From [Mycobacterium] stephanolepidis (GTDB lineage Bacteria > Actinomycetota > Actinomycetes > Mycobacteriales > Mycobacteriaceae), in assembly GCF_002356335.1 (NCBI RefSeq), contig NZ_AP018165.1, forward strand, positions 4,402,001-4,466,000: a stretch of 64,000 nucleotides of DNA, read 5' to 3'. Position 1 is the first letter of the stretch; each line of letters begins with the position of its first letter. Positions 1 through 64,000 of the stretch are shown here, in pieces. Under the pieces are notes generated by a model. It was not told where the DNA came from. It was given only the letters and a program-made list of their open reading frames with translations, and did not search any database. A program made the position numbers and the translations under genes.

Positions 1-56
1 TGCTCCTTGGCCCGGTCCAGCATTTCGGCGTAGACCTCGGGCGTGGCGATGGGCAC
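1..56 (-). CDS. fba: Class II fructose-bisphosphate aldolase, N-terminal fragment (runs off left edge)
   Basis: Only the first 18 codons are inside the window. The reverse strand reads VPIATPEVYAEMLDRAKE, which matches the start of mycobacterial class II fructose-1,6-bisphosphate aldolase (Mtb Rv0363c), a zinc-dependent cytoplasmic enzyme of glycolysis and gluconeogenesis. GTG at 56 is preferred over the ATG at 71 because a GGAGG lies 7 nt before the GTG and the known protein starts at this residue. It diverges from the DedA gene, the same pairing as Rv0363c/Rv0364 in Mtb. Confidence 0.85.
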   Translation of the reverse strand, partial: MPIATPEVYAEMLDRAKE

Positions 57-145
57 TTCGACGACCTCCATGTCAGCTCTGCGGATTCGCCCCTCACCAT
101 AAGGCAGCCAGGTTGACGACAGATATCGACGGTACTGTTGGCGCC

Positions 146-850
146 GTGAACTTGCTGGCAGCACCCGGATCCGTCACCACCCTGGCACTCATGCCGGATT
201 TCCTGGATCCGGTCAAATTACTCGGCCACTTCGGAACCTTGGCGCTACTCGGGTTGCTGGTGGTGATCTTCGTGGAGTCGGGCGTGCTGTTCCCGGTGCT
301 ACCCGGTGATTCGTTGTTGTTCGTGGCCGGGATGCTGGCAGCCGGTACCGCGGCTGCCGCCGCCGACGGAGCCCCGCAGGCGAATTTCCAGTTGTGGCAG
401 CTGCTGGTCTTCATTCCCCTCGCGGCGATCCTGGGCGGTCAGGTTGGCTACTGGATTGGCCGCGGGATCGGCACGTCGATGTTCAAGCCCGATGCCCGCT
501 TCCTGAAGCAGAAGTACCTCGAGGAGGCGCACGCCTTCTTCGAGAAGCGCGGTCCGTTCGCCATCGTGATCGCCCGGTTCGTCCCGATCGTGCGGACCCT
601 GGCGCCGATCACGGCAGGCGCGGCCAAGATGAGCTACCCGATCTTCGCGCTGTACAACATCCTCGGCGCGGTCGTCTGGGGCGTCGGTCTCACACTGCTG
701 GGCTACTGGTTGGGCCAGTTCGAGATCATTCAGAAGCTGCTCGAACCCATCTTCATCCTGATCGTGCTGGTCTCAGTGGCCCCGATGTTCTTCGAATGGA
801 TGCGCCGCCGCAGGGCCGCAAAGCAGCCGGAGGCCGCACCCGAGGCGTAG
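146..850 (+). CDS. DedA family membrane protein (Rv0364-like)
   Basis: DedA/SNARE-associated integral membrane protein of about 234 aa. DedA proteins are thought to move lipids, such as undecaprenyl phosphate, across the inner membrane. Visible family signatures are FVESGVLFPVLPGDSLLF after the first hydrophobic segment, the Gly-rich QVGYWIGRGIG stretch, and the FARFVPIVRTLAPITAG-type loop with its two conserved arginines. Several hydrophobic segments follow, and the C-terminus is basic and cytoplasmic. The start is uncertain: TTG at 113, GTG at 146 and ATG at 191 are all in frame and none has a strong ribosome site. GTG 146 gives a length close to the family norm. It sits divergent from fba as in Mtb. 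Confidence 0.85.
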   Translation: MNLLAAPGSVTTLALMPDFLDPVKLLGHFGTLALLGLLVVIFVESGVLFPVLPGDSLLFVAGMLAAGTAAAAADGAPQANFQLWQLLVFIPLAAILGGQVGYWIGRGIGTSMFKPDARFLKQKYLEEAHAFFEKRGPFAIVIARFVPIVRTLAPITAGAAKMSYPIFALYNILGAVVWGVGLTLLGYWLGQFEIIQKLLEPIFILIVLVSVAPMFFEWMRRRRAAKQPEAAPEA

Positions 851-952
851 TACGCAGTCGAAATCACTCGGCGGCAAGATCCACGGCTATCCACCACATA
901 CGGGTAAATATGGCCAGGTGCGCACCACAGCAAACTACGCTAATGTCGCGCT

Positions 953-1417
953 GTGGGGAAGATAAGCAGTTGTCTGACAGCGTTGACGGCGATCGGGCTA
1001 ATGGGCTGGAGCTTTACGGCGCCCGCAGGCGCCGAGCCCGCACCGGCAGATGTCGCGGGTGCGTCGGAGGCCGTACAGACGTACATAAGCGCAACGAACA
1101 ACGTCGACGTGGGCCTGATGCGTGCCACGGTGTGCGGTCGCCTCGCCGCCGCCACCTCCGTCGGCACCGACGAACAGGTCCGTCAGGTCATGCAGTCTCA
1201 ACGCGACCGCATCGGGTTGGCACACATAGAGATCTTGCATCCGGTCGAGCTGGGATCACCGCCCGGCCAGGTCGATCTGCTGGCCCAGTTGACTTCCGAG
1301 CACCACCCGCAGGATCCGAGCGGCAACGGGGTCAACCTCGTGTATCACACCGAGAAGGTCAATGGCTCGTGGAAGGTATGCCACGCCCGCAATGAGGGAC
1401 ACCTCGACGAACCCTGA
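953..1417 (+). CDS. Small secreted protein, NTF2/DUF4878-like
   Basis: A 154-aa protein with a clear signal peptide (hydrophobic core LTALTAIGLMGWSFTAPAGA, likely cleaved at about residue 27). The mature part begins with an alpha-helical stretch containing AVQTYISATNNVDVGLM and ends with GSWKVCH. This pattern resembles the small cystatin/NTF2-like secreted proteins (DUF4878 type) common in mycobacteria. Two cysteines, near the start and end of the mature domain, could form a disulfide. The start is a GTG without an obvious ribosome site. It converges on the thioesterase gene. Function unknown. Confidence 0.6.
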   Translation: MGKISSCLTALTAIGLMGWSFTAPAGAEPAPADVAGASEAVQTYISATNNVDVGLMRATVCGRLAAATSVGTDEQVRQVMQSQRDRIGLAHIEILHPVELGSPPGQVDLLAQLTSEHHPQDPSGNGVNLVYHTEKVNGSWKVCHARNEGHLDEP

Positions 1418-1464
1418 TAACGCCCGGTCCACATCGACCCGTCGACGACCCGGAAGGTTCTGAA

Positions 1465-1896
1465 CTAGGCACGCTCCACCGGCGTCGTCTCGAATTCGGT
1501 GGCCCTGTCCCGGAAAGCGTCCGGGAACGGGGCGGAGGTGCCGTCGACGGCGTGCACGTACACCGTTTCGCCGGTGATGAGATGTTCTCCGCCGCGATGT
1601 ATTTCGAAGTGACAGGTCATGCTCGCCCTCCCCATCCGGGCGATGCGCACCCCGATGTCGACGACGTCATCGAAGCGGGCGGGTGCGTGGTAGTCGATGA
1701 CCGACCTCACCACGTACATGTGCTCAAAGACCCCGTCACCGCCGGCGTTCCGCGCGCCGGTCAGCGCAGCCCAGTATTCGGTGAGCGCCGCGTCGAAAAA
1801 CGCCAGATAGTGGGCGTTGAAGACGACGCCCTGCATATCGACCTCGGCCCACCGCACGCGCAACGGATGGAAGAAGCTGAAATCCTCTCGCGCCAT
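1465..1896 (-). CDS. Acyl-CoA thioesterase, 4-hydroxybenzoyl-CoA thioesterase (hotdog) family
   Basis: A 143-aa single hotdog-fold thioesterase. The N-terminal FHPLRVRWAEVDMQGVVFNAH is the classic YbgC/4HBT signature, with the catalytic Asp in AEVDMQG and the NAHY segment that starts the long helix. The family hydrolyses acyl-CoA or aryl-CoA thioesters in the cytoplasm; the substrate cannot be read from sequence. The ATG at 1896 begins one base after the stop of the GH76 gene, so the two are probably co-transcribed and translationally coupled. The frame stays open upstream to 2055, but that extension is Arg/Ser-rich shadow sequence of the GH76 gene. Confidence 0.85.
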   Translation of the reverse strand: MAREDFSFFHPLRVRWAEVDMQGVVFNAHYLAFFDAALTEYWAALTGARNAGGDGVFEHMYVVRSVIDYHAPARFDDVVDIGVRIARMGRASMTCHFEIHRGGEHLITGETVYVHAVDGTSAPFPDAFRDRATEFETTPVERA

Positions 1897-1897
1897 G

Positions 1898-2995
1898 TCA
1901 GGCCACCACGTGCGCGGCCTCGAGCAGCATCCACCCGGACAACTGCACCGACAGATCACGCTCGGGAACCTTCGACGGATTGACCGCACCCGCGATGAAC
2001 CGCGACGCCTGGGACTGCACGGTCGGCAGCGCGGCCGTGCGAGTCCAATCCGCACCGAACAGCGGAAGGTCTTCCACCGTCAGCCGATTGGCCCAGGCGG
2101 CCTCGGCCGAGGTCAGCAGGATGTCACGGGCGACGGCTCGGGCATCGGCGTCCTGCGGGGAGTTCTGCGGCAGCGTGGTGACCACCAACGCCAGATAACG
2201 AGCCAGAATGCCGTTGAAGAGCCCGCCGTCTCCGCCACCGCTGCCACGAATCACGCCTTCGGCTGTCATGTGATCCTTGACCGCGTGCACAAGCCGATGC
2301 ACACGCTCGGCATGCCGGGATTCCCCGGTCCGCACGGCAAGCTCGGTCTCCAGCCCCAGCACCACACCCTGGCAATAGGTGTACGTGGCCCGTTCCAGGG
2401 TGCCGTCCTCTTGGATGCCGTCGATCACCAGATGCGATTCGGGGTCGACGAGGGTGTTGTCGATCCAGTCCGACATCACCTCGGCCCGCCACACTCTTCC
2501 CGTGCGCGCCAACACTATTGCCGCCGGGCCGTTGGCCGGGGTGTTGAAGAACTTGTCCTGCTTGCGCCAGGGTATGCCGCCGCCGTACTCCGGCATCCAG
2601 GCATCGAGGAACTGCTGACGCAGCCGGTTGAGCGCACGTGGACGCTCCAGGCCCAACAGCTCCGAGGCCCGCTGCATCGCCAGCGCCAACCAGGCCATGT
2701 CGTCGTAGTACTGGTTGGTCCACATGAAGACGTTGCGGAAGCGGTGTGCGCGTTGCATATCCGCTATGTACTTGAGCCGGTCCGGGCGCGGGTCGCGCAG
2801 CTGCGCATCGATCAGACAGTCCTGCAGATGCGCCTGCCACCAGTAGTGCCAGTTCTTGAACCAGGTAGCGCCCGGCGCGGGCGGCCACGTCACGATGCCC
2901 AGCCGCATGCGTGGCAGGTGCCACAGCGGCGAGAAGTGTCTGGCGGTGATTGCGGCTTCGGCGCTACTGGCGCGGTTGGCCCACAGCACATCCAT
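1898..2995 (-). CDS. Glycoside hydrolase family 76 protein (Rv0365c-like)
   Basis: A 365-aa protein of the (alpha/alpha)6-barrel GH76 type, the family of endo-alpha-1,6-mannanases. NQYYDDMAWLALAMQRA carries the consecutive Asp-Asp pair typical of GH76 active sites, and aromatic motifs such as YGGGIPWR and TYTYCQGVVLG match substrate-cleft positions. There is no signal peptide, so it appears cytoplasmic, as does Rv0365c. A role in trimming alpha-1,6-mannose chains of lipomannan or related glycans is an inference. It is transcribed into the thioesterase gene. Confidence 0.8.
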   Translation of the reverse strand: MDVLWANRASSAEAAITARHFSPLWHLPRMRLGIVTWPPAPGATWFKNWHYWWQAHLQDCLIDAQLRDPRPDRLKYIADMQRAHRFRNVFMWTNQYYDDMAWLALAMQRASELLGLERPRALNRLRQQFLDAWMPEYGGGIPWRKQDKFFNTPANGPAAIVLARTGRVWRAEVMSDWIDNTLVDPESHLVIDGIQEDGTLERATYTYCQGVVLGLETELAVRTGESRHAERVHRLVHAVKDHMTAEGVIRGSGGGDGGLFNGILARYLALVVTTLPQNSPQDADARAVARDILLTSAEAAWANRLTVEDLPLFGADWTRTAALPTVQSQASRFIAGAVNPSKVPERDLSVQLSGWMLLEAAHVVA

Positions 2996-3026
2996 GCACT
3001 TGATACTAGGGGTGGCCCGCCCCGGG

Positions 3027-3716
3027 CTACCACGCCTTGGTCGGGTCGGCGTGCTGGCGGATCCACGCGTGCATGGCCACCCCCGCGGCGACCCCGGCGT
3101 TGATGCTGCGGGTAGATCCGAATTGTGCGATCGAAACCGTCATCACCGCACCGACTTTCGATACATCGGTGACACCCGGACCCTCCTGTCCGAACACCAT
3201 CAAGCAGTCCGCGGGCAACACCGCGGTCTCCAGGGGCACCGATCCCGGGACGTTGTCGACGGCCACCACCGTCAGGCCGGTCAGCTTCGCGTACTCCAGA
3301 AGCTGCTCGGTGCTGTCATGGTGCATCAGATGCTGGTAGCGATCGGTGACCATGGCGCCGCGCCGGTTCCAGCGGCGTCGGCCGACAATGTGCACGGTGT
3401 GCACCGCGAACGCGTTGGCCGTGCGCACCACGGTGCCGATGTTGGCATCGTTTTCGAAATTTTCGATGGCGATGTGCAGTCGGTGGCGCCGCGTGTCGAT
3501 ATCGGCGACGATTGCTTCCCGACGCCAATAACGGTAGGCGTCAACCACATTGCGGGCATCACCGTCGCGTAAGAGCTCCGGGTCGTAGCGCGGGTCTGTC
3601 GGCAGCGGAAGGCCCCGTTCGGCCGCCCACGGTCCCACGCCGTTGCCGGTGGCGCCCCACAGAGACGGCTCCGTGGGTCGGTCCGGCTCATCCCCAGTCT
3701 TGGGGGCCTCACTCAC
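3027..3716 (-). CDS. TrmH/SpoU family RNA 2'-O-methyltransferase (Rv0380c-like)
   Basis: A 229-aa SPOUT-class RNA methyltransferase that would transfer methyl from S-adenosylmethionine to a ribose 2'-OH in tRNA or rRNA. All three SpoU motifs are visible: NDANIGTVVRTANAF (motif 1, with Asn and Arg), LMVFGQEGPGVT (motif 2), and SINAGVAAGVAMHAW (motif 3, with the Ser-x-Asn pair). The GTG start at 3716 overlaps the upstream lipoprotein stop by 8 bases, so it is the downstream cistron of a pyrE-lipoprotein-methylase run, the same order as Rv0382c-Rv0380c. The exact RNA target is unknown. Confidence 0.85.
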   Translation of the reverse strand: MSEAPKTGDEPDRPTEPSLWGATGNGVGPWAAERGLPLPTDPRYDPELLRDGDARNVVDAYRYWRREAIVADIDTRRHRLHIAIENFENDANIGTVVRTANAFAVHTVHIVGRRRWNRRGAMVTDRYQHLMHHDSTEQLLEYAKLTGLTVVAVDNVPGSVPLETAVLPADCLMVFGQEGPGVTDVSKVGAVMTVSIAQFGSTRSINAGVAAGVAMHAWIRQHADPTKAW

Positions 3717-4623
3717 GAGTCGTCCACACCGCGGCGTGCGTGCCGACCACCGAAAGGGTCCCGGCGAGCACCGCGGCATTGATCTCACCCTGCAGGCATA
3801 ACGACGGCTGCATCTGCACGGCATCCAGAGATGCGTCCGGGAGCACCAGCACCGAGGCCCCGTAGAGGGCGCAGCTGCGCGCCAGCCCCTCCCCGGGCAG
3901 GGTCGGCGCCACCGTCACCATGAGCGGTCCGCCACGCGCCGCCGACTCGTCCCGGTAGCGCGCCGCGACCCCCGAGATGTTCAAACCCAGCAGCGAGAAT
4001 CCGTTGCCGTTGAAAGCATTCGGATCCCCCAAGTCCACCTGGCTGATCTGCTGCCCGCTGGCCCGCCAGGCCTCCATGCTCTTGGTGACGATCACCAGGC
4101 CGGAGTCGTTCTGCGGTGTGGGCAGCAGCCCCATGGGGTAGGCCACCGGGTACGCCACGGTGGATCCGGCGATGCGGTCCTTGGGCGAATACGCGTACAC
4201 CCCCCGTACCGCGCTCTGGTTCTGCATCGGGCCCAGGCACACCGTGCCGGTGAGGCCGGTCGCGGCGCCCACCGAGGGGGTCGCGGTCAGCGGATGCACG
4301 GAAAGGTCGGCGACGTCACGACAACTGCCCAGGGCCGGCACTTCCAATGGATGCGCCAAGGACCCGTACAGCCCGAAACGCAGATCACCGGCAGCCACGG
4401 GCTTCTCCTCCGGCTTCGCAGCCGCCCCCGTGATATCGACGAGCACATACCCATTCTGGAACCGCAGGTTGGCGACGCTGAGATTCCAGCCCAGCAGACT
4501 CTGCGTCTCACCGACCTTGGCAGTCGGTGCGCCGTAAACCAGTTCCTTCTCAGGCTCTTTCGAGCAGCCCGTCAAGACCAGGACCCCCGCGACCAGCGCG
4601 ACGAGGGCCCGACGAAAGGTCAC
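3709..4623 (-). CDS. Conserved mycobacterial lipoprotein (Rv0381c-like)
   Basis: A 304-aa predicted lipoprotein. The N-terminus has a basic start, a hydrophobic core (ALVALVAGVLVL) and the lipobox LTGC, so the mature protein should be lipidated at Cys and anchored on the outer face of the cytoplasmic membrane. The body contains repeated beta-rich Gly segments and no catalytic motif I recognise. It overlaps pyrE by an ATGA junction and the methylase by 8 bp, so it is co-transcribed with both. Mtb carries an equivalent hypothetical gene at this position. Function unknown. Confidence 0.75.
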   Translation of the reverse strand: MTFRRALVALVAGVLVLTGCSKEPEKELVYGAPTAKVGETQSLLGWNLSVANLRFQNGYVLVDITGAAAKPEEKPVAAGDLRFGLYGSLAHPLEVPALGSCRDVADLSVHPLTATPSVGAATGLTGTVCLGPMQNQSAVRGVYAYSPKDRIAGSTVAYPVAYPMGLLPTPQNDSGLVIVTKSMEAWRASGQQISQVDLGDPNAFNGNGFSLLGLNISGVAARYRDESAARGGPLMVTVAPTLPGEGLARSCALYGASVLVLPDASLDAVQMQPSLCLQGEINAAVLAGTLSVVGTHAAVWTTRE

Positions 4624-5192
4624 GATCCGGCCAGGCCGAGATCCGCCAGTCCCAGCACATACCGATACGGAACACCTTCGGCGCGAATCGCCTCGGCGGC
4701 GCCGGTATCACGGTCGACGACGGTGGCCACCCCGATCACCTCGCCCCCGGCCTCACGGACCGCCTGCACGGCCGTGAGCGCGGACCCACCGGTGGTGCTG
4801 GTGTCTTCGACCACCAGCACGCGCTGCCCGGCCACCTCAAAACCCTCGATAAGCCGTTGCATGCCATGAGCTTTCACTGACTTGCGCACCACGAACGCGT
4901 CGATGGGCCGCCCCGGGGCGTGCATGACCGCCGTCGCGACGGGGTCGGCGCCGAGGGTCAGTCCACCCACACCGGCGTAGTCCCAGTCGCTGGTCAGCTC
5001 GCGCACCAGCCGGCCGATCAGGGCGCCCGCCCGGTGATGCAAGGTGGCCCGGCGCAGATCGACGTAATAGTCGGCTTCCTTCCCCGACGACAACGTCACC
5101 TTGCCGTGCACCACCGCGATATCGCGGACCAGGGCCGCCAACTCGTCGCGCTCGGCCGCGTTGAGATCCGGTCCTAAATCAAGTTCTGCCAC
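4620..5192 (-). CDS. pyrE: Orotate phosphoribosyltransferase
   Basis: A 190-aa type I phosphoribosyltransferase that makes orotidine 5'-phosphate from orotate and PRPP in de novo pyrimidine synthesis. The PRPP-binding motif VLVVEDTSTTGGSA is intact, with the adjacent acidic pair. KVTLSSGKEADYYVDLR near the N-terminus and the flexible-loop segment VVRKSVKAHG match the family. The end overlaps the lipoprotein gene (ATGA), and its start lies inside the end of the SDR gene (14-bp overlap), which suggests one long minus-strand operon. Equivalent to Mtb Rv0382c. Confidence 0.95.
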   Translation of the reverse strand: MAELDLGPDLNAAERDELAALVRDIAVVHGKVTLSSGKEADYYVDLRRATLHHRAGALIGRLVRELTSDWDYAGVGGLTLGADPVATAVMHAPGRPIDAFVVRKSVKAHGMQRLIEGFEVAGQRVLVVEDTSTTGGSALTAVQAVREAGGEVIGVATVVDRDTGAAEAIRAEGVPYRYVLGLADLGLAGS

Positions 5193-6003
5193 GACCCCGT
5201 CCTACCACGCTGTTGAATTTCCGCACCAAACCTCTTGGTATTACTCGTGTTACCGATGTGATCGCCTTGTATTGCACCCCGGGAACGCTGAGCACCTTAC
5301 CGGCCGCGATGTCGTGCAGGCACGCGTTGACGACATCGTCGACCTGCAGCCACATGAACTCCGGGATGGTGCCCATTTCGATTCCGGCCCGCTCGTGAAA
5401 CTCGGTATGGATGAATCCCGGGCACAGCACATGCATACCAACGCCGGTGCCCAACAATCCATTTGCCAAACCCTCGGTGAAGGAGACCACCCAGGCCTTG
5501 GACGCCGAGTACGTCGAGCCGCGCCCGGACACCAGGCCTGCCACGCTCGCCACGTTGATGACGGTGCCCGCACCGGCCTCGACCATCGACGGCAAGGCCG
5601 CGCGGGTGAGCTCCATGACCGCGGTGACATTGACGTCGAGCTGCGCGTGCAATAGCTCGGGCGCCGCCGTCCAGAACTCACCGGCGGTGGCGAAACCAGC
5701 ATTGTTGACCAACACCGACACCCCCGCGGCGATGCGCTCGGCGACCTTCGCGCGATCGGCGGCATCGGCCAAGTCGGCGGGCAGCGCCTCCGCGTGGACG
5801 CCATACCGGCAGGTGAGCTCGTCGGCGAGGGCGCTCAGGCGCTGTTCGTCACGGGCGACCAGCACCACGTCATATCCGAGCGAGGCGTACTTACGGGCGA
5901 AACCGCCCCCCAAACCCGAGGTGGGGCCGGTGACCAGCGCCACGGGGCGTACGGAATTGGGGACGGCTGCGGATGAACCGCTTGCGTGAAGACCATCAGC
6001 CAT
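5179..6003 (-). CDS. Short-chain dehydrogenase/reductase
   Basis: A 274-aa classical SDR. The nucleotide-binding motif is VALVTGPTSGLGGGFA, followed by VLVARDEQRL, which favours NADP(H). NNAG is present, the catalytic Ser lies in VINVASVAGL, and Tyr/Lys lie in YSASKAW. The C-terminal part (CPGFIHTEFHERAG) fits the sub-group of acyl or lipid oxidoreductases, but the substrate is unknown. The gene heads the pyrE-containing operon and diverges from mmpS, with a 20-bp dyad in the shared promoter region. Confidence 0.85.
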   Translation of the reverse strand: MADGLHASGSSAAVPNSVRPVALVTGPTSGLGGGFARKYASLGYDVVLVARDEQRLSALADELTCRYGVHAEALPADLADAADRAKVAERIAAGVSVLVNNAGFATAGEFWTAAPELLHAQLDVNVTAVMELTRAALPSMVEAGAGTVINVASVAGLVSGRGSTYSASKAWVVSFTEGLANGLLGTGVGMHVLCPGFIHTEFHERAGIEMGTIPEFMWLQVDDVVNACLHDIAAGKVLSVPGVQYKAITSVTRVIPRGLVRKFNSVVGRGRGRT

Positions 6004-6054
6004 GGTTCGTCAGCGTACCGGCTTGCCGCACGCCCCTCACCGACCATATAACCG

Positions 6055-6074
6055 GTACTAAATGTTACTAGTAC
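6055..6074. promoter_or_regulatory. 20-bp dyad in the SDR/mmpS divergent promoter region
   Basis: Perfect 6-bp inverted arms GTACTA and TAGTAC are separated by 8 nt (AATGTTAC). The site lies in the 123-nt gap between the divergently transcribed SDR and mmpS genes, about 50 nt before mmpS. Size and position fit an operator for a TetR- or MarR-type repressor, which commonly controls mmpS/mmpL pairs, but no such regulator gene is adjacent. The binder is unknown. Confidence 0.45.
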
Positions 6075-6126
6075 AAATTATCCGGAAACTGCCGCTTGCG
6101 CGAGCAAGCGTTGCTAGCATCGCGAA

Positions 6127-6594
6127 ATGTTTGACCGGCTGGTGGTGCGGCTCATCGAGCGTCAGCGCTGGATTTACCCGGTACTCGCAGTGTTGTGGGT
6201 CGCCGCGGGCACCTACATCACCACCGCACCGAAGGTTGCACTGCCGACACCCGAGGTCACCCCGACCAGGCAGGCGGTGAGCGCCATGTCGCTCAGCCAA
6301 CCCAAGACGGTGACGTACGAGGTATCCAGCGAAGGTCGCCCCGTCACGGTCTCCTACCTCGACGAAAAGGGCCAATCCAAGCTCTTCAACGGCCCCGCAC
6401 CGTGGCGCACCAGCCTGACCACCAGCGACTTGGCGTTCGCGGCGGGCGTCACGGCGATATCGACCAACACCGTCACCTGCCGCATCACCGTCGACGGCAA
6501 GGTCGCCGACGAGAAGACCGACACCGGCCGCACGCCCTCGGTGAGCTGCAACCTCGTCGCATTCCAGAAACTCGACCCACAAGGTGGTCACTGA
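6127..6594 (+). CDS. MmpS family transport accessory protein
   Basis: A 155-aa MmpS-type protein with one N-terminal membrane anchor (YPVLAVLWVAAGTYITTA) and a beta-sandwich periplasmic domain. The domain shows KTVTYEVSSEGRPVTVSYLD and a paired-cysteine end (VTCRITVDGKV and SVSCNLVAF), matching the MmpS signature. MmpS proteins assist MmpL transporters in moving lipids or siderophores across the membrane. Its TGA overlaps the mmpL ATG (TGATG), so translation is coupled. This pair is not found at the equivalent place in Mtb, so it is an insertion relative to that genome. Confidence 0.9.
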   Translation: MFDRLVVRLIERQRWIYPVLAVLWVAAGTYITTAPKVALPTPEVTPTRQAVSAMSLSQPKTVTYEVSSEGRPVTVSYLDEKGQSKLFNGPAPWRTSLTTSDLAFAAGVTAISTNTVTCRITVDGKVADEKTDTGRTPSVSCNLVAFQKLDPQGGH

Positions 6595-9392
6595 TGCACG
6601 ACAGTCCCCTATTCGGACGCTTCGCCGGCATCATCAGCAGGCACGCTGTCGTGGTCATCGGGCTCCTGATGATGGTGGCCGGCGGCCTGATGGCGTCGGC
6701 GCCGAACCTCGAGGAGCTGGCCCTCACCCACGGCAGTCCCATGATGCCGACCACCACACAATCAGCGGCGGCGCTCAAACACATGGCCAAGGCCTTCGGG
6801 GAGTCCGAATCGAACAACACCGCCGCGGTGGTCGTCGTCAAGGATCAACCGTTCACCGAACAGGACCGTCAGTTCCGCGCCGAACTGATGAAGAAGCTGC
6901 GGGCCGATACCGCGCACGTGGAACCGGGCATGGACATGTGGTCCGATCCGCAGTTCGCCACCGCATCGGAGAGCCCCGACAAGAAGGTGGCCCTGGCGCA
7001 ACTGCAGCTGGCCGGGGAGATCGGCGGCCCCAAGGCCATGGAATCGGCCAAAGCCGTGCAGCACATCATCGACGACATCGAGAAGCCGCCGGGCACCACG
7101 ATCTATGCCACCGGAACAAGTCAGGCCGCCGCCGACCAGATCAACACGATGATGCGGGATGTCGTGATCATCGGAGGACTCTCGCTGGTGCTGGTGGGTG
7201 GTCTGCTGCTGTTGGTCTACCGCTCACTCGTGGTCGCGTTCCTGCCGCTGATCACCGTGGGTGTTGCCGTCGGTATCGCGACCCCGATCGCCAGCTTCCT
7301 CACCTTGGCGGGGCTGATCCCCACATCCATGATGACCAACGCGTTGATGGGTGCGCTGGCGCTGGGCGCCGGCACCGACTACTCCATCTTCTTCATCGGG
7401 CGATATCAGGAAGGTCGACGTGCCGGCCTCAGCGTCGACGATGCGTTCCGCGCCAGTTACCGGGGTGTGGCACCGGTGGTGATCGCGTCCGGGCTGACCG
7501 TCGCAGGTGCGTTGTCCTGCATGTCATTCGCGCAACTGGACATGATGAAATCGATGGGCATACCGGGGGCCATCACCATGATCTTCACCGTGCTGTCCGC
7601 GGTGACCGTGACACCCGGCGCACTGCTCATCGGGGCACGCCGATTCGGCTGGTTCGAGCCCCGATCGACCATCCGATCGACTCGACTGTGGCGACGGGTC
7701 GGTATCCGCGTGGCGCGTTGGCCCAGACCGATATTCGTCACGACCTTCGCCGCCTTGATCCTGCTCATGATGGTGATCCCCACCGCCTCCTTCAACTACG
7801 ACGAACTGCAGTTCATCCCCAAGGACATGCCCAGTGCGGCCGGTATGCACGCGATTCAGGAACACTTTCCCGCAGGGCAGATGAACCCCGACATGATTTT
7901 GATCAGGGCCCCCGAAGACCTGCGTACGTCGGCCAACATCGGGCTCCTGGAGAAGGCCGCACAACAGATCACCAAGCTGGACAGCGTGGCATCGGTGCAG
8001 TGGATCACCCGGCCCACCGGCATGCCGATGGATCAAACCTCACTCATGTACAGCGTGGGGATGGCCGGAACGATGATGTCGCAGAACAAGATTGTCATGG
8101 AACAACGGCAGCAGCGGATGCACGCGATGACCGACGACATGAACTCGATGATGTCCACGCTCCAGGGCCTGCAAGGCACTTTGCGGACCGCGCAGCAGGG
8201 CGCCAAGCAATTCAGTGCCGCCGCCCAACCCATCCAGTCCAGCCTGAATCAGCTTAAGTCGCAGCTAAATTCGGCAATGGGCCCCGTCCGCGAGGCGGTA
8301 CGTGCGCAACCCAACTGCGCCGCCGACCCGATGTGCGTGGGTGCGCAATCAACCTTGTCGAACTTCGAGAACATGTCCAGTGTCACCGACCAGATGCGCA
8401 GCCTCGTCAGCACATCGGGGTCCATGACCGGAGGGTTGACCCAGGCCGCGCGGACGATGCCACGCATGCTCGAGTCCATGTCCTCGATGCAGGATCTGAT
8501 GACCGAGACCAATGAGCAGATGACACAGATGATGTCGCAGATCGACACCATGACCTCACTCATGCAAGACCTTGGCCGAAGCAGCGCCGGCACCGGGGAC
8601 TACTTCTACTTCCCCGCGCAGATGCTCTCGGACCCGCGATTCAAGCCGTACCTGAAGATGATGTTCTCCGAAGACGGCACCACCACCCGCATGATCGTCA
8701 TCGGCAGCGGCAGCAGCTATGGCGATGAAGGCATCCAGCGCGTCCGGGATCTGGCGCATGAGATGAAGTACGCCCTCAAGGGCACTCGCCTGGAGGGCAG
8801 CGTGATCGAGATCGCCGGTCCGGCAGCGCTGATCGGCGATATGCGCGTGATGCTCGACCGCGACGAGAAACTGATCATGATCGGCTGCCTGACGGTGATC
8901 TTCACGGTGGTACTGCTGCTGCTGCGCGGTTTGGTGGCCTCGCTGATCGTCATCGGCTCGGTATTGGTGTCCTTTGCCTCGACCCTCGGGCTGGCCCTGG
9001 TGATCTGGCAGCACGTGCTCGGTATTCAGCTGCACTGGTCGGTGCCGGTGGCGGTCTTCGCGATTCTGATATCGGTGGGGGCCGACTACAACCTGCTGGT
9101 CGCGTCGCGCTTCAAGGAAGAGATGAGCGCCGGTATCCGCACGGGCGTCATCCGTGCCATCGCCGGCACGGGCGGGGTGGTGACCACGGCGGGTCTGGTG
9201 TTCGCGATGACGCAATTCGCCATGATGGGGTCGAGTCTGATCAACATCGCGCAGATGGGTTCGACGATCGGGTTGGGCTTGATCATCGACACATTCGTGG
9301 TGCGCACCTTCACGGTGCCGACACTGGCGGTGATTCTCGACAAGAAGTTCTGGTGGCCGCTGCCGATGAACCAGCTCTGGCGGCGTTCCTAG
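6594..9392 (+). CDS. MmpL family RND transporter
   Basis: A 932-aa RND-superfamily exporter of the MmpL4/MmpL5 size class. It has an N-terminal transmembrane helix, a periplasmic domain, a block of helices around residues 180-370, a second large periplasmic loop rich in Met/Gln coiled-coil sequence (residues about 480-680), and a second helix block near the C-terminus. The conserved proton-relay Asp-Tyr pairs are present in GTDYSIFFIGRYQEG and GADYNLLVASRFKEEM. Likely cargo is an envelope lipid, siderophore or drug. The start is the ATG overlapping the mmpS stop; the frame is open upstream to 6195 but that part is mmpS shadow. The 3' end overlaps the convergent gene by 4 bp. Confidence 0.95.
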   Translation: MHDSPLFGRFAGIISRHAVVVIGLLMMVAGGLMASAPNLEELALTHGSPMMPTTTQSAAALKHMAKAFGESESNNTAAVVVVKDQPFTEQDRQFRAELMKKLRADTAHVEPGMDMWSDPQFATASESPDKKVALAQLQLAGEIGGPKAMESAKAVQHIIDDIEKPPGTTIYATGTSQAAADQINTMMRDVVIIGGLSLVLVGGLLLLVYRSLVVAFLPLITVGVAVGIATPIASFLTLAGLIPTSMMTNALMGALALGAGTDYSIFFIGRYQEGRRAGLSVDDAFRASYRGVAPVVIASGLTVAGALSCMSFAQLDMMKSMGIPGAITMIFTVLSAVTVTPGALLIGARRFGWFEPRSTIRSTRLWRRVGIRVARWPRPIFVTTFAALILLMMVIPTASFNYDELQFIPKDMPSAAGMHAIQEHFPAGQMNPDMILIRAPEDLRTSANIGLLEKAAQQITKLDSVASVQWITRPTGMPMDQTSLMYSVGMAGTMMSQNKIVMEQRQQRMHAMTDDMNSMMSTLQGLQGTLRTAQQGAKQFSAAAQPIQSSLNQLKSQLNSAMGPVREAVRAQPNCAADPMCVGAQSTLSNFENMSSVTDQMRSLVSTSGSMTGGLTQAARTMPRMLESMSSMQDLMTETNEQMTQMMSQIDTMTSLMQDLGRSSAGTGDYFYFPAQMLSDPRFKPYLKMMFSEDGTTTRMIVIGSGSSYGDEGIQRVRDLAHEMKYALKGTRLEGSVIEIAGPAALIGDMRVMLDRDEKLIMIGCLTVIFTVVLLLLRGLVASLIVIGSVLVSFASTLGLALVIWQHVLGIQLHWSVPVAVFAILISVGADYNLLVASRFKEEMSAGIRTGVIRAIAGTGGVVTTAGLVFAMTQFAMMGSSLINIAQMGSTIGLGLIIDTFVVRTFTVPTLAVILDKKFWWPLPMNQLWRRS

Positions 9393-10123
9393 TGGCCGAG
9401 CGGCTGGCCGCCCTGACCCACGGGAGCGGGCTGCCGGTCTACGGTGGGGGCCGAACTGCTGCCGACGGGCCGGCTGGGGCGCTCGGCGGCCTGGATGGGT
9501 GAGGGTGCCGATTCCCCGGAGGGGGGCAGCACTCGCAGCAGGTCGTTGAACTGACGGACGGCCTTGAGGCCCTCGTCCCACTGCTCACGGTTGCTGTTGA
9601 TGGGTAGCGCGGCCAGCGTCCAGTGTTGTTCATTCCACAACACCTCCGCCGTCTCGGTCGCGGTGTGAGCGAAGGTGACCATGCGCCGGTCACAGGCCCG
9701 ACGGGCGGCGTCCAGGTTGGTGGAGTACACCATCCGCGGGCCGATGGCGCCGAGCAGCCAGATGTCTGCTTCGCGCGGTTCCTGCATGACCTTGAGTCGC
9801 AGGTCCACCATGACGTTGGTGCCCACCTTGCGGTGCAGCGCGATGATGGTCGCGACGTCCTCCAGGTCGAAGACGTAGACGGCCTCGCCGCGGATCTGTC
9901 CGAGGACCACATTGGCGGCCGCGGCCGATCCCGCACTCGACATCACGCCGCGGTTCCAGCGCTTGACGATCTCTTTGTCCTGCGACATGTAGTCGAAGCC
10001 ATGGGATCGCGCCCAGGCCTTTCGGCGATGTCCGCGACTGCGGCGGCGGCCGATATCGACATACAGCAGCACGCCCGCACAGACGAAGCACAATGCGGAC
10101 AGCGTGAACCAAAGTAGAGCCAT
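9389..10123 (-). CDS. Conserved mycobacterial membrane-anchored protein (Rv0383c-like)
   Basis: A 244-aa protein with one N-terminal membrane segment (LLWFTLSALCFVCAGVLLYVDI), then a basic RRRSRGHRRKAW stretch and a soluble mixed alpha/beta domain. The C-terminal 35 residues are Pro/Ser/Gly-rich and disordered. The gene lies between mmpL and clpB. Mtb has the equivalent gene at the same place between pyrE and clpB (Rv0383c), so it is syntenic apart from the mmpS-mmpL insertion. No catalytic motif is visible. Function unknown. Confidence 0.7.
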   Translation of the reverse strand: MALLWFTLSALCFVCAGVLLYVDIGRRRSRGHRRKAWARSHGFDYMSQDKEIVKRWNRGVMSSAGSAAAANVVLGQIRGEAVYVFDLEDVATIIALHRKVGTNVMVDLRLKVMQEPREADIWLLGAIGPRMVYSTNLDAARRACDRRMVTFAHTATETAEVLWNEQHWTLAALPINSNREQWDEGLKAVRQFNDLLRVLPPSGESAPSPIQAAERPSRPVGSSSAPTVDRQPAPVGQGGQPLGH

Positions 10124-10216
10124 CCGCGACAGCCTAACCGGTGCCGGCCAAACCGCTGCGCACAGCGCTCGGATCGTGACCCAGAGTTACCGCTCCGTGA
10201 TGGGCCCAGACAGCGG

Positions 10217-10273
10217 CGAGTGTCGACTTATCGCGGGAAAGTCCGAGTGGACACCGCGATAAGCCGACACTCG
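10217..10273. terminator. Long stem-loop downstream of clpB
   Basis: Arms 10217-10236 and 10254-10273 are complementary over 20 bp with one mismatch (CGAGTGTCG-A/G-CTTATCGCGG), and enclose a 17-nt loop. The structure begins 9 nt after the clpB TAA. It lacks a T-run, so it is either a mycobacterial-type terminator or a dispersed repetitive palindrome. Confidence 0.55.
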
Positions 10274-10281
10274 ACAGCTAC

Positions 10282-12828
<2,547 letters not shown>

Positions 12829-12869
12829 AACACCTCCATGGGTTGAGAGAAATGCTTGTCAGTAATTCC

Positions 12870-12895
12870 AACGCAGACAACCTTGAGTCTGTTCC
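12870..12895 (-). promoter_or_regulatory. SigH-type promoter of clpB
   Basis: On the minus strand GGAACA (12895-12890) is followed by a 17-nt spacer and GTT (12872-12870), matching the mycobacterial SigH/SigE consensus GGAAYA-N16-18-cGTT. It lies about 45 nt before the clpB GTG. The -35 element overlaps the HAIR box. clpB is known to be SigH-dependent in Mtb. Confidence 0.65.
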
Positions 12896-12902
12896 GCTCA
12901 AC
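12882..12902. promoter_or_regulatory. HAIR box (HspR operator) upstream of clpB
   Basis: CTTGAGT-N7-GCTCAAC matches the HspR-associated inverted repeat CTTGAGT-N7-ACTCAAG in all of the left half and five of seven positions in the right. The repressor HspR is encoded at 18238-18630. Binding here would occlude the -35 element of the SigH-type promoter. Confidence 0.8.
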
Positions 12903-12969
12903 TTTGAGAATTTTCGCGGTGCCGTGTCTAGCTCATCACACCCAGGGGTGCTCCGAACCGAATAGGGGA

Positions 12970-13887
12970 TCACACGCGGTCGCCGCGCCCCCCAAGCAGC
13001 TCGCCGACGCGGGATAACACCGGAAGCGCTCCACCGCGCAGAACCGACCGCAGCTGGCGATTGAGCGGCGACTGAGGATCGAACCCGCTCAGCGTGAACC
13101 ACAGCTGGGTACCGCCGTCCCTGGGAATCAGTCGCCAGGTCATGCGCAAAGTGGTGATTCCGCCCAGGATCGGAATCTCGAAGGTGCTGTCGATGAGCTC
13201 AGGCTCGCGCACCTCCAGGAACTCCATCTCGACCCTTCCGGCGAATCCGACGAGCGGAATCGCATAGGTGGTGATGAACAGCCGGCTGCCGGCTTCCACC
13301 GACACCAAATCGTGGTCGTTCACCAGGTCGCCCACGAATTCCTTGGACGTGACGACCTGCCATACCGTGCGCAGCGGATAGCGATAGAACTCGCCCAGAC
13401 TGAAGGCCGTCGCATCATCGGGCGGAGGATCCGAGCCGGACTCGGGGAAGGCCAAGAGCTCTTCGATACGCGACATGACCAACGCCCACAGATCCTGTAC
13501 GAGAGAGCGAAGCCTCCCGTGGGCGGGGTTGGCGAGGTCAAATCCGGTGTGCACAAACAGTAATCGCGTTCCTCCGGGCTCGGGATGGAGTGTCCACGTG
13601 ACCCGCAGGTCCCAGGAGTTCTCCGGCGTGGTGAATCGATAGACCATGCGTTCACCGGGTACGACGTCGGTGAACTCACACATCCCGCAGCCACCGAAGT
13701 TCACCTCGGGCATCGGAAAGGTGTTGAATGAGAAGGACCTGCCCGCTTCCACCGCATCCCTGTCGACCTCGGTGGTCCAGTCGGAGATGGAAGCGGCCGA
13801 GGTGATGGCAAGCCAGACCTGCTCGGCTGGATATGGGAAGAACTGCCCCACCGTCACCGATGTCAGGTCGTCCCGCGAAGCGGTCAT
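12970..13887 (-). CDS. Tandem SRPBCC (AHSA1/polyketide-cyclase-like) two-domain protein
   Basis: A 305-aa protein made of two SRPBCC/START-like domains. Domain 1 begins VTVGQFFPYPAEQVWLAIT and domain 2 (from about residue 165) begins FSLGEFYRYPLRTVWQVVT. Each has the edge strand, P-x-x-x-VW helix start and a later WTLHPEPGGTRLLF or WRLIPRDGGTQLWF strand pair. The fold binds hydrophobic ligands; a true Aha1-type cochaperone role or an enzyme activity is not shown. ATG at 13887 is preferred; a TTG at 13905 extends it by six residues. It is followed upstream by two single-domain relatives. Confidence 0.7.
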   Translation of the reverse strand: MTASRDDLTSVTVGQFFPYPAEQVWLAITSAASISDWTTEVDRDAVEAGRSFSFNTFPMPEVNFGGCGMCEFTDVVPGERMVYRFTTPENSWDLRVTWTLHPEPGGTRLLFVHTGFDLANPAHGRLRSLVQDLWALVMSRIEELLAFPESGSDPPPDDATAFSLGEFYRYPLRTVWQVVTSKEFVGDLVNDHDLVSVEAGSRLFITTYAIPLVGFAGRVEMEFLEVREPELIDSTFEIPILGGITTLRMTWRLIPRDGGTQLWFTLSGFDPQSPLNRQLRSVLRGGALPVLSRVGELLGGRGDRV

Positions 13888-13926
13888 ACCCCTGAGATAC
13901 CGCAAATGCGTGATGTGTGCGGACGA

Positions 13927-14463
13927 TCAGGCGGATACATCGGTGACCAGACGATGCGGAGGCCGATTCTCGGCGCACGGTGCGGTGTCGATACATCGCC
14001 CGAGCCGACCCATCGTCCCGGGCCAACCAAGCTCGGAGATCTTCCGGTAGATACGCGACGCGGAATCGCTGAGATCGAACCCTTCATGCCGGAACGTGAC
14101 CATGGTGCCGCCCGGAACCTCGTGCAGTGTCCACGTCACCGTCGACACCCTCTGCTTGGACGATTTCATATCCCACCAGCGGATCGACAGCACCCTGTTC
14201 GGGGTAGCCGCGAGGACCTCGCAGGACAGCGCGCCCGAGAAGTCGGCCATGGGCAGGGGGAACGCTTTGAAACGAAACCGGGTTCCGACCTGGGGTCGAA
14301 ATCCGATCGGGTCCATCAGCCATTCCTCCATGGCGTCGGGGCACGCCATCACGCTCCACACCCGCGCGGGCGGATGCGGATAGAAATGGTCGAGAAGAAT
14401 GGTGGCGATGTCGTTCGCGTCGTCGAGCACGGCACTCTCCAGATTGATGGGGTTATCTTTCAT
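13927..14463 (-). CDS. SRPBCC family protein
   Basis: A 178-aa single SRPBCC domain. Key features are LLDHFYPHPPARVWSVMACPDAM (first strand and helix), a Gly/Phe-rich middle (FKAFPLPMADFSG), and TVTWTLHEVPGGTMVTFRHEGF near the end. It is a close relative of the neighbour at 14523 and of both domains of the 12970 gene, so this is a locally duplicated family. The ligand is unknown. A 15-bp near-palindrome lies 37 nt upstream. Confidence 0.7.
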   Translation of the reverse strand: MKDNPINLESAVLDDANDIATILLDHFYPHPPARVWSVMACPDAMEEWLMDPIGFRPQVGTRFRFKAFPLPMADFSGALSCEVLAATPNRVLSIRWWDMKSSKQRVSTVTWTLHEVPGGTMVTFRHEGFDLSDSASRIYRKISELGWPGTMGRLGRCIDTAPCAENRPPHRLVTDVSA

Positions 14464-14499
14464 ACCCCACCAATCTGGGTTACCGCCGTGTTCGCATCT

Positions 14500-14514
14500 G
14501 TTAGCCAGGCAAAC
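14500..14514. promoter_or_regulatory. 15-bp near-palindrome, copy 1 (upstream of SRPBCC gene)
   Basis: GTTAGCCAGGCAAAC; arms GTTAGC/GCAAAC differ from perfect symmetry at one position. A second copy with 13 of 15 identical bases is at 15017-15031, before the next SRPBCC gene. Possible operator; the binder is unknown. Confidence 0.35.
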
Positions 14515-14522
14515 TCACGTGA

Positions 14523-14930
14523 CTAGAGCTCGACGACGCCCCCGTCGACAGGGGCGGTCGCTGCACAATCGATCAGGCGCCCGAGCTTGGCCATCGCCGT
14601 CAGCCAGAACCGATCGGAAAGGGCAGCCATCCTGCGCACAGCAGGGTCATCACTACTGAATGCCGGTCGGCTCACGGTGACCACGGTGCCGCCGGGAACC
14701 TCGCACAACGCCCACGCGGTTCGCCAGACCACCGGGTCTGGAGATTTCGTATCCCACCAGGCAATCACCAGCATTTCGTTGCGCATAGCCACCAAGACCT
14801 CGCAGGCGATGTCCCCGGAATAGTTGGCAATCGGCATCGGAAGATCAGTGAGCCGGTACCGCGTACCTTCCACCACACGGAACCCAACCTGTTCGACGAA
14901 CCAATCCCCCATGGCATCGGGGTCGACCAA
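14523..14930 (-). CDS. SRPBCC family protein with damaged or non-standard 5' end
   Basis: The 135 residues from a TTG at 14930 cover most of an SRPBCC domain (DPDAMGDWFVEQVGF, then LPMPIANYSGDIACE and WALCEVPGGTVVTVS), closely similar to the gene at 13927. Similarity clearly continues upstream of the TTG: the same frame reads ADFFYAHAPGRVWNVL, equal to the first strand and helix of the paralogue. It reaches an in-frame TAA near 15006 with no ATG, GTG or TTG in between. Either translation starts at TTG 14930 without the first strand, or the start has decayed and this is a pseudogene. Confidence 0.55.
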   Translation of the reverse strand: MVDPDAMGDWFVEQVGFRVVEGTRYRLTDLPMPIANYSGDIACEVLVAMRNEMLVIAWWDTKSPDPVVWRTAWALCEVPGGTVVTVSRPAFSSDDPAVRRMAALSDRFWLTAMAKLGRLIDCAATAPVDGGVVEL

Positions 14931-15016
14931 GACGTTCCATACGCGCCCGGGAGCGTGCGCATAGAAGAAATCGGCGACGGCATCCGCGAACCTGGGCGAC
15001 CGCCGTAATTAGATCG

Positions 15017-15031
15017 GTTAGCTAAGCAAAC
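15017..15031. promoter_or_regulatory. 15-bp near-palindrome, copy 2 (overlaps TetR stop codon)
   Basis: GTTAGCTAAGCAAAC, 13 of 15 identical to the copy at 14500-14514. It overlaps the TAA of the TetR gene and lies just before the SRPBCC gene at 14523. The wider TTAG...CTAA context resembles a DtxR/IdeR iron box but is one base short of the 19-bp spacing. Confidence 0.35.
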
Positions 15032-15641
15032 CTAATTCGGATGCATCGGCGGTGAGATACCGATCGACGGTGGGAGCCAATATGGCGACCATCTGCTCCC
15101 TGGTCAACGCCACCAATGGATCGATCTTGAGTGCGTATCGCAGGAGCGCGGTCCCGACCATCGAGGTGGCCGCCAGCGCGAATCGCGTCCTCACCTCCGG
15201 ACCCCCACCCAGCTCCTCGCTGATCGCCGCCAACACGTAGTTCTGCATGAAATCCCGAAACGCGCGATGCGCATCGTCGTTGGTGGTGGCGGACTGCAGG
15301 ATCGCGAGCATCGTGTCGACCGTGCCCGCCTGTTCCCACATGGACAGGTACGCGTTGACGAAGCGCTGGCCGACCGTGCCCTCACCATCGCGAATGGCGA
15401 GCACCAACTCGTTGGGATCGATCACCAGCTGGATCGACTGACGAAACAGCTCATCCTTTGATCCGAAGAGGTACACGACCATCGACGGATCGATACCCGC
15501 ATCGCGGGCGACGCCCCTGATGGTCGTCTTCTCGTAACCGCGCTCGGCGAATGAGCGCTTCGCAACGTCGAGCACATGCTCCCGCGAGACCGCTTCCCCG
15601 CGACGCCGACCCCGCCGGGCGGTATTCGTGCTGGTTGCCAT
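15018..15641 (-). CDS. TetR family transcriptional regulator
   Basis: A 207-aa TetR-type repressor. The N-terminal helix-turn-helix is clear: VLDVAKRSFAERGYEKTTIR followed by VARDAGIDPSMVVYLFGSKD, with the usual tetramer-like FGSKDEL ending. Residues 70-200 form the helical ligand-binding domain (PF17920-like tetracyclin_R-type C-terminus). It diverges from the membrane protein at 15738, and the 96-nt shared region holds an inverted repeat, so it probably represses that gene and itself. The SRPBCC genes lie downstream on the same strand. Confidence 0.9.
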   Translation of the reverse strand: MATSTNTARRGRRRGEAVSREHVLDVAKRSFAERGYEKTTIRGVARDAGIDPSMVVYLFGSKDELFRQSIQLVIDPNELVLAIRDGEGTVGQRFVNAYLSMWEQAGTVDTMLAILQSATTNDDAHRAFRDFMQNYVLAAISEELGGGPEVRTRFALAATSMVGTALLRYALKIDPLVALTREQMVAILAPTVDRYLTADASELGLLS

Positions 15642-15665
15642 GCTCTACGGTACCAATTTTCTACA

Positions 15666-15718
15666 AGTGTTGAAAAAATGCCATGGGCGATCTACTCTCA
15701 TCCCATTAATTCAACACT
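15666..15718. promoter_or_regulatory. Inverted repeat in TetR/membrane-protein intergenic region
   Basis: Perfect 9-bp arms AGTGTTGAA (15666-15674) and TTCAACACT (15710-15718) are 35 nt apart, flanking the space between the two divergent starts. They could be two half-sites or paired operators for the adjacent TetR protein. Confidence 0.45.
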
Positions 15719-15737
15719 CAATGAAATAGAGGGTGGC

Positions 15738-16772
15738 ATGCCGGGTCAACACGAACTCCGACCGGGCGCTCATCACCACGTACCGGACTGGGCGCGGGCC
15801 ATATCTGTTGCCGCCCTGCTGACCTTCGCGCTCGGTGTCATCTTCATCGCCTTCGCCTGGCCCTCGGCACGCACGGCACCGCGGGATGTGCCGATCGGCG
15901 TCACCGGATCGGCAGCGCAGGTGGCCATGCTCACCGAGCGACTGGCGGGTGTGTCACCCGGCGCGTTCGCCGTCACCCATTACCCGAGTCAGACCAAACT
16001 CGAGGAGGCGACCAGAAACCGCTCCGTCTACGGCGGATTCGTCCTCATGCCCCCAGCACCGACAGTCGTGGTCGCGACGGGTGGCAGCCCCGCCGTCGCA
16101 CAGGCGCTTACCGGCATCGGTCAACGCATCGGTACGCAGAGCGGGATGGCGGTGTCCATCAAGGACCTCGCCCCACTGCCCTCTTCGGATCCGCGCGGCA
16201 TCGGCCTGGCCGCGGCAGCCCTGCCCATGACCTTGGGCGGGCTGCTTCCGGCGGTCGCTCTCACACTGTTGTTTCCCGGCAGAACCTGGCTCAAAGCGGC
16301 CACCGCCACCGGGTTCTCGTTCCTGGCGGCACTCACCATCTGCGCAATCCTGAGTTCTTGGCTGGGCGTCATCACCGAAAACTTCTGGGGAGTGACCGCC
16401 GGCCTCACGCTGGGGATGATGGCGATGTCGTTGAGCATCACCGGCCTTGGCGCCCTGCTGGGATATCCCGGAATCGGCTTGGGGGCGGCGGTCGCCGTGT
16501 TGATCGGGAACCCGCTCTCGGGGTTGACGAGTGCGCCCGAGTTCCTACCCAAAGGCCTTGGCCTGCTTGGGCAATTCCTGCCACCCGGGGCCAACGGCAC
16601 GCTGCTGCGGTCCATGGCCTACTTCGACGGGGCGGGCTCGGCTGGAGTGATCCTGATCCTGTGCTGCTGGGTGGGCCTCGGAATCGCGATGCTGGCGCTC
16701 GACGGAGCTCGGCAGCGCGCGATGGTGCGCGGCACGAACATGGCTGAGCTTCGGAAACCAGAGCTGGTCTGA
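15738..16772 (+). CDS. ABC-2/YhgE-like multi-spanning membrane protein
   Basis: A 344-aa membrane protein. One helix sits near the N-terminus (ISVAALLTFALGVIFIAFAW). It is followed by an extracytoplasmic domain of about 120 residues, then five helices from residue 165 on, including LPMTLGGLLPAVALTLLF and GVILILCCWVGLGIAMLAL. This layout is that of ABC-2 permease/YhgE-Pip proteins that export small molecules or lipids without an adjacent ATPase gene. ATG 15738 has AGAGGG upstream; the frame is open further back but only through TetR-gene shadow. Likely controlled by the divergent TetR protein. Confidence 0.7.
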   Translation: MPGQHELRPGAHHHVPDWARAISVAALLTFALGVIFIAFAWPSARTAPRDVPIGVTGSAAQVAMLTERLAGVSPGAFAVTHYPSQTKLEEATRNRSVYGGFVLMPPAPTVVVATGGSPAVAQALTGIGQRIGTQSGMAVSIKDLAPLPSSDPRGIGLAAAALPMTLGGLLPAVALTLLFPGRTWLKAATATGFSFLAALTICAILSSWLGVITENFWGVTAGLTLGMMAMSLSITGLGALLGYPGIGLGAAVAVLIGNPLSGLTSAPEFLPKGLGLLGQFLPPGANGTLLRSMAYFDGAGSAGVILILCCWVGLGIAMLALDGARQRAMVRGTNMAELRKPELV

Positions 16773-17086
16773 CAGCTGTCGAGCGCGAGCCCGACGCGGT
16801 TTTCGAGCCCAATACCCACGTCAGGCTCGCACTCGGCAGGCCCGGAAGGTCCTCCGTGATTCCCCCCACGCCGCAAGCGTGACACTCGGCAAAGGTACTC
16901 AATCTATAAACATGCGCCTGTAGTGCAGACAACTAGCCCGGGCAGTGCTTACAGCACACGGGCGCGCGGCCCGCAAATCCTCCGCTCCCCCATCTGACCT
17001 CACACAGTCCCAGACGGGCCACAAACTTCCCTCCTAGACTGGCTTCTCGGTGGGCAGGACCAGGAAAGGCGAGGCAACGGAAGCTC
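16773..17086. other. Intergenic region, no gene seen
   Basis: 314 nt between two same-strand genes. I see no conserved reading frame, tRNA or strong hairpin. A TAGACT hexamer at 17035-17040 is a possible -10 element for the flavohaemoglobin gene. Confidence 0.5.
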
Positions 17087-18241
17087 GTGGGGCTTGAGGA
17101 CGTCGAAGCACTGCACGACTTGGTCGGCGGGGTCGAGCTATCGGGAGACAAACTTGTCCGAAGCTTCTACAGCCGCTGGTTTGCCATCGACCCCACCGTC
17201 GGCGATCTCTTCCCCGCCGACATGTCGACACCGCGCGAACACTTCCGTCAGGCGTTGCAGTTCGTGCTCTGGGAGATGGCCGCGTACCGCACCGAAGGCC
17301 TGGTCAACTTCCTGGCGCAGCTAGGCCGCGATCATCGGAAGTTCGGGGCCACCGACAGCCAGTACGGCACCATGCGTCAGGCCCTGTTGGACGCCACACG
17401 CGACGTGCTGCAACCGATCTGGGACAACCGGATGGAGGCCACCGCCACCGAGGTCTACACGGTGATGGTCGAGGTGATGCGCAGTGCCGCCGCCTCGGAC
17501 AGCGGCCAGCCCTGGTGGGACGGGAAGGTCATCGAATACCACCGCACCTCACGAGATCTCGCGTTGATCCGACTGAAACTCAACGCGCCCATGGATTACC
17601 ACTGTGGGCAGTACGTACATGTCCAGGTGCCGCAGAGCCCCCGGAATTGGCGCTATCTGAGCTTGGCGATTCCGCCGGACCCCGAGGGCTACATCGAATT
17701 CCACGTCAAGGCGGTACCCGGCGGACTTGTCAGCGGCGATATGGTCAATAAGACGAAAGTCGGTGACACCTGGCGAATTTCACCGCCACTGGGCGCACTG
17801 TCGGTGAACCGCGACGGTGGAGATGTGCTGATGGTCGCGGGCAGCACCGGTATCGCACCGCTGCGGTGTCTCATCATGGAGCTGTCGCAATGGGCCGAGA
17901 ATCCGCGGGTTCACCTGTTCTATGGGGCACGCTATCCGCAGGAGCTCTACGACCTGTGGACCCTGTGGCATATCGCCTCGACCAATCCGTGGCTGTCGGT
18001 CACACCGGTGTCCGAGTATCCCCGAAACCCGGACTGGGCAGGCGAATACCACGATCCGACTCCACCCCGCGGCCTGCACGTCCGCCAGACGGGATTACTC
18101 TCCGAAGTGGTGACGGCCTACGGCGGTTGGGGCGATCGCCAGATTCTGCTCGGCGGCTCCGCACCGATGATCCAGGCCACCAAGGAGGCGCTGGTCTCAA
18201 AGGGGGCTGACGCCTCCAGAATTCAGCACGACCCGCTCTAG
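17087..18241 (+). CDS. Type II flavohaemoglobin / globin-coupled FAD oxidoreductase (Rv0385-like)
   Basis: A 384-aa fusion of an N-terminal globin (residues 1-135, LVRSFYSRWFAIDPTVGDLFP and LGRDHRKFGA) with a ferredoxin-reductase-type FAD domain (NWRYLSLAIPP at about 190) and a C-terminal NAD-binding-like domain (VLMVAGSTGIAPLRCLIME). The organisation matches the mycobacterial type II flavohaemoglobin Rv0385, reported to act in electron transfer from D-lactate rather than as a classic NO dioxygenase. Start is GTG. The stop overlaps the end of the convergent hspR gene by 4 bp. In Mtb the neighbour here is different, so this overlap marks a rearrangement junction. Confidence 0.85.
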   Translation: MGLEDVEALHDLVGGVELSGDKLVRSFYSRWFAIDPTVGDLFPADMSTPREHFRQALQFVLWEMAAYRTEGLVNFLAQLGRDHRKFGATDSQYGTMRQALLDATRDVLQPIWDNRMEATATEVYTVMVEVMRSAAASDSGQPWWDGKVIEYHRTSRDLALIRLKLNAPMDYHCGQYVHVQVPQSPRNWRYLSLAIPPDPEGYIEFHVKAVPGGLVSGDMVNKTKVGDTWRISPPLGALSVNRDGGDVLMVAGSTGIAPLRCLIMELSQWAENPRVHLFYGARYPQELYDLWTLWHIASTNPWLSVTPVSEYPRNPDWAGEYHDPTPPRGLHVRQTGLLSEVVTAYGGWGDRQILLGGSAPMIQATKEALVSKGADASRIQHDPL

Positions 18242-18630
18242 CGTTGTTGACGCGGCTGCCAGACGACGACCGCGGTGCTCTTGGGGATTATTGCGACCTC
18301 ACGGCCCGCCGTCGCCGCGCGCAGCTGGGCCACCTCGGCCGTGAGCTCTGCGACCTTGGCCTGCAAAGCCTCCACCTGATTACTCAGTTCGATAACACGT
18401 TTGATACCAGCGAGATTGACGCCCTCGTCCTGCGACAGCCGCTGCACCTCGCGCAGCAGGTCCACATCACGCTGTGAGTAGCGCCGACCGCCACCACTGG
18501 TGCGTTCGGGGATGACCAGCCCAAGCCGGTCATAGGTTCGCAGGGTCTGCGCGTGCATTCCGGCGAGCTCGGCGGCCACGGAGATCAGAAAGGTGCGGGC
18601 ACCTCGCTCCGGCTGACGGCGGGGCGTCAT
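18238..18630 (-). CDS. hspR: Heat-shock repressor HspR (MerR family)
   Basis: A 130-aa MerR-type regulator: [25 protein letters not shown] is the winged-helix recognition part, and [18 protein letters not shown] with [11 protein letters not shown] complete it. A coiled coil and the HspR-specific tail [14 protein letters not shown] follow. HspR represses the dnaK operon and clpB by binding HAIR boxes with DnaK as co-repressor; matching boxes are present upstream of both in this window. ATG overlaps the dnaJ stop (ATGA), so it is the last cistron of dnaK-grpE-dnaJ-hspR, giving feedback control. Confidence 0.95.
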
Positions 18631-19811
18631 CGTGCACCCGCCCAGCCGGCGCGCGGATCAAATCCACTGGCCTTCTCGGCCACCTGATAGCGCTGCAATG
18701 CCTCTAGCGCACTGTCTTCCAGCTTCGACGGTACGGCCACCTTGACGGTGACCAGCAGATCGCCGTTACCTCCCGCGCGCTTCGGAATGCCACGTCCACG
18801 CACCCGCAGGATGCGCCCGTCGGAGGTACCCGCGGGCACCTTCACCCCGACGCGACCCTCCAGGGTCGGCACGGAAACCGTCGCACCCAAAGCCAACTCG
18901 GTGAAACTCACCGGAACGGTGAGAGTCAGGTCATCCCCGTCGCGGCTGAACACCTTGTCGGGCCGCACGTGCACGGTGACGTACAGATCGCCGGAAGGAG
19001 CACCGCGCAGACCGGCCTCACCCTGTCCTGCCAGCCGAATACGTTGTCCGTCGTCCACTCCCGGCGGAATCCGCACGGTGATGGTGCGGGTTCGGGTGGT
19101 GACCCCTGTGCCCTGGCAGTCGGTGCACGGGTTCTCGATGATCGAGCCCGTGCCACGGCAATCGGCGCACGGTTCGGAGAATCCGAACGCACCCTGGTTG
19201 CGGTTGATGACGCCGCTGCCGTTGCAGGAGCCGCAGACCTTCGGGCTGGTGCCCGGGCGAGCACCACTGCCGTGGCAGGTGGTGCACGGTGCGGGACTGG
19301 TCAGCCGCAGCGGAACCGATACGCCCTTGCACGCTTCGACGAAGTCCAGCTGAGTCTCGGTCTCCAGATCGTTGCCGCGGCGCGGGCGGCTGGCACGCGG
19401 CTGCGCGCGCTGCCCGAACAGGCCACCGAACAGATCGCCGATTCCTCCGCCGCCGGAAGTATCGGCGTTACCGAAGAGGTCGTTCAGGTTGAACTCGGCA
19501 CTGTTGGCGCCACCACTGAATCCGCCGCCACCACCAAATCCATTGTCGCCGAAGCGCCGTCCGAACCCACCACCGGCGAAAAGCCGACGGGTCTCGTCGT
19601 ACTCCTTGCGCTTGGCCGGGTCCGACAGCACATCCTTGGCCTCGCTGACGGCCTTGTAACGGTCCTCAGCGGCCTGGTTTCCCGGGTTTCTGTCCGGGTG
19701 ATTCTCGGCCAGCAGCTTGCGTGCGGCCTTCTTGATCTCATCCTGGCTCGCGGTGGAGGCGAGGCCGAGCTCCTTGTAGAAGTCCTTCTCGACCCATTCA
19801 CGTTGCGTCAC
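18627..19811 (-). CDS. dnaJ: Chaperone protein DnaJ
   Basis: A 394-aa class I J-protein. The J-domain (residues 8-75) has the HPD motif in [11 protein letters not shown] Gly/Phe-rich region (80-140) follows, then four zinc-binding CxxCxGxG repeats ([36 protein letters not shown]) and the C-terminal substrate-binding domains. It stimulates DnaK ATPase and delivers clients. Start GTG at 19811 gives [16 protein letters not shown], as in Mtb DnaJ1 (Rv0352), with AGGAGG upstream. Co-transcribed with grpE (45-nt gap) and hspR (4-bp overlap). Confidence 0.97.
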
Positions 19812-19856
19812 CCGACATCACCTCCTTCGCGTCCATCGGGTATTGCTATGCAGTTC

Positions 19857-20545
19857 TTACTCTGATTCTGTCTTGGATTGCGTTTCGGCACCCGTTGTTT
19901 CGGGTTCCTGCTGAGCCGTGTCGCCGCCCTCTGAGCTTGCCTGATCACTGGGAGTTCCGTCGGTTACCACGACCATCGCGGTACGGAGCACCCGATCACC
20001 CATCTTGTAGCCCTTGCGCAGCACCGCCGCCAGCACGGGGTGACCGTCCTGGCCGTCGTGCTGAACCGCCTCATGCAGCGAGGGATCGAAGTCGTCCCCT
20101 TCGGCACCGAATGTCACCAATCCCAGCCCCTCGAAGGCCGCGGACAGCTTGTCCGAAACACTGCGCAGCGGACCTGATTCCAGGTCGCCGTGCTCGCGCG
20201 CGCGGTCCAGATCGTCGAGCACGCCCAGCAGCTGAGCCACCACTGATGCCTTGGCCGAATCGATGACGGCCTGCCGATCCCGTTCCACCCGCTTGCGGTA
20301 GTTGGCGAAGTCGGCGTGCGCACGCTGCAGATCGGCCGTCAGTTCGGCCACCTTGGCATTCGCATCCGACTCGCTCTCGGAGGCCGCGGCCCCGGGTGCC
20401 GAAGCACCCGGTTCCGCTGCGGTGGCTGGATTTTCAGCCACCTTCGCCTCTTCGCGAACCGCGCCGGTGTTGGGATCGATCCGGCGCTTATCGGTAACGG
20501 TCACCGGTTCGCGTTCTTCATCCCGATCTTGCCCACCTGACGGGG

Positions 20546-20549
<4 letters not shown>
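19857..20549 (-). CDS. grpE: Nucleotide exchange factor GrpE
   Basis: A 230-aa GrpE. The N-terminal 60 residues are disordered and Ala/Glu-rich, the middle is the long dimerising helix ([21 protein letters not shown]), and the C-terminal beta-wing contains [13 protein letters not shown] and [16 protein letters not shown]. It releases ADP from DnaK. The GTG start overlaps the dnaK TGA (GTGA), implying coupled translation. The C-terminal 30 residues are acidic and low-complexity. Confidence 0.96.
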
Positions 20550-22414
<1,865 letters not shown>

Positions 22415-22445
22415 AGTTCATTCCTCCTGTTGGTTACCTCAATGC

Positions 22446-22466
22446 CTTCAGTGAGATCCGCTCAAG
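22446..22466. promoter_or_regulatory. HAIR box 1 upstream of dnaK (promoter-proximal)
   Basis: CTTCAGT-N7-GCTCAAG matches the HspR operator consensus at six of seven positions in each half. It lies 32 nt before the dnaK ATG. Confidence 0.7.
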
Positions 22467-22499
22467 TTTGCCTCGTCCGGATCTTTTCGTCAAGCCATA

Positions 22500-22520
22500 G
22501 TTGAGCCTACATGACTCAAG
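22500..22520. promoter_or_regulatory. HAIR box 2 upstream of dnaK
   Basis: GTTGAGC-N7-ACTCAAG has a perfect right half and five of seven matches on the left. Its centre is 54 bp from HAIR box 1. The rest of the 323-nt region between dnaK and the next gene shows no other gene. Confidence 0.75.
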
Positions 22521-22737
22521 TTCGACATACAGCTCAACGGACCACCCCCAACATTTGTTCCCGGCACCCCACGCTCCTGCATCCACGACGCATCGATGCA
22601 GGTGGTCGCCATGAAATGTCCGCGCAGCGACACCTTCGATTCCGAAACGGGCGGCCGTGGCGATCCTCAGTTCGTTCCAAGGATTCCTCACTAGCGTGAT
22701 TTGGCGAGAGAACAAATCTTCCAGGGAGAGGCGGGCC

Positions 22738-23211
22738 ATGGTTTCCCGACGGACTATCGCGGCTTCTGTCATCGTGGCTGGTATCGCAGGAGGTGTGCTG
22801 ACACCGATCGCGTGGGCTGATGACCCCGCCCCGTCCCAGCCCGTGTGTGCTGCGCTAGGTCAGATCGCCGAAAGCCTCAACGATGACATCGGCGCGGGCC
22901 TTCAGCCGCGCGGCCTCAGAAGGTACGACATCACGCAACTCACTCACGGGGTGAGCTATATGAACCAGGTGAACGCCAATGCCCGTATCAGCGCTCTCGA
23001 CGTTCCCTTGCGCAATCTGACCAGCACAATCAACGACCTGCAGAATCAGTACCAACTGGTCACCGTGTCCGATGAGGACGGAACCTGGCACCCCATGTCC
23101 GCCTCGCAGGAGCAGGATCTCGACCAGGCGTCCGCCCAGCAAGACACACTGACGAGCCTTGTCAGCCAATTGCAACAAAGCAACCACTGCCCAGCGCCGC
23201 CGGCCAGCTGA
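22738..23211 (+). CDS. Small secreted protein of unknown function
   Basis: A 157-aa exported protein. The signal peptide is MVSRRTIAASVIVAGIAGGVLTPIAWA with cleavage after AWA. The mature part is helical with one Cys near each end (VCAALGQIAESL and HCPAPPAS), which may pair. ATG 22738 has GGGAGAGG 7-8 nt upstream, while upstream in-frame codons lack a ribosome site. It is separate from the divergent dnaK and converges closely on the CcdA gene. No family recognised. Confidence 0.6.
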   Translation: MVSRRTIAASVIVAGIAGGVLTPIAWADDPAPSQPVCAALGQIAESLNDDIGAGLQPRGLRRYDITQLTHGVSYMNQVNANARISALDVPLRNLTSTINDLQNQYQLVTVSDEDGTWHPMSASQEQDLDQASAQQDTLTSLVSQLQQSNHCPAPPAS

Positions 23212-23215
23212 TAGC

Positions 23216-24067
23216 TCAGCGCCGTCTACGCACCGCGTACGAACTCGCCACCGCGACAACCACAATCACCGCGATGCCGCCCAGCAGCGGCCACACACCG
23301 GTCTCGTCCACCAGACTCACCAGCCAGGTCTGCACCTGACCCGCCGCGTTGATCACCGGGTCGTCGGCGCTTCCGTCGCCGAAGTTCAGCCGAATCTCGT
23401 AGTAGCCGTAGTAGGTGACGTACAACCCGGTCAACAGCACGATCACCCCTGCGATGCGTCCCACATACGGCAAGACCTTCCGCATGGCGGCCTGCACCGA
23501 ATTTCCCAGCAGCGCAACGGCTAATGCCGCGACGCCAACGGTCACGGCCATCCCCGCCCCATACGCTCCGAACGCCAGCACCCCCGAGACAATGGACCCC
23601 TGTTTGAAGGTGGTGCTGATGACCGCCAGAAACGGGCCGACCGTGCAAGACAGCGATGCCACCGCGTAGGTGAGCCCGTAGCCGTACATGGACAACAGCG
23701 AGGCAGTCGGCGCACCGCCGGAAACCCTGGGCAGCACGACGGTGAGCTCACGCCCGGACAGCAGCCAGAGGGACAGCGCCACCAGCGCGACACCGATCAC
23801 CACGGTGGCGAAGGGCATGTACCGACCGGCCGAGGCGACCACCGGCGAGATCACCAGCCCGAAGATCCCGAACACCGTCAGGAAGCCGGCAGCCATGGCC
23901 ACCGTCGCGGTCGCTGCCCGCGCGACAGCGGTCAGCCTCGACGCGGTGCCGTCGCTACCGGCGATCACCAGCCCGAGATAACCCGGGAGAAAGGCGAAGC
24001 CGCACGGGTTGAGCGCGGCCACCAGCCCCGCTCCCAGCGCGAAAGTCAGTGCTGCGGTGTCAATCAC
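23216..24067 (-). CDS. CcdA/DsbD-type cytochrome c biogenesis membrane protein
   Basis: A 283-aa protein with six or more transmembrane helices. It has the CcdA signature LVAALNPCGFAFLPGYL in helix 1 and a second conserved cysteine in VASLSCTVGPFLAVI (helix 4). These two membrane cysteines relay reducing equivalents from cytoplasmic thioredoxin to extracytoplasmic thiol proteins. It is 15 nt downstream of a TlpA/DsbE-like lipoprotein gene, its probable electron acceptor; Mtb has the same pairing (Rv2877c-Rv2878c). GTG start. Confidence 0.88.
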   Translation of the reverse strand: MIDTAALTFALGAGLVAALNPCGFAFLPGYLGLVIAGSDGTASRLTAVARAATATVAMAAGFLTVFGIFGLVISPVVASAGRYMPFATVVIGVALVALSLWLLSGRELTVVLPRVSGGAPTASLLSMYGYGLTYAVASLSCTVGPFLAVISTTFKQGSIVSGVLAFGAYGAGMAVTVGVAALAVALLGNSVQAAMRKVLPYVGRIAGVIVLLTGLYVTYYGYYEIRLNFGDGSADDPVINAAGQVQTWLVSLVDETGVWPLLGGIAVIVVVAVASSYAVRRRR

Positions 24068-24082
24068 GTCGGTACTGCAGCA

Positions 24083-24595
24083 TCAATGCAGCTGTCCGAT
24101 TCTCTTGTCGAGTTCTGGTCCCGACAGCGGGCTCTTGACCACCTGGGCATTGCCGTCAGATCCCAGGAAAGCGAAAGCCGGCTGATGGGTGACGTCATAC
24201 AGCGCCCACACCGCGGCGTCGGTATCGGCCAGCTGAACAAAGGTGAGGCCGTATTTGGTCACGAAGTCCCGCATCGCGGACACCTGGTCCTGCGCCGCCA
24301 CACCCACAAAGGTGACATCCGGATGCGCGGTGGCCGCCCGCTGCAGATCGGGCGCTTCCTTCTGACAGGTCGGGCACCACGGCGCCCAGAACCACAGCAC
24401 CGCCTTCTTGCCGGTCAGACTGCCGCCCGCGAAGTCGGCGCCATCGATGGTCTTGGCGCTGAAGTTCAGCAATCGTGAGGACTGCGACGACGAGCTACCC
24501 GTGGAGGTGTCGTTCTTGTCGGCCCCGGAGCAACCGGTCAGCCCGATGCCCAGAGCCAGCACCGCGATAGCCGAAACCGCAACGCGTGATATCAC
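24083..24595 (-). CDS. TlpA/DsbE-like thioredoxin-fold lipoprotein (Mpt53-like)
   Basis: A 170-aa exported thioredoxin-fold protein. A lipobox LTGC follows a short signal, then a Ser/Thr linker. The active site is WFWAPWCPTCQKEAPDL, and the cis-Pro loop is in THQPAFAFLG. Close in layout to Mtb DsbE/Mpt53 (Rv2878c), though that protein is described as secreted and this one looks lipidated. Likely role is disulfide exchange in cell-envelope proteins, driven by the adjacent CcdA. Confidence 0.88.
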   Translation of the reverse strand: MISRVAVSAIAVLALGIGLTGCSGADKNDTSTGSSSSQSSRLLNFSAKTIDGADFAGGSLTGKKAVLWFWAPWCPTCQKEAPDLQRAATAHPDVTFVGVAAQDQVSAMRDFVTKYGLTFVQLADTDAAVWALYDVTHQPAFAFLGSDGNAQVVKSPLSGPELDKRIGQLH

Positions 24596-24708
24596 TTTCC
24601 CTCGTTTCGCCGCATTCGCATCAACTCACGCTCATCTCGCTCACCCACCGTAACCATCGACGCAACGCGCCCGCGCCCGGGTGTGCGGCCTTACGTACGC
24701 TGGCAGTC

Positions 24709-25644
24709 ATGGACTTCCGGGTATTCGTCGAACCGCAGCAGGGCGCCACCTACTCCGATCAGCTGCGGGTGGCGCAGGCCGCCGAAGAACTGGGATTCTC
24801 GGCGTTCTTCCGGTCCGATCACTACCTGGCGATGGGCGGTGCCGACGGGCTGCCCGGCCCCACAGACACATGGGTGACGCTGGGAGCCATCGCCCGGGAG
24901 ACCACCGGCATCCGGCTGGGCACCCTGGTCACCTCGGCCACCTTCCGCCATCCGGGGCCGCTTGCCATCACCGTTGCGCAAGTCGACGAGATGAGCAGCG
25001 GCAGGGTCGATCTCGGTCTGGGCGCCGGGTGGTTCAGCGAGGAGCACGAGGCGTACGCCATTCCCTTCCCGCCGCTGGGCGAGCGGTTCGATCGTCTGGA
25101 GGAGCAGCTCGACATCCTCACCGGCCTGTGGTCCACACCCACCGGCGACACCTTCTCCTATGCGGGCAAGCACTACACGGTGACCGACTCCCCTGCGCTG
25201 CCCAAACCTGTGCAGGAGCCGCATCCGCCGATCGTGATCGGCGGGCTCGGGGCCAAGCGCACTCCGGCACTCGCCGCCCGATTTGCCGCCGAGTTCAACG
25301 TGCCGTTTCAACCCGTCGATGTCGTCACCGGTCAGTACGCACGAGTGGCGCAGGCGGTCGAAGCCGCTGGGCGGCCAGCAGATTCGATGATCTACTCGGC
25401 GGCCTTCGCGTTATGCGTCGGCGATACGGATGCCGATATCGCGCGCCGCGCGGCCAATGCCCGCCGCGAGGTGGACGAGATCACCGAGAACAGCCCGCTT
25501 GCGGGCACTCCCGACGCGGTGGTGGACAAGCTGGGCACCTACGTCGACGCCGGGGTCCAGCGGGTCTACGCCCAACTACTCGACATACGCGATCTGGATC
25601 ACCTGGAGTTCTTCGCTTCGACGGTAATCCCGCAGTTCGGCTGA
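24709..25644 (+). CDS. LLM-class F420-dependent oxidoreductase
   Basis: A 311-aa luciferase-like monooxygenase-fold TIM barrel. Typical segments are FFRSDHYLAMGGADGLPGPTDTW, RLGTLVTSATFRHPG and GRVDLGLGAGWFSEEH, the last being the F420/FMN-binding loop region, plus PPIVIGGLGAKRTPAL. In mycobacteria this subgroup mostly uses coenzyme F420. The substrate is unknown. ATG at 24709 begins MDFRVFVEP, the usual start for the family; the open frame upstream is not coding-like. Confidence 0.85.
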   Translation: MDFRVFVEPQQGATYSDQLRVAQAAEELGFSAFFRSDHYLAMGGADGLPGPTDTWVTLGAIARETTGIRLGTLVTSATFRHPGPLAITVAQVDEMSSGRVDLGLGAGWFSEEHEAYAIPFPPLGERFDRLEEQLDILTGLWSTPTGDTFSYAGKHYTVTDSPALPKPVQEPHPPIVIGGLGAKRTPALAARFAAEFNVPFQPVDVVTGQYARVAQAVEAAGRPADSMIYSAAFALCVGDTDADIARRAANARREVDEITENSPLAGTPDAVVDKLGTYVDAGVQRVYAQLLDIRDLDHLEFFASTVIPQFG

Positions 25645-25668
25645 CATTCTTCGGTTAGGCTCCGCGCG

Positions 25669-26142
25669 ATGAGTGAGCACGAGACACCGAACGCTCCCGA
25701 CGACGACGAGAGCTACTTCTCGGGGATGATCGAGGAGAGCGAGAAGCCGACGCCCTGGTATCGAACGGGGCCGGCGATCGTCGGCACCATCGCCGCCATC
25801 ATCGCGATCGTCGCGGTGCTCATGACCATCGTGTTGTCCACGGATAAGCGGGTCGTCAACGACAACACACCGCTGACGACGACATCGCCGACACCGAGCA
25901 CCACTACTACTGAGTCCTCACCTGAATCCTCGTCGACGACCACCGCGACCACGACCATCGAATCGACACAGGAGCCGGCGCCGCCCGCCCCGACCTCCGA
26001 GCCCACGTACTACGACACCCCGACCTCCACGACGTACCAGTGGCAGGCCCCGGCGATTCCCTCACCGCCAGCTATTCCGCCGATTCCGCAGATCCCACAA
26101 ATCCCGCCTATTCCGCAGATCCCGCAAATACCGGGGCTCTAA
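25669..26142 (+). CDS. Membrane-anchored Thr/Pro-rich protein with IPQIP repeats
   Basis: 157 aa: a 35-residue acidic cytoplasmic head, one transmembrane helix (AIVGTIAAIIAIVAVLMTIVL), a Thr/Ser/Pro linker, and a C-terminal tail of Ile-Pro repeats ending PPIPQIPQIPGL. It is 24 nt after the LLM gene and 24 nt before a similar gene, so the three are probably co-transcribed. The Thr-rich linker is a plausible O-mannosylation target. Function unknown; see the finding on shared IPGL-type C-termini. Confidence 0.65.
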   Translation: MSEHETPNAPDDDESYFSGMIEESEKPTPWYRTGPAIVGTIAAIIAIVAVLMTIVLSTDKRVVNDNTPLTTTSPTPSTTTTESSPESSSTTTATTTIESTQEPAPPAPTSEPTYYDTPTSTTYQWQAPAIPSPPAIPPIPQIPQIPPIPQIPQIPGL

Positions 26143-26166
26143 GGGAGTTGGGTTACGCTCCGGATC

Positions 26167-26679
26167 ATGTCCTACCCGGAGCCGCCAGAAGACCCGACGA
26201 TGTACAACGAGCAGTACCACGATCAGGGACCTGATGGGCCCAACCCCTGGTACAAGCAGCCCGCCGTGCTCATTGCTCTGGCAGGAGCGGCTGTGGCGGT
26301 CATTGCGGTGATCATCGCCTTCGTGATCACCCGGAGCGACAAGCCTGCCCCCGCCGGGAGCACTACCTCGGTGACATCCTCGACAACCAGCAGTTCGGCA
26401 CCGGCCAACTCCGGCGGTCACGAGGGACATGGCGGCTCCGGCAATAACGGTGGCAACTCCACGGTGACCGAGACCGTATCCGAGTCGCCGAGTCAGAGCG
26501 CCGAAACGACGACCACTGCGCCGACGACCACGACCACCACCACGGATACGACAACCACCACGACTACTCAGCCGACGACTACGACGACGACGGCCCCACC
26601 GACCACCACGACCGGACGCTCAGTGGTGATCCCGATTCCCGGCGGCGGCAACGTCCAAGTGCCCGTTGGCGGTCAGTGA
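26167..26679 (+). CDS. Membrane-anchored Thr-rich protein
   Basis: 170 aa, the same architecture as its upstream neighbour: a short cytoplasmic head with NPWYKQPAVL, one transmembrane helix (LAGAAVAVIAVIIAFVI), a Ser/Gly then poly-Thr linker, and the tail VVIPIPGGGNVQVPVGG. A paralogue by layout rather than by close sequence. The stop overlaps the convergent gene by 7 bp. Function unknown. Confidence 0.6.
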   Translation: MSYPEPPEDPTMYNEQYHDQGPDGPNPWYKQPAVLIALAGAAVAVIAVIIAFVITRSDKPAPAGSTTSVTSSTTSSSAPANSGGHEGHGGSGNNGGNSTVTETVSESPSQSAETTTTAPTTTTTTTDTTTTTTTQPTTTTTTAPPTTTTGRSVVIPIPGGGNVQVPVGGQ

Positions 26680-27056
26680 GCCATCCGAATTCCCGGCGGA
26701 CCTGTGACGCCCTGACGGGTCCTGCCGGGTTTGTCGGAGGAGGTCTCGTTCCATAGGTGACCTGCCGCGCACAGCGCGACCACGAAGGACAACACACCGA
26801 TCGGGATGGCCCAGAGTCGACGCGTATCCAGCTTGGCGGCGCACTGATCGTGGTAATTGGTCGACTGGTTCGCGCCGGCACTTATCTTGTCCAGCTCCGC
26901 GGTCCGGGTGAGTCGGGGCCCCACGGGCATACCGCAGGTAACCGACTGGGTGGCACCGCCCGTGTCGACCTGAATAGACACCGGTGTGAGCAGGACGGCC
27001 ATCGCGATGATCGTCGCGATACCGCATACGCCTGAAAGGACTCCACGTCCGTGCAT
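26673..27056 (-). CDS. Small two-helix membrane protein
   Basis: 127 aa with two hydrophobic helices (VCGIATIIAMAVLLTPVSI and AIPIGVLSFVVALCAAGHL) flanking an extracytoplasmic loop. The loop contains TCGMPVGPRL and HDQCAAKLD, whose two cysteines may pair. This resembles small mycobacterial membrane proteins of unknown role. The ATG has no strong ribosome site. Confidence 0.5.
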   Translation of the reverse strand: MHGRGVLSGVCGIATIIAMAVLLTPVSIQVDTGGATQSVTCGMPVGPRLTRTAELDKISAGANQSTNYHDQCAAKLDTRRLWAIPIGVLSFVVALCAAGHLWNETSSDKPGRTRQGVTGPPGIRMAH

Positions 27057-27134
27057 ACCGGGGACGCTACGCCGTCAAGGGCACGCAATGATGGTGATTC
27101 GGTATCCGAAGCGACAAAAAACTGGACGTGAATT

Positions 27135-27794
27135 TCAGCAGGCTGTGCTCTTGGCGGTGCGGCAGATCGGTACCGCCACATTGCGCAGAACCTGCTGCTC
27201 ATCGTCCTCTACCCAGGGCAAACCGACCGCACCCGCGACGGCGTTGGTGACGGTGAGCTCGGCCACTGTTCCGGTGCCCGGCGGCTCCACCACATACAGC
27301 CGGTACTGCGGTTGCTTGCCACCCTGCGCCGGCAGCGTCACCGTGGCCGCATGCCCGTTGGGTAGGTCGATCACATTGACTTGAGCGCCAACGGCGTTGA
27401 AGCAGCGATCCAGCCGGGCGCGCAGCGACCTATAGACGGTCGACGCGTACTGGTCGGTCACCGAGGTGTCGCCGGGCCAGTGCGCGATCACCTCCACCGC
27501 CGTCCACCCGGACTCATCCGAAGCGACTGTCGAGGAAGCAGATTCGGGCGATTGCGGCAGGCTCTCTCCCAGCGAGAAGCAGAGATTCGCCGACCAGAAG
27601 GCCGGACGGTCAACCGATGTTGCGTTGCGCGACAAGGGAGCCCAGTGGGAGACGTGGTCCATGGGGACGTCGCGCGGGTTGATCCATACGGTGTCTGGCA
27701 CAGGCTTCGGTTCCGCCGCGGCCGGAGCCGCAGTGCCCAGGCAGGCGATCACAGCGATCGCCGGAATTGCCCGCTGCCACCCGCGCATCGTCAC
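27135..27794 (-). CDS. Secreted protein, paralogue of the 27807 product, downstream of iniC
   Basis: 219 aa. Signal peptide with hydrophobic core AIPAIAVIACLGTAAPAAA. The mature protein starts VPDTVWINPRDVPMDHVSHW, matching VWISPGEIPMNSEYHW of the next gene; both then share a cysteine-containing middle and an ending with VLRNVAVPIC or VLRALAQPLC. Two tandem paralogues, therefore. It lies 12 nt after its partner in what looks like an extended iniBAC operon. Fold resembles mycobacterial extracytoplasmic sensor-like domains, but I cannot name a family. Confidence 0.6.
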   Translation of the reverse strand: MTMRGWQRAIPAIAVIACLGTAAPAAAEPKPVPDTVWINPRDVPMDHVSHWAPLSRNATSVDRPAFWSANLCFSLGESLPQSPESASSTVASDESGWTAVEVIAHWPGDTSVTDQYASTVYRSLRARLDRCFNAVGAQVNVIDLPNGHAATVTLPAQGGKQPQYRLYVVEPPGTGTVAELTVTNAVAGAVGLPWVEDDEQQVLRNVAVPICRTAKSTAC

Positions 27795-27806
27795 AGAAGT
27801 CCCTCG

Positions 27807-28445
27807 CTAGCAGGAGCCCTTGCACAGCGGCTGGGCAAGGGCGCGCAGAACCGTCGCGTCATCGACGGGCTTCCACGGCGAGGGCTCGCGGCCGGTGCGG
27901 GGCACGGTGACCGCAAGCTCGGAAACGGTGCCCGACTCCGGCGGAACCACGTTGTAGATGTGCACCTCGCTGGTGGGGTTGTCGCGCTCCTTGCCGATCA
28001 GCAGGGTCGCCGCAAAGCCGTACCACGAGGGTGCCGGGCGCAGGTCGACGCTGATGACGTCGCCCACTCCCGGGCAGTAGTTGAGCTGAGATCGAATACC
28101 ACTCTGGAAGGCCGCGGCCCCATCGGTATTTCCTTCGGGCCACTGTCCCGCCGCCTGCACCACGGATGCCGCGACGCCCGAGGCGGCCTGGGTGGCGATG
28201 GCCGAGGCCGGCGGAAGGACGTCCGACGACGGGGCGCCGCAGAGCCGCATGCTGAGGAAGGAAGCCCTGCCTGTTGCGGTCGGGTTGGCCGTTGACCAGT
28301 GGTATTCGCTGTTCATGGGGATCTCGCCGGGGCTGATCCACACGCCGGCGGGTCCGGCCGGATTGGGGGTGGGCTCTGCCGCTGCCGTCGCCGTGCCGAA
28401 TCCGGCCATAAGGATCACGGTCGCAGCAGACAGGCGCATCATCAT
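27807..28445 (-). CDS. Secreted protein immediately downstream of iniC
   Basis: 212 aa. Signal peptide MMMRLSAATVILMAGFGTATAAA. The mature part shows GVWISPGEIPMNSEYHW, LSMRLCGAPS, YCPGVGDVISVDL and a C-terminal LCKGSC, giving several cysteines likely in disulfides. ATG 28445 is only 4 nt past the iniC stop, which strongly suggests co-transcription with iniBAC. The frame extends upstream to 28502 only as iniC shadow. Paralogue of the gene at 27135. Confidence 0.65.
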   Translation of the reverse strand: MMMRLSAATVILMAGFGTATAAAEPTPNPAGPAGVWISPGEIPMNSEYHWSTANPTATGRASFLSMRLCGAPSSDVLPPASAIATQAASGVAASVVQAAGQWPEGNTDGAAAFQSGIRSQLNYCPGVGDVISVDLRPAPSWYGFAATLLIGKERDNPTSEVHIYNVVPPESGTVSELAVTVPRTGREPSPWKPVDDATVLRALAQPLCKGSC

Positions 28446-28449
28446 CTGC

Positions 28450-29943
28450 TCAGTATGCCGGGCGCTCGTGCGTAGACAACTGGGTGAGTATGCCTTCGGC
28501 ACTGCGGGCAGCCGCTAAACACAGCCTGCTGGTGAACGGATCGTTGAGTGGATACGCGGCCCGCGCGCGCCAGCGTCCCACCGCGTCCAGGGCGGCACGT
28601 CGCGGATCCGGGCGGGTCTCGTCCAGACCCAGGCGGGCGGCCGGTTCCGTGCCGGAGGCTCCCAGCAGTCTGCGGATGAGCACCGTCTCGTGTTCGGTGA
28701 GCGTGGTGGTTCGGGAGGACAACTCTGCCAACAGCCGTAGCTCATCGAAGGCGTGAGTGTCAGCGAGCAGGGGGTCGATGTCGTCGATCACCCGGCGCCC
28801 GCCCTGGACCGGATATGTGGTCAGTACCTGCCGAGCCGACAGCAGGGCGGTGTGCGATTTGAGGATGCCGGCGCGCTGACCGAACTGATTGGCAATGATG
28901 TTGTGCAACTCCACCAGACCGCTGCGCTCCAACAGCTCCTCGGCCAGGCCAGTGGCGTCGGTGACCCCAACCCTGATGACGGCCACCGAGATCCGGATAC
29001 CGAACATCCCAAATCGGTGCAGCAGGGCAGTCCGGGTCTGCGCATCAACCGTAAGCGAATCATCTTCGCGCACAAAACGATCCACCGACAGCAGTGCCTT
29101 GGCCAGCACCTGCGGGTCCACCTCGGCGAGTTTTTGCAGCGCGACGAATTCGGACTGCCGCAGGGTGCGGGCGGTCAGCGCCAGTAGCCCGGCCACGGGG
29201 ACAACGGCCTGGCAGATGCCCGTACGTTCCATCTCCGCGGCGAACCGGGCAGCCACTTCCCGCGCAGATAACATCGCATCGAGCCTTCCGACACCGATCT
29301 CGTCGGCACGCGACACCACGCCCACCACTCCGACAGCACCCCCACGCTCCCCACCGACAAGCTTGCCGATCTGGGCGAGCAGCCCGATATCGGCGGCGTT
29401 CAGGCTGCGCAGCAGAAATATCACCGCATCGACCCGGGGCACGCCATCCTCCGGTACCAGCAGCGCCAGGCTACGTTCGGAGACCTCGGTTGACAACGAC
29501 GAGGTGCCGGGGGTGTCGATGAGCGTGATCTCGTTCAATTCCGGTGCAGGCCAATTGACGTCGAGGTCCGCTACCGACGCCGGGTCTAGCCGGTCGAGCT
29601 CGAAGGAAAGCCCTCCCTCGCGACGGATGGGGATGTCCTGACGCACACCGCTGAACAGATTGGCCGTGACCCGCGGGGCGGCGCCGTGCCGGAACCACGC
29701 CACGATACGGGTGGCCTCGGTGGCATCCGTGGGTGCGATATCTTCTCCGACAAGCGCATTGACCAATGTGGACTTGCCTGCGTTAAGAGTGCCGGCGATG
29801 GCCACCCGGATGGGCTCGTCGAGCCTGGCGGCGATACGTCGCAATTCGTCGTGCGGCTCTGCGACGCGCAGATACCGCGAATCGCTCTGGTAGGCGCGCA
29901 ACGCGCTGCCGATAATGACGCGGGTCTGATCAATGCCACTCAT
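28450..29943 (-). CDS. iniC: Dynamin-like GTPase IniC
   Basis: A 497-aa dynamin-superfamily GTPase, closely matching Mtb IniC (Rv0343). G1 is AGTLNAGKSTLVNALVG, the switch region DIAPTDATEATRIV, G3 LIDTPGTSSL, and SRADE is the G4-like element. The rest is helical. IniC acts with IniA in the isoniazid/ethambutol-inducible envelope stress response, probably on the inner membrane. Start overlaps the iniA stop (ATGA at 29940-29943). Confidence 0.95.
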   Translation of the reverse strand: MSGIDQTRVIIGSALRAYQSDSRYLRVAEPHDELRRIAARLDEPIRVAIAGTLNAGKSTLVNALVGEDIAPTDATEATRIVAWFRHGAAPRVTANLFSGVRQDIPIRREGGLSFELDRLDPASVADLDVNWPAPELNEITLIDTPGTSSLSTEVSERSLALLVPEDGVPRVDAVIFLLRSLNAADIGLLAQIGKLVGGERGGAVGVVGVVSRADEIGVGRLDAMLSAREVAARFAAEMERTGICQAVVPVAGLLALTARTLRQSEFVALQKLAEVDPQVLAKALLSVDRFVREDDSLTVDAQTRTALLHRFGMFGIRISVAVIRVGVTDATGLAEELLERSGLVELHNIIANQFGQRAGILKSHTALLSARQVLTTYPVQGGRRVIDDIDPLLADTHAFDELRLLAELSSRTTTLTEHETVLIRRLLGASGTEPAARLGLDETRPDPRRAALDAVGRWRARAAYPLNDPFTSRLCLAAARSAEGILTQLSTHERPAY

Positions 29944-31823
29944 GCGTCTCTAGCCACTCTTCGCGCAGGCGGCTCATCGGCAGGCTGCAACGCTTCAACA
30001 TGGGTGTTGACCTGGCGAAGAATATGTAACTGACGCTCCACCTCCCGAGTGCGCGCATCGCGGTCCTCGGCTTCCAACCGTGCCGACGCGATGGCCGCCT
30101 GCAGCGACTCATTGAGAGATCGGGTGGTCTGGTTGGCGATCTCTCGAAAATGATCGCGCAGCTGCCGCTGCACCAGCCGCAGCCGGTCGCGCGATTCCTT
30201 GAGCACCACGAAGGACACGTCGTCAAGGAACCGGCGCACGTTGGTCTTTGCCTCGCCCCGGATGCGCAGCATCCGATTCTCCATGTCCTCGTTGTAGGTC
30301 TTCTTGCCCAGCACGGCGCCAGCACCCAGCGAGATGAGATTGAACATGCCGAGCCCGGCAACGGAGGTCAGCATGCCGAACATGATGACGCCACCGTACG
30401 ACCCGCGCAGCCCGGTGATGGCCTTGTGCCCCAACTTGATCGGCTTTGCTTCCAGTTTCGACAGCGAATTCAGGTCGCTCAGGTCGGCGCCCATCTCACT
30501 GGCCCGTAGGCGCGGCATTTTGATCGATTCCATGCCGTCGGTTGCGAAGGTCTCCGCCACCTGGGCGGCCAGGTGCATGGCGCGCTGATGTGCCCACACG
30601 AAGTTGTTTCCCACCGAGTTGGCTACGGCCTGTTCAAGTTTTGCCCCGATCTCCGCCCAGTTCTTGGTGGGGTCGGTGCGGTCTATGACCTCCTCGGTGC
30701 GTTGCAGGATGCGCCGGAATCGTGATTGCAGATCATGCTCGACATCGGTGGACACATCAGTGATGCCGTCGCCCAAAACCTGCTGCCACAGTGCGGTATG
30801 GGCCAGTGCTTCCTCGGCTTCGCGCTTGCGCCGTTCCAAGTCCGAGGTGAGCTCGTCACGACTCTGCGGGTCCTGCAGAGCACTCAGCTCGGCATCCAGC
30901 GTGAGAGTGAGATGCTCAGAAGCCGCACCGATCTCGGCGATCGCTTGCTGGCGCGAAGTGGTCTGCTGATCGGCGATGGCATTACTCAAAAAGGTCACCA
31001 ACGCGGGGAAGTTCGATTCTGCGTTGAGCTCCTTGTCGTTGAGCTGCAATGCATGCGTACGCAACGCCGAAGAAACGGCTATGGCCGGGACGGTGATGTT
31101 GGCGCGTTGCAGATGAGCAGAGTTGGCGCCCACCACAGCGCGCCACTGCGGGTACAGGTCCATCTTGGTGTTGACGATCACCGCGACGGGGCACAGATCC
31201 AGCGCCTGCTGGGTGAATACCAGCTCGGGTTCCGTGAATTCGGAACTGAGGTCGCTCACCATGAGCATGACGTCGGCGTCGGGAAGTAGACCGAGCGTAC
31301 TGGACAGATGCGGTTGGCCGAACCCACCAACACCGGGTGTATCCACCAGGCATAGAACACTTTTGAGCATCGGACTGGCCACCTTGACCTCTACCCGCAG
31401 TACCTCGCGTCCTCGGGCTTGCGGTGCGCGCTTGAGATCCTTGCCGATGTCTGCCACCGGAATCGGAATGATCTCAGGTTCCCCGGAGAGCCCACCGCCG
31501 TCGTACTGGTCGGCGGGCGCAACAACCAACGCGGCTGACGGCTGGTCACCGTAACTGATAACGGTTGTCACCGAAGTGGTTTCATCATCGCCCACCCGCG
31601 CGACGGGCATGTTGAGTAGTGAATTCACCAGCTGGCTCTTGCCCTGCTTGAGCTGACCGGCTACCACAACACGCAGGGGACGGTCCACGAGAAGTTGGTC
31701 CACACGGTTCAAGCGGTCAATCAGATCGCCTCGATCGTTCTCACCCGCGATCTTGCGCACATGCCCAAGCAGCTCGTTGATGAGCGCGGGCTGTTGTTGG
31801 CTGTCTTGTGCGGTGTCAGACAA
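29940..31823 (-). CDS. iniA: Dynamin-like GTPase IniA
   Basis: A 627-aa bacterial dynamin-like protein, homologous to Mtb IniA (Rv0342). G1 is VVAGQLKQGKSQLVNSLL, the switch GDDETTSVTTVISYG, G3 LVDTPGVGGFGQPH, and G4 NTKMDLYP. A long helical stalk follows, with the hydrophobic membrane paddle GGVIMFGMLTSVAGLGMFNL at residues about 485-505. Mtb-type IniA can remodel or fuse membranes and is linked to tolerance of cell-wall drugs. Start is TTG at 31823. A strong stem-loop separates it from iniB. Confidence 0.95.
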   Translation of the reverse strand: MSDTAQDSQQQPALINELLGHVRKIAGENDRGDLIDRLNRVDQLLVDRPLRVVVAGQLKQGKSQLVNSLLNMPVARVGDDETTSVTTVISYGDQPSAALVVAPADQYDGGGLSGEPEIIPIPVADIGKDLKRAPQARGREVLRVEVKVASPMLKSVLCLVDTPGVGGFGQPHLSSTLGLLPDADVMLMVSDLSSEFTEPELVFTQQALDLCPVAVIVNTKMDLYPQWRAVVGANSAHLQRANITVPAIAVSSALRTHALQLNDKELNAESNFPALVTFLSNAIADQQTTSRQQAIAEIGAASEHLTLTLDAELSALQDPQSRDELTSDLERRKREAEEALAHTALWQQVLGDGITDVSTDVEHDLQSRFRRILQRTEEVIDRTDPTKNWAEIGAKLEQAVANSVGNNFVWAHQRAMHLAAQVAETFATDGMESIKMPRLRASEMGADLSDLNSLSKLEAKPIKLGHKAITGLRGSYGGVIMFGMLTSVAGLGMFNLISLGAGAVLGKKTYNEDMENRMLRIRGEAKTNVRRFLDDVSFVVLKESRDRLRLVQRQLRDHFREIANQTTRSLNESLQAAIASARLEAEDRDARTREVERQLHILRQVNTHVEALQPADEPPARRVARDA

Positions 31824-31904
31824 GGTCCCGTGACCCTTCTCGCTCGAAGTTCCTCATACTGTGCCATTTCTCTAGGTCCGCACGACCGGAGCAACACCCC
31901 ATGC

Positions 31905-31939
31905 GGATGCCCCGCACCATTTCTGGGTGCGGGGCATCC
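31905..31939. terminator. 14-bp stem-loop between iniB and iniA
   Basis: Perfect 14-bp arms, 31905-31918 (GGATGCCCCGCACC) and 31926-31939, with a 7-nt loop. On the minus-strand transcript it forms 10 nt after the iniB stop and about 80 nt before the iniA start. No T-run follows. It may act as a partial terminator or 3' stabiliser that sets more iniB than iniAC mRNA. Confidence 0.6.
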
Positions 31940-31948
31940 ATCCGGGAA

Positions 31949-34084
31949 TCAGTGGTGCTCGGTGCCCGGCAGGGCGGTGTGGTCGGTCGCCGCCACGTGG
32001 CTCTGAGCATGTCCCTGAGCTTCGAATCCGGTGCCGGCCGCAGCATGTGAACCCATCGAGGAGTTCAGCGACTCGTTCATCGAGGAGCTGTGCGAGGCAT
32101 CGAGCGAGCTGCTCATCGAGTGATTGATGGCACTGGCGTGCGAGCCGCTGCCGACCGCTGTGCTCCCGCCGGCAGAACCCGAACCGCTCAGCGCCTCGTT
32201 GATGGCACTGGTGTGGGTGCCACCACCGACTGCGGCGTTACCACCAACAGAACCCGAGCCACCCAACGACTCGTTAATCGCACCACCAACATGCGAACCC
32301 CCACCAACAGCACCACCAACATGAGAACCAGCACCCACGCCACCACCAACACCGGTGTTCACACCACCACCGACCGCAGCGTTACCACCAACAGAACCCG
32401 AGCCACCCAACGACTCGTTAATCGCACCACCAACATGCGAACCCCCACCAACAGCACCACCAACATGAGAACCAGCACCCACGCCACCACCAACACCGGT
32501 GTTCACACCACCACCAACTGCAGCGTTACCACCAACAGAACCCGAGCCACCCAACGACTCGTTAATCGCACCACCAACATGCGAACCCCCACCAACAGCA
32601 CCACCAACATGAGAACCAGCACCCACGCCACCACCAACACCGGTGTTCACGCCACCACCAACTGCAGCGTTACCGGCGACAGAACCCGAGCCACCCAACG
32701 ACTCGTTAATCGCACCACCAACATGCGAACCCCCACCAACAGCACCACCAACATGAGAACCAGCACCCACGCCACCACCAACACCGGTGTTCACACCACC
32801 ACCGACCGCAGCGTTACCGGCGACAGCGGCGTTACCCGCGACAGCGGCGTTACCGGCGACTGCCGCGCTACCAGCCAGACCAGCATTGCCCGCCAAACCA
32901 GCGTTACCCGCCAAACCAGCATTGCCCGCCAAACCAGCGTTACCCGCCAAACCAGCATTGCCCGCCAAACCAGCATTGCCCGCCAAACCAGCATTGCCCG
33001 CCAAACCAGCATTGCCCGCCAAACCAGCGTTACCCGCCAAACCAGCATTGCCCGCCAAACCAGCATTGCCCGCCAAACCAGCATTGCCCGCCAAACCAGC
33101 ATTGCCCGCCAAACCAGCATTGCCCGCCAAACCAGCATTGCCCGCCAAACCAGCGTTACCCGCCAAACCAGCGTTACCCGCCAAACCAGCGTTACCCGCC
33201 AAACCAGCGTTACCGCCCACAGCGGCCGAACCTGCGCCGCTGGTCGCGGTGCTGATGTTCGCCTGGTTGTGCGAGGCGATCTCAGTGTTCGTGGAGTTAC
33301 CCGAGCCGATGTTCGTGGTGTTACCCGAGCCGATGTTGGTCGAGCGATCGGTGTTGAACGAATCGTTGATGTTGGTGGTGTTGCGCTGCGAATGGTCGTC
33401 GACGACGTTCACGCTCTTGTCGATGTTGGCAGAGCCATGCCCGCTGACGTTGGTGTAGTCGCCGCCTACCCGAGTTTGGCTCTGATCCACACCGACACTG
33501 CTGCCGTGATCGGCATTGATGATGTTGCTATCGCGCACATCGCCGTTGACCGCGGTGGAACCCTTGCCGGAGGCGATCGGACCGGAGTTGCTGCCGCCCA
33601 CGGCGACGGCACCGTCGCCGATGGCGGTGGTGTCGCGGTTACCGAACTGAAGATCACCGAAGCTCAAGTCCAGGAGCGGACCGCGGTTGAAGCTGTCGAC
33701 ATTCCCGCTGGGGCTCATGACCTGGTTGCCGCTCGCGATCGGGTTGTGGCTCGCAAAGTCGGTGTCGTTGTGGCTCATGAAGTCGTTGCCCCGGGGGCTC
33801 AGCAGCGACGGCGACAGGATGCTCGGGGCATCGGGCTGTGCGGCGTAGTAGTTCTGCAGGTTGCCCGACAAGTCGTTCATCGGGTTGCCGGTGTTGACCC
33901 ACTGCGACTGGTAGCCGTAGTTGGAGGCCACCGATTCGGCGACGACCGGCATGACCGCACCCACCTGTGCGGCGGTAACGGCCGACAGTCCGGCGTTGGC
34001 CAGCGAGGTCTGCGGGTCGGCGACGTAGCTTGCGGCCTGCACCGGGTCGCGGAAGAGGTTGAGGATGAAGTCGATGATGGACAT
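31949..34084 (-). CDS. iniB: IniB, Gly/Ala/Asn repeat protein
   Basis: 711 aa, much longer than Mtb IniB (about 480 aa). Residues 1-55 form the IniB N-terminal domain (FILNLFRDPVQAASYVADP and VMPVVAESVASNYG). Residues 100-290 are Asn/Ser/Asp-rich. Then come nineteen GLAGNA hexapeptides (about residues 290-405), four 48-aa repeats with VGGGVNTGVGGGVGAGSHVGG (about 421-612), and a Ser/His/Ala tail. No signal peptide or helix is visible. AAGGAGA precedes the ATG. First gene of the drug-inducible iniBAC operon. The exact role of IniB is unknown. Confidence 0.92.
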   Translation of the reverse strand: MSIIDFILNLFRDPVQAASYVADPQTSLANAGLSAVTAAQVGAVMPVVAESVASNYGYQSQWVNTGNPMNDLSGNLQNYYAAQPDAPSILSPSLLSPRGNDFMSHNDTDFASHNPIASGNQVMSPSGNVDSFNRGPLLDLSFGDLQFGNRDTTAIGDGAVAVGGSNSGPIASGKGSTAVNGDVRDSNIINADHGSSVGVDQSQTRVGGDYTNVSGHGSANIDKSVNVVDDHSQRNTTNINDSFNTDRSTNIGSGNTTNIGSGNSTNTEIASHNQANISTATSGAGSAAVGGNAGLAGNAGLAGNAGLAGNAGLAGNAGLAGNAGLAGNAGLAGNAGLAGNAGLAGNAGLAGNAGLAGNAGLAGNAGLAGNAGLAGNAGLAGNAGLAGNAGLAGNAGLAGNAGLAGSAAVAGNAAVAGNAAVAGNAAVGGGVNTGVGGGVGAGSHVGGAVGGGSHVGGAINESLGGSGSVAGNAAVGGGVNTGVGGGVGAGSHVGGAVGGGSHVGGAINESLGGSGSVGGNAAVGGGVNTGVGGGVGAGSHVGGAVGGGSHVGGAINESLGGSGSVGGNAAVGGGVNTGVGGGVGAGSHVGGAVGGGSHVGGAINESLGGSGSVGGNAAVGGGTHTSAINEALSGSGSAGGSTAVGSGSHASAINHSMSSSLDASHSSSMNESLNSSMGSHAAAGTGFEAQGHAQSHVAATDHTALPGTEHH
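32247..32822. repeat. Four tandem 144-bp repeats inside iniB
   Basis: The sequence ACAGAACCCGAGCC recurs at 32247, 32391, 32535 and 32679, exactly 144 bp apart, and the intervening DNA is nearly identical. Each unit encodes 48 aa in frame. A fifth, degenerate copy lies below 32247. Confidence 0.95.
32869..33214. repeat. Nineteen tandem 18-bp repeats inside iniB
   Basis: The unit AAACCAGCATTGCCCGCC or AAACCAGCGTTACCCGCC is repeated 19 times with an exact 18-bp period and encodes GLAGNA on the minus strand. Only two sub-types (CATTG/CGTTA) occur, interspersed. Confidence 0.95.
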
Positions 34085-34224
34085 CTGAGGTCTCCTTGGG
34101 GGATCGGAGTCAACCGGGTCTGTCCGGTCGAACTGAATACAAACCTACGAACCTGCAAGTGCCCTGAAAACGGGAGAACTTCCCCTTCTCCGCCAATCCC
34201 CCATGGGGGTCCGCAGCCATCCCT

Positions 34225-34241
34225 ATTAGGGGATTAGGGGG
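34225..34241. promoter_or_regulatory. Tandem ATTAGGGG motif upstream of iniB
   Basis: ATTAGGGG at 34225 and ATTAGGGGG at 34233 are arranged head-to-tail with 8-bp spacing, about 150 nt before the iniB ATG. A CCCCCATGGGGG palindrome is nearby at 34198-34209. The same octamer occurs in front of the second IniB-domain gene. Candidate binding site for the iniBAC activator IniR. Confidence 0.45.
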
Positions 34242-34357
34242 TCGCTAGGGGCCGGGTTCTCCGGGCGTTCATCGCCGCACCATTGCCCGGTTCTCGCCGC
34301 CTACAACTGGGCGGTCACAACGCTCTGAGCAGCGGAGACGGGCGGAATACTATCGTG

Positions 34358-34400
34358 CTTAGTATTTATCTACTATCTTTCCTAGTAGTTAAATACTAAG
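34358..34400. promoter_or_regulatory. 43-bp operator dyad before the dsbA-ccdA-blaI block
   Basis: Outer arms CTTAGTATTTA (34358-34368) and TAAATACTAAG (34390-34400) are perfect. Inner arms CTACTA (34370) and TAGTAG (34383) share the same centre (34379). It lies 28 nt before the GTG of the first gene and is much more AT-rich than its surroundings. The TACTA/TAGTA type of dyad is what BlaI/MecI/CopY repressors bind, and a BlaI protein is encoded in the same operon. Confidence 0.7.
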
Positions 34401-34428
34401 TCGGTTAGTAGATCGGAAGAGGGAACCA

Positions 34429-35118
34429 GTGCGGCGAAGCGAGAACCGTCAGCGCGATATCTGGATCGCCGGAATCTTGGGCGTCGTGATCATCGTGCTG
34501 GCCACGTACCTGTTCTTCGATCACAGCAGCAAGAGCACCGCATCGGTCGGCTCACCGGCGGCGACCGCCCACCGCAACAGCCTGGCTCGGCTGCACACGA
34601 ATGATCCGATGGCACTCGGCCCCATCGATGCGCCGGTGGTGCTGGTCATCTACTCGGATTACCGCTGCCCTTTCTGCGCAAAGTTCAGCCGGGATACCGA
34701 ACCGCAGCTCGTCGAGCGCTACGTCAACACCGGGAAACTGCGCATCGAGTGGCGCGATCTCCCGATCTTCGGGACGCAGTCGGTGCAGGCCGCCAAGGCC
34801 GGTAGAGCAGCAGCCGAACAAGGCCGGTTCTGGGAGTTCAACCGGGCCGTGTATCGGCATGCTCCGGATCGCGGCCATGCCGAGCTCACTGACGAGGTCC
34901 TCCTCGAACGAGCTCGCGAAGCTGGGGTCCCGGACCTGGCCCGGTTCCAGGCAGCGGTCGCGGGCGATCGGCTACTGCCTGCCGTAGAGCAAGACATTCA
35001 GGAAGCTGTTGCGATCGGGGCGGCCTCTACGCCGGTCTTCGTGATCAATGACCAGCCAGTGGTGGGTGCGCAGCCCTTCGACGTCTTCGTATCGGTCATC
35101 GAGCAGGCTCAGCGGTGA
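34429..35118 (+). CDS. DsbA-like membrane-anchored thiol oxidoreductase
   Basis: A 229-aa protein with an N-terminal membrane anchor (IAGILGVVIIVLATYLFF), a linker, and a DsbA/thioredoxin-4 fold. The active site is IYSDYRCPFCAKFSRD (CPFC), and the cis-Pro loop is in GAASTPVFVIND. Likely makes or isomerises disulfides outside the membrane. GTG start with GGAAGAGGG upstream. Its GTGA overlap with the CcdA gene indicates coupled synthesis. First gene of a five-gene run. Confidence 0.85.
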   Translation: MRRSENRQRDIWIAGILGVVIIVLATYLFFDHSSKSTASVGSPAATAHRNSLARLHTNDPMALGPIDAPVVLVIYSDYRCPFCAKFSRDTEPQLVERYVNTGKLRIEWRDLPIFGTQSVQAAKAGRAAAEQGRFWEFNRAVYRHAPDRGHAELTDEVLLERAREAGVPDLARFQAAVAGDRLLPAVEQDIQEAVAIGAASTPVFVINDQPVVGAQPFDVFVSVIEQAQR

Positions 35119-35996
35119 TCGATGTCGGAGTACTCGGCGCTCTACTCGGCGGGCTTCTGACGTTGGTCAGCCCATGCTCGGCGATGCTTCTGCCGTCGTT
35201 CTTCGCATACTCCTTCGACCGAGCCGGCCTGCTCCTGCGCAGGACCGGGCTCTTCTACCTGGGCATGCTCACCGTGCTGGTGCCGTTAGGAGCGGGCGTA
35301 GGCGCGATCGGCGCGCTACTCACCGAATACCGTTCCCAGGTGACAACCATGGGAGGCCTGCTGATGATCGCGCTCGGCGTGGCCATCATCGCCGGATTCG
35401 GCTTCCGCATCGGCCCGGCAGCGCGGGCGGCCGCTCGCCTCGACCTGTCCTCGGGACTGTCGGTGCTGTTACTCGGCACCGTGTATGCGCTCGCGGGATT
35501 CTGCTCCGGGCCCATACTCGGCAGCGTGTTGACGGTGGCCGCCATCGGCTCCAGCCCGGTCTATGGCGCTCTGCTCATGGCGCTGTACGCACTCGGAATG
35601 GCCGTGCCCTTGTTCGTTCTGGCGTTCGCCTGGGGACGGTTGGGGCTATCTCACCGACGCTGGGTGCGGGGAACCGAGATCCGAATCGGACGGCTGCGAA
35701 CCCACTCAACAAACCTGGTATCCGGTGGGATGTTCATCGTGATCGGCATATTTTTTGTAGCCACCGACGGGACGGCTGCACTCGGCGGGATCACCGGCAG
35801 CGATACTCAGTTCGACATGCAAGCGAGGCTGCAAGATCTCACCTCGCACCTGCCGAACGCGGCCGTGGCGCTCGGGATCGCCTGCGCCGCATTCGTAGTG
35901 GTCCTGATGCGCTTGCTGTATCCCCGTGCCACGGCGGCGCGCGGTGCCCGAACGCGAAGTGACAGAACGAGAGAGGACGCCGATGACCGCACCTAG
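35115..35996 (+). CDS. CcdA-type membrane thiol transporter
   Basis: 293 aa with six or more helices. The CcdA signature TLVSPCSAMLLPSFFAY is in helix 1, and the second cysteine is in ALAGFCSGPILGSVL. It differs from the 23216 CcdA (NPCGFAFLPGY), so the window has two distinct CcdA lineages. Expected to pass electrons to, or from, the DsbA-like partner that overlaps it by 4 bp. The C-terminal 25 residues are Arg/Asp-rich and cytoplasmic. Confidence 0.85.
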   Translation: MIDVGVLGALLGGLLTLVSPCSAMLLPSFFAYSFDRAGLLLRRTGLFYLGMLTVLVPLGAGVGAIGALLTEYRSQVTTMGGLLMIALGVAIIAGFGFRIGPAARAAARLDLSSGLSVLLLGTVYALAGFCSGPILGSVLTVAAIGSSPVYGALLMALYALGMAVPLFVLAFAWGRLGLSHRRWVRGTEIRIGRLRTHSTNLVSGGMFIVIGIFFVATDGTAALGGITGSDTQFDMQARLQDLTSHLPNAAVALGIACAAFVVVLMRLLYPRATAARGARTRSDRTREDADDRT

Positions 35997-36013
35997 CCAG
36001 AAGGAGAGAGCGC

Positions 36014-36376
36014 GTGCGTGACATGTTCGGCCTCGGTGAGCGGGAGTCGACGATCATGGAGGTGTTGTGGTCCGTGGCCGAGCCGGTGACTGTCCGTGAT
36101 GTCCTGGATCGGCTGGACCGTCCCTTGGCGTACACGACAGTCATGACGGTCCTCGACAACCTGCACAACAAGGGACACGTCACCCGCGAGAAGGTTGGGC
36201 GGGCGTTCCGCTACCGAGCGGCGCAAACGCGCGAAGCAGCGGCAGCACAGATGGTCCGGGAAGTCTTGGCCGCCAGCGGCGATGCCGAAGGGGTGCTCTT
36301 GCACTTCGCCGGATCTGCCTCCCCGGAGGAATCCACGGTGCTGCGCAGGATTCTCCGCCGAGGCGGCCTGACATGA
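36014..36376 (+). CDS. BlaI/MecI/CopY family transcriptional repressor
   Basis: A 120-aa winged-helix protein. LGERESTIMEVLWSVAEPVTVRDVLDRL and LAYTTVMTVLDNLHNKGHVTREKVGRAFRYRA are the penicillinase-repressor signature. The C-terminus is the dimerisation helix region. GTG start with AAGGAGAGA upstream. ATGA overlap with the M56 gene is the standard BlaI-BlaR arrangement (compare Mtb Rv1846c-Rv1845c). The 43-bp dyad at 34358 is its likely operator. Confidence 0.92.
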   Translation: MRDMFGLGERESTIMEVLWSVAEPVTVRDVLDRLDRPLAYTTVMTVLDNLHNKGHVTREKVGRAFRYRAAQTREAAAAQMVREVLAASGDAEGVLLHFAGSASPEESTVLRRILRRGGLT

Positions 36377-37296
36377 CCGTCGCCCTGGCGTTGATGGCAA
36401 GTGCGGCCGTCATTGGTGTCGCCGGACCGGCATGTCTGCGGCCGACCGTGCGTCCTACCTTGCTGCCGGCCGCTGCGCTGGCGGCGTGGCTCGGCGCCCT
36501 GATGGCCTTCCTCGTGCTCACGGCGTTGTCCGCGATGTTGCTGCTCTTTCCTCACATACTGGACACCCGCGGTGTCACGACGCTGGTGGGCGGATGTCTG
36601 AGCGGAACCATCCCGCACTCGTCCTTCGGAACCCTTGTTCAGCTTGGGATCTCGCTACTGCCACTGACCATCCTGGCTCGGGTCGCGTTTGTGGCGATTC
36701 GGTGCCTGCGCTCCGCGCGCCGATACCGCGCCCGCCACCTCTGGATGCTGCGGGCCGCGACGTGTCGCTCCGGACAAGTCCATTGGATCGATGATCCCCG
36801 GCCGATCGCCTACAGCCTCGGGGGTTCTCGCGGGGCCGTGGTCGCCACTCATGGCATCCGCCACCTCGGCGAAAAACAGTGCGCGGCAGTGATCGAGCAC
36901 GAATTGGCGCACATTCGCGGCAGGCATCACGTGGCTGTGTTGTGTGCCGATATCGCAGCAGCGGCACTTCCGATACTGCCGTTGATGCGCCGCGCGCCAG
37001 GAATGGTGCGGCTGATGGTGGAGCTGGCAGCCGATGATGCGGCGGCGCGGGCTCATGGGCCGCGTACCGTGCATGCCGCGCTGCTGGCCATGAGCAAGTC
37101 TGGCGTGGCGGTCCGTGGTGCGCTGAACATGTCCAGCGAATCAGTGGCGGTGCGGCTCATATGGCTACGGGCCCAGGGCCCCACCTGTCGTGCATCCATA
37201 GGACGCTGCCGGCTGATGCTCGGCTTCGCATTACTTCCCACGGCTCTTGCGAGCGCGGTACTGGTGGCGCTGTTCAGGGCGTATTGCACGTTCTGA
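36373..37296 (+). CDS. M56 family (BlaR1-like) membrane metallopeptidase
   Basis: 307 aa with membrane helices at both ends and a cytoplasmic zinc-protease segment. AVIEHELAHIRGRHH at about residue 173 contains the HExxH zinc motif, with a downstream Glu/Asp-rich ELAADDAAARAHG matching the third ligand region. It lacks the extracellular penicillin-sensor domain of true BlaR1. Proteins of this type inactivate the partner BlaI repressor on signal. Overlaps blaI by 4 bp. Confidence 0.85.
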   Translation: MTVALALMASAAVIGVAGPACLRPTVRPTLLPAAALAAWLGALMAFLVLTALSAMLLLFPHILDTRGVTTLVGGCLSGTIPHSSFGTLVQLGISLLPLTILARVAFVAIRCLRSARRYRARHLWMLRAATCRSGQVHWIDDPRPIAYSLGGSRGAVVATHGIRHLGEKQCAAVIEHELAHIRGRHHVAVLCADIAAAALPILPLMRRAPGMVRLMVELAADDAAARAHGPRTVHAALLAMSKSGVAVRGALNMSSESVAVRLIWLRAQGPTCRASIGRCRLMLGFALLPTALASAVLVALFRAYCTF

Positions 37297-37324
37297 CACC
37301 CAGGTGGATCAACGAGGAGAGCTC

Positions 37325-37750
37325 ATGAGCGTTCAGCGCGCCGGTCAGATCGCGCGATGGGTCATTCCCACGGGCGCCCGCCTGGTGTTCGGCGTCATCT
37401 TCCTCTTGGAGGGGACCCAGAAGATCTTCGGGTGGTGGAGCGGATCGCCCACCGGTTCCGGGCATCCCGAGCCGTTCCTCAACTGGCCGTACTGGTGGGC
37501 GGGCGTGTTCGAGCTGACACTCGGAATCCTGCTGACGGTGGGGTTGTGGACACGAGTGTCTGCAGTTCTCGCGGCGGGAATGATGGCGTACGCATACTTC
37601 TTCGAACACCTGCCGGTGCACTGGGAACCCATGCAAAACGGTGGAGCCTTCGCGGCCACATTCTGCTGGGGGTTCCTACTTCTGGCCCTCGCGGCAGATG
37701 ACGCCCGGCTATCGCTCGACCGTGTGCGCGCCCGCCACGCTCAGCGCTAG
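37325..37750 (+). CDS. DoxX family membrane protein
   Basis: A 141-aa four-helix DoxX-type protein (RLVFGVIFLLEGTQKIFGWW, then WWAGVFELTLGILLTVGLWTR). DoxX proteins are linked to thiol/oxidative stress complexes in mycobacteria, which fits the DsbA-CcdA neighbours. ATG 37325 has GAGGAGA upstream, while the in-frame extension to 37247 is M56-gene shadow. The stop overlaps the convergent IniB-like gene by 4 bp. Confidence 0.85.
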   Translation: MSVQRAGQIARWVIPTGARLVFGVIFLLEGTQKIFGWWSGSPTGSGHPEPFLNWPYWWAGVFELTLGILLTVGLWTRVSAVLAAGMMAYAYFFEHLPVHWEPMQNGGAFAATFCWGFLLLALAADDARLSLDRVRARHAQR

Positions 37751-38412
37751 AACTGGTCGATTCCGGGATTGTGATCGATTCCGGCCTGATGCCCAAGGTC
37801 TCCATGATCGAAGAACGGATCGTGCAGACCAGCGTCGCCGGAACCGCCGGCGCCCAGTTCGGAACCGAAATGCTGGGGCTCGAACCCGGCCGCGTCCACT
37901 CCGGACGGGGATGCGTGCAACGGAGCCTGGAACTGGTCGATCGCGGCGACCGCGCTGTCGGCCGAGGGACCGAACTGGTCGGGAACGATGATCGCGTCCT
38001 GACGAACGCTCAGATCCGACACCGCATTGGTCGCAGCGTGCAGACCCGCATCCAGGCTCGGGTCATGCGTCGGTGCGGTGAACGGCGAATCGAACGCCTC
38101 GAAGGCACTGGTCGCCGCGCCACTTGCCCAGATGTTGTCGGCTGGAATTGCCGTATGCACCGCGTGCGTCAGATCGGTGGCCGCCGGGTTCGCGGCGAAC
38201 TGCGAGGCCTGTGTTCCCAGTGCAGTCGGTATCGACTCGCTGACCACCGGGATCAGCGCGGAGACATCTGCGGGCTGGACTCCGTCCAGGTGTGCGTCGG
38301 CAATGACTTGTTCGGGATTGGCCGCGTACTGCGCGGCCATGTCCTGGTCACGGACCAGCGCCATGACGAAATCCAACAGGTTATTGCCCATGTCTGCGAT
38401 GGTAGGAGCCAC
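37747..38412 (-). CDS. IniB N-terminal-domain protein (second IniB-like, Rv0340 position)
   Basis: 221 aa. Residues 9-65 (LLDFVMALVRDQDMAAQYAA and ALIPVVSESIPTALG) align with the N-terminal domain of IniB (FILNLFRDPVQAASYVADP, VMPVVAESVASNYG), but no long repeats follow. The C-terminal 60 residues are Gly/His/Asp-rich and end HNPGIDQF. Start is GTG 38412 or ATG 38391. In Mtb, Rv0340 lies between iniR (Rv0339c) and iniB, so this is its positional counterpart. ATTAGGGG motifs precede it. Confidence 0.7.
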   Translation of the reverse strand: MAPTIADMGNNLLDFVMALVRDQDMAAQYAANPEQVIADAHLDGVQPADVSALIPVVSESIPTALGTQASQFAANPAATDLTHAVHTAIPADNIWASGAATSAFEAFDSPFTAPTHDPSLDAGLHAATNAVSDLSVRQDAIIVPDQFGPSADSAVAAIDQFQAPLHASPSGVDAAGFEPQHFGSELGAGGSGDAGLHDPFFDHGDLGHQAGIDHNPGIDQF

Positions 38413-38471
38413 CGAGAACCTCGGCTACGGGGCGCGACCCGTTTCCCGCCGGTACCCATTGGGGGACGCGC

Positions 38472-38498
38472 ATTAGGGGATGTGTCGTCATTAGGGGG
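38472..38498. promoter_or_regulatory. ATTAGGGG pair in the iniB-like/Hsp70-like divergent promoter region
   Basis: ATTAGGGG at 38472-38479 and ATTAGGGGG at 38490-38498, 18 bp apart, in the 159-nt gap between the two divergent genes. An inverted ATCCCCTA lies just beyond (38512-38519). Same motif as upstream of iniB. Confidence 0.45.
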
Positions 38499-38571
38499 TG
38501 TGACGACCGTCATCCCCTACTGTTGGGCTGCGGAGTGAAACGCCACAGCGCCGCAAAACGAACGGATAGGT

Positions 38572-40401
38572 ATGGCCAACGCACTGGGATTGTCGATCGG
38601 CGCCACTCAACTGGTCGCGACACCCGACGACCCGCAGAGCCAACCCGTGGTGCGCAGTTCGATCCTCACCCTGCACGAGGACGGTCCACCCGAGGTTGGG
38701 GTACCGAGTCATCCAGGTTTGACGCTCACCGGATTTGTCGGCAGGGTCGGCGACCCCGTCGGCATCGTGGCGGCGGACGGGTCGGTTCATCGGGCCGAAT
38801 GGGCACTCACCGAGGCCATGCGCGTGTTGATCGCCGATGCGGCCTCCGCTGCCGAGTTCACCGCGCCTCCGGCACTGTCCGCCTCGGTACCCGCTCATTG
38901 GAGCCCGCAGACCGTCGCTACGCTCCGGGACGCGATCGACCGCGTTCCCGCCCTCGCTCCGGGCGGTCGGCAGCTGAAGTTGATCCCCGACGCGCGCGCC
39001 GCCCTGGAGTCGCTGGCCGCGGGGCCGGGAGTACCCGACCGCGGCGTCGTGGTGGTGTGTGATCTCGGAGGCTCGGGTAGCAGCATCACCCTGGCCGATG
39101 CGGCACGGGGATTCCAGCAGATCGGGCAGACCGTCCGATTCGTCGAGTTCTCCGGCCAGCAGATCGACCAGATGCTCCTGACGCAGGTTCTCACCGACCT
39201 CAACCAGGATCCCGAGGGCACCACATCGGTCGGCGCGCTGACCAGGCTGCGCGATCAGTGCCGGTTGGCCAAGGAGCGGCTCTCCGGCGAGACCGCGACC
39301 TCGGTGCCGGTGGCGCTTCCCGGAATCACCACCGACGTTCGGCTCACCCGCGCCGAACTCGAGGACCATCTGCGTGGCCCGCTATCCAACTTGATCAACG
39401 CCATTCAGGACACCTTGGAACGCAACGGAATTCATCCGGCGAACATCAACGCGATCGCCTCAGTGGGTGGCGGTGCCAACATTCCTCTTGTCACCCAACA
39501 ACTTTCCGAGCGAATGCGAGTACCGGTCATCACCGGCCCCCAGCCACAGCTCGCGGCCGCGCAGGGCGTGGCCTTGCTGGCCACCCGACCCGATCTGCCG
39601 CCACAGGACGCCACCGCGATGCGGCCGGTCGAGCAACCGACGGGCGATGCCACCATGATGCGCCCGGCACCCACCGGTACCGGAACCTTCGCCGCTCCGG
39701 TGGCCGCGGCCGCCAGCGATGCGCCGGAATTGGCATGGTCTCAGGACGATTCGGCTCCCGACTTGGCTCCGCTGCAAGAGACGGGCTACCAGAGCGGATA
39801 CAGCACCGGATATACGGTCGACCTCGACGACGAGTACCACGGCCCGGCCGAACCCACCACCGCTCGCCCCGAACTTCAGTTCAGCCACGAACCGTATGCG
39901 GCCGACGACGATTACGACGACTACCCGCCGCTGCCGTGGTACCGCCGGCCGCTGGTGTGGTTCATCGCCGCCGCCGCGGTGGCCGGCATTGCCTTCACCG
40001 GAATGATGGTGTCGCTGACCAGCGGTGAGTCACCGGCTCCTGCCCCGACCACACCGAGCGTGAGCGTGGTACCGAGCACCGGCGATGCCCCGGCCGAGCC
40101 GCCTCCGTCTGCCGAACCGCCGCCGCCACCGCAGACCCACACCGTGACGCAGTCGGTGCAACCGCCGCCGCCCTCGCCGGAGCCTCCTCCGCCGCCACCG
40201 ACGACGACAACCACACCCCCGACGACCACGACAACGACCACCACCACTACAACGACGACCACGACCACCACGACGACGCCGACCACCACGACGACAACCC
40301 AGCCGACGACAACGACCACGCAACCCCCTTCCACGTCCACGTCGCGCCCCATGATCACGATCCCGGGGTTGCCGCCGATCCCGATCGGTCCGCGCAACTG
40401 A
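38572..40401 (+). CDS. Membrane-anchored degenerate Hsp70-like protein with Thr-rich tail
   Basis: 609 aa. Residues 1-340 are an actin/Hsp70-type ATPase fold: phosphate-2 motif VCDLGGSGSSITLAD and adenosine motif ASVGGGANIPLV are good. Phosphate-1 reads LGLSIGATQLVA, so the catalytic Asp of DLGTT is replaced by Ser. There is no substrate-binding domain. A Pro/Tyr-rich stretch leads to one transmembrane helix (VWFIAAAAVAGIAFTGMMVSL, about 460-480), then a long Pro/Thr linker with about 30 Thr in a row-like run, ending MITIPGLPPIPIGPRN. First gene of an operon with iniR. Confidence 0.8.
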   Translation: MANALGLSIGATQLVATPDDPQSQPVVRSSILTLHEDGPPEVGVPSHPGLTLTGFVGRVGDPVGIVAADGSVHRAEWALTEAMRVLIADAASAAEFTAPPALSASVPAHWSPQTVATLRDAIDRVPALAPGGRQLKLIPDARAALESLAAGPGVPDRGVVVVCDLGGSGSSITLADAARGFQQIGQTVRFVEFSGQQIDQMLLTQVLTDLNQDPEGTTSVGALTRLRDQCRLAKERLSGETATSVPVALPGITTDVRLTRAELEDHLRGPLSNLINAIQDTLERNGIHPANINAIASVGGGANIPLVTQQLSERMRVPVITGPQPQLAAAQGVALLATRPDLPPQDATAMRPVEQPTGDATMMRPAPTGTGTFAAPVAAAASDAPELAWSQDDSAPDLAPLQETGYQSGYSTGYTVDLDDEYHGPAEPTTARPELQFSHEPYAADDDYDDYPPLPWYRRPLVWFIAAAAVAGIAFTGMMVSLTSGESPAPAPTTPSVSVVPSTGDAPAEPPPSAEPPPPPQTHTVTQSVQPPPPSPEPPPPPPTTTTTPPTTTTTTTTTTTTTTTTTTTPTTTTTTQPTTTTTQPPSTSTSRPMITIPGLPPIPIGPRN

Positions 40402-40499
40402 ACGCCCCTCGGGAAAACGGACCCTCCGGGACATTCGACGGAATCGCCTCGGCGGTAACGACTATCACGCAGGCGCTGTCCGCGGGCAGCGCGGCGAAG

Positions 40500-42872
40500 G
40501 TGCTCATCAGCGGCACCGCCGGCAGTGGTAAGACATCGATACTGGCGCGGATTCGAGACGTACTGAGCAACGCCGGCTCTCCGCCGGTCAACCATGTCCC
40601 CGAGACAGCTACCGGAAAAACCTTGGGCCCCTTCGTCATCGATGACGCAGACTCCCTGACCGGCCCACAGCTCGACACCCTGCGTGCCGTCGTGGAGAAC
40701 AATCCGGCAGCCATCGTGGTGGTGGCCGCGACACCCCGGCACCGGCCAGCGCTGCGCGCACTGTTCCAGGCCCTGGAACGCGAGTCGCCCACCATCGCCC
40801 TGGGGCCCGTCGACAAGAGTGATATCGCCAGGCTTTCGGCCCGCTCAGCTGCCTTCGCCGAAGAGATCGTGACCGCCACCGGCGGAGTGCTGACACTGGT
40901 GGCGGCGGCCGTCGATCGCCTGGACGAAGCGGATCCACTCGAATCGGCACTGCGTGCGATCGATTCCCGCATTGACGAACAACTGCGCCGCCTCTCGCCG
41001 TCTGCCCAGGCCACCGTGCTGTTGATGTCCTTGAACCCCGGCATCGGAGCCTCGGATATCGCTGCGGCGCTTGCGCTTTCCGATGCCGAAGATCTAGTCG
41101 ACGAGGCTCTGACAAGCGGGCTGGTACCCGCCCCCGGTCAGATCGCCTTCGCGGCCAGAGTGCACGGCTGCGCCACACGATTGCTGGGTGCGGCACGGCA
41201 CCTCGATCTCGAACGATCACTACTGCGCACGCAGCTCGACATCGGTTCGGTGTCCACCGACCTGGCCCTGGCCCTGGTAGCCCACGGATTGCGCGATACG
41301 CAGATCGCCGGGCTGCTATCCGATTGGGCTGCAACCGAATCTGATCCTCTCACCGCGGCAGACCTGTACCGCGCCGCCCTGGCTGCGGGCGCCGAACCGG
41401 GCCCGATCAGGGTGCCGCTGGCCGAGTCGCTGGCGCGCGCGGGTGACCTGGCTGCAGCGGCCGCCCAGGCCGACGAGGTGCTCACCGCCACCGATCCGGG
41501 TCATCGCACGGAAGCCGTACGTATCGCGGCGGCCATCGCGTGCCACAGCGGAGACTCCGGTCAGGCCGTCGCGCTGTACGACTGGCTGGGTTCGGGACTG
41601 GACGGCCTGACGGCCTTGTCCGCTGCGCCGGTTTTCGTGGGTATCGGCCAGTTGACGAGTGCACGAAAAGTGTTGGAAGACAACTTGGGAGCTCCGCCTA
41701 CGACATCGGCCACCGCGACGCGAAATGCAGCTCAGGGGGTCATCGCATCTGTTGAGGGCCGTGACCACGAGGCGCTGTCCCTGCTCGGTCAGGCCGTCAC
41801 GCAGCAGCCGGCGACGTCTTCCTTCACCCCGGACAGCACTGTCGCTCTGGCCGCGCTGACCATGCTGCACAGCGGCGAGACGGCGCGCGCCCGCGGCATT
41901 CTCGCCGGTGCGATCCGTACCGATCTGCCCCATGACGTGTTCGCGGTGCGGCATCGGCTGCTCGCCGCCTGGATTGCCATGCTGTCCGGCGATCTGACCG
42001 GTGCCGCGCAATGGCTACCCGAGGCCGACACCGAGCTCTCGCGACGCGATCGTCTGTTCGCCGAGTCGCTACGGACCGGCATCGCCCGGCGCCACGGCGA
42101 TACCGGTCCGCTGCGCCAGCACTGGCAGTCCTCGATGGATGCGTTGTCGGCATATTCGATCGATCTCTACACACTGCTTCCGGTTGGCGAGCTCTGGGTG
42201 GCCGCGGCGCGGCTGCGCACCCTGGATGCCGTCACGCATCATGTCGACCGCGCATTCGCGGTTCTGGCGCAGCTCGGCGATCCCATCGCCTGGTCCGCAC
42301 CCCTGCGATGGGCGGGCGTGCACGCCGCGATCCTGACCAATTCACCGGAGAACCTCGCCCCGCACGGACAGGCCCTCGCGGCGGCCGCTGGGGTCAGCCC
42401 GTACGCGCGAACCCTGGCGACGGCCGGGCGCACGTGGCTGCGGGTGCTCGCCAATCAGGTGGACGGCGCGGAGGTCGATGCCGCCGCGCGGATGCTGGCC
42501 GACACCGGCCTCGGTTGGGATGCGACCCGCTTGGCCAGCCAGGCCGCGCTGCACGCGAACGACCCGAAGGTGGCGGCCGCGATGCTCGCATTGGCCCGCG
42601 ATCTGCGTACGCCGTCGGCCAACACCGACGGCCCCGACCTTGCCGCGGCGCCGTCCTCGGCCGCTCATTCGCCGACATCCACGCGTCTCTCGGATCGTGA
42701 GCGCGAGGTCGCCGAGCTGCTGCTACGCGGCCTTCCCTACCGCGATATCGGTGCGCAGCTGTTCATTTCGGCGAAGACGGTCGAGCATCACGTCGCCCGC
42801 ATTCGCCGGCGCCTCGGGGCCGAATCGCGCTCTGACATGTTCTCGATGTTGCGGTCGATCCTGAGCCCATAA
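40500..42872 (+). CDS. iniR: LuxR-type STAND ATPase regulator IniR (Rv0339c-like)
   Basis: Large regulator: N-terminal P-loop (ISGTAGSGKTS), Walker B-like FVIDDADSL, a long helical TPR-like middle, and a C-terminal LuxR helix-turn-helix (LSDREREVAELLLRGLPYRD and ISAKTVEHHVARIRRRLGA). Position next to the Fe-S oxidoreductase and aspC matches Mtb Rv0339c, reported as the activator IniR of iniBAC responding to trehalose. The first standard start, GTG 40500, begins at the Walker A strand. The frame is open upstream through a CTG at 40398 that overlaps the Hsp70-like stop (CTGA) and would give 824 aa, near the Mtb length. Confidence 0.82.
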   Translation: MLISGTAGSGKTSILARIRDVLSNAGSPPVNHVPETATGKTLGPFVIDDADSLTGPQLDTLRAVVENNPAAIVVVAATPRHRPALRALFQALERESPTIALGPVDKSDIARLSARSAAFAEEIVTATGGVLTLVAAAVDRLDEADPLESALRAIDSRIDEQLRRLSPSAQATVLLMSLNPGIGASDIAAALALSDAEDLVDEALTSGLVPAPGQIAFAARVHGCATRLLGAARHLDLERSLLRTQLDIGSVSTDLALALVAHGLRDTQIAGLLSDWAATESDPLTAADLYRAALAAGAEPGPIRVPLAESLARAGDLAAAAAQADEVLTATDPGHRTEAVRIAAAIACHSGDSGQAVALYDWLGSGLDGLTALSAAPVFVGIGQLTSARKVLEDNLGAPPTTSATATRNAAQGVIASVEGRDHEALSLLGQAVTQQPATSSFTPDSTVALAALTMLHSGETARARGILAGAIRTDLPHDVFAVRHRLLAAWIAMLSGDLTGAAQWLPEADTELSRRDRLFAESLRTGIARRHGDTGPLRQHWQSSMDALSAYSIDLYTLLPVGELWVAAARLRTLDAVTHHVDRAFAVLAQLGDPIAWSAPLRWAGVHAAILTNSPENLAPHGQALAAAAGVSPYARTLATAGRTWLRVLANQVDGAEVDAAARMLADTGLGWDATRLASQAALHANDPKVAAAMLALARDLRTPSANTDGPDLAAAPSSAAHSPTSTRLSDREREVAELLLRGLPYRDIGAQLFISAKTVEHHVARIRRRLGAESRSDMFSMLRSILSP

Positions 42873-42901
42873 ATGCGACAAAGTTCACCCTGCACGGCGG
42901 G

Positions 42902-42920
42902 TTAGGTAAGCCTGACTAGG
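42902..42920. promoter_or_regulatory. Weak IdeR-like iron box
   Basis: TTAGGTAAGCCTGACTAGG agrees with the IdeR consensus TTAGGTTAGGCTAACCTAA at 12 of 19 positions, with a strong left half. It lies about 115 nt before the Fe-S oxidoreductase start. Confidence 0.3.
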
Positions 42921-42965
42921 ACTTTCGACCCTGTCAATGCGACGATGACCACGCATCTGACACAA

Positions 42966-43006
42966 GTTACCCGCGAGTAACATTACACTTGTTACTGACG
43001 AGTAAC
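42966..43006. promoter_or_regulatory. Two tandem 16-bp palindromes before the Fe-S oxidoreductase gene
   Basis: GTTACCCGCGAGTAAC (42966-42981, one mismatched pair) and GTTACTGACGAGTAAC (42991-43006, perfect 6-bp arms) are 25 bp apart and end 28 nt before the GTG start. Likely operator pair for a TetR/GntR-type regulator of this operon. Confidence 0.6.
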
Positions 43007-43034
43007 TTCTCGGGACCGGGAGGTCAGCACCACC

Positions 43035-46000
43035 GTGAGTACCGCGACGATCATTCTCGGAATCATCGGCGTTACCTTCAGCCTGGTTGCCTGGGGCTCA
43101 TTCTTCGGCGGCGTGGTGAAGATGATCCGCGTCATCCTCTCCGGACAGCCGGACGGCACCCGTTGGCGTCCGATCGTCCCGCGCGTCAAGACGCTCATCG
43201 TCGAGGTCGTCGCACACACCCGGATGAACAAATTCCGCACCGTGGGCTGGGCGCACTGGCTGGTGATGGTCGGCTTCCTGGGCGGCTTCCCTCTGTACTT
43301 CGAGTCGTACGGCCAGACCTTCAATCCCGAATTCCACTGGCCGATCATCGGCGACACGTTCCTGTGGCACCTGTGGGACGAGATTCTCGGCATCGGCACG
43401 GTGATCGGCATCGTGACGTTGATCGTCATCCGACAGCTCAACCACCCCCGCAAGCCCGAACGGTTGTCGCGCTTCGGCGGCTCCAGCTTCATCGCGGCGT
43501 ACACCATCGAATCGATCGTGCTCGTCGAGGGCCTGGGCATGGTGCTGGTGAAGTCCGGCAAGATCGCGACCTTCGGCGGCGGACACGTGTCCTCGGACTT
43601 CTTCACCATGAACGTCGCGCAGCTGCTGCCCGAGAGTCCGTTGATGGTCTCCGTCTTCGCGTTCATCAAGATGGTGTCCGGCGGCATGTTCCTGCTGCTG
43701 GTCGGGCGCAAGCTCGTCTGGGGTGTGGCCTGGCACCGGTTCGCGGCCTTCTTCAACATCTACTTCAAGCGCAACGCCGACGGAAGCGTCGCACTGGGCG
43801 CAGCCAAGCCGATGATGTCCGGCGGCAAGGTCCTGGAAATGGAGAGCGCCGATCCGGACGTCGACGCCTTCGGCGCCGGCAAGGTCGAGGACTTCAGCTG
43901 GAAAGACCTGCTGGACATCACGACGTGCACCGAGTGCGGTCGCTGCCAGAGCCAGTGCCCCGCCTGGAACACCGGCAAGCCCCTGTCCCCTAAGCTGCTG
44001 ATCACCTCCCTGCGCGACCACACCTACGCCAAGGCGCCCTACCTGCTGGCCGGTGAGGACAAGTCCAAGCTGAGTGAGGCCGAGGTCGCCGAGGGCGAGC
44101 GCCAGCTGGTCGGCGGCGAGGGTGCCGTCATCGACCACGAGGTGCTCTGGAGCTGCACCACCTGTGGCGCCTGCGTCGAACAGTGCCCCGTCGACATCGA
44201 GCACGTCGACCACATCATCGACATGCGCCGCTACCAGGTGCTCATCGAATCGGAGTTCCCCGGCGAGCTCGCGGGCCTGTTCAAGAACCTGGAGAACAAG
44301 GGCAACCCGTGGGGCCAGAACTCCAAGGACCGCCTCAACTGGATCGAAGAGGTCGACTTCGACGTCCCGGTGTTCGGCCAGGACGTGGACAGCTTCGCCG
44401 ACTTCGAGTACCTGTTCTGGGTGGGTTGCGCGGGTGCCTACGAGGACCGCGCGAAGAAGACCACCAAGGCCGTCGCCGAGCTGCTCGCGCTTGCCGGAAC
44501 CAAGTTCCTGGTGCTGGGCGCCGACGAGACCTGCACGGGTGACTCTGCCCGCCGCGCCGGTAACGAGTTCCTGTTCCAGCAGCTGGCCATGCAGAACATC
44601 GAGCTGCTCAATTCGGTGTTCGAGGGCGTGGAGCAGAAGCAGCGCAAGATCGTGGTGACCTGCGCGCACTGCTTCAACGCACTCGGCAACGAGTACCCAC
44701 AGGTCGGTGGCGACTACCAGGTGGTGCACCACACGCAGCTGCTGAACCGCCTGGTGCGCGACAAGAAACTGGTTCCGGTCGCACCGGTCTCACAAGACGT
44801 CACCTACCACGACCCGTGCTACCTGGGCCGCCACAACAAGGTGTACACCGCACCGCGTGAGCTGATCGGCGCCTCGGGTGCCGCACTCACCGAGATGCCA
44901 CGGCACGGAGAGCGTTCCATGTGCTGTGGTGCCGGTGGCGCCCGCATGTGGATGGAAGAGCAGCTGGGTAAGCGCATCAATATCGATCGCGTCGACGAGG
45001 CCCTGGCCACGCCCGCATCCAAGATCGCGACGGGCTGCCCGTTCTGCCGCGTGATGCTGACCGACGGTGTGACAGCACGCGATGATTCGGCTGCCGTGGA
45101 GGTCGTCGACGTCGCACAGTTGCTGCTCGAATCCGTGGGCCGTACCGATGAAGTCCGGAAGGCATTGCCCGCCAAGGGGACTGCCGCTGCCGCGGCGGCC
45201 GAGAGGGCTGCCACCAAGGCCGCGGAGCCCGAACCCGTTGTCGCCGAAGAAGAAGCACCGGCAGCAGAGGCCACCGCGGCAGCACCCGCGGCCGATGCCA
45301 AGCCGATCACCGGTCTGGGCATGGCCGGTGGGGCCAAGCGCCCCGGAGCCAAGAAGGCTGCCGCTCCCGCCGCCGAAGCCGCTACCGAAACACCGGCGGC
45401 GCCCGCAGCCCCCGTCAAGGGGCTGGGCATGGCCGGCGGCGCCAAACGCCCCGGAGCCAAAAAGGCCGCCGCCCCGGCTGCCGAAGCAGGCGCCGAAGCA
45501 TCGGCAGCACCCGCCGCGGCCGCACCACCGGTCAAGGGGCTGGGCATGGCGGGCGGCGCCAAACGTCCGGGCGCCAAAAAAGCGACCCCGGCCCCCGCTG
45601 CCGAGACTGCTCCGGTCGCGGCCGAGCCAGAGGCGGCAGCACCGGCGGCACCTGCCGCTCCCGTGCCGCCCGTCAAGGGTTTGGGCATGGCGACCGGGGC
45701 CAAGCGTCCCGGTGCCAAGAAGGCGTCCCCCGCAGCTGCGCCCGCAGCGACGCCCGAGCCTGAGGCTGAGGCTGAGGCACCTTCGGCACCCGAGGCACCG
45801 GCAGCTCCAGAGCCTCCCGTGAAGGGTCTCGGCATTGCCGCCGGTACACGGCGTCCAGGCGCCAAGAAGACGGCCCCTGCTGCGGCTACCCCCGCAGCAG
45901 AACCTGAGCAGCCCGCGGCCACGCCGGAACCCGCTGCCCCGGTCGCGGCCGAGCCTTCGGATGAGACCGTGGAAGAGGCTGTGGACGAGACCGCCGAGGC

Positions 46001-46076
46001 CAACAAGGCCCCGGAACCGCCGGTGAAGGGCCTGGGTATGGCCCCGGGAGCACGCCGTCCAGGCCGCCGAAATTAG
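43035..46076 (+). CDS. Fe-S heterodisulfide-reductase-like membrane oxidoreductase (Rv0338c-like)
   Basis: 1013 aa. N-terminal membrane helices (about residues 1-240) carry the nitrate-reductase-gamma/cytochrome b-like fold. Two 4Fe-4S motifs follow (CTECGRCQSQCP and CTTCGACVEQCP), then two CCG domains (FWVGCAGAYEDRAKKTTKA; YHDPCYLGRHNKVY with MCCGAGGARMWMEE). The last 280 residues are Ala/Pro/Glu-rich linkers joining six KGLGMAGGAKRPGAKK-like repeats. Likely moves electrons between a cytoplasmic donor and the quinone pool; it is essential in Mtb. GTG start, ribosome site GGGAGG. aspC follows on the same strand. Confidence 0.9.
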   Translation: MSTATIILGIIGVTFSLVAWGSFFGGVVKMIRVILSGQPDGTRWRPIVPRVKTLIVEVVAHTRMNKFRTVGWAHWLVMVGFLGGFPLYFESYGQTFNPEFHWPIIGDTFLWHLWDEILGIGTVIGIVTLIVIRQLNHPRKPERLSRFGGSSFIAAYTIESIVLVEGLGMVLVKSGKIATFGGGHVSSDFFTMNVAQLLPESPLMVSVFAFIKMVSGGMFLLLVGRKLVWGVAWHRFAAFFNIYFKRNADGSVALGAAKPMMSGGKVLEMESADPDVDAFGAGKVEDFSWKDLLDITTCTECGRCQSQCPAWNTGKPLSPKLLITSLRDHTYAKAPYLLAGEDKSKLSEAEVAEGERQLVGGEGAVIDHEVLWSCTTCGACVEQCPVDIEHVDHIIDMRRYQVLIESEFPGELAGLFKNLENKGNPWGQNSKDRLNWIEEVDFDVPVFGQDVDSFADFEYLFWVGCAGAYEDRAKKTTKAVAELLALAGTKFLVLGADETCTGDSARRAGNEFLFQQLAMQNIELLNSVFEGVEQKQRKIVVTCAHCFNALGNEYPQVGGDYQVVHHTQLLNRLVRDKKLVPVAPVSQDVTYHDPCYLGRHNKVYTAPRELIGASGAALTEMPRHGERSMCCGAGGARMWMEEQLGKRINIDRVDEALATPASKIATGCPFCRVMLTDGVTARDDSAAVEVVDVAQLLLESVGRTDEVRKALPAKGTAAAAAAERAATKAAEPEPVVAEEEAPAAEATAAAPAADAKPITGLGMAGGAKRPGAKKAAAPAAEAATETPAAPAAPVKGLGMAGGAKRPGAKKAAAPAAEAGAEASAAPAAAAPPVKGLGMAGGAKRPGAKKATPAPAAETAPVAAEPEAAAPAAPAAPVPPVKGLGMATGAKRPGAKKASPAAAPAATPEPEAEAEAPSAPEAPAAPEPPVKGLGIAAGTRRPGAKKTAPAAATPAAEPEQPAATPEPAAPVAAEPSDETVEEAVDETAEANKAPEPPVKGLGMAPGARRPGRRN

Positions 46077-46110
46077 ATATTGGCTGGACAGCAATGCCAC
46101 CATTGAGACC

Positions 46111-47394
46111 GTGAGTACCGATAACTTGCCGACTGACGTGCCCCCGCGCGTGCCCGGTCTTTCCCCGCGGCAGCATCAACGGGTCTTTGCTCAGTCCACC
46201 AAGCTGCAAGACGTCCTGTACGAAATCAGGGGTCCGGTACACGCTCACGCCGCCCGGCTCGAGGCCGAGGGGCACCGCATCCTCAAGCTCAATATCGGCA
46301 ACCCGGCACCGTTCGGTTTCGAGGCACCCGATGTCATCATGCGCGACATCATCCAGGCGCTCCCCTATGCGCAGGGATACTCCGACTCCAAGGGCATCCT
46401 GCCCGCGCGGCGCGCGGTGGTGACGCGCTACGAACTGGTCGAGGGATTCCCATACCTGGACGTGGACGACGTCTACCTGGGCAACGGGGTATCCGAGCTC
46501 ATCACCATGACCACCCAGGCGCTGCTCGACAACGGCGATCAGGTACTCATCCCCGCACCCGACTATCCGCTGTGGACCGCCGCGACGTCGCTGGCCGGTG
46601 GTACCGCGGTGCATTACCTGTGTGACGAGACCAACGGCTGGATGCCGGATATCGAGGATCTGGAATCCAAGATCACCGAGCGCACCAAGGCCCTGGTCAT
46701 CATCAATCCGAATAATCCCACCGGCGCGGTGTACACGCGCGAAATCCTCACCAAGATGGTGGAACTGGCGCGCAAGCATCAGCTGCTGCTGCTGGCCGAC
46801 GAGATCTACGACAAGATCCTCTACGACGACGTCGAGCACATCAGCGTCGCATCGCTGGCCCCGGACCTGTTGTGTTTCACCTTCAATGGCCTGTCCAAGG
46901 CCTACCGGGTGGCAGGCTACCGATCGGCATGGCTGGCCATCACCGGCCCCAAGGATCACGCCGCCAGCCTGCTGGAGGGCGTCAATCTGCTGGCCAACAT
47001 GCGTCTGTGTCCGAATGTTCCCGCACAGCATGCGATTCAGGTTGCCCTCGGTGGACATCAAAGCATCGATGACTTGGTGCTCCCGGGCGGTCGGCTCCTG
47101 GAGCAACGCGATGTGGCGTGGACCAAGCTCAATGAGATTCCCGGCGTCTCCTGCGTGAAGCCGAAGGGCGCGTTATACGCCTTCCCGCGCCTGGACCCCG
47201 AGGTGCACGAGATCCACGATGACGACCAGCTGGTCTTGGATCTGCTGCTCAACGAGAAGATCCTGCTGACGCAGGGCACGGGCTTCAATTGGCCTGAGCC
47301 CGATCATCTTCGGATCGTCACGCTGCCGTGGGCCCGCGACCTTGCGGTCGCTATCGAGCGGCTGGGTAACTTCCTGGTGAGCTACCGCCAGTAA
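46111..47394 (+). CDS. aspC: PLP-dependent aminotransferase (AspC/AlaA-type, Rv0337c-like)
   Basis: A 427-aa class I/II aminotransferase. Cofactor residues are in LNIGNPAPFGF, IINPNNPTGAVY, LLADEIYDKILYDD and the Schiff-base Lys in FNGLSKAYRVAGYRSAW. Sequence type fits the alanine/aspartate aminotransferase subgroup (AlaA-like). GTG start 34 nt after the oxidoreductase gene, so probably one operon, as in Mtb Rv0338c-Rv0337c. It converges on udgA. Confidence 0.92.
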   Translation: MSTDNLPTDVPPRVPGLSPRQHQRVFAQSTKLQDVLYEIRGPVHAHAARLEAEGHRILKLNIGNPAPFGFEAPDVIMRDIIQALPYAQGYSDSKGILPARRAVVTRYELVEGFPYLDVDDVYLGNGVSELITMTTQALLDNGDQVLIPAPDYPLWTAATSLAGGTAVHYLCDETNGWMPDIEDLESKITERTKALVIINPNNPTGAVYTREILTKMVELARKHQLLLLADEIYDKILYDDVEHISVASLAPDLLCFTFNGLSKAYRVAGYRSAWLAITGPKDHAASLLEGVNLLANMRLCPNVPAQHAIQVALGGHQSIDDLVLPGGRLLEQRDVAWTKLNEIPGVSCVKPKGALYAFPRLDPEVHEIHDDDQLVLDLLLNEKILLTQGTGFNWPEPDHLRIVTLPWARDLAVAIERLGNFLVSYRQ

Positions 47395-47410
47395 GCGCAC
47401 CCTGCGCCGG

Positions 47411-48751
47411 TCAGGCGTGGGTCAGCTCTTCTACACGCTTACCCAGGCAGAACACCCGCCATCCGGCGTTGACCCATTTTGTGGCGTCCAGGCAATTACG
47501 CCCGTCCACAATGACTTTGGTGCGCACAACCTTGGCGAGCTCATTGGGGTCGAAGTCGACGAACTCCTGCCATTCGGTGAGCAGCAGCACGGCGTCGGCG
47601 CGGTCGGCAGCCTCCACCACCGAGGTGGCGTAGTTCAGCGTCGGGAAAAGCCGACGCGAATTCTCGAGGGCCTTGGGGTCGTACACGTTGACCGCGGCAC
47701 CGTTGAGCTGCAGCAGACCCGCGACATTCAGTGCGGGCGAGTCTCGGACGTCATCGGATTCGGGCTTGAAGGCCGCACCCAGGACCGCGATGTTGGCGCC
47801 CAGCAGCGATCCGCCGCAAGCCTTGGTGGCAAGCTCCACCATTCGGGTGCGCCGACGCATGTTGATGCTGTCGACCTCGCGCAGGAACGTCAGGGCGTGG
47901 CTGGCGCCCAGCTCGCCCGCGCGGGCCATGAAGGCCCGAATGTCCTTGGGCAGGCATCCGCCGCCGAAACCCAAGCCCGCGTTGAGGAATCGCCGTCCGA
48001 TGCGGGGGTCGTACCCCAGCGCGTCGGCCAGGGTGGTCACGTCGGCACCCACTGCCTCGCACACCTCGGAGATGGCGTTGATGAACGAGATCTTGGTCGC
48101 CAGGAAGGCGTTGGCCGAAACCTTCACCAATTCGGCGGTTTCCAGATCGGTGACGAGGAACGGAACTTCCTCGTCAAGGATTGGCCCGTACAGTTCGCGG
48201 ACCAGCTTCTCGGCTCGGTCCGAATTCTGCTGCACACCGAGCACGATGCGATCCGGGTGCAGAGTGTCCTTGACGGCATAGCCTTCGCGCAGGAACTCGG
48301 GGTTCCAAGCCACCTCGACGTCAACGCCTTCAGCCGCGAATCCGGCTGCCCGCTGACCAAGTTCGCGTGCGGTGCCCACCGGGACGGTCGATTTGCCGAT
48401 GATGACCGCCGACTCGGTCAGCAGCGGAACCAGGGTGTCGATCACCGAGTGGACGTGGCTCAGGTCCGCGCCGTATTCACCCTTCTTCTGCGGCGTACCG
48501 ACGCCCAGAAAATGCACATCGGCGAATTCCGCGGCCTCGGCATAGCTCGTGGTGAAACGCAGCCGACCCGATGCGATGTTGCTCTGCAAGATCTTTCGAA
48601 GGCCGGGTTCGTAGAACGGGATGTCGCCGCCAGAGAGTTTGGCGACCTTACCTGGGTCGATGTCAATGCCGAGCACCTCGTGGCCAAGCTCGGCCATGCA
48701 GGCCGCATGGGTGGCGCCGAGGTATCCGGTTCCGAAAACGGTGCATCTCAT
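47411..48751 (-). CDS. udgA: UDP-glucose 6-dehydrogenase
   Basis: A 446-aa enzyme oxidising UDP-glucose to UDP-glucuronate with NAD. The Rossmann motif CTVFGTGYLGATHAACMAEL is at the N-terminus, STVPVGTAREL and the Lys segment are in the middle, and the catalytic Cys is in GLGFGGGCLPKDIRAF. ATG 48751 begins at the Rossmann strand, the usual start. The frame is open to 48835 but that part is non-coding. Equivalent to Mtb Rv0322, next to dcd (Rv0321) there; here one extra gene lies between. Confidence 0.95.
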   Translation of the reverse strand: MRCTVFGTGYLGATHAACMAELGHEVLGIDIDPGKVAKLSGGDIPFYEPGLRKILQSNIASGRLRFTTSYAEAAEFADVHFLGVGTPQKKGEYGADLSHVHSVIDTLVPLLTESAVIIGKSTVPVGTARELGQRAAGFAAEGVDVEVAWNPEFLREGYAVKDTLHPDRIVLGVQQNSDRAEKLVRELYGPILDEEVPFLVTDLETAELVKVSANAFLATKISFINAISEVCEAVGADVTTLADALGYDPRIGRRFLNAGLGFGGGCLPKDIRAFMARAGELGASHALTFLREVDSINMRRRTRMVELATKACGGSLLGANIAVLGAAFKPESDDVRDSPALNVAGLLQLNGAAVNVYDPKALENSRRLFPTLNYATSVVEAADRADAVLLLTEWQEFVDFDPNELAKVVRTKVIVDGRNCLDATKWVNAGWRVFCLGKRVEELTHA

Positions 48752-48841
48752 ACTGCCTATATAGGCCTCCAGGGTTAGCAACCTGGATACGCCGCACCAT
48801 CGGTGTCCTAACGCCGGATGTACGGCGAAAAGCACTGTGAA

Positions 48842-50527
48842 TTACGGATTAATGGCCGCCAAACTGCCAGGGAAAACCCGAGTTGGAGCCGCCGCCGGAT
48901 CCGCTGCCCGATCCACCTCCGTGGGAGCCACCGCTGTCGCCCCACCCGCCACGAGAACTGCCGCTGTCGCCCCATCCACCGCGAGACCCGCCCTGATCGC
49001 CCCAGCCGCCACGTGAGGACCCGTTATCGGAGCCACCGCGTGAGCCGCCGTCGCCCCAACCACCGCGACCGGATCCGCTGTCGGGGCCACCGCGCGAGCC
49101 GCCACGGGACCCGCCGTCGGAATTCCCACCGCCAATGGGGGGCAGGCCCGGAATCGAGATGATGGGCGGCTGCTGTGTCTGAACGGGCGGTGTCCACGTC
49201 GGGGTGTACTCCGGCGGCGCATAGGCCGGTCGATTACGTGGGGTGCCCACCACGGATTCTCCTGGCGCCTCGGCTGCTCCCACACGGGCGGGAACAACGG
49301 AATCGGCACCGGCACGATGGCCGGTGGGGGTGCCACCGGCGCGGGTTCCTCCGGGGCTGGTGCGGCCGGTGGCGGGGGCGCCTCGGGCGCGGGCGCCGGG
49401 GCCTGCGGTGCGGGCTTGGCGGCCACCGGCGCGGGGTTGCGCTGCGGCGCCGGAGCCACCACTTGCTGCACCGGGGCGGGTGCGACGGGCGCGGGTGCCT
49501 CGGCCACCGGCGGCGGGGCTTGTTTGGGCGCCTCGGGCGGCAGCGGATTCTGCACCGGGTTCTGCACTACCGCACGGTCCGGTGAGGACGGGCCCTGGTC
49601 CACTGTGGAGCGCACAGTCACGGTCAGCGAGACGGCCAGCGCTATCGAGCAGATGCCGAAGACCAGCAGCAGCGGCGCCCCCACCAGCAGGAACGGCTTG
49701 CGTTCTGCCGGTTGGTCCTCGATGTCCTCGTATTCGCTCAGTTCGGTCTTGGCATCCCCGAATTCGCCGGCACTTTCGGTGACAGCGTCGGGATGCGCGA
49801 AGCCCGTCCCCGTGGGTCCTTCGAGCGAGTAGGCCTGCCCCAACAGCGCGGTGCTGGCCTCGAAATCCGGTTCCTGCGCCGATGCCAACGCGGCGCCACG
49901 GGCCAACGCCAGCTCGGGCTGGTCCGGGGAGTTCACCGGCAGGGAGATCGCCTCGCCCAGGGGGTCGGTGAGGTCGGAGACATCGGTGCCCAGGCCCAGC
50001 AAGAACACCCCATCGGGCGCGTTGTCGTGGCCCTTGAGCGGGTTCACCAGGCTTGCCAGTACCCCGGGGGTCACTCCGGTGATGAGCGGCTCGCTGGCCA
50101 GGCCGACGATCGATCCGTCGGCGGAATCGACCACTGCCAGCGTCGCGTTCTCCGGCTCGATCACCAGCAACGCCGACTTGTCGTACCCGGTGACATTGCT
50201 GGCAGCCTTGGCCAGCGCCCCTCCGGCGTGCAGAGCGGAGAAGAACTCGACACCGTCGATTCCGCGGCTGGCCAGTGAATCGCGTAGCGCGGCGGCTTCG
50301 GTGTGATCGCTCCACACCACGCCGGTGGACACCAGGTGATGGCCACCGTCGAGCATGCCGTCGCGGGTGCCGACGATCGCGGAAAGAACCTGATCGGAGG
50401 CGGTGCCTTCGCCGTCGGAGACGATGATGGTGTCGGTATCGACGATCCTGCCGTCCGCACCCGCGCCCTCGACCAGTACTAGCCGGGCAGTCGTCGGTGT
50501 CATCGAGACACCAAGTACGACGTCCAC
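48842..50527 (-). CDS. Membrane-anchored Pro-rich protein (DUF7159-like) with probable frameshift near its C-terminus
   Basis: The start VDVVLGVSMTPTTARLVLVEG (GTG 50527, GGAGG upstream) is the signature of a mycobacterial family of Pro/Thr-rich membrane proteins. Domain order: soluble head (1-230), one transmembrane helix (FLLVGAPLLLVFGICSIALAV, about 280-300), then a Pro/Ala linker ending PVWEQPRRQENPWW. After that the frame becomes an Arg-rich sequence to 48842, while the neighbouring frame continues sensibly (NRPAYAPPEYTPTWTPP, ISIPGLPPIGGG, Gly/Ser/Trp repeats RGGWGD) and stops at 48849. A single-base loss near the GGGG run at 49240 would explain this. Confidence 0.75.
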   Translation of the reverse strand: MDVVLGVSMTPTTARLVLVEGAGADGRIVDTDTIIVSDGEGTASDQVLSAIVGTRDGMLDGGHHLVSTGVVWSDHTEAAALRDSLASRGIDGVEFFSALHAGGALAKAASNVTGYDKSALLVIEPENATLAVVDSADGSIVGLASEPLITGVTPGVLASLVNPLKGHDNAPDGVFLLGLGTDVSDLTDPLGEAISLPVNSPDQPELALARGAALASAQEPDFEASTALLGQAYSLEGPTGTGFAHPDAVTESAGEFGDAKTELSEYEDIEDQPAERKPFLLVGAPLLLVFGICSIALAVSLTVTVRSTVDQGPSSPDRAVVQNPVQNPLPPEAPKQAPPPVAEAPAPVAPAPVQQVVAPAPQRNPAPVAAKPAPQAPAPAPEAPPPPAAPAPEEPAPVAPPPAIVPVPIPLFPPVWEQPRRQENPWWAPHVIDRPMRRRSTPRRGHRPFRHSSRPSSRFRACPPLAVGIPTAGPVAARAVAPTADPVAVVGATAAHAVAPITGPHVAAGAIRAGLAVDGATAAVLVAGGATAVAPTEVDRAADPAAAPTRVFPGSLAAINP

Positions 50528-50643
50528 GTCAGATCCTCCGCTACATATCGACACGGTCACCCGAACAAACGCGCCGAGGCCGTCAAAAAGTTCGAGTTGT
50601 TGCCGATTGTGTATCGGTGCGGCGCGTTTCCCCGTTACCCCAG

Positions 50644-51213
50644 CTAGGGGTTGATGAAGTTCTGGTAGGAGCGCGACGGGGTTGGACCGCGCTGCCCCTG
50701 GTATTTCGACCCTACCCCGGCACTTCCGTACGGGTGCTCGGCCGGCGATGTCAGGCGCAGCAGACACAGCTGCCCGATCTTCATGCCCGGCCACAACGTG
50801 ATGGGCAGGTTGGCGACGTTCGAAAGCTCCAGGGTGATGTGTCCGGAGAAGCCGGGGTCGATGAATCCGGCGGTGGAGTGGGTCAACAGGCCCAGGCGCC
50901 CCAACGAGGACTTTCCTTCCAACCGTCCGGCAAGGTCGTCGGGCAGCGAGCAGATCTCCAGCGTGGACCCGAGCACGAACTCGCCGGGATGCAGCACAAA
51001 CGGCTCGCCCTCGTCCGGCTCCACCAGGCTGGTCAGCTCATCTTGGCGTTGTTTGGGGTCGATATGCGTGTAGCGGGTGTTGTTGAACACCCGGAACAGG
51101 CTGTCGAGCCGAACATCGATGCTCGACGGCTGAATGAGGGCTGGATCAAGGGGCTCGATGCCGAGACGCCCGGCGTCGAGCTCGGCACGAATATCGCGAT
51201 CGGACAGCAGCAC
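50644..51213 (-). CDS. dcd: dCTP deaminase
   Basis: 189 aa. [21 protein letters not shown] and [15 protein letters not shown] are the N-terminal signatures. The catalytic region has [38 protein letters not shown] with the catalytic Glu, and WPGMKIGQL. Makes dUTP (or dUMP directly, as in the bifunctional Mtb Rv0321) from dCTP for thymidylate synthesis. The C-terminal [11 protein letters not shown] segment closes the active site. It is followed, 116 nt on, by the Pro-rich membrane protein. Confidence 0.96.
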
Positions 51214-51265
51214 GCGACGAGCCTACCGAGGACCCGCCGGTACGCAGGGGCTCGGGCGGATGCGG

Positions 51266-51946
51266 CTACCCCCTGATGGCGATGACAGCTCCGGGCCGCA
51301 GCCAGCCGATGAGTCGTACCAACGCGGCATCGTCGAGTGTCACGCATCCGGCCGAGGGCCCACCGTCGGAGGCGTGCACGAAGAATGCCGACCCGCCGCC
51401 GGGGGTGCGTGATTTGTTGACGCCCATGACGATCGCGCGGGGGTATCCGTCCAGCTCTTCACTCAGCGAGGTGTCGAACGGGCAAGCGGATTGCGCGCAC
51501 CGTTGGTGCGAGTTGTACCCCGGACTCGCGGGATCGCCGTCCCACCAGTCGTCGGCATCCACCTGCAGATAGTTCAGGCCGTGCGCCACGGACGGTTCAG
51601 TACCAAAGGCGTAATCGAGGCTGAAGACGCCGGTGGGGGTCGCCGGGTTGTCGTCGCTGGCGGTGGCCGCGAATCCGGCCGAACCGACATCGGACGGCAC
51701 GTTCTGTTCGACCGGTTCCCAGGTAACGCCCGAACGCTGCCAGATACCGATGACGGCCTTGGCGCCACCGGTCCCCTGGACCGATACGACTTGTGTTGCG
51801 GTACCGACAGATTCGGCGAACCACGGCGGCGGCGTGGCCTGTGCCGCGGCAGCCGGAACAACGGCGACCGGATGCATCTCGGGGGCGGTGCCGCACGCGC
51901 CGGCCAGCAGCACAACGCTCAGCGGCAGCAGGCGGATCGGGCGCAC
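51266..51946 (-). CDS. YkuD-like (L,D-transpeptidase fold) lipoprotein (Rv0320-like)
   Basis: 226 aa. The signal ends with lipobox LAGAC, so it should be lipidated. The domain carries the YkuD-type active site FFVHASDGGPSAGCVTLDD (His and Cys), with VMGVNKSRTPGGG before it, and a WWDGDPASPGYNSHQRC loop. Unlike classical L,D-transpeptidases it lacks the SHGC box, so peptidoglycan cross-linking activity is uncertain. A close paralogue lies 43 nt downstream. Mtb Rv0320 occupies the equivalent place next to dcd. Confidence 0.75.
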   Translation of the reverse strand: MRPIRLLPLSVVLLAGACGTAPEMHPVAVVPAAAAQATPPPWFAESVGTATQVVSVQGTGGAKAVIGIWQRSGVTWEPVEQNVPSDVGSAGFAATASDDNPATPTGVFSLDYAFGTEPSVAHGLNYLQVDADDWWDGDPASPGYNSHQRCAQSACPFDTSLSEELDGYPRAIVMGVNKSRTPGGGSAFFVHASDGGPSAGCVTLDDAALVRLIGWLRPGAVIAIRG

Positions 51947-51989
51947 TCATCCATGGTGCGGGTCAAACCTGAAAAACGCCTGTTAGTAA

Positions 51990-52637
51990 CTAACCCTTAA
52001 TGGCAATGACCGCACCGGGCCTCAGCCAGCCGATCAACTGCACGAGCATCCCGTCGTCGAGGGATACACAGCCCGCGGTCGGTCCGCCGTCGGTGCTGTG
52101 TACGAAGAAGGCCGAACCACCGCCGGGGACGCGCTCCTTGTTCACACCCATGACGATGGCGTGTTTGTACTGCGGGATCGGGAGGTTCTCACTCTGCGAG
52201 GTGTTGAACGGGCATTCGGCCTTGGCGCACTGCTGATGCGTGTTGTAGGTGGGGCTGTTGCTATCGCCGTCCCACCAGTCGTTGGGCCCGATCTGGAGGT
52301 ACCGCAGCCCGCTCGGAGGCGGTGGTGCGGTACCAAATGCCCAGTCCAGCGAGTAGACGCCGTTGGGGGTGGCCGAGGCTCCCTCGCGGGCCTTGTCGAT
52401 GAATCCGGCCGAGCCCACGTGGGCGGGAATCCCGGTGGATACGGCTTTCCATTCGTTGCCGCTGCGCTGGAACACGTCGATCTTGGCTTTGGAGCCGCCG
52501 GCGCCGTTGACCGCGACCACCTGGGTCGCGTTGCCGACAGACTGGGCGAACCAGGGCACGAAGGGTTCCGCGGCAGCAGATGTTGAGGTAGCCAGGGCAA
52601 GTATGGCCGCGCACAGCAGCGTCACAAGACGGAACAC
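51990..52637 (-). CDS. YkuD-like exported protein, paralogue of the 51266 product
   Basis: 215 aa. A cleavable-type signal peptide (VTLLCAAILALATSTSAAA) with no lipobox Cys, then a domain over 60% identical by eye to the lipoprotein at 51266: YLQIGPNDWWDGD, GVNKERVPGGGSAFFVH and DGGPTAGCVSLDD. GTG 52637 with GAGGA upstream is chosen; the open frame to 52697 lacks signal-like sequence. One copy tethered and one released suggests the same activity in two envelope locations. Confidence 0.75.
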   Translation of the reverse strand: MFRLVTLLCAAILALATSTSAAAEPFVPWFAQSVGNATQVVAVNGAGGSKAKIDVFQRSGNEWKAVSTGIPAHVGSAGFIDKAREGASATPNGVYSLDWAFGTAPPPPSGLRYLQIGPNDWWDGDSNSPTYNTHQQCAKAECPFNTSQSENLPIPQYKHAIVMGVNKERVPGGGSAFFVHSTDGGPTAGCVSLDDGMLVQLIGWLRPGAVIAIKG

Positions 52638-52720
52638 GAGACCATCCTCGCTGATGTTGTTCTCGAATCCTTCAAGGTTGGGACACGGTTGCGCCACGGA
52701 CCGATCGGTATAGTTCGGCC

Positions 52721-53620
52721 ATGGACGCCGAGCTCGAAGAATGGAAAGCCGCCGGGCATTACTTCGATTACCTGGGTTTCGACATCTTCTACCGCATTGA
52801 GGGCAGCGGGCCTCCCCTGTTACTCGTGCACGGGTATCCCTTCAACTCATGGGATTGGGCGCTGATCTGGCCCACGTTGGTGCAGCGGTTCACGGTCATC
52901 GCGCCGGACATGATCGGGATGGGCTTCTCCGACAAACCCGTTCAGTACGGGTACTCGGTTCTCGACCACGCCGATATGCATGAGGCACTGCTGTCCTATC
53001 TGGGTATCGAGCGGATTCACCTGCTCACCCATGATCTGGGGAACTCCGTTGGCCAGGAGTTGTTGGCACGCTTCGAGTTCGAAGAACAGTCGCGCGGCCG
53101 AGTGCCCATCGACTCGGTCACCTGGCTCAACGGCGGGCTCTTCATCGAGGCCTATCGGCCCCGTATCGCCCAGACCTTGATGTCTCGAACACCGTTGGGC
53201 GACTTGGTGAGCCGGTTCCAGGGCACCCCGCTGTCGCGTCGGATCCTGGATGCCGCCGTCAGCGAGATGTTCGGCCCGGACACCAAACCGTCGCCACGGC
53301 TGCTGTCTTTGTTCCAGCAGGTGTTGGAGTACAACGACGGCGCCCGCGTCACCCATCAGGTGGGCCGATTCATCAACGACCGCTATGACAACCGGAGTCG
53401 ATGGGTGCGGGCCATGCGCGAAACCGCCGTGCCGATGCGGATGATCGACGGACCGATCGACCCCAACTCCGGGTTGCACATGGCCGAGCGCTATCTCGAG
53501 GTCATTCACGACCCCGACGTGGTGCTACTCGATGACAACATCGGCCATTGGCCACAGATCGAGGCGCCCGAGGCGGTGCTCACGCATTTCCTCGCGCACA
53601 TCGATCGAGTGACTACTTAG
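52721..53620 (+). CDS. Alpha/beta hydrolase, epoxide-hydrolase/dehalogenase-like
   Basis: 299 aa. The oxyanion-hole motif LLLVHGYPFNSWDW and nucleophile elbow LLTHDLGNSVGQ are clear. The nucleophile is an Asp (H-D-L-G), as in epoxide hydrolases and haloalkane dehalogenases rather than esterases. The catalytic His is in DDNIGHWPQIEAPE. A cap domain occupies residues about 130-230. Substrate unknown. Divergent from the YkuD gene; the 3' end overlaps the next, convergent gene by 8 bp. Confidence 0.8.
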   Translation: MDAELEEWKAAGHYFDYLGFDIFYRIEGSGPPLLLVHGYPFNSWDWALIWPTLVQRFTVIAPDMIGMGFSDKPVQYGYSVLDHADMHEALLSYLGIERIHLLTHDLGNSVGQELLARFEFEEQSRGRVPIDSVTWLNGGLFIEAYRPRIAQTLMSRTPLGDLVSRFQGTPLSRRILDAAVSEMFGPDTKPSPRLLSLFQQVLEYNDGARVTHQVGRFINDRYDNRSRWVRAMRETAVPMRMIDGPIDPNSGLHMAERYLEVIHDPDVVLLDDNIGHWPQIEAPEAVLTHFLAHIDRVTT

Positions 53621-54023
53621 GCGGGGCCGTATCCAGGTACGAGGAGAAGGTCGCGTAGTTACAGTCGGCCTCGCCGGTGCCGGTCGTGCTCTGGCACACC
53701 ACCTTGTCGTTCAGGTAGATACGCACCGTCACCGCCGCATCCGGGGCGGCGGTGGATCGCCAGTCGGCCTTGATCTCCGCGTGATTGGGCGTCTTGGCGC
53801 CACGGGACAGATCGCCGACGGGCGCGTCGACCTTCCAGGGCAAGGTCACGCCGTCGGCGGGCTGCATCTCGGTGCCGTCCCAGTACTGCACGTTCGCCGT
53901 GGTGGCGGTGGACGAGGTGACCTCGTACGTCACGGTTTTGTCATCCGCGTGCGCTGCCGCCGGGAAGCTAAGTGCGCAGGCTGAGGCCACGGCAGACGCG
54001 GCAAGTAGTTGACGGACGGTCAT
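53613..54023 (-). CDS. Secreted stand-alone MmpS-domain protein
   Basis: 136 aa: signal peptide (LLAASAVASACALSFPAAAHA) and a single MmpS-like beta-sandwich (KTVTYEVTSSTATTANVQYWD, then VTVRIYLNDKVVCQS and EADCNYATFSSYLD). Its two cysteines fall where MmpS has its pair. There is no transmembrane anchor and no mmpL neighbour, so it would act as a soluble periplasmic version. It resembles other orphan MmpS-domain proteins of mycobacteria. Confidence 0.75.
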   Translation of the reverse strand: MTVRQLLAASAVASACALSFPAAAHADDKTVTYEVTSSTATTANVQYWDGTEMQPADGVTLPWKVDAPVGDLSRGAKTPNHAEIKADWRSTAAPDAAVTVRIYLNDKVVCQSTTGTGEADCNYATFSSYLDTAPPK

Positions 54024-54139
54024 GGAACACCTCGAGATGTCAGTACGGTTTACAGATCGTTAGGCAGGCTACAGGGATTTTCTGGGTGTCTGCTGAGGCT
54101 GTGTCCCAGGGGTTTCCGCGCGACTACGTAAGCAAACTG

Positions 54140-54604
54140 TCAAGCGTCCGAACCGTGAGGCGAGCCGACTTGGGGAGCGGCTCCGCAACAGGGACGCAGA
54201 GCCACACCGGCGGCGAGAAGGATTCTCCTGACCGCCGAGTATGGGGCTCCGGACGCGGTAGCCAGGTCACGGATGCTGGCGCCGGCTTCGTATCCGGCCG
54301 CGAGCTGCGCACGTTCGGGGCTCATCACGGGTGGCGGTTTGGGGCGCTGGTCACGCCGGCGTTCGATTTCGGTGGCGCCACCCCAAATCCCGTAGGGCTG
54401 GCCCGTCTGCAGCGCGTAGGTGAGACAGACCGCGGCAACGGGGCATCGACGGCAGATGCTTTTGGCTTGTTGTTCGCGCGTATGGCGTACGGATCTGAGC
54501 TCGCGATCGCACGGGAAGAACAGCTCTGGGTCTACTGAGGCGTGCCGACATCGGCCGTGCATTTGCCAATGCGCATCATGGACATCTGGCGGTGGTGATT
54601 GCAT
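54140..54604 (-). CDS. WhiB-family Fe-S regulator with C-terminal HTH extension
   Basis: 154 aa. The WhiB domain (residues 12-82) has the four cluster cysteines C19, C51, C54 and C60 (CRRCPVAAVC) and the turn GIWGG at 72-76, followed by basic ERRRDQRPK. Unlike most Wbl proteins, it has an extra domain, residues 93-135: ERAQLAAGYEAGASIRDLAT, then SGAPYSAVRRILLAAG, which reads as a helix-turn-helix. A nitric-oxide or redox-responsive DNA-binding regulator is likely. It diverges from the FGE gene, with an 18-bp palindrome between. Confidence 0.8.
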   Translation of the reverse strand: MQSPPPDVHDAHWQMHGRCRHASVDPELFFPCDRELRSVRHTREQQAKSICRRCPVAAVCLTYALQTGQPYGIWGGATEIERRRDQRPKPPPVMSPERAQLAAGYEAGASIRDLATASGAPYSAVRRILLAAGVALRPCCGAAPQVGSPHGSDA

Positions 54605-54699
54605 AACAAGCTTTCGTTCTCGATACGCCGGGCAATCAACGGTTGCCGCGTCCGGGCCACCAGCTGGTTGAGGCCCGATCTCTGAGCAGCGCCCAGCGC

Positions 54700-54717
54700 G
54701 GTCGGAGATCTCCGACC
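54700..54717. promoter_or_regulatory. Perfect 18-bp palindrome between whiB-type gene and FGE gene
   Basis: GGTCGGAGATCTCCGACC is a perfect palindrome in the 268-nt divergent region that otherwise shows no gene. Candidate operator for one or both neighbours. Confidence 0.45.
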
Positions 54718-54872
54718 TTCACCCTTGCGACGATAGGAAGCGACCGATTCGGTGCCATCATCCTTTTCGGGTGATCTTCCGGCGCAGACGATAACGCCGG
54801 GCGCGGGAAGCGACATGAGTCCCGGTGGGTAGGGTCGGCCATCTGCGACGTCTTAAGAAGGAGGACTCGCCG

Positions 54873-55766
54873 GTGGATCAGGTCAATAGGCCGCTGACTG
54901 CGTTGGTGGAATTACCGGGCGGGCCATTTTTCATGGGCTGCAACAACTTCTATCCGGAGGAACGGCCGGAACGCACCGCGTCGGTCGATGCTTTCGCCAT
55001 CGAGCGCCACCCGGTCACCAATGCTCAGTTCACCGATTTCATCGCCGAGACCGGTTACGTCACCGTGGCCGAGAAGACGCCCGACCCGGCGCAGTACCCG
55101 GGCGCCTCGCCCGACGATCTGGTCCCTGGCGCGATGGTGTTCCGGGCTACCGGCGGACCGGTGAACCTGCACGACTGGCAACAGTGGTGGGACTGGGTTC
55201 CCGGCGCCTGCTGGCGGCGGCCATTCGGGCCGGACAGCGATATCGACGACGTCCCAGATCATCCCGTCGTGCAGGTCGCCTACACCGATGCGGCGGCTTA
55301 CGCTCGCTGGGCGGGCAGGCGGCTGCCCACCGAGGCCGAGTGGGAATACGCCGCGCGCGGCGGCAGCGCGACGACTTATGCCTGGGGCGACGAGGTGTCA
55401 CCCGGGGGACAACTGATGGCCAATACGTGGCAGGGCAGATTCCCGTATCGCAGCGACGGCGCACTGGGCTGGCACGGCACGTCTCCCGTCGGCACGTTCC
55501 CGCCCAATGACTTTGGTCTTCTCGACATGATCGGCAATGTCTGGGAGTGGACGTCCACGCGCTTCGAACCGGGCGCCGAAGCTCCCACATCGTGCTGCAG
55601 TCCTTCGGAAAATCCCGACCCATCGGTGATACAGGCTCTCAAGGGAGGCTCGCATCTCTGCGCACCCGAGTACTGCCACCGCTACCGGCCGGCGGCGCGC
55701 TCGCCTCAGTCGCAGGACAGCGCGACCACCCACATCGGATTCCGCTGCGTGCAGAGCCGGTTATGA
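54873..55766 (+). CDS. Formylglycine-generating enzyme (sulfatase-modifying factor)
   Basis: 297 aa, SUMF1/EgtB-type fold. Signatures: GGPFFMGCNNFYPEERP, RLPTEAEWEYAARGG, MIGNVWEWTSTRFEPG and GGSHLCAPEYCHRYRPAAR, which carries the two active-site cysteines that bind copper and the substrate Cys. It oxidises the CxPxR cysteine of sulfatases to formylglycine. GTG 54873 is chosen because AAGGAGGA lies 8 nt upstream. A matching CSPTR sulfatase is encoded 1.5 kb downstream. Equivalent to Mtb Rv0712. Confidence 0.92.
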   Translation: MDQVNRPLTALVELPGGPFFMGCNNFYPEERPERTASVDAFAIERHPVTNAQFTDFIAETGYVTVAEKTPDPAQYPGASPDDLVPGAMVFRATGGPVNLHDWQQWWDWVPGACWRRPFGPDSDIDDVPDHPVVQVAYTDAAAYARWAGRRLPTEAEWEYAARGGSATTYAWGDEVSPGGQLMANTWQGRFPYRSDGALGWHGTSPVGTFPPNDFGLLDMIGNVWEWTSTRFEPGAEAPTSCCSPSENPDPSVIQALKGGSHLCAPEYCHRYRPAARSPQSQDSATTHIGFRCVQSRL

Positions 55767-55896
55767 TTCCTACCCGGAGACCGCGCCCACCGGCGCGCCC
55801 ATGATGGCGACAACAAGCGCGTACATGGTTCCGATGTCAGACTGATCCCGCGCTACGGCAACGTACGTGGTCGCATTGACTTGCCGGAGGAACTGT

Positions 55897-56700
55897 ATGA
55901 AACGTGATGTTCGAGCCCAACTCGACGTAGACATCTTGGCGCCGTCAACCTTGGAGTTCCAGATCGCCGTGTCGCCACTTCCCGGCGCCCAGGTGACGGA
56001 GACCATGTCGCTGGAGCTGAATGGACAACCGGTCGAGGCCCAGGAGGTCGCGGGCGAGCACGGCAACCGTATCCATCGGCTCTATGTGGGGCAGGGCAAC
56101 CTCCAAGTCACTTATGAGGCAACCATTCTCGGGCAGGCGGACGAAGTTCCGGTCGAGGCCGCAGATCTGTCGACGTACTTGCGCCCGAGCCGCTACGCCG
56201 AGGCTGACAAGTTCTACGGTTTCGCGGCAACCGAATTCGGTGAACACACCGAACCCGCGGTTCTGCTGGAGAAGGTCTCGTCCTGGGTCGGCTCACGGTT
56301 GACCTATTCACCGGGATCCAGCGATCCCATCGACGGTGCCGTCGATACCCTGCTGGCGGCCGCCGGAGTCTGCCGCGACTACGCACACCTGGTGGTGGCG
56401 TTGCTTCGAGCCGTGAAGGTGCCCGCCCGGTTGGTCGCGGTGTACGCGCCCGGCTGTGATCCGATGGACTTTCACGCCGTAGCTGAGGCCGTCGTCGACA
56501 ACCGTTGGCGCGTGGTGGACGCCACCTGCCTGGCGCCGCGACAAACGATGGTGCGCATCACCACAGGGCGCGACGCCGCTGATACGGCATTTCTCGACAA
56601 CCACGGCGGGCAGATCGTGTTGAACGGAACCTTCGTCTCCGCCGTGGTCGACGGTGAGTTACCTCAAGATCATGTCGATCAGCTCATCTCCCTGCGATGA
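55897..56700 (+). CDS. Transglutaminase-like cysteine protease-fold protein
   Basis: A 267-aa transglutaminase-like protein of the bacterial SmlA/arylamine type. The N-terminal beta domain is residues 1-115; the catalytic triad is Cys in AAGVCRDYAHLVVALL, His in PMDFHAVAEAVV and Asp in WRVVDATCLA. There is no signal peptide. ATG 55897 has GGAGGAAC 5 nt upstream. Likely a peptidase or amidase; substrate unknown. Between the FGE and sulfatase genes, on the same strand as both but separated from the sulfatase by csbD. Confidence 0.8.
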   Translation: MKRDVRAQLDVDILAPSTLEFQIAVSPLPGAQVTETMSLELNGQPVEAQEVAGEHGNRIHRLYVGQGNLQVTYEATILGQADEVPVEAADLSTYLRPSRYAEADKFYGFAATEFGEHTEPAVLLEKVSSWVGSRLTYSPGSSDPIDGAVDTLLAAAGVCRDYAHLVVALLRAVKVPARLVAVYAPGCDPMDFHAVAEAVVDNRWRVVDATCLAPRQTMVRITTGRDAADTAFLDNHGGQIVLNGTFVSAVVDGELPQDHVDQLISLR

Positions 56701-56719
56701 CCTCAGGGAGATGAGCTGA
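56679..56719. terminator. Bidirectional terminator between transglutaminase-like and csbD genes
   Basis: Perfect 16-bp stem 56679-56694 / 56704-56719 with a 9-nt loop; the transglutaminase stop codon lies in the loop. It ends 7 nt before the convergent csbD stop and can serve both transcripts. Confidence 0.8.
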
Positions 56720-56725
56720 CGACGG

Positions 56726-56938
56726 CTAGGAGTTCCCGGTCAACTTGTCCTTGACGGCGTCCACGCCTTCCTTGAGCTTGTCCGCGGCCTCGGTCAGCTT
56801 TTCCTTGACCGCGGCGATTCCCTGATCAAGCTGGCCTTCGGCCTTCAGATCCTCATCGCCGGTGGCAGCTCCAACGGCTTCCTTGGCGCGGCCCTTGAGG
56901 TCCTCGGCCGTGTTCTTTGCGTCGTCAGCAATTCCCAT
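56726..56938 (-). CDS. CsbD family stress protein
   Basis: 70 aa, highly charged helical CsbD-type protein: MGIADDAKNTAEDLKGRAKEA followed by GDEDLKAEGQLDQ, then Lys/Glu/Ala repeats. CsbD proteins are induced in general stress response and are of unknown mechanism. ATG 56938 with AAAGG upstream is chosen; an extension to 56995 is low-quality. It is divergent from the sulfatase across a 349-nt region with an operator-like cluster. Confidence 0.88.
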   Translation of the reverse strand: MGIADDAKNTAEDLKGRAKEAVGAATGDEDLKAEGQLDQGIAAVKEKLTEAADKLKEGVDAVKDKLTGNS

Positions 56939-57090
56939 GTGTTTCAAACCTTTCTGTATTCCGGCCGCAGCAGGAGCGGGCGGAAGGTTCATCACATCGA
57001 TCTCCGGCAGTTATCGTCAACGCCGCCTTCGACAGTACCCACGGATTCCCTCCGTTGTGATGAGTTCCTTCCACGGCACTGCCCCGAAGA

Positions 57091-57118
57091 ATCACCCGAA
57101 AAGGGTGATGCTCACCCT
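57091..57118. promoter_or_regulatory. Three-half-site GGGTGA cluster between csbD and sulfatase genes
   Basis: ATCACCC (57091-57097), GGGTGAT (57103-57109) and TCACCCT (57112-57118) form two overlapping palindromes, ATCACCC-N5-GGGTGAT and AGGGTGA-N3-TCACCCT. The rest of 56939-57287 holds no other gene. Confidence 0.45.
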
Positions 57119-57287
57119 CGCCCCTGTCATTAGCGTCGATGCAAGCATGTCTATTCATATATTCACGCCCATCTTTGCGATCACCCTCCGTTTCCGGATC
57201 TTGGCGAGACACAATGAATCACGTTGATGAATAGCGCCGCGGTGACGCCACTGCAGACCCAGATTCTTCGCTCCGAGAGGACTACTC

Positions 57288-59795
57288 ATGGAACCCACTA
57301 ATGGGGACACCGCCGAACCCACCGAGAACAACAAACGAGGAGGCCTCTCACGGCGTTCGATTCTGGGCGGTATCGCGGCCGCCGGTGTCGGTGCCGCCGC
57401 GGCGACCGCCGCGATCAAGGGGTTTGAGGGCACCGATCACGCGACAGGTGCCGGTACACCGGGCACCGGACCGACTAATGAGGACTTCCACGGGAAGATC
57501 GCCCTCGACGTGCGCGACTCCACACCCGACTGGACTCCGTATGAATTGAAGCGCGCGCCGGAGGGGGCGCCCAACATCCTGGTGGTGTTGTACGACGACA
57601 CCGGCCTGGCCGCCTGGTCGCCATTCGGCGGACGTATCAACATGCCGGTGATGCAGCGCCTCGCCGACAACGGGCTGCGGTACTCGCAATGGCACACCAC
57701 GGCGCTGTGTTCGCCGACGCGGTCCTGCCTGCTGACCGGCCGCAATCATCACGTGAACCGCTCGGCGTCGATCACCGAGGCCTCCAACGGATTTCCCGGT
57801 GCAGCGGGTCGGCTGCCCGCCGAGTGCGCCACCATCGGACAGGTGCTGCAGGACAACGGGTACAGCACGTTCTGGGTGGGCAAGAACCACAACGTGCCCG
57901 AAGAAGACATCGCCGGTGGCGGTAGCCGATCCGAGTGGCCCTTGCAGAAGGGCTTCGACCGCTACTACGGCTTCCTGGGCGGCGAGACCAACAACTGGTA
58001 CCCCGACCTGGTGGAGGACAACCGGTTCATCGAGCCGCCGTACACCCCTGAAGAGGGCTATCACCTATCCAAAGACCTTGCCGATCAGGCTCTTCGAATG
58101 CTGCGGGATCAGCGGGCCACCAACCCGTCCAAGCCCTGGTATCTGTGGTTCTGCCCCGGCGCCAACCACGCTCCCCATCACAGCCCCGCCGAGTACACCG
58201 AGAAGTACAAGGGCAAGTTCGATGACGGCTACGAGGCCTACCGCGAATGGGTGCTGGCTCGCATGATCGAGAAGGGTGTCATCCCGAAGGACACCAAGCT
58301 CACCCCGCTCAACCCGATGCCCGCAGAGGTGGCCAACGAGGCAGACTCCGTGCGGCCGTGGAACACCTTGAATCCCGACGAGAAGCGCCTCTTCTCCCGG
58401 ATGGCCGAGGTGTATGCCGGGTTCTCCGAGTACACCGATGCCCAAGTCGGCCGGATCGTCGACTATTTGGAACAGACCGGCCAGCTGGACAACACCATCG
58501 TGTTCTATTGCGCGGACAACGGCGCCTCCGGCGAGGGCTCCCCCAACGGCTCGGTGAACGAGAACAAATTCTTCAACGGCTATCCCGATGAGCTGTCGGA
58601 GAACATGCAGTACCTGGACAAGCTGGGCAGCCCCGATACCTACAACCATTACCCCACCGGGTGGGCGGTGGCCTTCTCCACGCCATTCCAGATGTTCAAG
58701 CGCTACTCACAGTTCTCGGGCGGTACGTGCGATCCGCTGGTGATCCACTGGCCCAAGGGCATCAAGGACAAGGGCCAGGTGCGCCACCAGTACCACCACG
58801 TCACCGATATCGTGCCGACCATCCTCGACGTGACGGGCCTGCAGATGCCGGAGACCTACCGCGGCGTCACGCAGTATCCGATGAACGGTGTCTCGATGCG
58901 GTACAGCTTCGAGAAGGCCGATGCCCCCACCACCAAGAAGCGGCAGTACTACGCAATGCTGGGTACCCGCGGGATCTGGGAGGACGGCTGGAAGGCCGCG
59001 GCGCTGCACGCACCGATCAGCGGCAAAGGCCATTTCGACCAGGACAAGTGGGAGCTGTATCACGTCGACGAAGACCGCTCCGAGTCAACGAATTTGGCCG
59101 ATAAGTACCCCGACAAGCTCAAGGGGCTGATCGCGGCGTGGTTCGACGAGGCAGACAAGAACTTCGTGCTGCCCCTCGACGACCGGTCCGCCACCGAGTT
59201 GCTCACGATCGAGCGGCCGTCGACCGAGCCCAAACGCAACCGCTACATCTACTACCCCGACACCGCACCCGTGCCCGAGGGCGTGGCGGTCAGCATCCGC
59301 GGCCGGTCGTACAAGATCATCGCCGACGTGAAGACCACGAAGGATTCACAGGGCGTGATCTTCGCGCACGGTTCGCGATTCGGCGGGCATGCCCTTTTCC
59401 TCAAGGACGGAAAGCTCCACTACGTCTACAACTTTCTGGGGCTCAAGCCGGAGCAGGTGTTCGTCTCACCGCCGGTGGCTCCCGGGAAACGCACCCTGGG
59501 TATGGAATTCGTCCGCAAGGACAAGGGACAGTACGGCGAATCACTTGGCACGACAACGCTGTTCATCGACGGTAAGCCAGTTGCCAACGGCCCGATGCGG
59601 GCCCAGATCGGCAAGTTCACCCTGGCGGGCGACGGTCTGTGTGTCGGCTTCGACAGTGGAGACAACGTGTCGCAGCTGTACGCCCATCCCGGGACGTTCA
59701 CCGGGGGAACCATCAAGGGTGTCGCGATCGACGTCAGCGAGGAAACGTTCATCGACCTGGAGAAGGAAGCACAGGCTGCCTGGGCGCGAGACTGA
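57288..59795 (+). CDS. Tat-exported type I arylsulfatase
   Basis: 835 aa. The twin-arginine signal GLSRRSILGGIAAAGVGAAA comes first; the mature enzyme starts around residue 60. The sulfatase motif is C141-S-P-T-R145 in TTALCSPTRSCLLTG, the site for formylglycine; metal ligands include NILVVLYDDTGLAAW and a CADNGASGEG segment. Residues about 620-835 form a C-terminal beta-sandwich of LamG type. Related to Mtb AtsA (Rv0711), which also pairs with an FGE gene. Tat export fits the need for cytoplasmic FGE to act before export. Hydrolyses sulfate esters outside the cell membrane. Confidence 0.92.
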   Translation: MEPTNGDTAEPTENNKRGGLSRRSILGGIAAAGVGAAAATAAIKGFEGTDHATGAGTPGTGPTNEDFHGKIALDVRDSTPDWTPYELKRAPEGAPNILVVLYDDTGLAAWSPFGGRINMPVMQRLADNGLRYSQWHTTALCSPTRSCLLTGRNHHVNRSASITEASNGFPGAAGRLPAECATIGQVLQDNGYSTFWVGKNHNVPEEDIAGGGSRSEWPLQKGFDRYYGFLGGETNNWYPDLVEDNRFIEPPYTPEEGYHLSKDLADQALRMLRDQRATNPSKPWYLWFCPGANHAPHHSPAEYTEKYKGKFDDGYEAYREWVLARMIEKGVIPKDTKLTPLNPMPAEVANEADSVRPWNTLNPDEKRLFSRMAEVYAGFSEYTDAQVGRIVDYLEQTGQLDNTIVFYCADNGASGEGSPNGSVNENKFFNGYPDELSENMQYLDKLGSPDTYNHYPTGWAVAFSTPFQMFKRYSQFSGGTCDPLVIHWPKGIKDKGQVRHQYHHVTDIVPTILDVTGLQMPETYRGVTQYPMNGVSMRYSFEKADAPTTKKRQYYAMLGTRGIWEDGWKAAALHAPISGKGHFDQDKWELYHVDEDRSESTNLADKYPDKLKGLIAAWFDEADKNFVLPLDDRSATELLTIERPSTEPKRNRYIYYPDTAPVPEGVAVSIRGRSYKIIADVKTTKDSQGVIFAHGSRFGGHALFLKDGKLHYVYNFLGLKPEQVFVSPPVAPGKRTLGMEFVRKDKGQYGESLGTTTLFIDGKPVANGPMRAQIGKFTLAGDGLCVGFDSGDNVSQLYAHPGTFTGGTIKGVAIDVSEETFIDLEKEAQAAWARD

Positions 59796-59922
59796 GCTCG
59801 CACGCGGGGTGAAATGCCGCCGGGCGCGGGCGGGCCATCGGGAAGCTGGTCCGTCCGAGCCCGGCGGCTCCATCCGTCGATAATCGATGTGCGAACCCGA
59901 TATCAGCACGCGGAGGGGCCAG

Positions 59923-60378
59923 ATGACTCGTAACCCTGACATCTGTGATCGGCCGCACCCCGGTGTGGGCTGCTTCGTCGTAAGAGACGGCCGGTTTCTG
60001 ATGGGCCGGCGCCGTGGTGCCCATGGGGCAGGCACGTGGTCCGTACCAGGTGGCTGGATCGAGCGGGGCGAGAGCCCGGAATCGGCAGCGGTACGCGAAG
60101 TCTGGGAAGAAACCGGCATGAGAATCACCGATGCGCATGCCGTCGGTGCGACGACAACTGTCCATCCTGAAGGTTTGTGTTCTCTGACGGTCTGGGTCGT
60201 TTCGCGTTGGGAATCCGGTGAACCGATCTGCGTGGAACCTGACAAATTCGTTGAACAGCGCTGGTGCGTATTGGAAGAAGGCCTGCCCACACCGCTATTC
60301 GGCGTATGGACTGATCTATTGACCTCGCCCACCTACGCGCGTCTACGCGAGCTGTTGGTCGCCAACCCGTATGCATGA
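59923..60378 (+). CDS. Nudix hydrolase
   Basis: 151 aa. The Nudix box is complete: GGWIERGESPESAAVREVWEETGM, with all Glu ligands for the metal. The N-terminal part GVGCFVVRDGRFLMGRRRG is typical of MutT-like or ADP-ribose pyrophosphatase-like members. ATG 59923 with GGAGGGG upstream. Cytoplasmic nucleotide housekeeping is probable; substrate unknown. Confidence 0.9.
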   Translation: MTRNPDICDRPHPGVGCFVVRDGRFLMGRRRGAHGAGTWSVPGGWIERGESPESAAVREVWEETGMRITDAHAVGATTTVHPEGLCSLTVWVVSRWESGEPICVEPDKFVEQRWCVLEEGLPTPLFGVWTDLLTSPTYARLRELLVANPYA

Positions 60379-60511
60379 CAGCGCCAAAGTACAGGCTGCT
60401 CAAACTCACAACGAGTTGACTAACTCCCGGATACAGTCAAATCTTCACCGCGACTTCGCTTAGCGGCCAAACCAACTCCCCTCATTTGTTCGATCGTCGC
60501 TATCTACTTCC

Positions 60512-62821
60512 GTGATCCGATTGCGCAACTTCTTGATTCCGAGTGGTTTGGAGTATCCGGTGGTCGACTGTGGCACCTTGCTATTGCGGACGAGCGCTGG
60601 AGCGCTGCTGATTACGGCAGGATGCCTGGTAGGTGCGAGTGCGGCGCAGGCCGCACCGTCCGGTGACGGGGCCGGAGCTCATGGGGCAGAGTCGGCCGGT
60701 GCGGCGAAATCCGTTTCCGGCGCTAAGTCTTGGGGTGAATCCACTGCTCCCGCCGGGACTTCCACAGCCACAGAATCCGCCAACACCAAGTCCTCCAAGG
60801 AATCACAACGCTCGGTCGCCCCTTGCAATCCGCGCGATGCAGCAGATTCATCCAGCACAGCGAGCCCCGGCAGCTCTGCCACGTCGCAGCAGAAGTCCGG
60901 TAGTGCCTCGTCGTCTGGGAATGCCGCAGCCACAAGCGATAAACCCGATAACGCACACGCACCGCGGACCAACACTCTCACCAGCGCGAAACCAAGTACC
61001 GCGGGCGCAACCGCCGGGACCACACCAGCCGACGACTCCAAGTCGCCCACGCAGACTCTGTCAGGTCTCGACACAACGATCAGCGATCCGAAAGCAATTG
61101 AGGCGCAACTTCCTCGAATCAAGATCGCCGTACCGGATTCGCTTCCCTCCGCCGCTGGCGTCCCCAGCACACAGACACCGCAGGCGGGCAAAAGGACTTC
61201 CGCCCGAGACACTGATCCTGCCGTCACTGCGCCACGTCACACCGCAGCGGATAGCGAGCCGGCCAACAAGACCACTTCCACGGTCAGCATCACCCGAAGC
61301 GCGCCGACAGCAACCCTCACCGATACGGTCGCACCACAGCACCTGGCAACACTGGAGTTGCCACGACGCCAGTCAGCCCCAGCCGAAGTAGCACTGGCAC
61401 CAATGGCTTTAGCGCCACAGGCCTCCGTCGCCACGGCGGTGGCGCCTGCCCTCCCCGCGCCGGTCGCCCCACTTGCACCCCCGGCGCCCGCGCCCGTTCC
61501 GGTGCCAGTCAATCCACCGGCGCCCACCGGTGGAACCAGCTCCGTCACGTCGACCTCTGTCAACACCCGCAAGCGCGGTGAGAGCGCCGGCGACACCGTG
61601 ACCCAGGAACCTGTGAACAAGGTGCTGGTGATCGGTGTTGACGGCACCAACATGAGCAAGATTCTTGATGCGCAGACACCCAACTTCCACGAGTTGATGC
61701 AAGAGGGCACCACTGGCGTGTCAAGTATCGCCGGGCACACCACCATCTCCGCAGACTCGTGGACGACGATCCTGACCGGCGTATGGGACACCAAACATGG
61801 GGTGACCAACAACGGCATCACCAACGACTTCACCCGGTTCCCCTCCGTGTACACCCAGATCGAAAGGGCCAAACCGGAACTCAAAACCGCATCGATAGCA
61901 GACTGGAACGTGCTGGAGAAGATTGCGCAGGGCGGTATCGGCGCCGACCAGGTTGTCCGCACGCCCGCTATCGCCGGTGACGACTCCGAAAGCCAACTCG
62001 ACGCGCAGACCACTGCCCATGTCGCCACGTCAATCCAGAAAGACGGCCCCGACTTTCTCTTCACCCACCTAGACCAGGTGGACCACGCCGGCCACCTCTA
62101 CGGCGGCGGGTCTCAGCAATACATCGACGCACTCGAGCACACAGACGCCAACGTCGGCACCATCATGGACGCGGTCCGAGCCCGAGAAGCGGCGACCGGC
62201 GAGAAGTGGACGGTGCTGGTGGTGACCGATCACGGACACCGTCCGGAGTTGGGTATCGGGCATGGATTCCAGTCTCCCAACGAGACATCCACCTTTGTGA
62301 TCGCTCGCGGCCCCAGCTTCACACCCGGCCAGATCAACCCGGCGTTCGGGATCGACGACATCACCCCGACCGCCCTGGGGCTACTCGGAGTGTCGTCGCT
62401 TCCCGACTCGGACGGCACCGATCTGCGGTCCCTCGCCGACCATGCCAGTACCCCAACCAACCGCAAGACAGCGATCAGCGACATGGTCAATGCCAATCAT
62501 TATCCAGACCTGCTCACCCGGCTGCGGCTCGGAATCCGTTCGGTGATCAGCCTTCCCGCCGGTCCGCTGCTCGACGGAATCGTCGATGGCGTCAACGGCA
62601 TACGGCAGCAGCTTGATGCGGTGGGCTCCTCCGGAGTGCCCGTGTTCTCACAACTGGCCAGCGCCACAAGTTGGGCATTGGGGGCGTTCAATCAAGGACT
62701 CACGGTGGTGACCAATACGGTCGTCACCGTGGTCAACCGTCTCACCGGCGCGGGAGTCGTCGATGCGGCGCCCGGTGACAACGACCGCAGCCTGCCCCAG
62801 CAGGTGCTGCCGGCCCTGTAA
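60512..62821 (+). CDS. Exported phosphodiesterase/nucleotide pyrophosphatase-like protein with long low-complexity N-region
   Basis: 769 aa. Signal peptide to about residue 48 (LLITAGCLVGASAAQA), then 310 residues of Ala/Thr/Pro/Ser-rich sequence, then an alkaline-phosphatase-superfamily domain (370-640). The domain has VIGVDGTNMSKILD (metal Asp), nucleophile Thr in GHTTISADSWTTILTG, DQVDHAGH and VVTDHGHRPELGIGHG (metal His/Asp). A C-terminal hydrophobic region without a clear motif follows. GTG start. Likely an envelope-anchored enzyme on phosphodiester or sulfate-like substrates. Confidence 0.8.
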   Translation: MIRLRNFLIPSGLEYPVVDCGTLLLRTSAGALLITAGCLVGASAAQAAPSGDGAGAHGAESAGAAKSVSGAKSWGESTAPAGTSTATESANTKSSKESQRSVAPCNPRDAADSSSTASPGSSATSQQKSGSASSSGNAAATSDKPDNAHAPRTNTLTSAKPSTAGATAGTTPADDSKSPTQTLSGLDTTISDPKAIEAQLPRIKIAVPDSLPSAAGVPSTQTPQAGKRTSARDTDPAVTAPRHTAADSEPANKTTSTVSITRSAPTATLTDTVAPQHLATLELPRRQSAPAEVALAPMALAPQASVATAVAPALPAPVAPLAPPAPAPVPVPVNPPAPTGGTSSVTSTSVNTRKRGESAGDTVTQEPVNKVLVIGVDGTNMSKILDAQTPNFHELMQEGTTGVSSIAGHTTISADSWTTILTGVWDTKHGVTNNGITNDFTRFPSVYTQIERAKPELKTASIADWNVLEKIAQGGIGADQVVRTPAIAGDDSESQLDAQTTAHVATSIQKDGPDFLFTHLDQVDHAGHLYGGGSQQYIDALEHTDANVGTIMDAVRAREAATGEKWTVLVVTDHGHRPELGIGHGFQSPNETSTFVIARGPSFTPGQINPAFGIDDITPTALGLLGVSSLPDSDGTDLRSLADHASTPTNRKTAISDMVNANHYPDLLTRLRLGIRSVISLPAGPLLDGIVDGVNGIRQQLDAVGSSGVPVFSQLASATSWALGAFNQGLTVVTNTVVTVVNRLTGAGVVDAAPGDNDRSLPQQVLPAL

Positions 62822-62841
62822 CCAGGTTTTGCACCACAGCG

Positions 62842-63681
62842 TCAGTGCGGCGCAATGCCGATCGCCTCACGGCGGTTCGATACCTGCAGTTTCTGGTAGA
62901 TGGAACGCTGATGTGTCTTCAGGGTGTTGACCGAAACCGACAGCTTCGCGGCGATCTCCGCCGCAGTCATCGGAGTCCGCAAGTATGCCAACACTTCTCG
63001 CTCCCGTGAGGTGAGTGATGCGGCAGGGTTATCCGATGCACCCGTCTCGCAGGACAATAGACACTCGGCGAGGAAATCCGGATACGCGGTCCGTGAGCTG
63101 TGCGCCCCCAACAGATCACGACACGACTGACCGGCGTTGTCCAGGAACGGGTAGCGCACAGATTCCGGGGCCGCCAATGCGAGCGACTCCTCCAGCAGTT
63201 GGTGAGCCCGATCATTATCGCCGCTATCCCACGTCAGCAACGCGCCCACCAGAGCTGCGTAGGCACGCGTGTATGAAGGTACTGACTCGCCACGTGCATT
63301 GTCGGCCAGGGACTCTGCGAGGTCGATGTCCCCGAGCCGTCGGCATACGCCCGCCACCATCACAGAGGCTGTCGGCAATGGCGTCACATCGAGGAGCCTC
63401 GCCGCCAGCTGTAACGCCTCGCGCGTGTGCCCCCGAATCTCGGCGATCCTCGCTAGTGCGGCTGCACGGAAACTGCCTATCGGGACGGCCCTGTTCTCGT
63501 CTTCGCCGATGCGCATGGCCACCGCCTCCAGCTGCGGGAGGGACCAATCGCACCCCTGGTTCCCCAGTGCTGCAGCACTGAACACCAACATCATGCGCCC
63601 GATATCCGGGTAACCATCCCCTACCGCAGCATCCACCACGGTGAAATCCTCGAGCGCCCCCGCCAGATCGCCCTGCCACAT
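62842..63681 (-). pseudogene. LuxR-family regulator, C-terminal part after an amber stop
   Basis: About 280 residues with TPR-like helices (EALQLAARLLDVTPLP and QLLEESLALAAPE) and a C-terminal LuxR DNA-binding helix-turn-helix (SREREVLAYLRTPMTAAEI and VSVNTLKTHQRSIYQKL). The frame is identical to the fragment at 63721, with only a TAG at 63721-63723 between, and sequence is continuous across it. An ATG at 63681 could restart translation, so a shortened DNA-binding protein is possible. Confidence 0.7.
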
Positions 63682-63720
63682 CTGTATGAATCCCGTTGTA
63701 AAACAGGATATCCCGCCGCC

Positions 63721-64000
63721 CTAGTGGGAGAGCCAGGGCACCTCTGCCAGGCTTAGCGACCGCTGGGCGCGGCCGAACTGCCCGGCATGGACGTAGGCGA
63801 ATGCCAGGCTCTCCGTGGCCCTATCAGCGACCGCTGCCAGACCCAGCGCACGGCACTCCTGCGCCGCCGACTCCAGCAGTCGCATCGAGTGACCGACGTC
63901 GCGCCGCAACCTGGTTTCGGCCCAGCCCACCAGAAACAGCGCGCACGCATACACGCGGTCCGCCACGAGTGTGCGATCAGTCAAGGCTTCGGACACCGCG
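63721..64000 (-). pseudogene. LuxR-family (MalT-like) regulator, upstream part ending at amber TAG (runs off right edge)
   Basis: In-frame sequence with helical repeats (CALFLVGWAETRLRRDVG, LESAAQECRALGLAAVA, AYVHAGQFGRAQRSLSLA) of the MalT/LuxR TPR type, ending AEVPWLSH-stop. The following codons (GGGISCFTTGF) continue the same frame into the part at 63681. The gene begins beyond the window. The stop could be a single C-to-T change of CAG, a sequencing error, or genuine inactivation. Confidence 0.65.

Follow-up and report, generated by a model that had tools for sequence, protein, structure and literature searches.

MalT is a STAND activator that binds G-rich direct repeats and is controlled by its partners MalK, MalY and Aes; these partners are not known to be Hsp70-like or translationally coupled to malT. 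In contrast, the protein described here, HSPL, is Hsp70-like and its gene appears to be coupled to that of a regulator, iniR. Ssz1, an atypical Hsp70 of the ribosome-associated complex, has a substrate-like domain and a J-protein partner; neither has a counterpart in HSPL. Ssz1 ties with DnaK in likeness to HSPL, so there is no special kinship between Ssz1 and HSPL. IniR itself is MalT-like in architecture, according to the available part of Boot 2017.

HSPL shares with the nucleotide-binding domain of Hsp70/DnaK the ASKHA fold (residues 1-343), the phosphate-2 Asp and the GG of the adenosine site, at approximately 20% identity. It differs from DnaK in lacking a substrate domain and the Lys at K70, in having Ser for the phosphate-1 Asp and Asp for E171, and in carrying a membrane helix and a predicted outside tail.

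An HSPL clade starting MYDPxGLSIG (L079, L081, L091) presumably matches Rv0312; unlike HSPL of the window, these copies are located away from iniR. The M. smegmatis ortholog of Rv0312, MSMEG_0692, resembles HSPL in being Pro/Thr-rich with one transmembrane helix, and has ATP binding (PMC11898655, available part). Its tag lies three from that of IniA, MSMEG_0695 (PMC2945938, available part), so it may be an ini-locus HSPL. In M. smegmatis, a dnaK-like neighbour of iniR has been mentioned before; it is at the same locus and probably of the same family as HSPL, but the available part of Boot 2017 places it directly downstream of iniR and treats it as a difference of M. smegmatis. No study of this gene, and no paper on the HSPL-IniR pair, was found in the open-licence literature among the matches listed.

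Profile searches of the window (the whole 64,000-nucleotide stretch of DNA analysed, from an M. chelonae/stephanolepidis-like Mycobacteroides) identified the ini envelope-stress locus, in which iniB, iniA and iniC are divergent from iniR (Table 1). The open reading frames that a sequence-only reading had given for HSPL and IniR are correct. IniR of the window is above the curated NF038181 cut-off and contains a P-loop NTPase domain and a LuxR-type helix-turn-helix. Five members outside mycobacteria score below the cut-off (406-496 bits); no other family matched them at E 1e-20. The Walker A Lys is replaced by Arg in relatives L150, L170-172, L176 and L177.

Table 1. Positions of ini-locus features in the window
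Feature	Position	Strand	Basis or remark
iniC (dynamin-like)	28450..29943	-	Pfam Dynamin_N 42.2 bits; name from position beside iniA
iniA (dynamin-like)	29940..31823	-	Pfam Dynamin_N 50.3 bits; name from position beside iniB
iniB	31949..34084	-	NF038175 IniB N-terminal domain, 76 bits
Two tandem ATTAGGGG copies, candidate IniR boxes	34225..34240	+	141-156 nt upstream of iniB
iniB* (Rv0340 family, IniB-related)	37747..38412	-	NF038176, 113 bits
Two ATTAGGGG copies, candidate IniR boxes	38472..38497	+	Between iniB* and HSPL
HSPL, Hsp70-like membrane protein, 609 aa	38572..40401	+	Pfam HSP70 E 8.6e-18
HSPL cytoplasmic ASKHA (Hsp70 nucleotide-binding-like) head, residues 1-343	38572..39600	+	Ser8 at place of phosphate-1 Asp
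HSPL disordered cytoplasmic linker	39601..39948	+	AlphaFold2 pLDDT mostly <50
HSPL transmembrane helix, residues 460-483	39949..40020	+	AlphaFold2 model, hydropathy
HSPL Thr/Pro-rich tail, 126 aa, predicted outside	40021..40398	+	Positive-inside rule, inference
CTGA, HSPL stop overlapping IniR CTG	40398..40401	+	11/11 Mycobacteroides genomes; NTGA at 29/40 junctions outside mycobacteria
IniR, 824 aa with start at CTG 40398	40398..42872	+	NCBIfam NF038181 827.6 bits, cut-off 750
IniR helix 14-28, lost with GTG 40500 start	40437..40481	+	AlphaFold2 model
GTG at codon 35, alternative IniR start, 12 nt ahead of Walker A	40500..40502	+	7/10 Mycobacteroides loci
IniR Walker A GTAGSGKT	40512..40535	+	
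IniR LuxR-type DNA-binding domain	42687..42848	+	Pfam GerE E 4.9e-15

The AlphaFold2 model of HSPL has a single confident head, a disordered linker and one helix; residues 345-448 are mostly disordered. The substrate-binding domain of PF00012 is absent, as the sequence-only reading had claimed, and so is the lid. The actin-like nucleotide-binding domain is present, and the Pfam match stops at profile position 372 of 599. Hydropathy reaches its maximum at residue 462 (windowed value 2.07). The helix is preceded by WYRRP and followed by a stretch (484-520) free of Lys and Arg, and the tail contains 44 Thr and 37 Pro in 126 residues; these features fit a predicted N-in/C-out topology, in agreement with the proposed membrane anchor and external Thr-rich tail. 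Within the linker, T348, T361 and L387 are near-invariant and AWS (388-390) is invariant in alignment columns of 64 sequences. In the window, T348 and T361 lie in DATAMRP and DATMMRP.

Alignment of the phosphate-1 segment of HSPL (LGLSIGATQLV) with the window's own DnaK bears out the reported Asp-to-Ser change. In the query and its 120 best-matching homologues, Ser8 is found in all 119 sequences that have a residue there; it is thus a family trait and not local decay. The E171 position is Asp in 118 of 120 and the phosphate-2 Asp is present in 120 of 120. HSPL of the window has Ser, Val, Asp and Asp at the phosphate-1 Asp, K70, E171 and phosphate-2 Asp positions, and so lacks the PF00012 catalytic set; three HSPLs (L159, L160, L175) retain both Asps. 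The predicted fold is kept, but most lineages lack the full catalytic set. The different routes of residue loss suggest that HSPL is a pseudo-ATPase. It had been called degenerate, which is not supported if a decayed copy is meant: the family is conserved, with several paralogues in a genome. A decayed copy of DnaK was rejected on the family-wide conservation.

The stop codon of HSPL overlaps an in-frame CTG of IniR (CAACTGAA), as had been noticed. The CTGA count covers the window and ten other readable Mycobacteroides genomes, the twelfth (G005) ending short of the junction; the loci did not include M. abscessus DNA, and L075 is the one nearest to the M. immunogenum entry. A four-base overlap (ATGA, GTGA or TTGA) is the prevailing arrangement outside mycobacteria, at 29 of 40 HSPL-iniR junctions. 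This supports the proposed translational linkage, and from it CTG 40398 is probably the IniR start. Upstream of this CTG, the open IniR frame contains no ATG, GTG or TTG in nine of ten Mycobacteroides loci; the exception, L007, has a GTG 466 nt 5' of it. No Shine-Dalgarno-like sequence was evident by eye ahead of CTG 40398. Synonymous bias is not significant over codons 2-15 (449 of 2000 permutations as high); the corresponding figures are 37 of 2000 for codons 16-33 and 0 of 2000 for the HSPL-frame control.

GTG 40500 is the first ATG, GTG or TTG of the IniR frame and was rejected as the start: it is missing in three of ten Mycobacteroides loci and would delete the helix before the P-loop. 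A start ahead of it is supported. Of the public Mycobacteroides IniR entries examined, most probably lack part of the N-terminus; in the public M. abscessus IniR (P0125), the annotated start lies 8-9 codons downstream of the CTG position. A frameshift fusion of HSPL and IniR was also rejected, since it would place IniR outside. One public entry of 858 aa (P0131) has the HSPL membrane region running into the IniR frame and was taken as an error; its source is a 3.2-kb contig filed under a protist name.

Of 101 mycobacterial genomes, at least 70 have an HSPL gene ahead of iniR, and outside mycobacteria HSPL-IniR is divergent from iniA-iniC in 38 of 40 loci. Since the pairing extends far beyond mycobacteria and the pair seems to be read as one unit, HSPL looks like an overlooked part of the stress system. 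M. tuberculosis presumably has no HSPL partner at its ini locus. Ten mycobacterial loci were picked for the absence of HSPL upstream of iniR; in eight of these it is beside iniC, so the pairing can break. The partnership suggested by the sequence-only reading is supported by gene order but is not obligatory; in the available part of Boot 2017, IniR of M. marinum and M. tuberculosis induces iniBAC. Likewise, HSPL is predicted to be membrane-anchored here, but the pairing does not depend on an anchor: outside mycobacteria, a crude hydropathy rule shows no clear membrane helix in 30 of the 39 HSPLs that adjoin iniR. HSPL relatives are present in 41 of 47 genus genomes lacking an over-cut-off IniR; the family therefore has other roles.

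iniB-type promoters are marked by paired TTAGGGG, a candidate IniR box. A genome-wide search found no pair in four of 16 genomes (G525, G571, G567, G543); with the reversed pattern as control, there were six matches. The Rv0339c upstream sequence, which contains two copies, is printed as a possible G-quadruplex in the available part of PMC5515968. No paper on a TTAGGGG IniR box was found in the open-licence literature among the matches listed.

The predicted fold, the residue losses, the order-wide pairing, the conserved overlap and the shared iniB-type promoter element form the computed basis for our main reading, to which we give a probability of about 0.5: HSPL is an old, overlooked part of the ini module that gates or anchors IniR without hydrolysing ATP. 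The stop/start overlap would give the two proteins a fixed ratio and a shared place of synthesis. The head would bind nucleotide, hydrolyse it little or not at all, and contact IniR, a STAND-type ATPase that it would hold or gate; envelope damage, through changed ATP or trehalose status, would release IniR. Where the head has become tethered, as in mycobacteria and certain other lineages, it may, with a tail in the wall, add an envelope input. IniR would then activate iniB through the tandem TTAGGGG boxes, and probably also iniB* and, where present, a second HSPL gene. The earlier suggestion of a signalling pair is plausible. More tentatively, a co-translated Hsp70-fold pseudo-ATPase may control a STAND ATPase, with HSPL as the nucleotide-reading half of the IniR switch across the order, membrane-tethered in mycobacteria.

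Several observations count against the main reading: the breakable pairing with its iniC-side copies, the relatives in genomes lacking an over-cut-off IniR, the boxes before the second HSPL (below), the non-significant bias in codons 2-15 and the three HSPLs keeping both Asps. The IniRs of L093 and L095 have no P-loop and are still paired with HSPL. IniR is also active in M. tuberculosis and in M. marinum, and in M. smegmatis its overexpression alone suffices to induce an iniBAC reporter (Boot 2017, available part).

The main rival to a gate or anchor, possible at somewhat below even odds, places HSPL in the effector arm. It would be an anchored actin/Hsp70-fold scaffold that mends or reshapes the envelope with IniB, dynamin-like IniA and IniC and perhaps the FhaA polar growth complex; coupling to iniR would only co-produce it. 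This is favoured by the iniC-side copies, which the tree groups with the majority of the copies upstream of iniR in other mycobacteria (branch support 88/94, unstarred). In five of ten other loci (L096-L100), a second HSPL lies immediately downstream of iniR; the TTAGGGG sites before it are in iniB-like orientation (9/9 minus strand), which also favours an effector role. MSMEG_0692, perhaps an ini-locus HSPL, was recovered only with FhaA, according to the available part of PMC11898655. However, most of the HSPLs without a clear helix are coupled to iniR rather than to iniBAC, and the partial correlation of HSPL divergence is slightly higher with IniR (0.40) than with IniC (0.35) or IniA (0.13).

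It is improbable that HSPL serves IniR as a dedicated, chaperone-like assembly factor that folds or oligomerises the nascent protein and is dispensable in some lineages. The Hsp70-type fold and an overlap that brings both nascent chains together would suit this role, but the substrate-binding domain and catalytic residues are missing, the membrane anchor in mycobacteria is no obvious gain for a folding factor, and IniR works in species for which the available part of Boot 2017 describes no neighbouring HSPL. Very improbable is a downstream start (GTG 40500 or codons 24-27) with HSPL a mere neighbour: GTG is a normal start codon, codons 24-27 are used by most public annotation (ten Mycobacteroides clusters of 778-813 aa, five of them 798 aa) and codons 2-15 carry no significant coding signal, but L006 has no ATG, GTG or TTG before Walker A, the helix ahead of the first strand would be cut or deleted, an ATG lies 26-36 residues ahead of the P-loop in 28 of 30 loci of other mycobacteria, and the NTGA homology and the bias in codons 16-33 point upstream.

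The way in which IniR senses wall damage, perhaps through trehalose or ATP, becomes testable in lab strains, given an order-wide partner gene, a corrected start and, in tandem TTAGGGG, a likely operator. If HSPL is a non-chaperone regulator, this would be an unusual use of the Hsp70 fold. If HSPL is indeed the nucleotide-reading half of the switch, mycobacteria would sense envelope stress through a complex of HSPL and IniR, with M. tuberculosis as a simplified exception.

The Hsp70-like protein (HSPL) and the STAND-type activator IniR form a closely coupled, conserved gene pair within a conserved module. By its sequence, this is the Mycobacteroides ini locus for envelope stress. Seven named genomes, labelled Mycobacteroides or Mycobacterium sp., have an HSPL head 93-96% identical to that of the window; a partial match of 99% carries the label M. 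stephanolepidis. Two repeat arrays lie within iniB, and the repeats before the DsbA-like gene (see table) look like a putative BlaI-type operator.

Layout of the ini locus and its sequence elements
Feature	Coordinates	Place	Strand	Remark
iniC, iniA, iniB		first in gene order	minus	
144-nt array	32220-32818	within iniB		
18-nt tandem array	32874-33208	within iniB		18.6 copies, GLAGNA
Tandem TTAGGGG element	34225-34240 and 38472-38497			candidate IniR box
Inverted repeat ATTTATCTACTATCTTTCCTAGTAGTTAAAT and 23-nt repeat	34346-34398	just before DsbA-like gene		
DsbA-like gene, BlaI-type repressor, peptidase (small operon)		after iniB	plus	repressor: Pfam Penicillinase_R, 93 bits; peptidase: M48 match
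iniB* (IniB-related, Rv0340 family)		after the small operon	minus	
HSPL, IniR		after iniB*	plus	
DATxMRP-like repeats	39613-39660	HSPL linker		
Conserved junction DNA	40355-40455	HSPL/IniR junction		
Rv0338c-like gene		after IniR		name from gene order

Among 148 genomes of the genus, 101 have an IniR above the cut-off and 142 have an HSPL head, with 1 to 7 copies each among the matches listed. At least 70 of the 101 have HSPL as the immediate upstream neighbour of iniR, in the same orientation; this is a lower bound, since the HSPL matches are those listed and, in no fewer than six of the remaining 31 genomes, iniR starts less than 500 bases from a contig end. Twenty loci were fetched at 20 kb, ten of them picked for a missing HSPL ahead of iniR. 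These ten are presumably from slow growers, and HSPL is found beside iniC in eight; none was seen in the 20-kb locus L106, and the L112 sequence is cut off. A tree of 48 rows places the copies beside iniC with ten of those upstream of iniR (88/94, not starred) and the HSPL of the window with a Mycobacteroides paralogue (98/93); the iniR-upstream position requires five changes, and the iniR-upstream copies are therefore not one clade. Partial correlations of divergence between HSPL and IniR, IniC and IniA rest on non-independent pairs. The paralogue (L038-L040) is about 470 aa long with a short tail, lies at another locus and has a head 65-67% identical. In L096-L100, a second HSPL gene, preceded by TTAGGGG sites, lies directly 3' of iniR, ahead of the Rv0338c-like gene.

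The pairing extends further. Of 298 genomes of the order (in the collection's sense, mycobacteria included), 113 encode an IniR relative. Forty loci, taken from genomes not among the genus draws (15 picked for both genes on one contig, 25 by IniR alone), appear from their sequences to lie outside the mycobacteria; their IniRs share 34-41% identity with the nearest of 20 mycobacterial IniRs, whereas those 20 share at least 55% among themselves. HSPL and IniR are adjacent, with IniA and IniC on the opposite strand, in 38 of the 40 (exceptions: L178, at a contig end, and L185) and in 23 of the 25 not picked for HSPL. One HSPL (L146) is 98% identical to a Micromonospora protein. The junction survey covers 42 loci, these 40 plus L093 and L095; among the 40 that have HSPL, the junction is a four-base NTGA stop/start overlap in 29, TRATG in five and another form in six. 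A clear membrane helix, called by a crude rule on open frames (hydropathy 2.2 or more), is found in 9 of 39 HSPLs (L093, L159-L162, L175, L182-L184). L093 and L095 encode IniR relatives without the P-loop domain and keep the HSPL pairing; the Walker A Lys is Arg in IniR of L150, L170-172, L176 and L177.

The sequence-only reading had the HSPL stop overlapping a possible CTG start of IniR. The overlap is confirmed (TGA 40399-40401, in-frame CTG 40398), as are its remaining sequence observations, and CTGA is present in all 11 readable Mycobacteroides genomes. A start at GTG 40500, named there as counting against the proposal, is improbable: the codon is present in only 7 of 10 loci, and coding signal lies upstream of it. 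L006, also Mycobacteroides, has no ATG, GTG or TTG ahead of Walker A in the IniR frame. In 10 Mycobacteroides sequences (L006 left out for an indel), synonymous change exceeds column permutations over IniR codons 2-33 (52/2000 as high) and 16-33 (37/2000), with no significant bias in codons 2-15 (449/2000); in the control, the final 57 nt of HSPL read in the HSPL frame, the figure is 0/2000. Coding ahead of GTG 40500 is thus supported, yet the test stops short of CTG 40398. In the predicted IniR model, residues 1-11 are disordered and a helix (14-28) precedes the first strand; CTG 40398 is the sole candidate start in the window ahead of this helix. Public annotations range from 778 to 813 aa, scattered over ten Mycobacteroides clusters, and the M. 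abscessus entry starts ahead of the helix, short of the CTG position. Of 30 loci from other mycobacteria, 28 have an ATG 26-36 residues ahead of the P-loop (L008 is unresolved by the search; L033 has no such ATG). The HSPL stop is 3-18 nt ahead of that ATG wherever it is in view (the L018 and L037 sequences end before HSPL), and L114 has an ATGA overlap. The junction DNA is strongly conserved, third positions included, in most of the 11 Mycobacteroides genomes; for example, GGAATCGCCTCGGCG follows the CTG in all 11.

TTAGGGG is a shared operator-like element. Two copies of ATTAGGGG lie in the promoter of iniB and two more in the gap between iniB* and HSPL; these four are all the copies in the 64-kb window, where 0.39 are expected. 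Six other Mycobacteroides loci all have both HSPL-side TTAGGGG copies, and five also have the further-upstream tandem pair (single copy in L006). The 20 loci fetched at 20 kb from mycobacteria contain 88 copies: 79 in the interval from the 5' end of iniA to the P-loop of IniR, each on the strand of iniR, and nine in the gap that follows the iniR stop, up to the next gene, each on the opposite strand. In the 40 loci outside mycobacteria there are 52 copies, of which 46 fall no more than 450 bp ahead of the HSPL head and are on the HSPL strand; 32 of these 40 loci have such a copy. A genome-wide search for TTAGGGG-N(1-12)-TTAGGGG gave 28 matches in 12 of 16 genomes (reversed control, six), 25 of them at the ini locus. 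Each of the other three (L186-L188, three genomes) precedes, by 137-165 nt, a gene whose product carries an IniB N-terminal domain (NF038175 at 60-68 bits against a cut-off of 40), a distance comparable to the 141-156 nt separating the tandem pair from iniB in the window. In its orientation the element suits iniB, iniB* and the second HSPL gene as putative targets, and HSPL is not necessarily among them. A ChIP peak upstream of iniBAC is reported (Boot 2017); a term search of that paper's text found no motif.

The HSPL head is of the Hsp70 type with an incomplete catalytic set. In 38 loci outside mycobacteria, the phosphate-1 position is Asp in 28, His in eight and Thr in two, while the phosphate-2 Asp is present in five; both are kept in L159, L160 and L175 and neither in eight. 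The first Asp is lost in mycobacteria and the second in most others, so the losses differ by lineage. K70 is Lys in none of the 38 and E171 is Glu in nine, assignments that hinge on the alignment. Two near-invariant threonines, T348 and T361, lie within the linker repeats; in view of the FhaA link described below, they are possible phosphorylation sites.

In BCG, iniBAC promoter activity is reported to depend on ATP level (PMC6104191). MSMEG_0692, listed as Pro/Thr-rich with one TM helix and ATP binding, was found with FhaA (PMC11898655); its tag is three from that of IniA (PMC2945938), so it would sit at or near the ini locus. Because the ATP dependence and the FhaA link fit a sensor or an effector alike, a regulatory role, in which HSPL gates or anchors IniR, is given a probability of about 0.5; that HSPL instead works as an effector with IniB, IniA/IniC and FhaA is a serious but somewhat less probable alternative. 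As a regulator of predicted membrane topology, HSPL would bind nucleotide in its head without turnover and would contact and gate IniR, which in turn would bind the TTAGGGG element.
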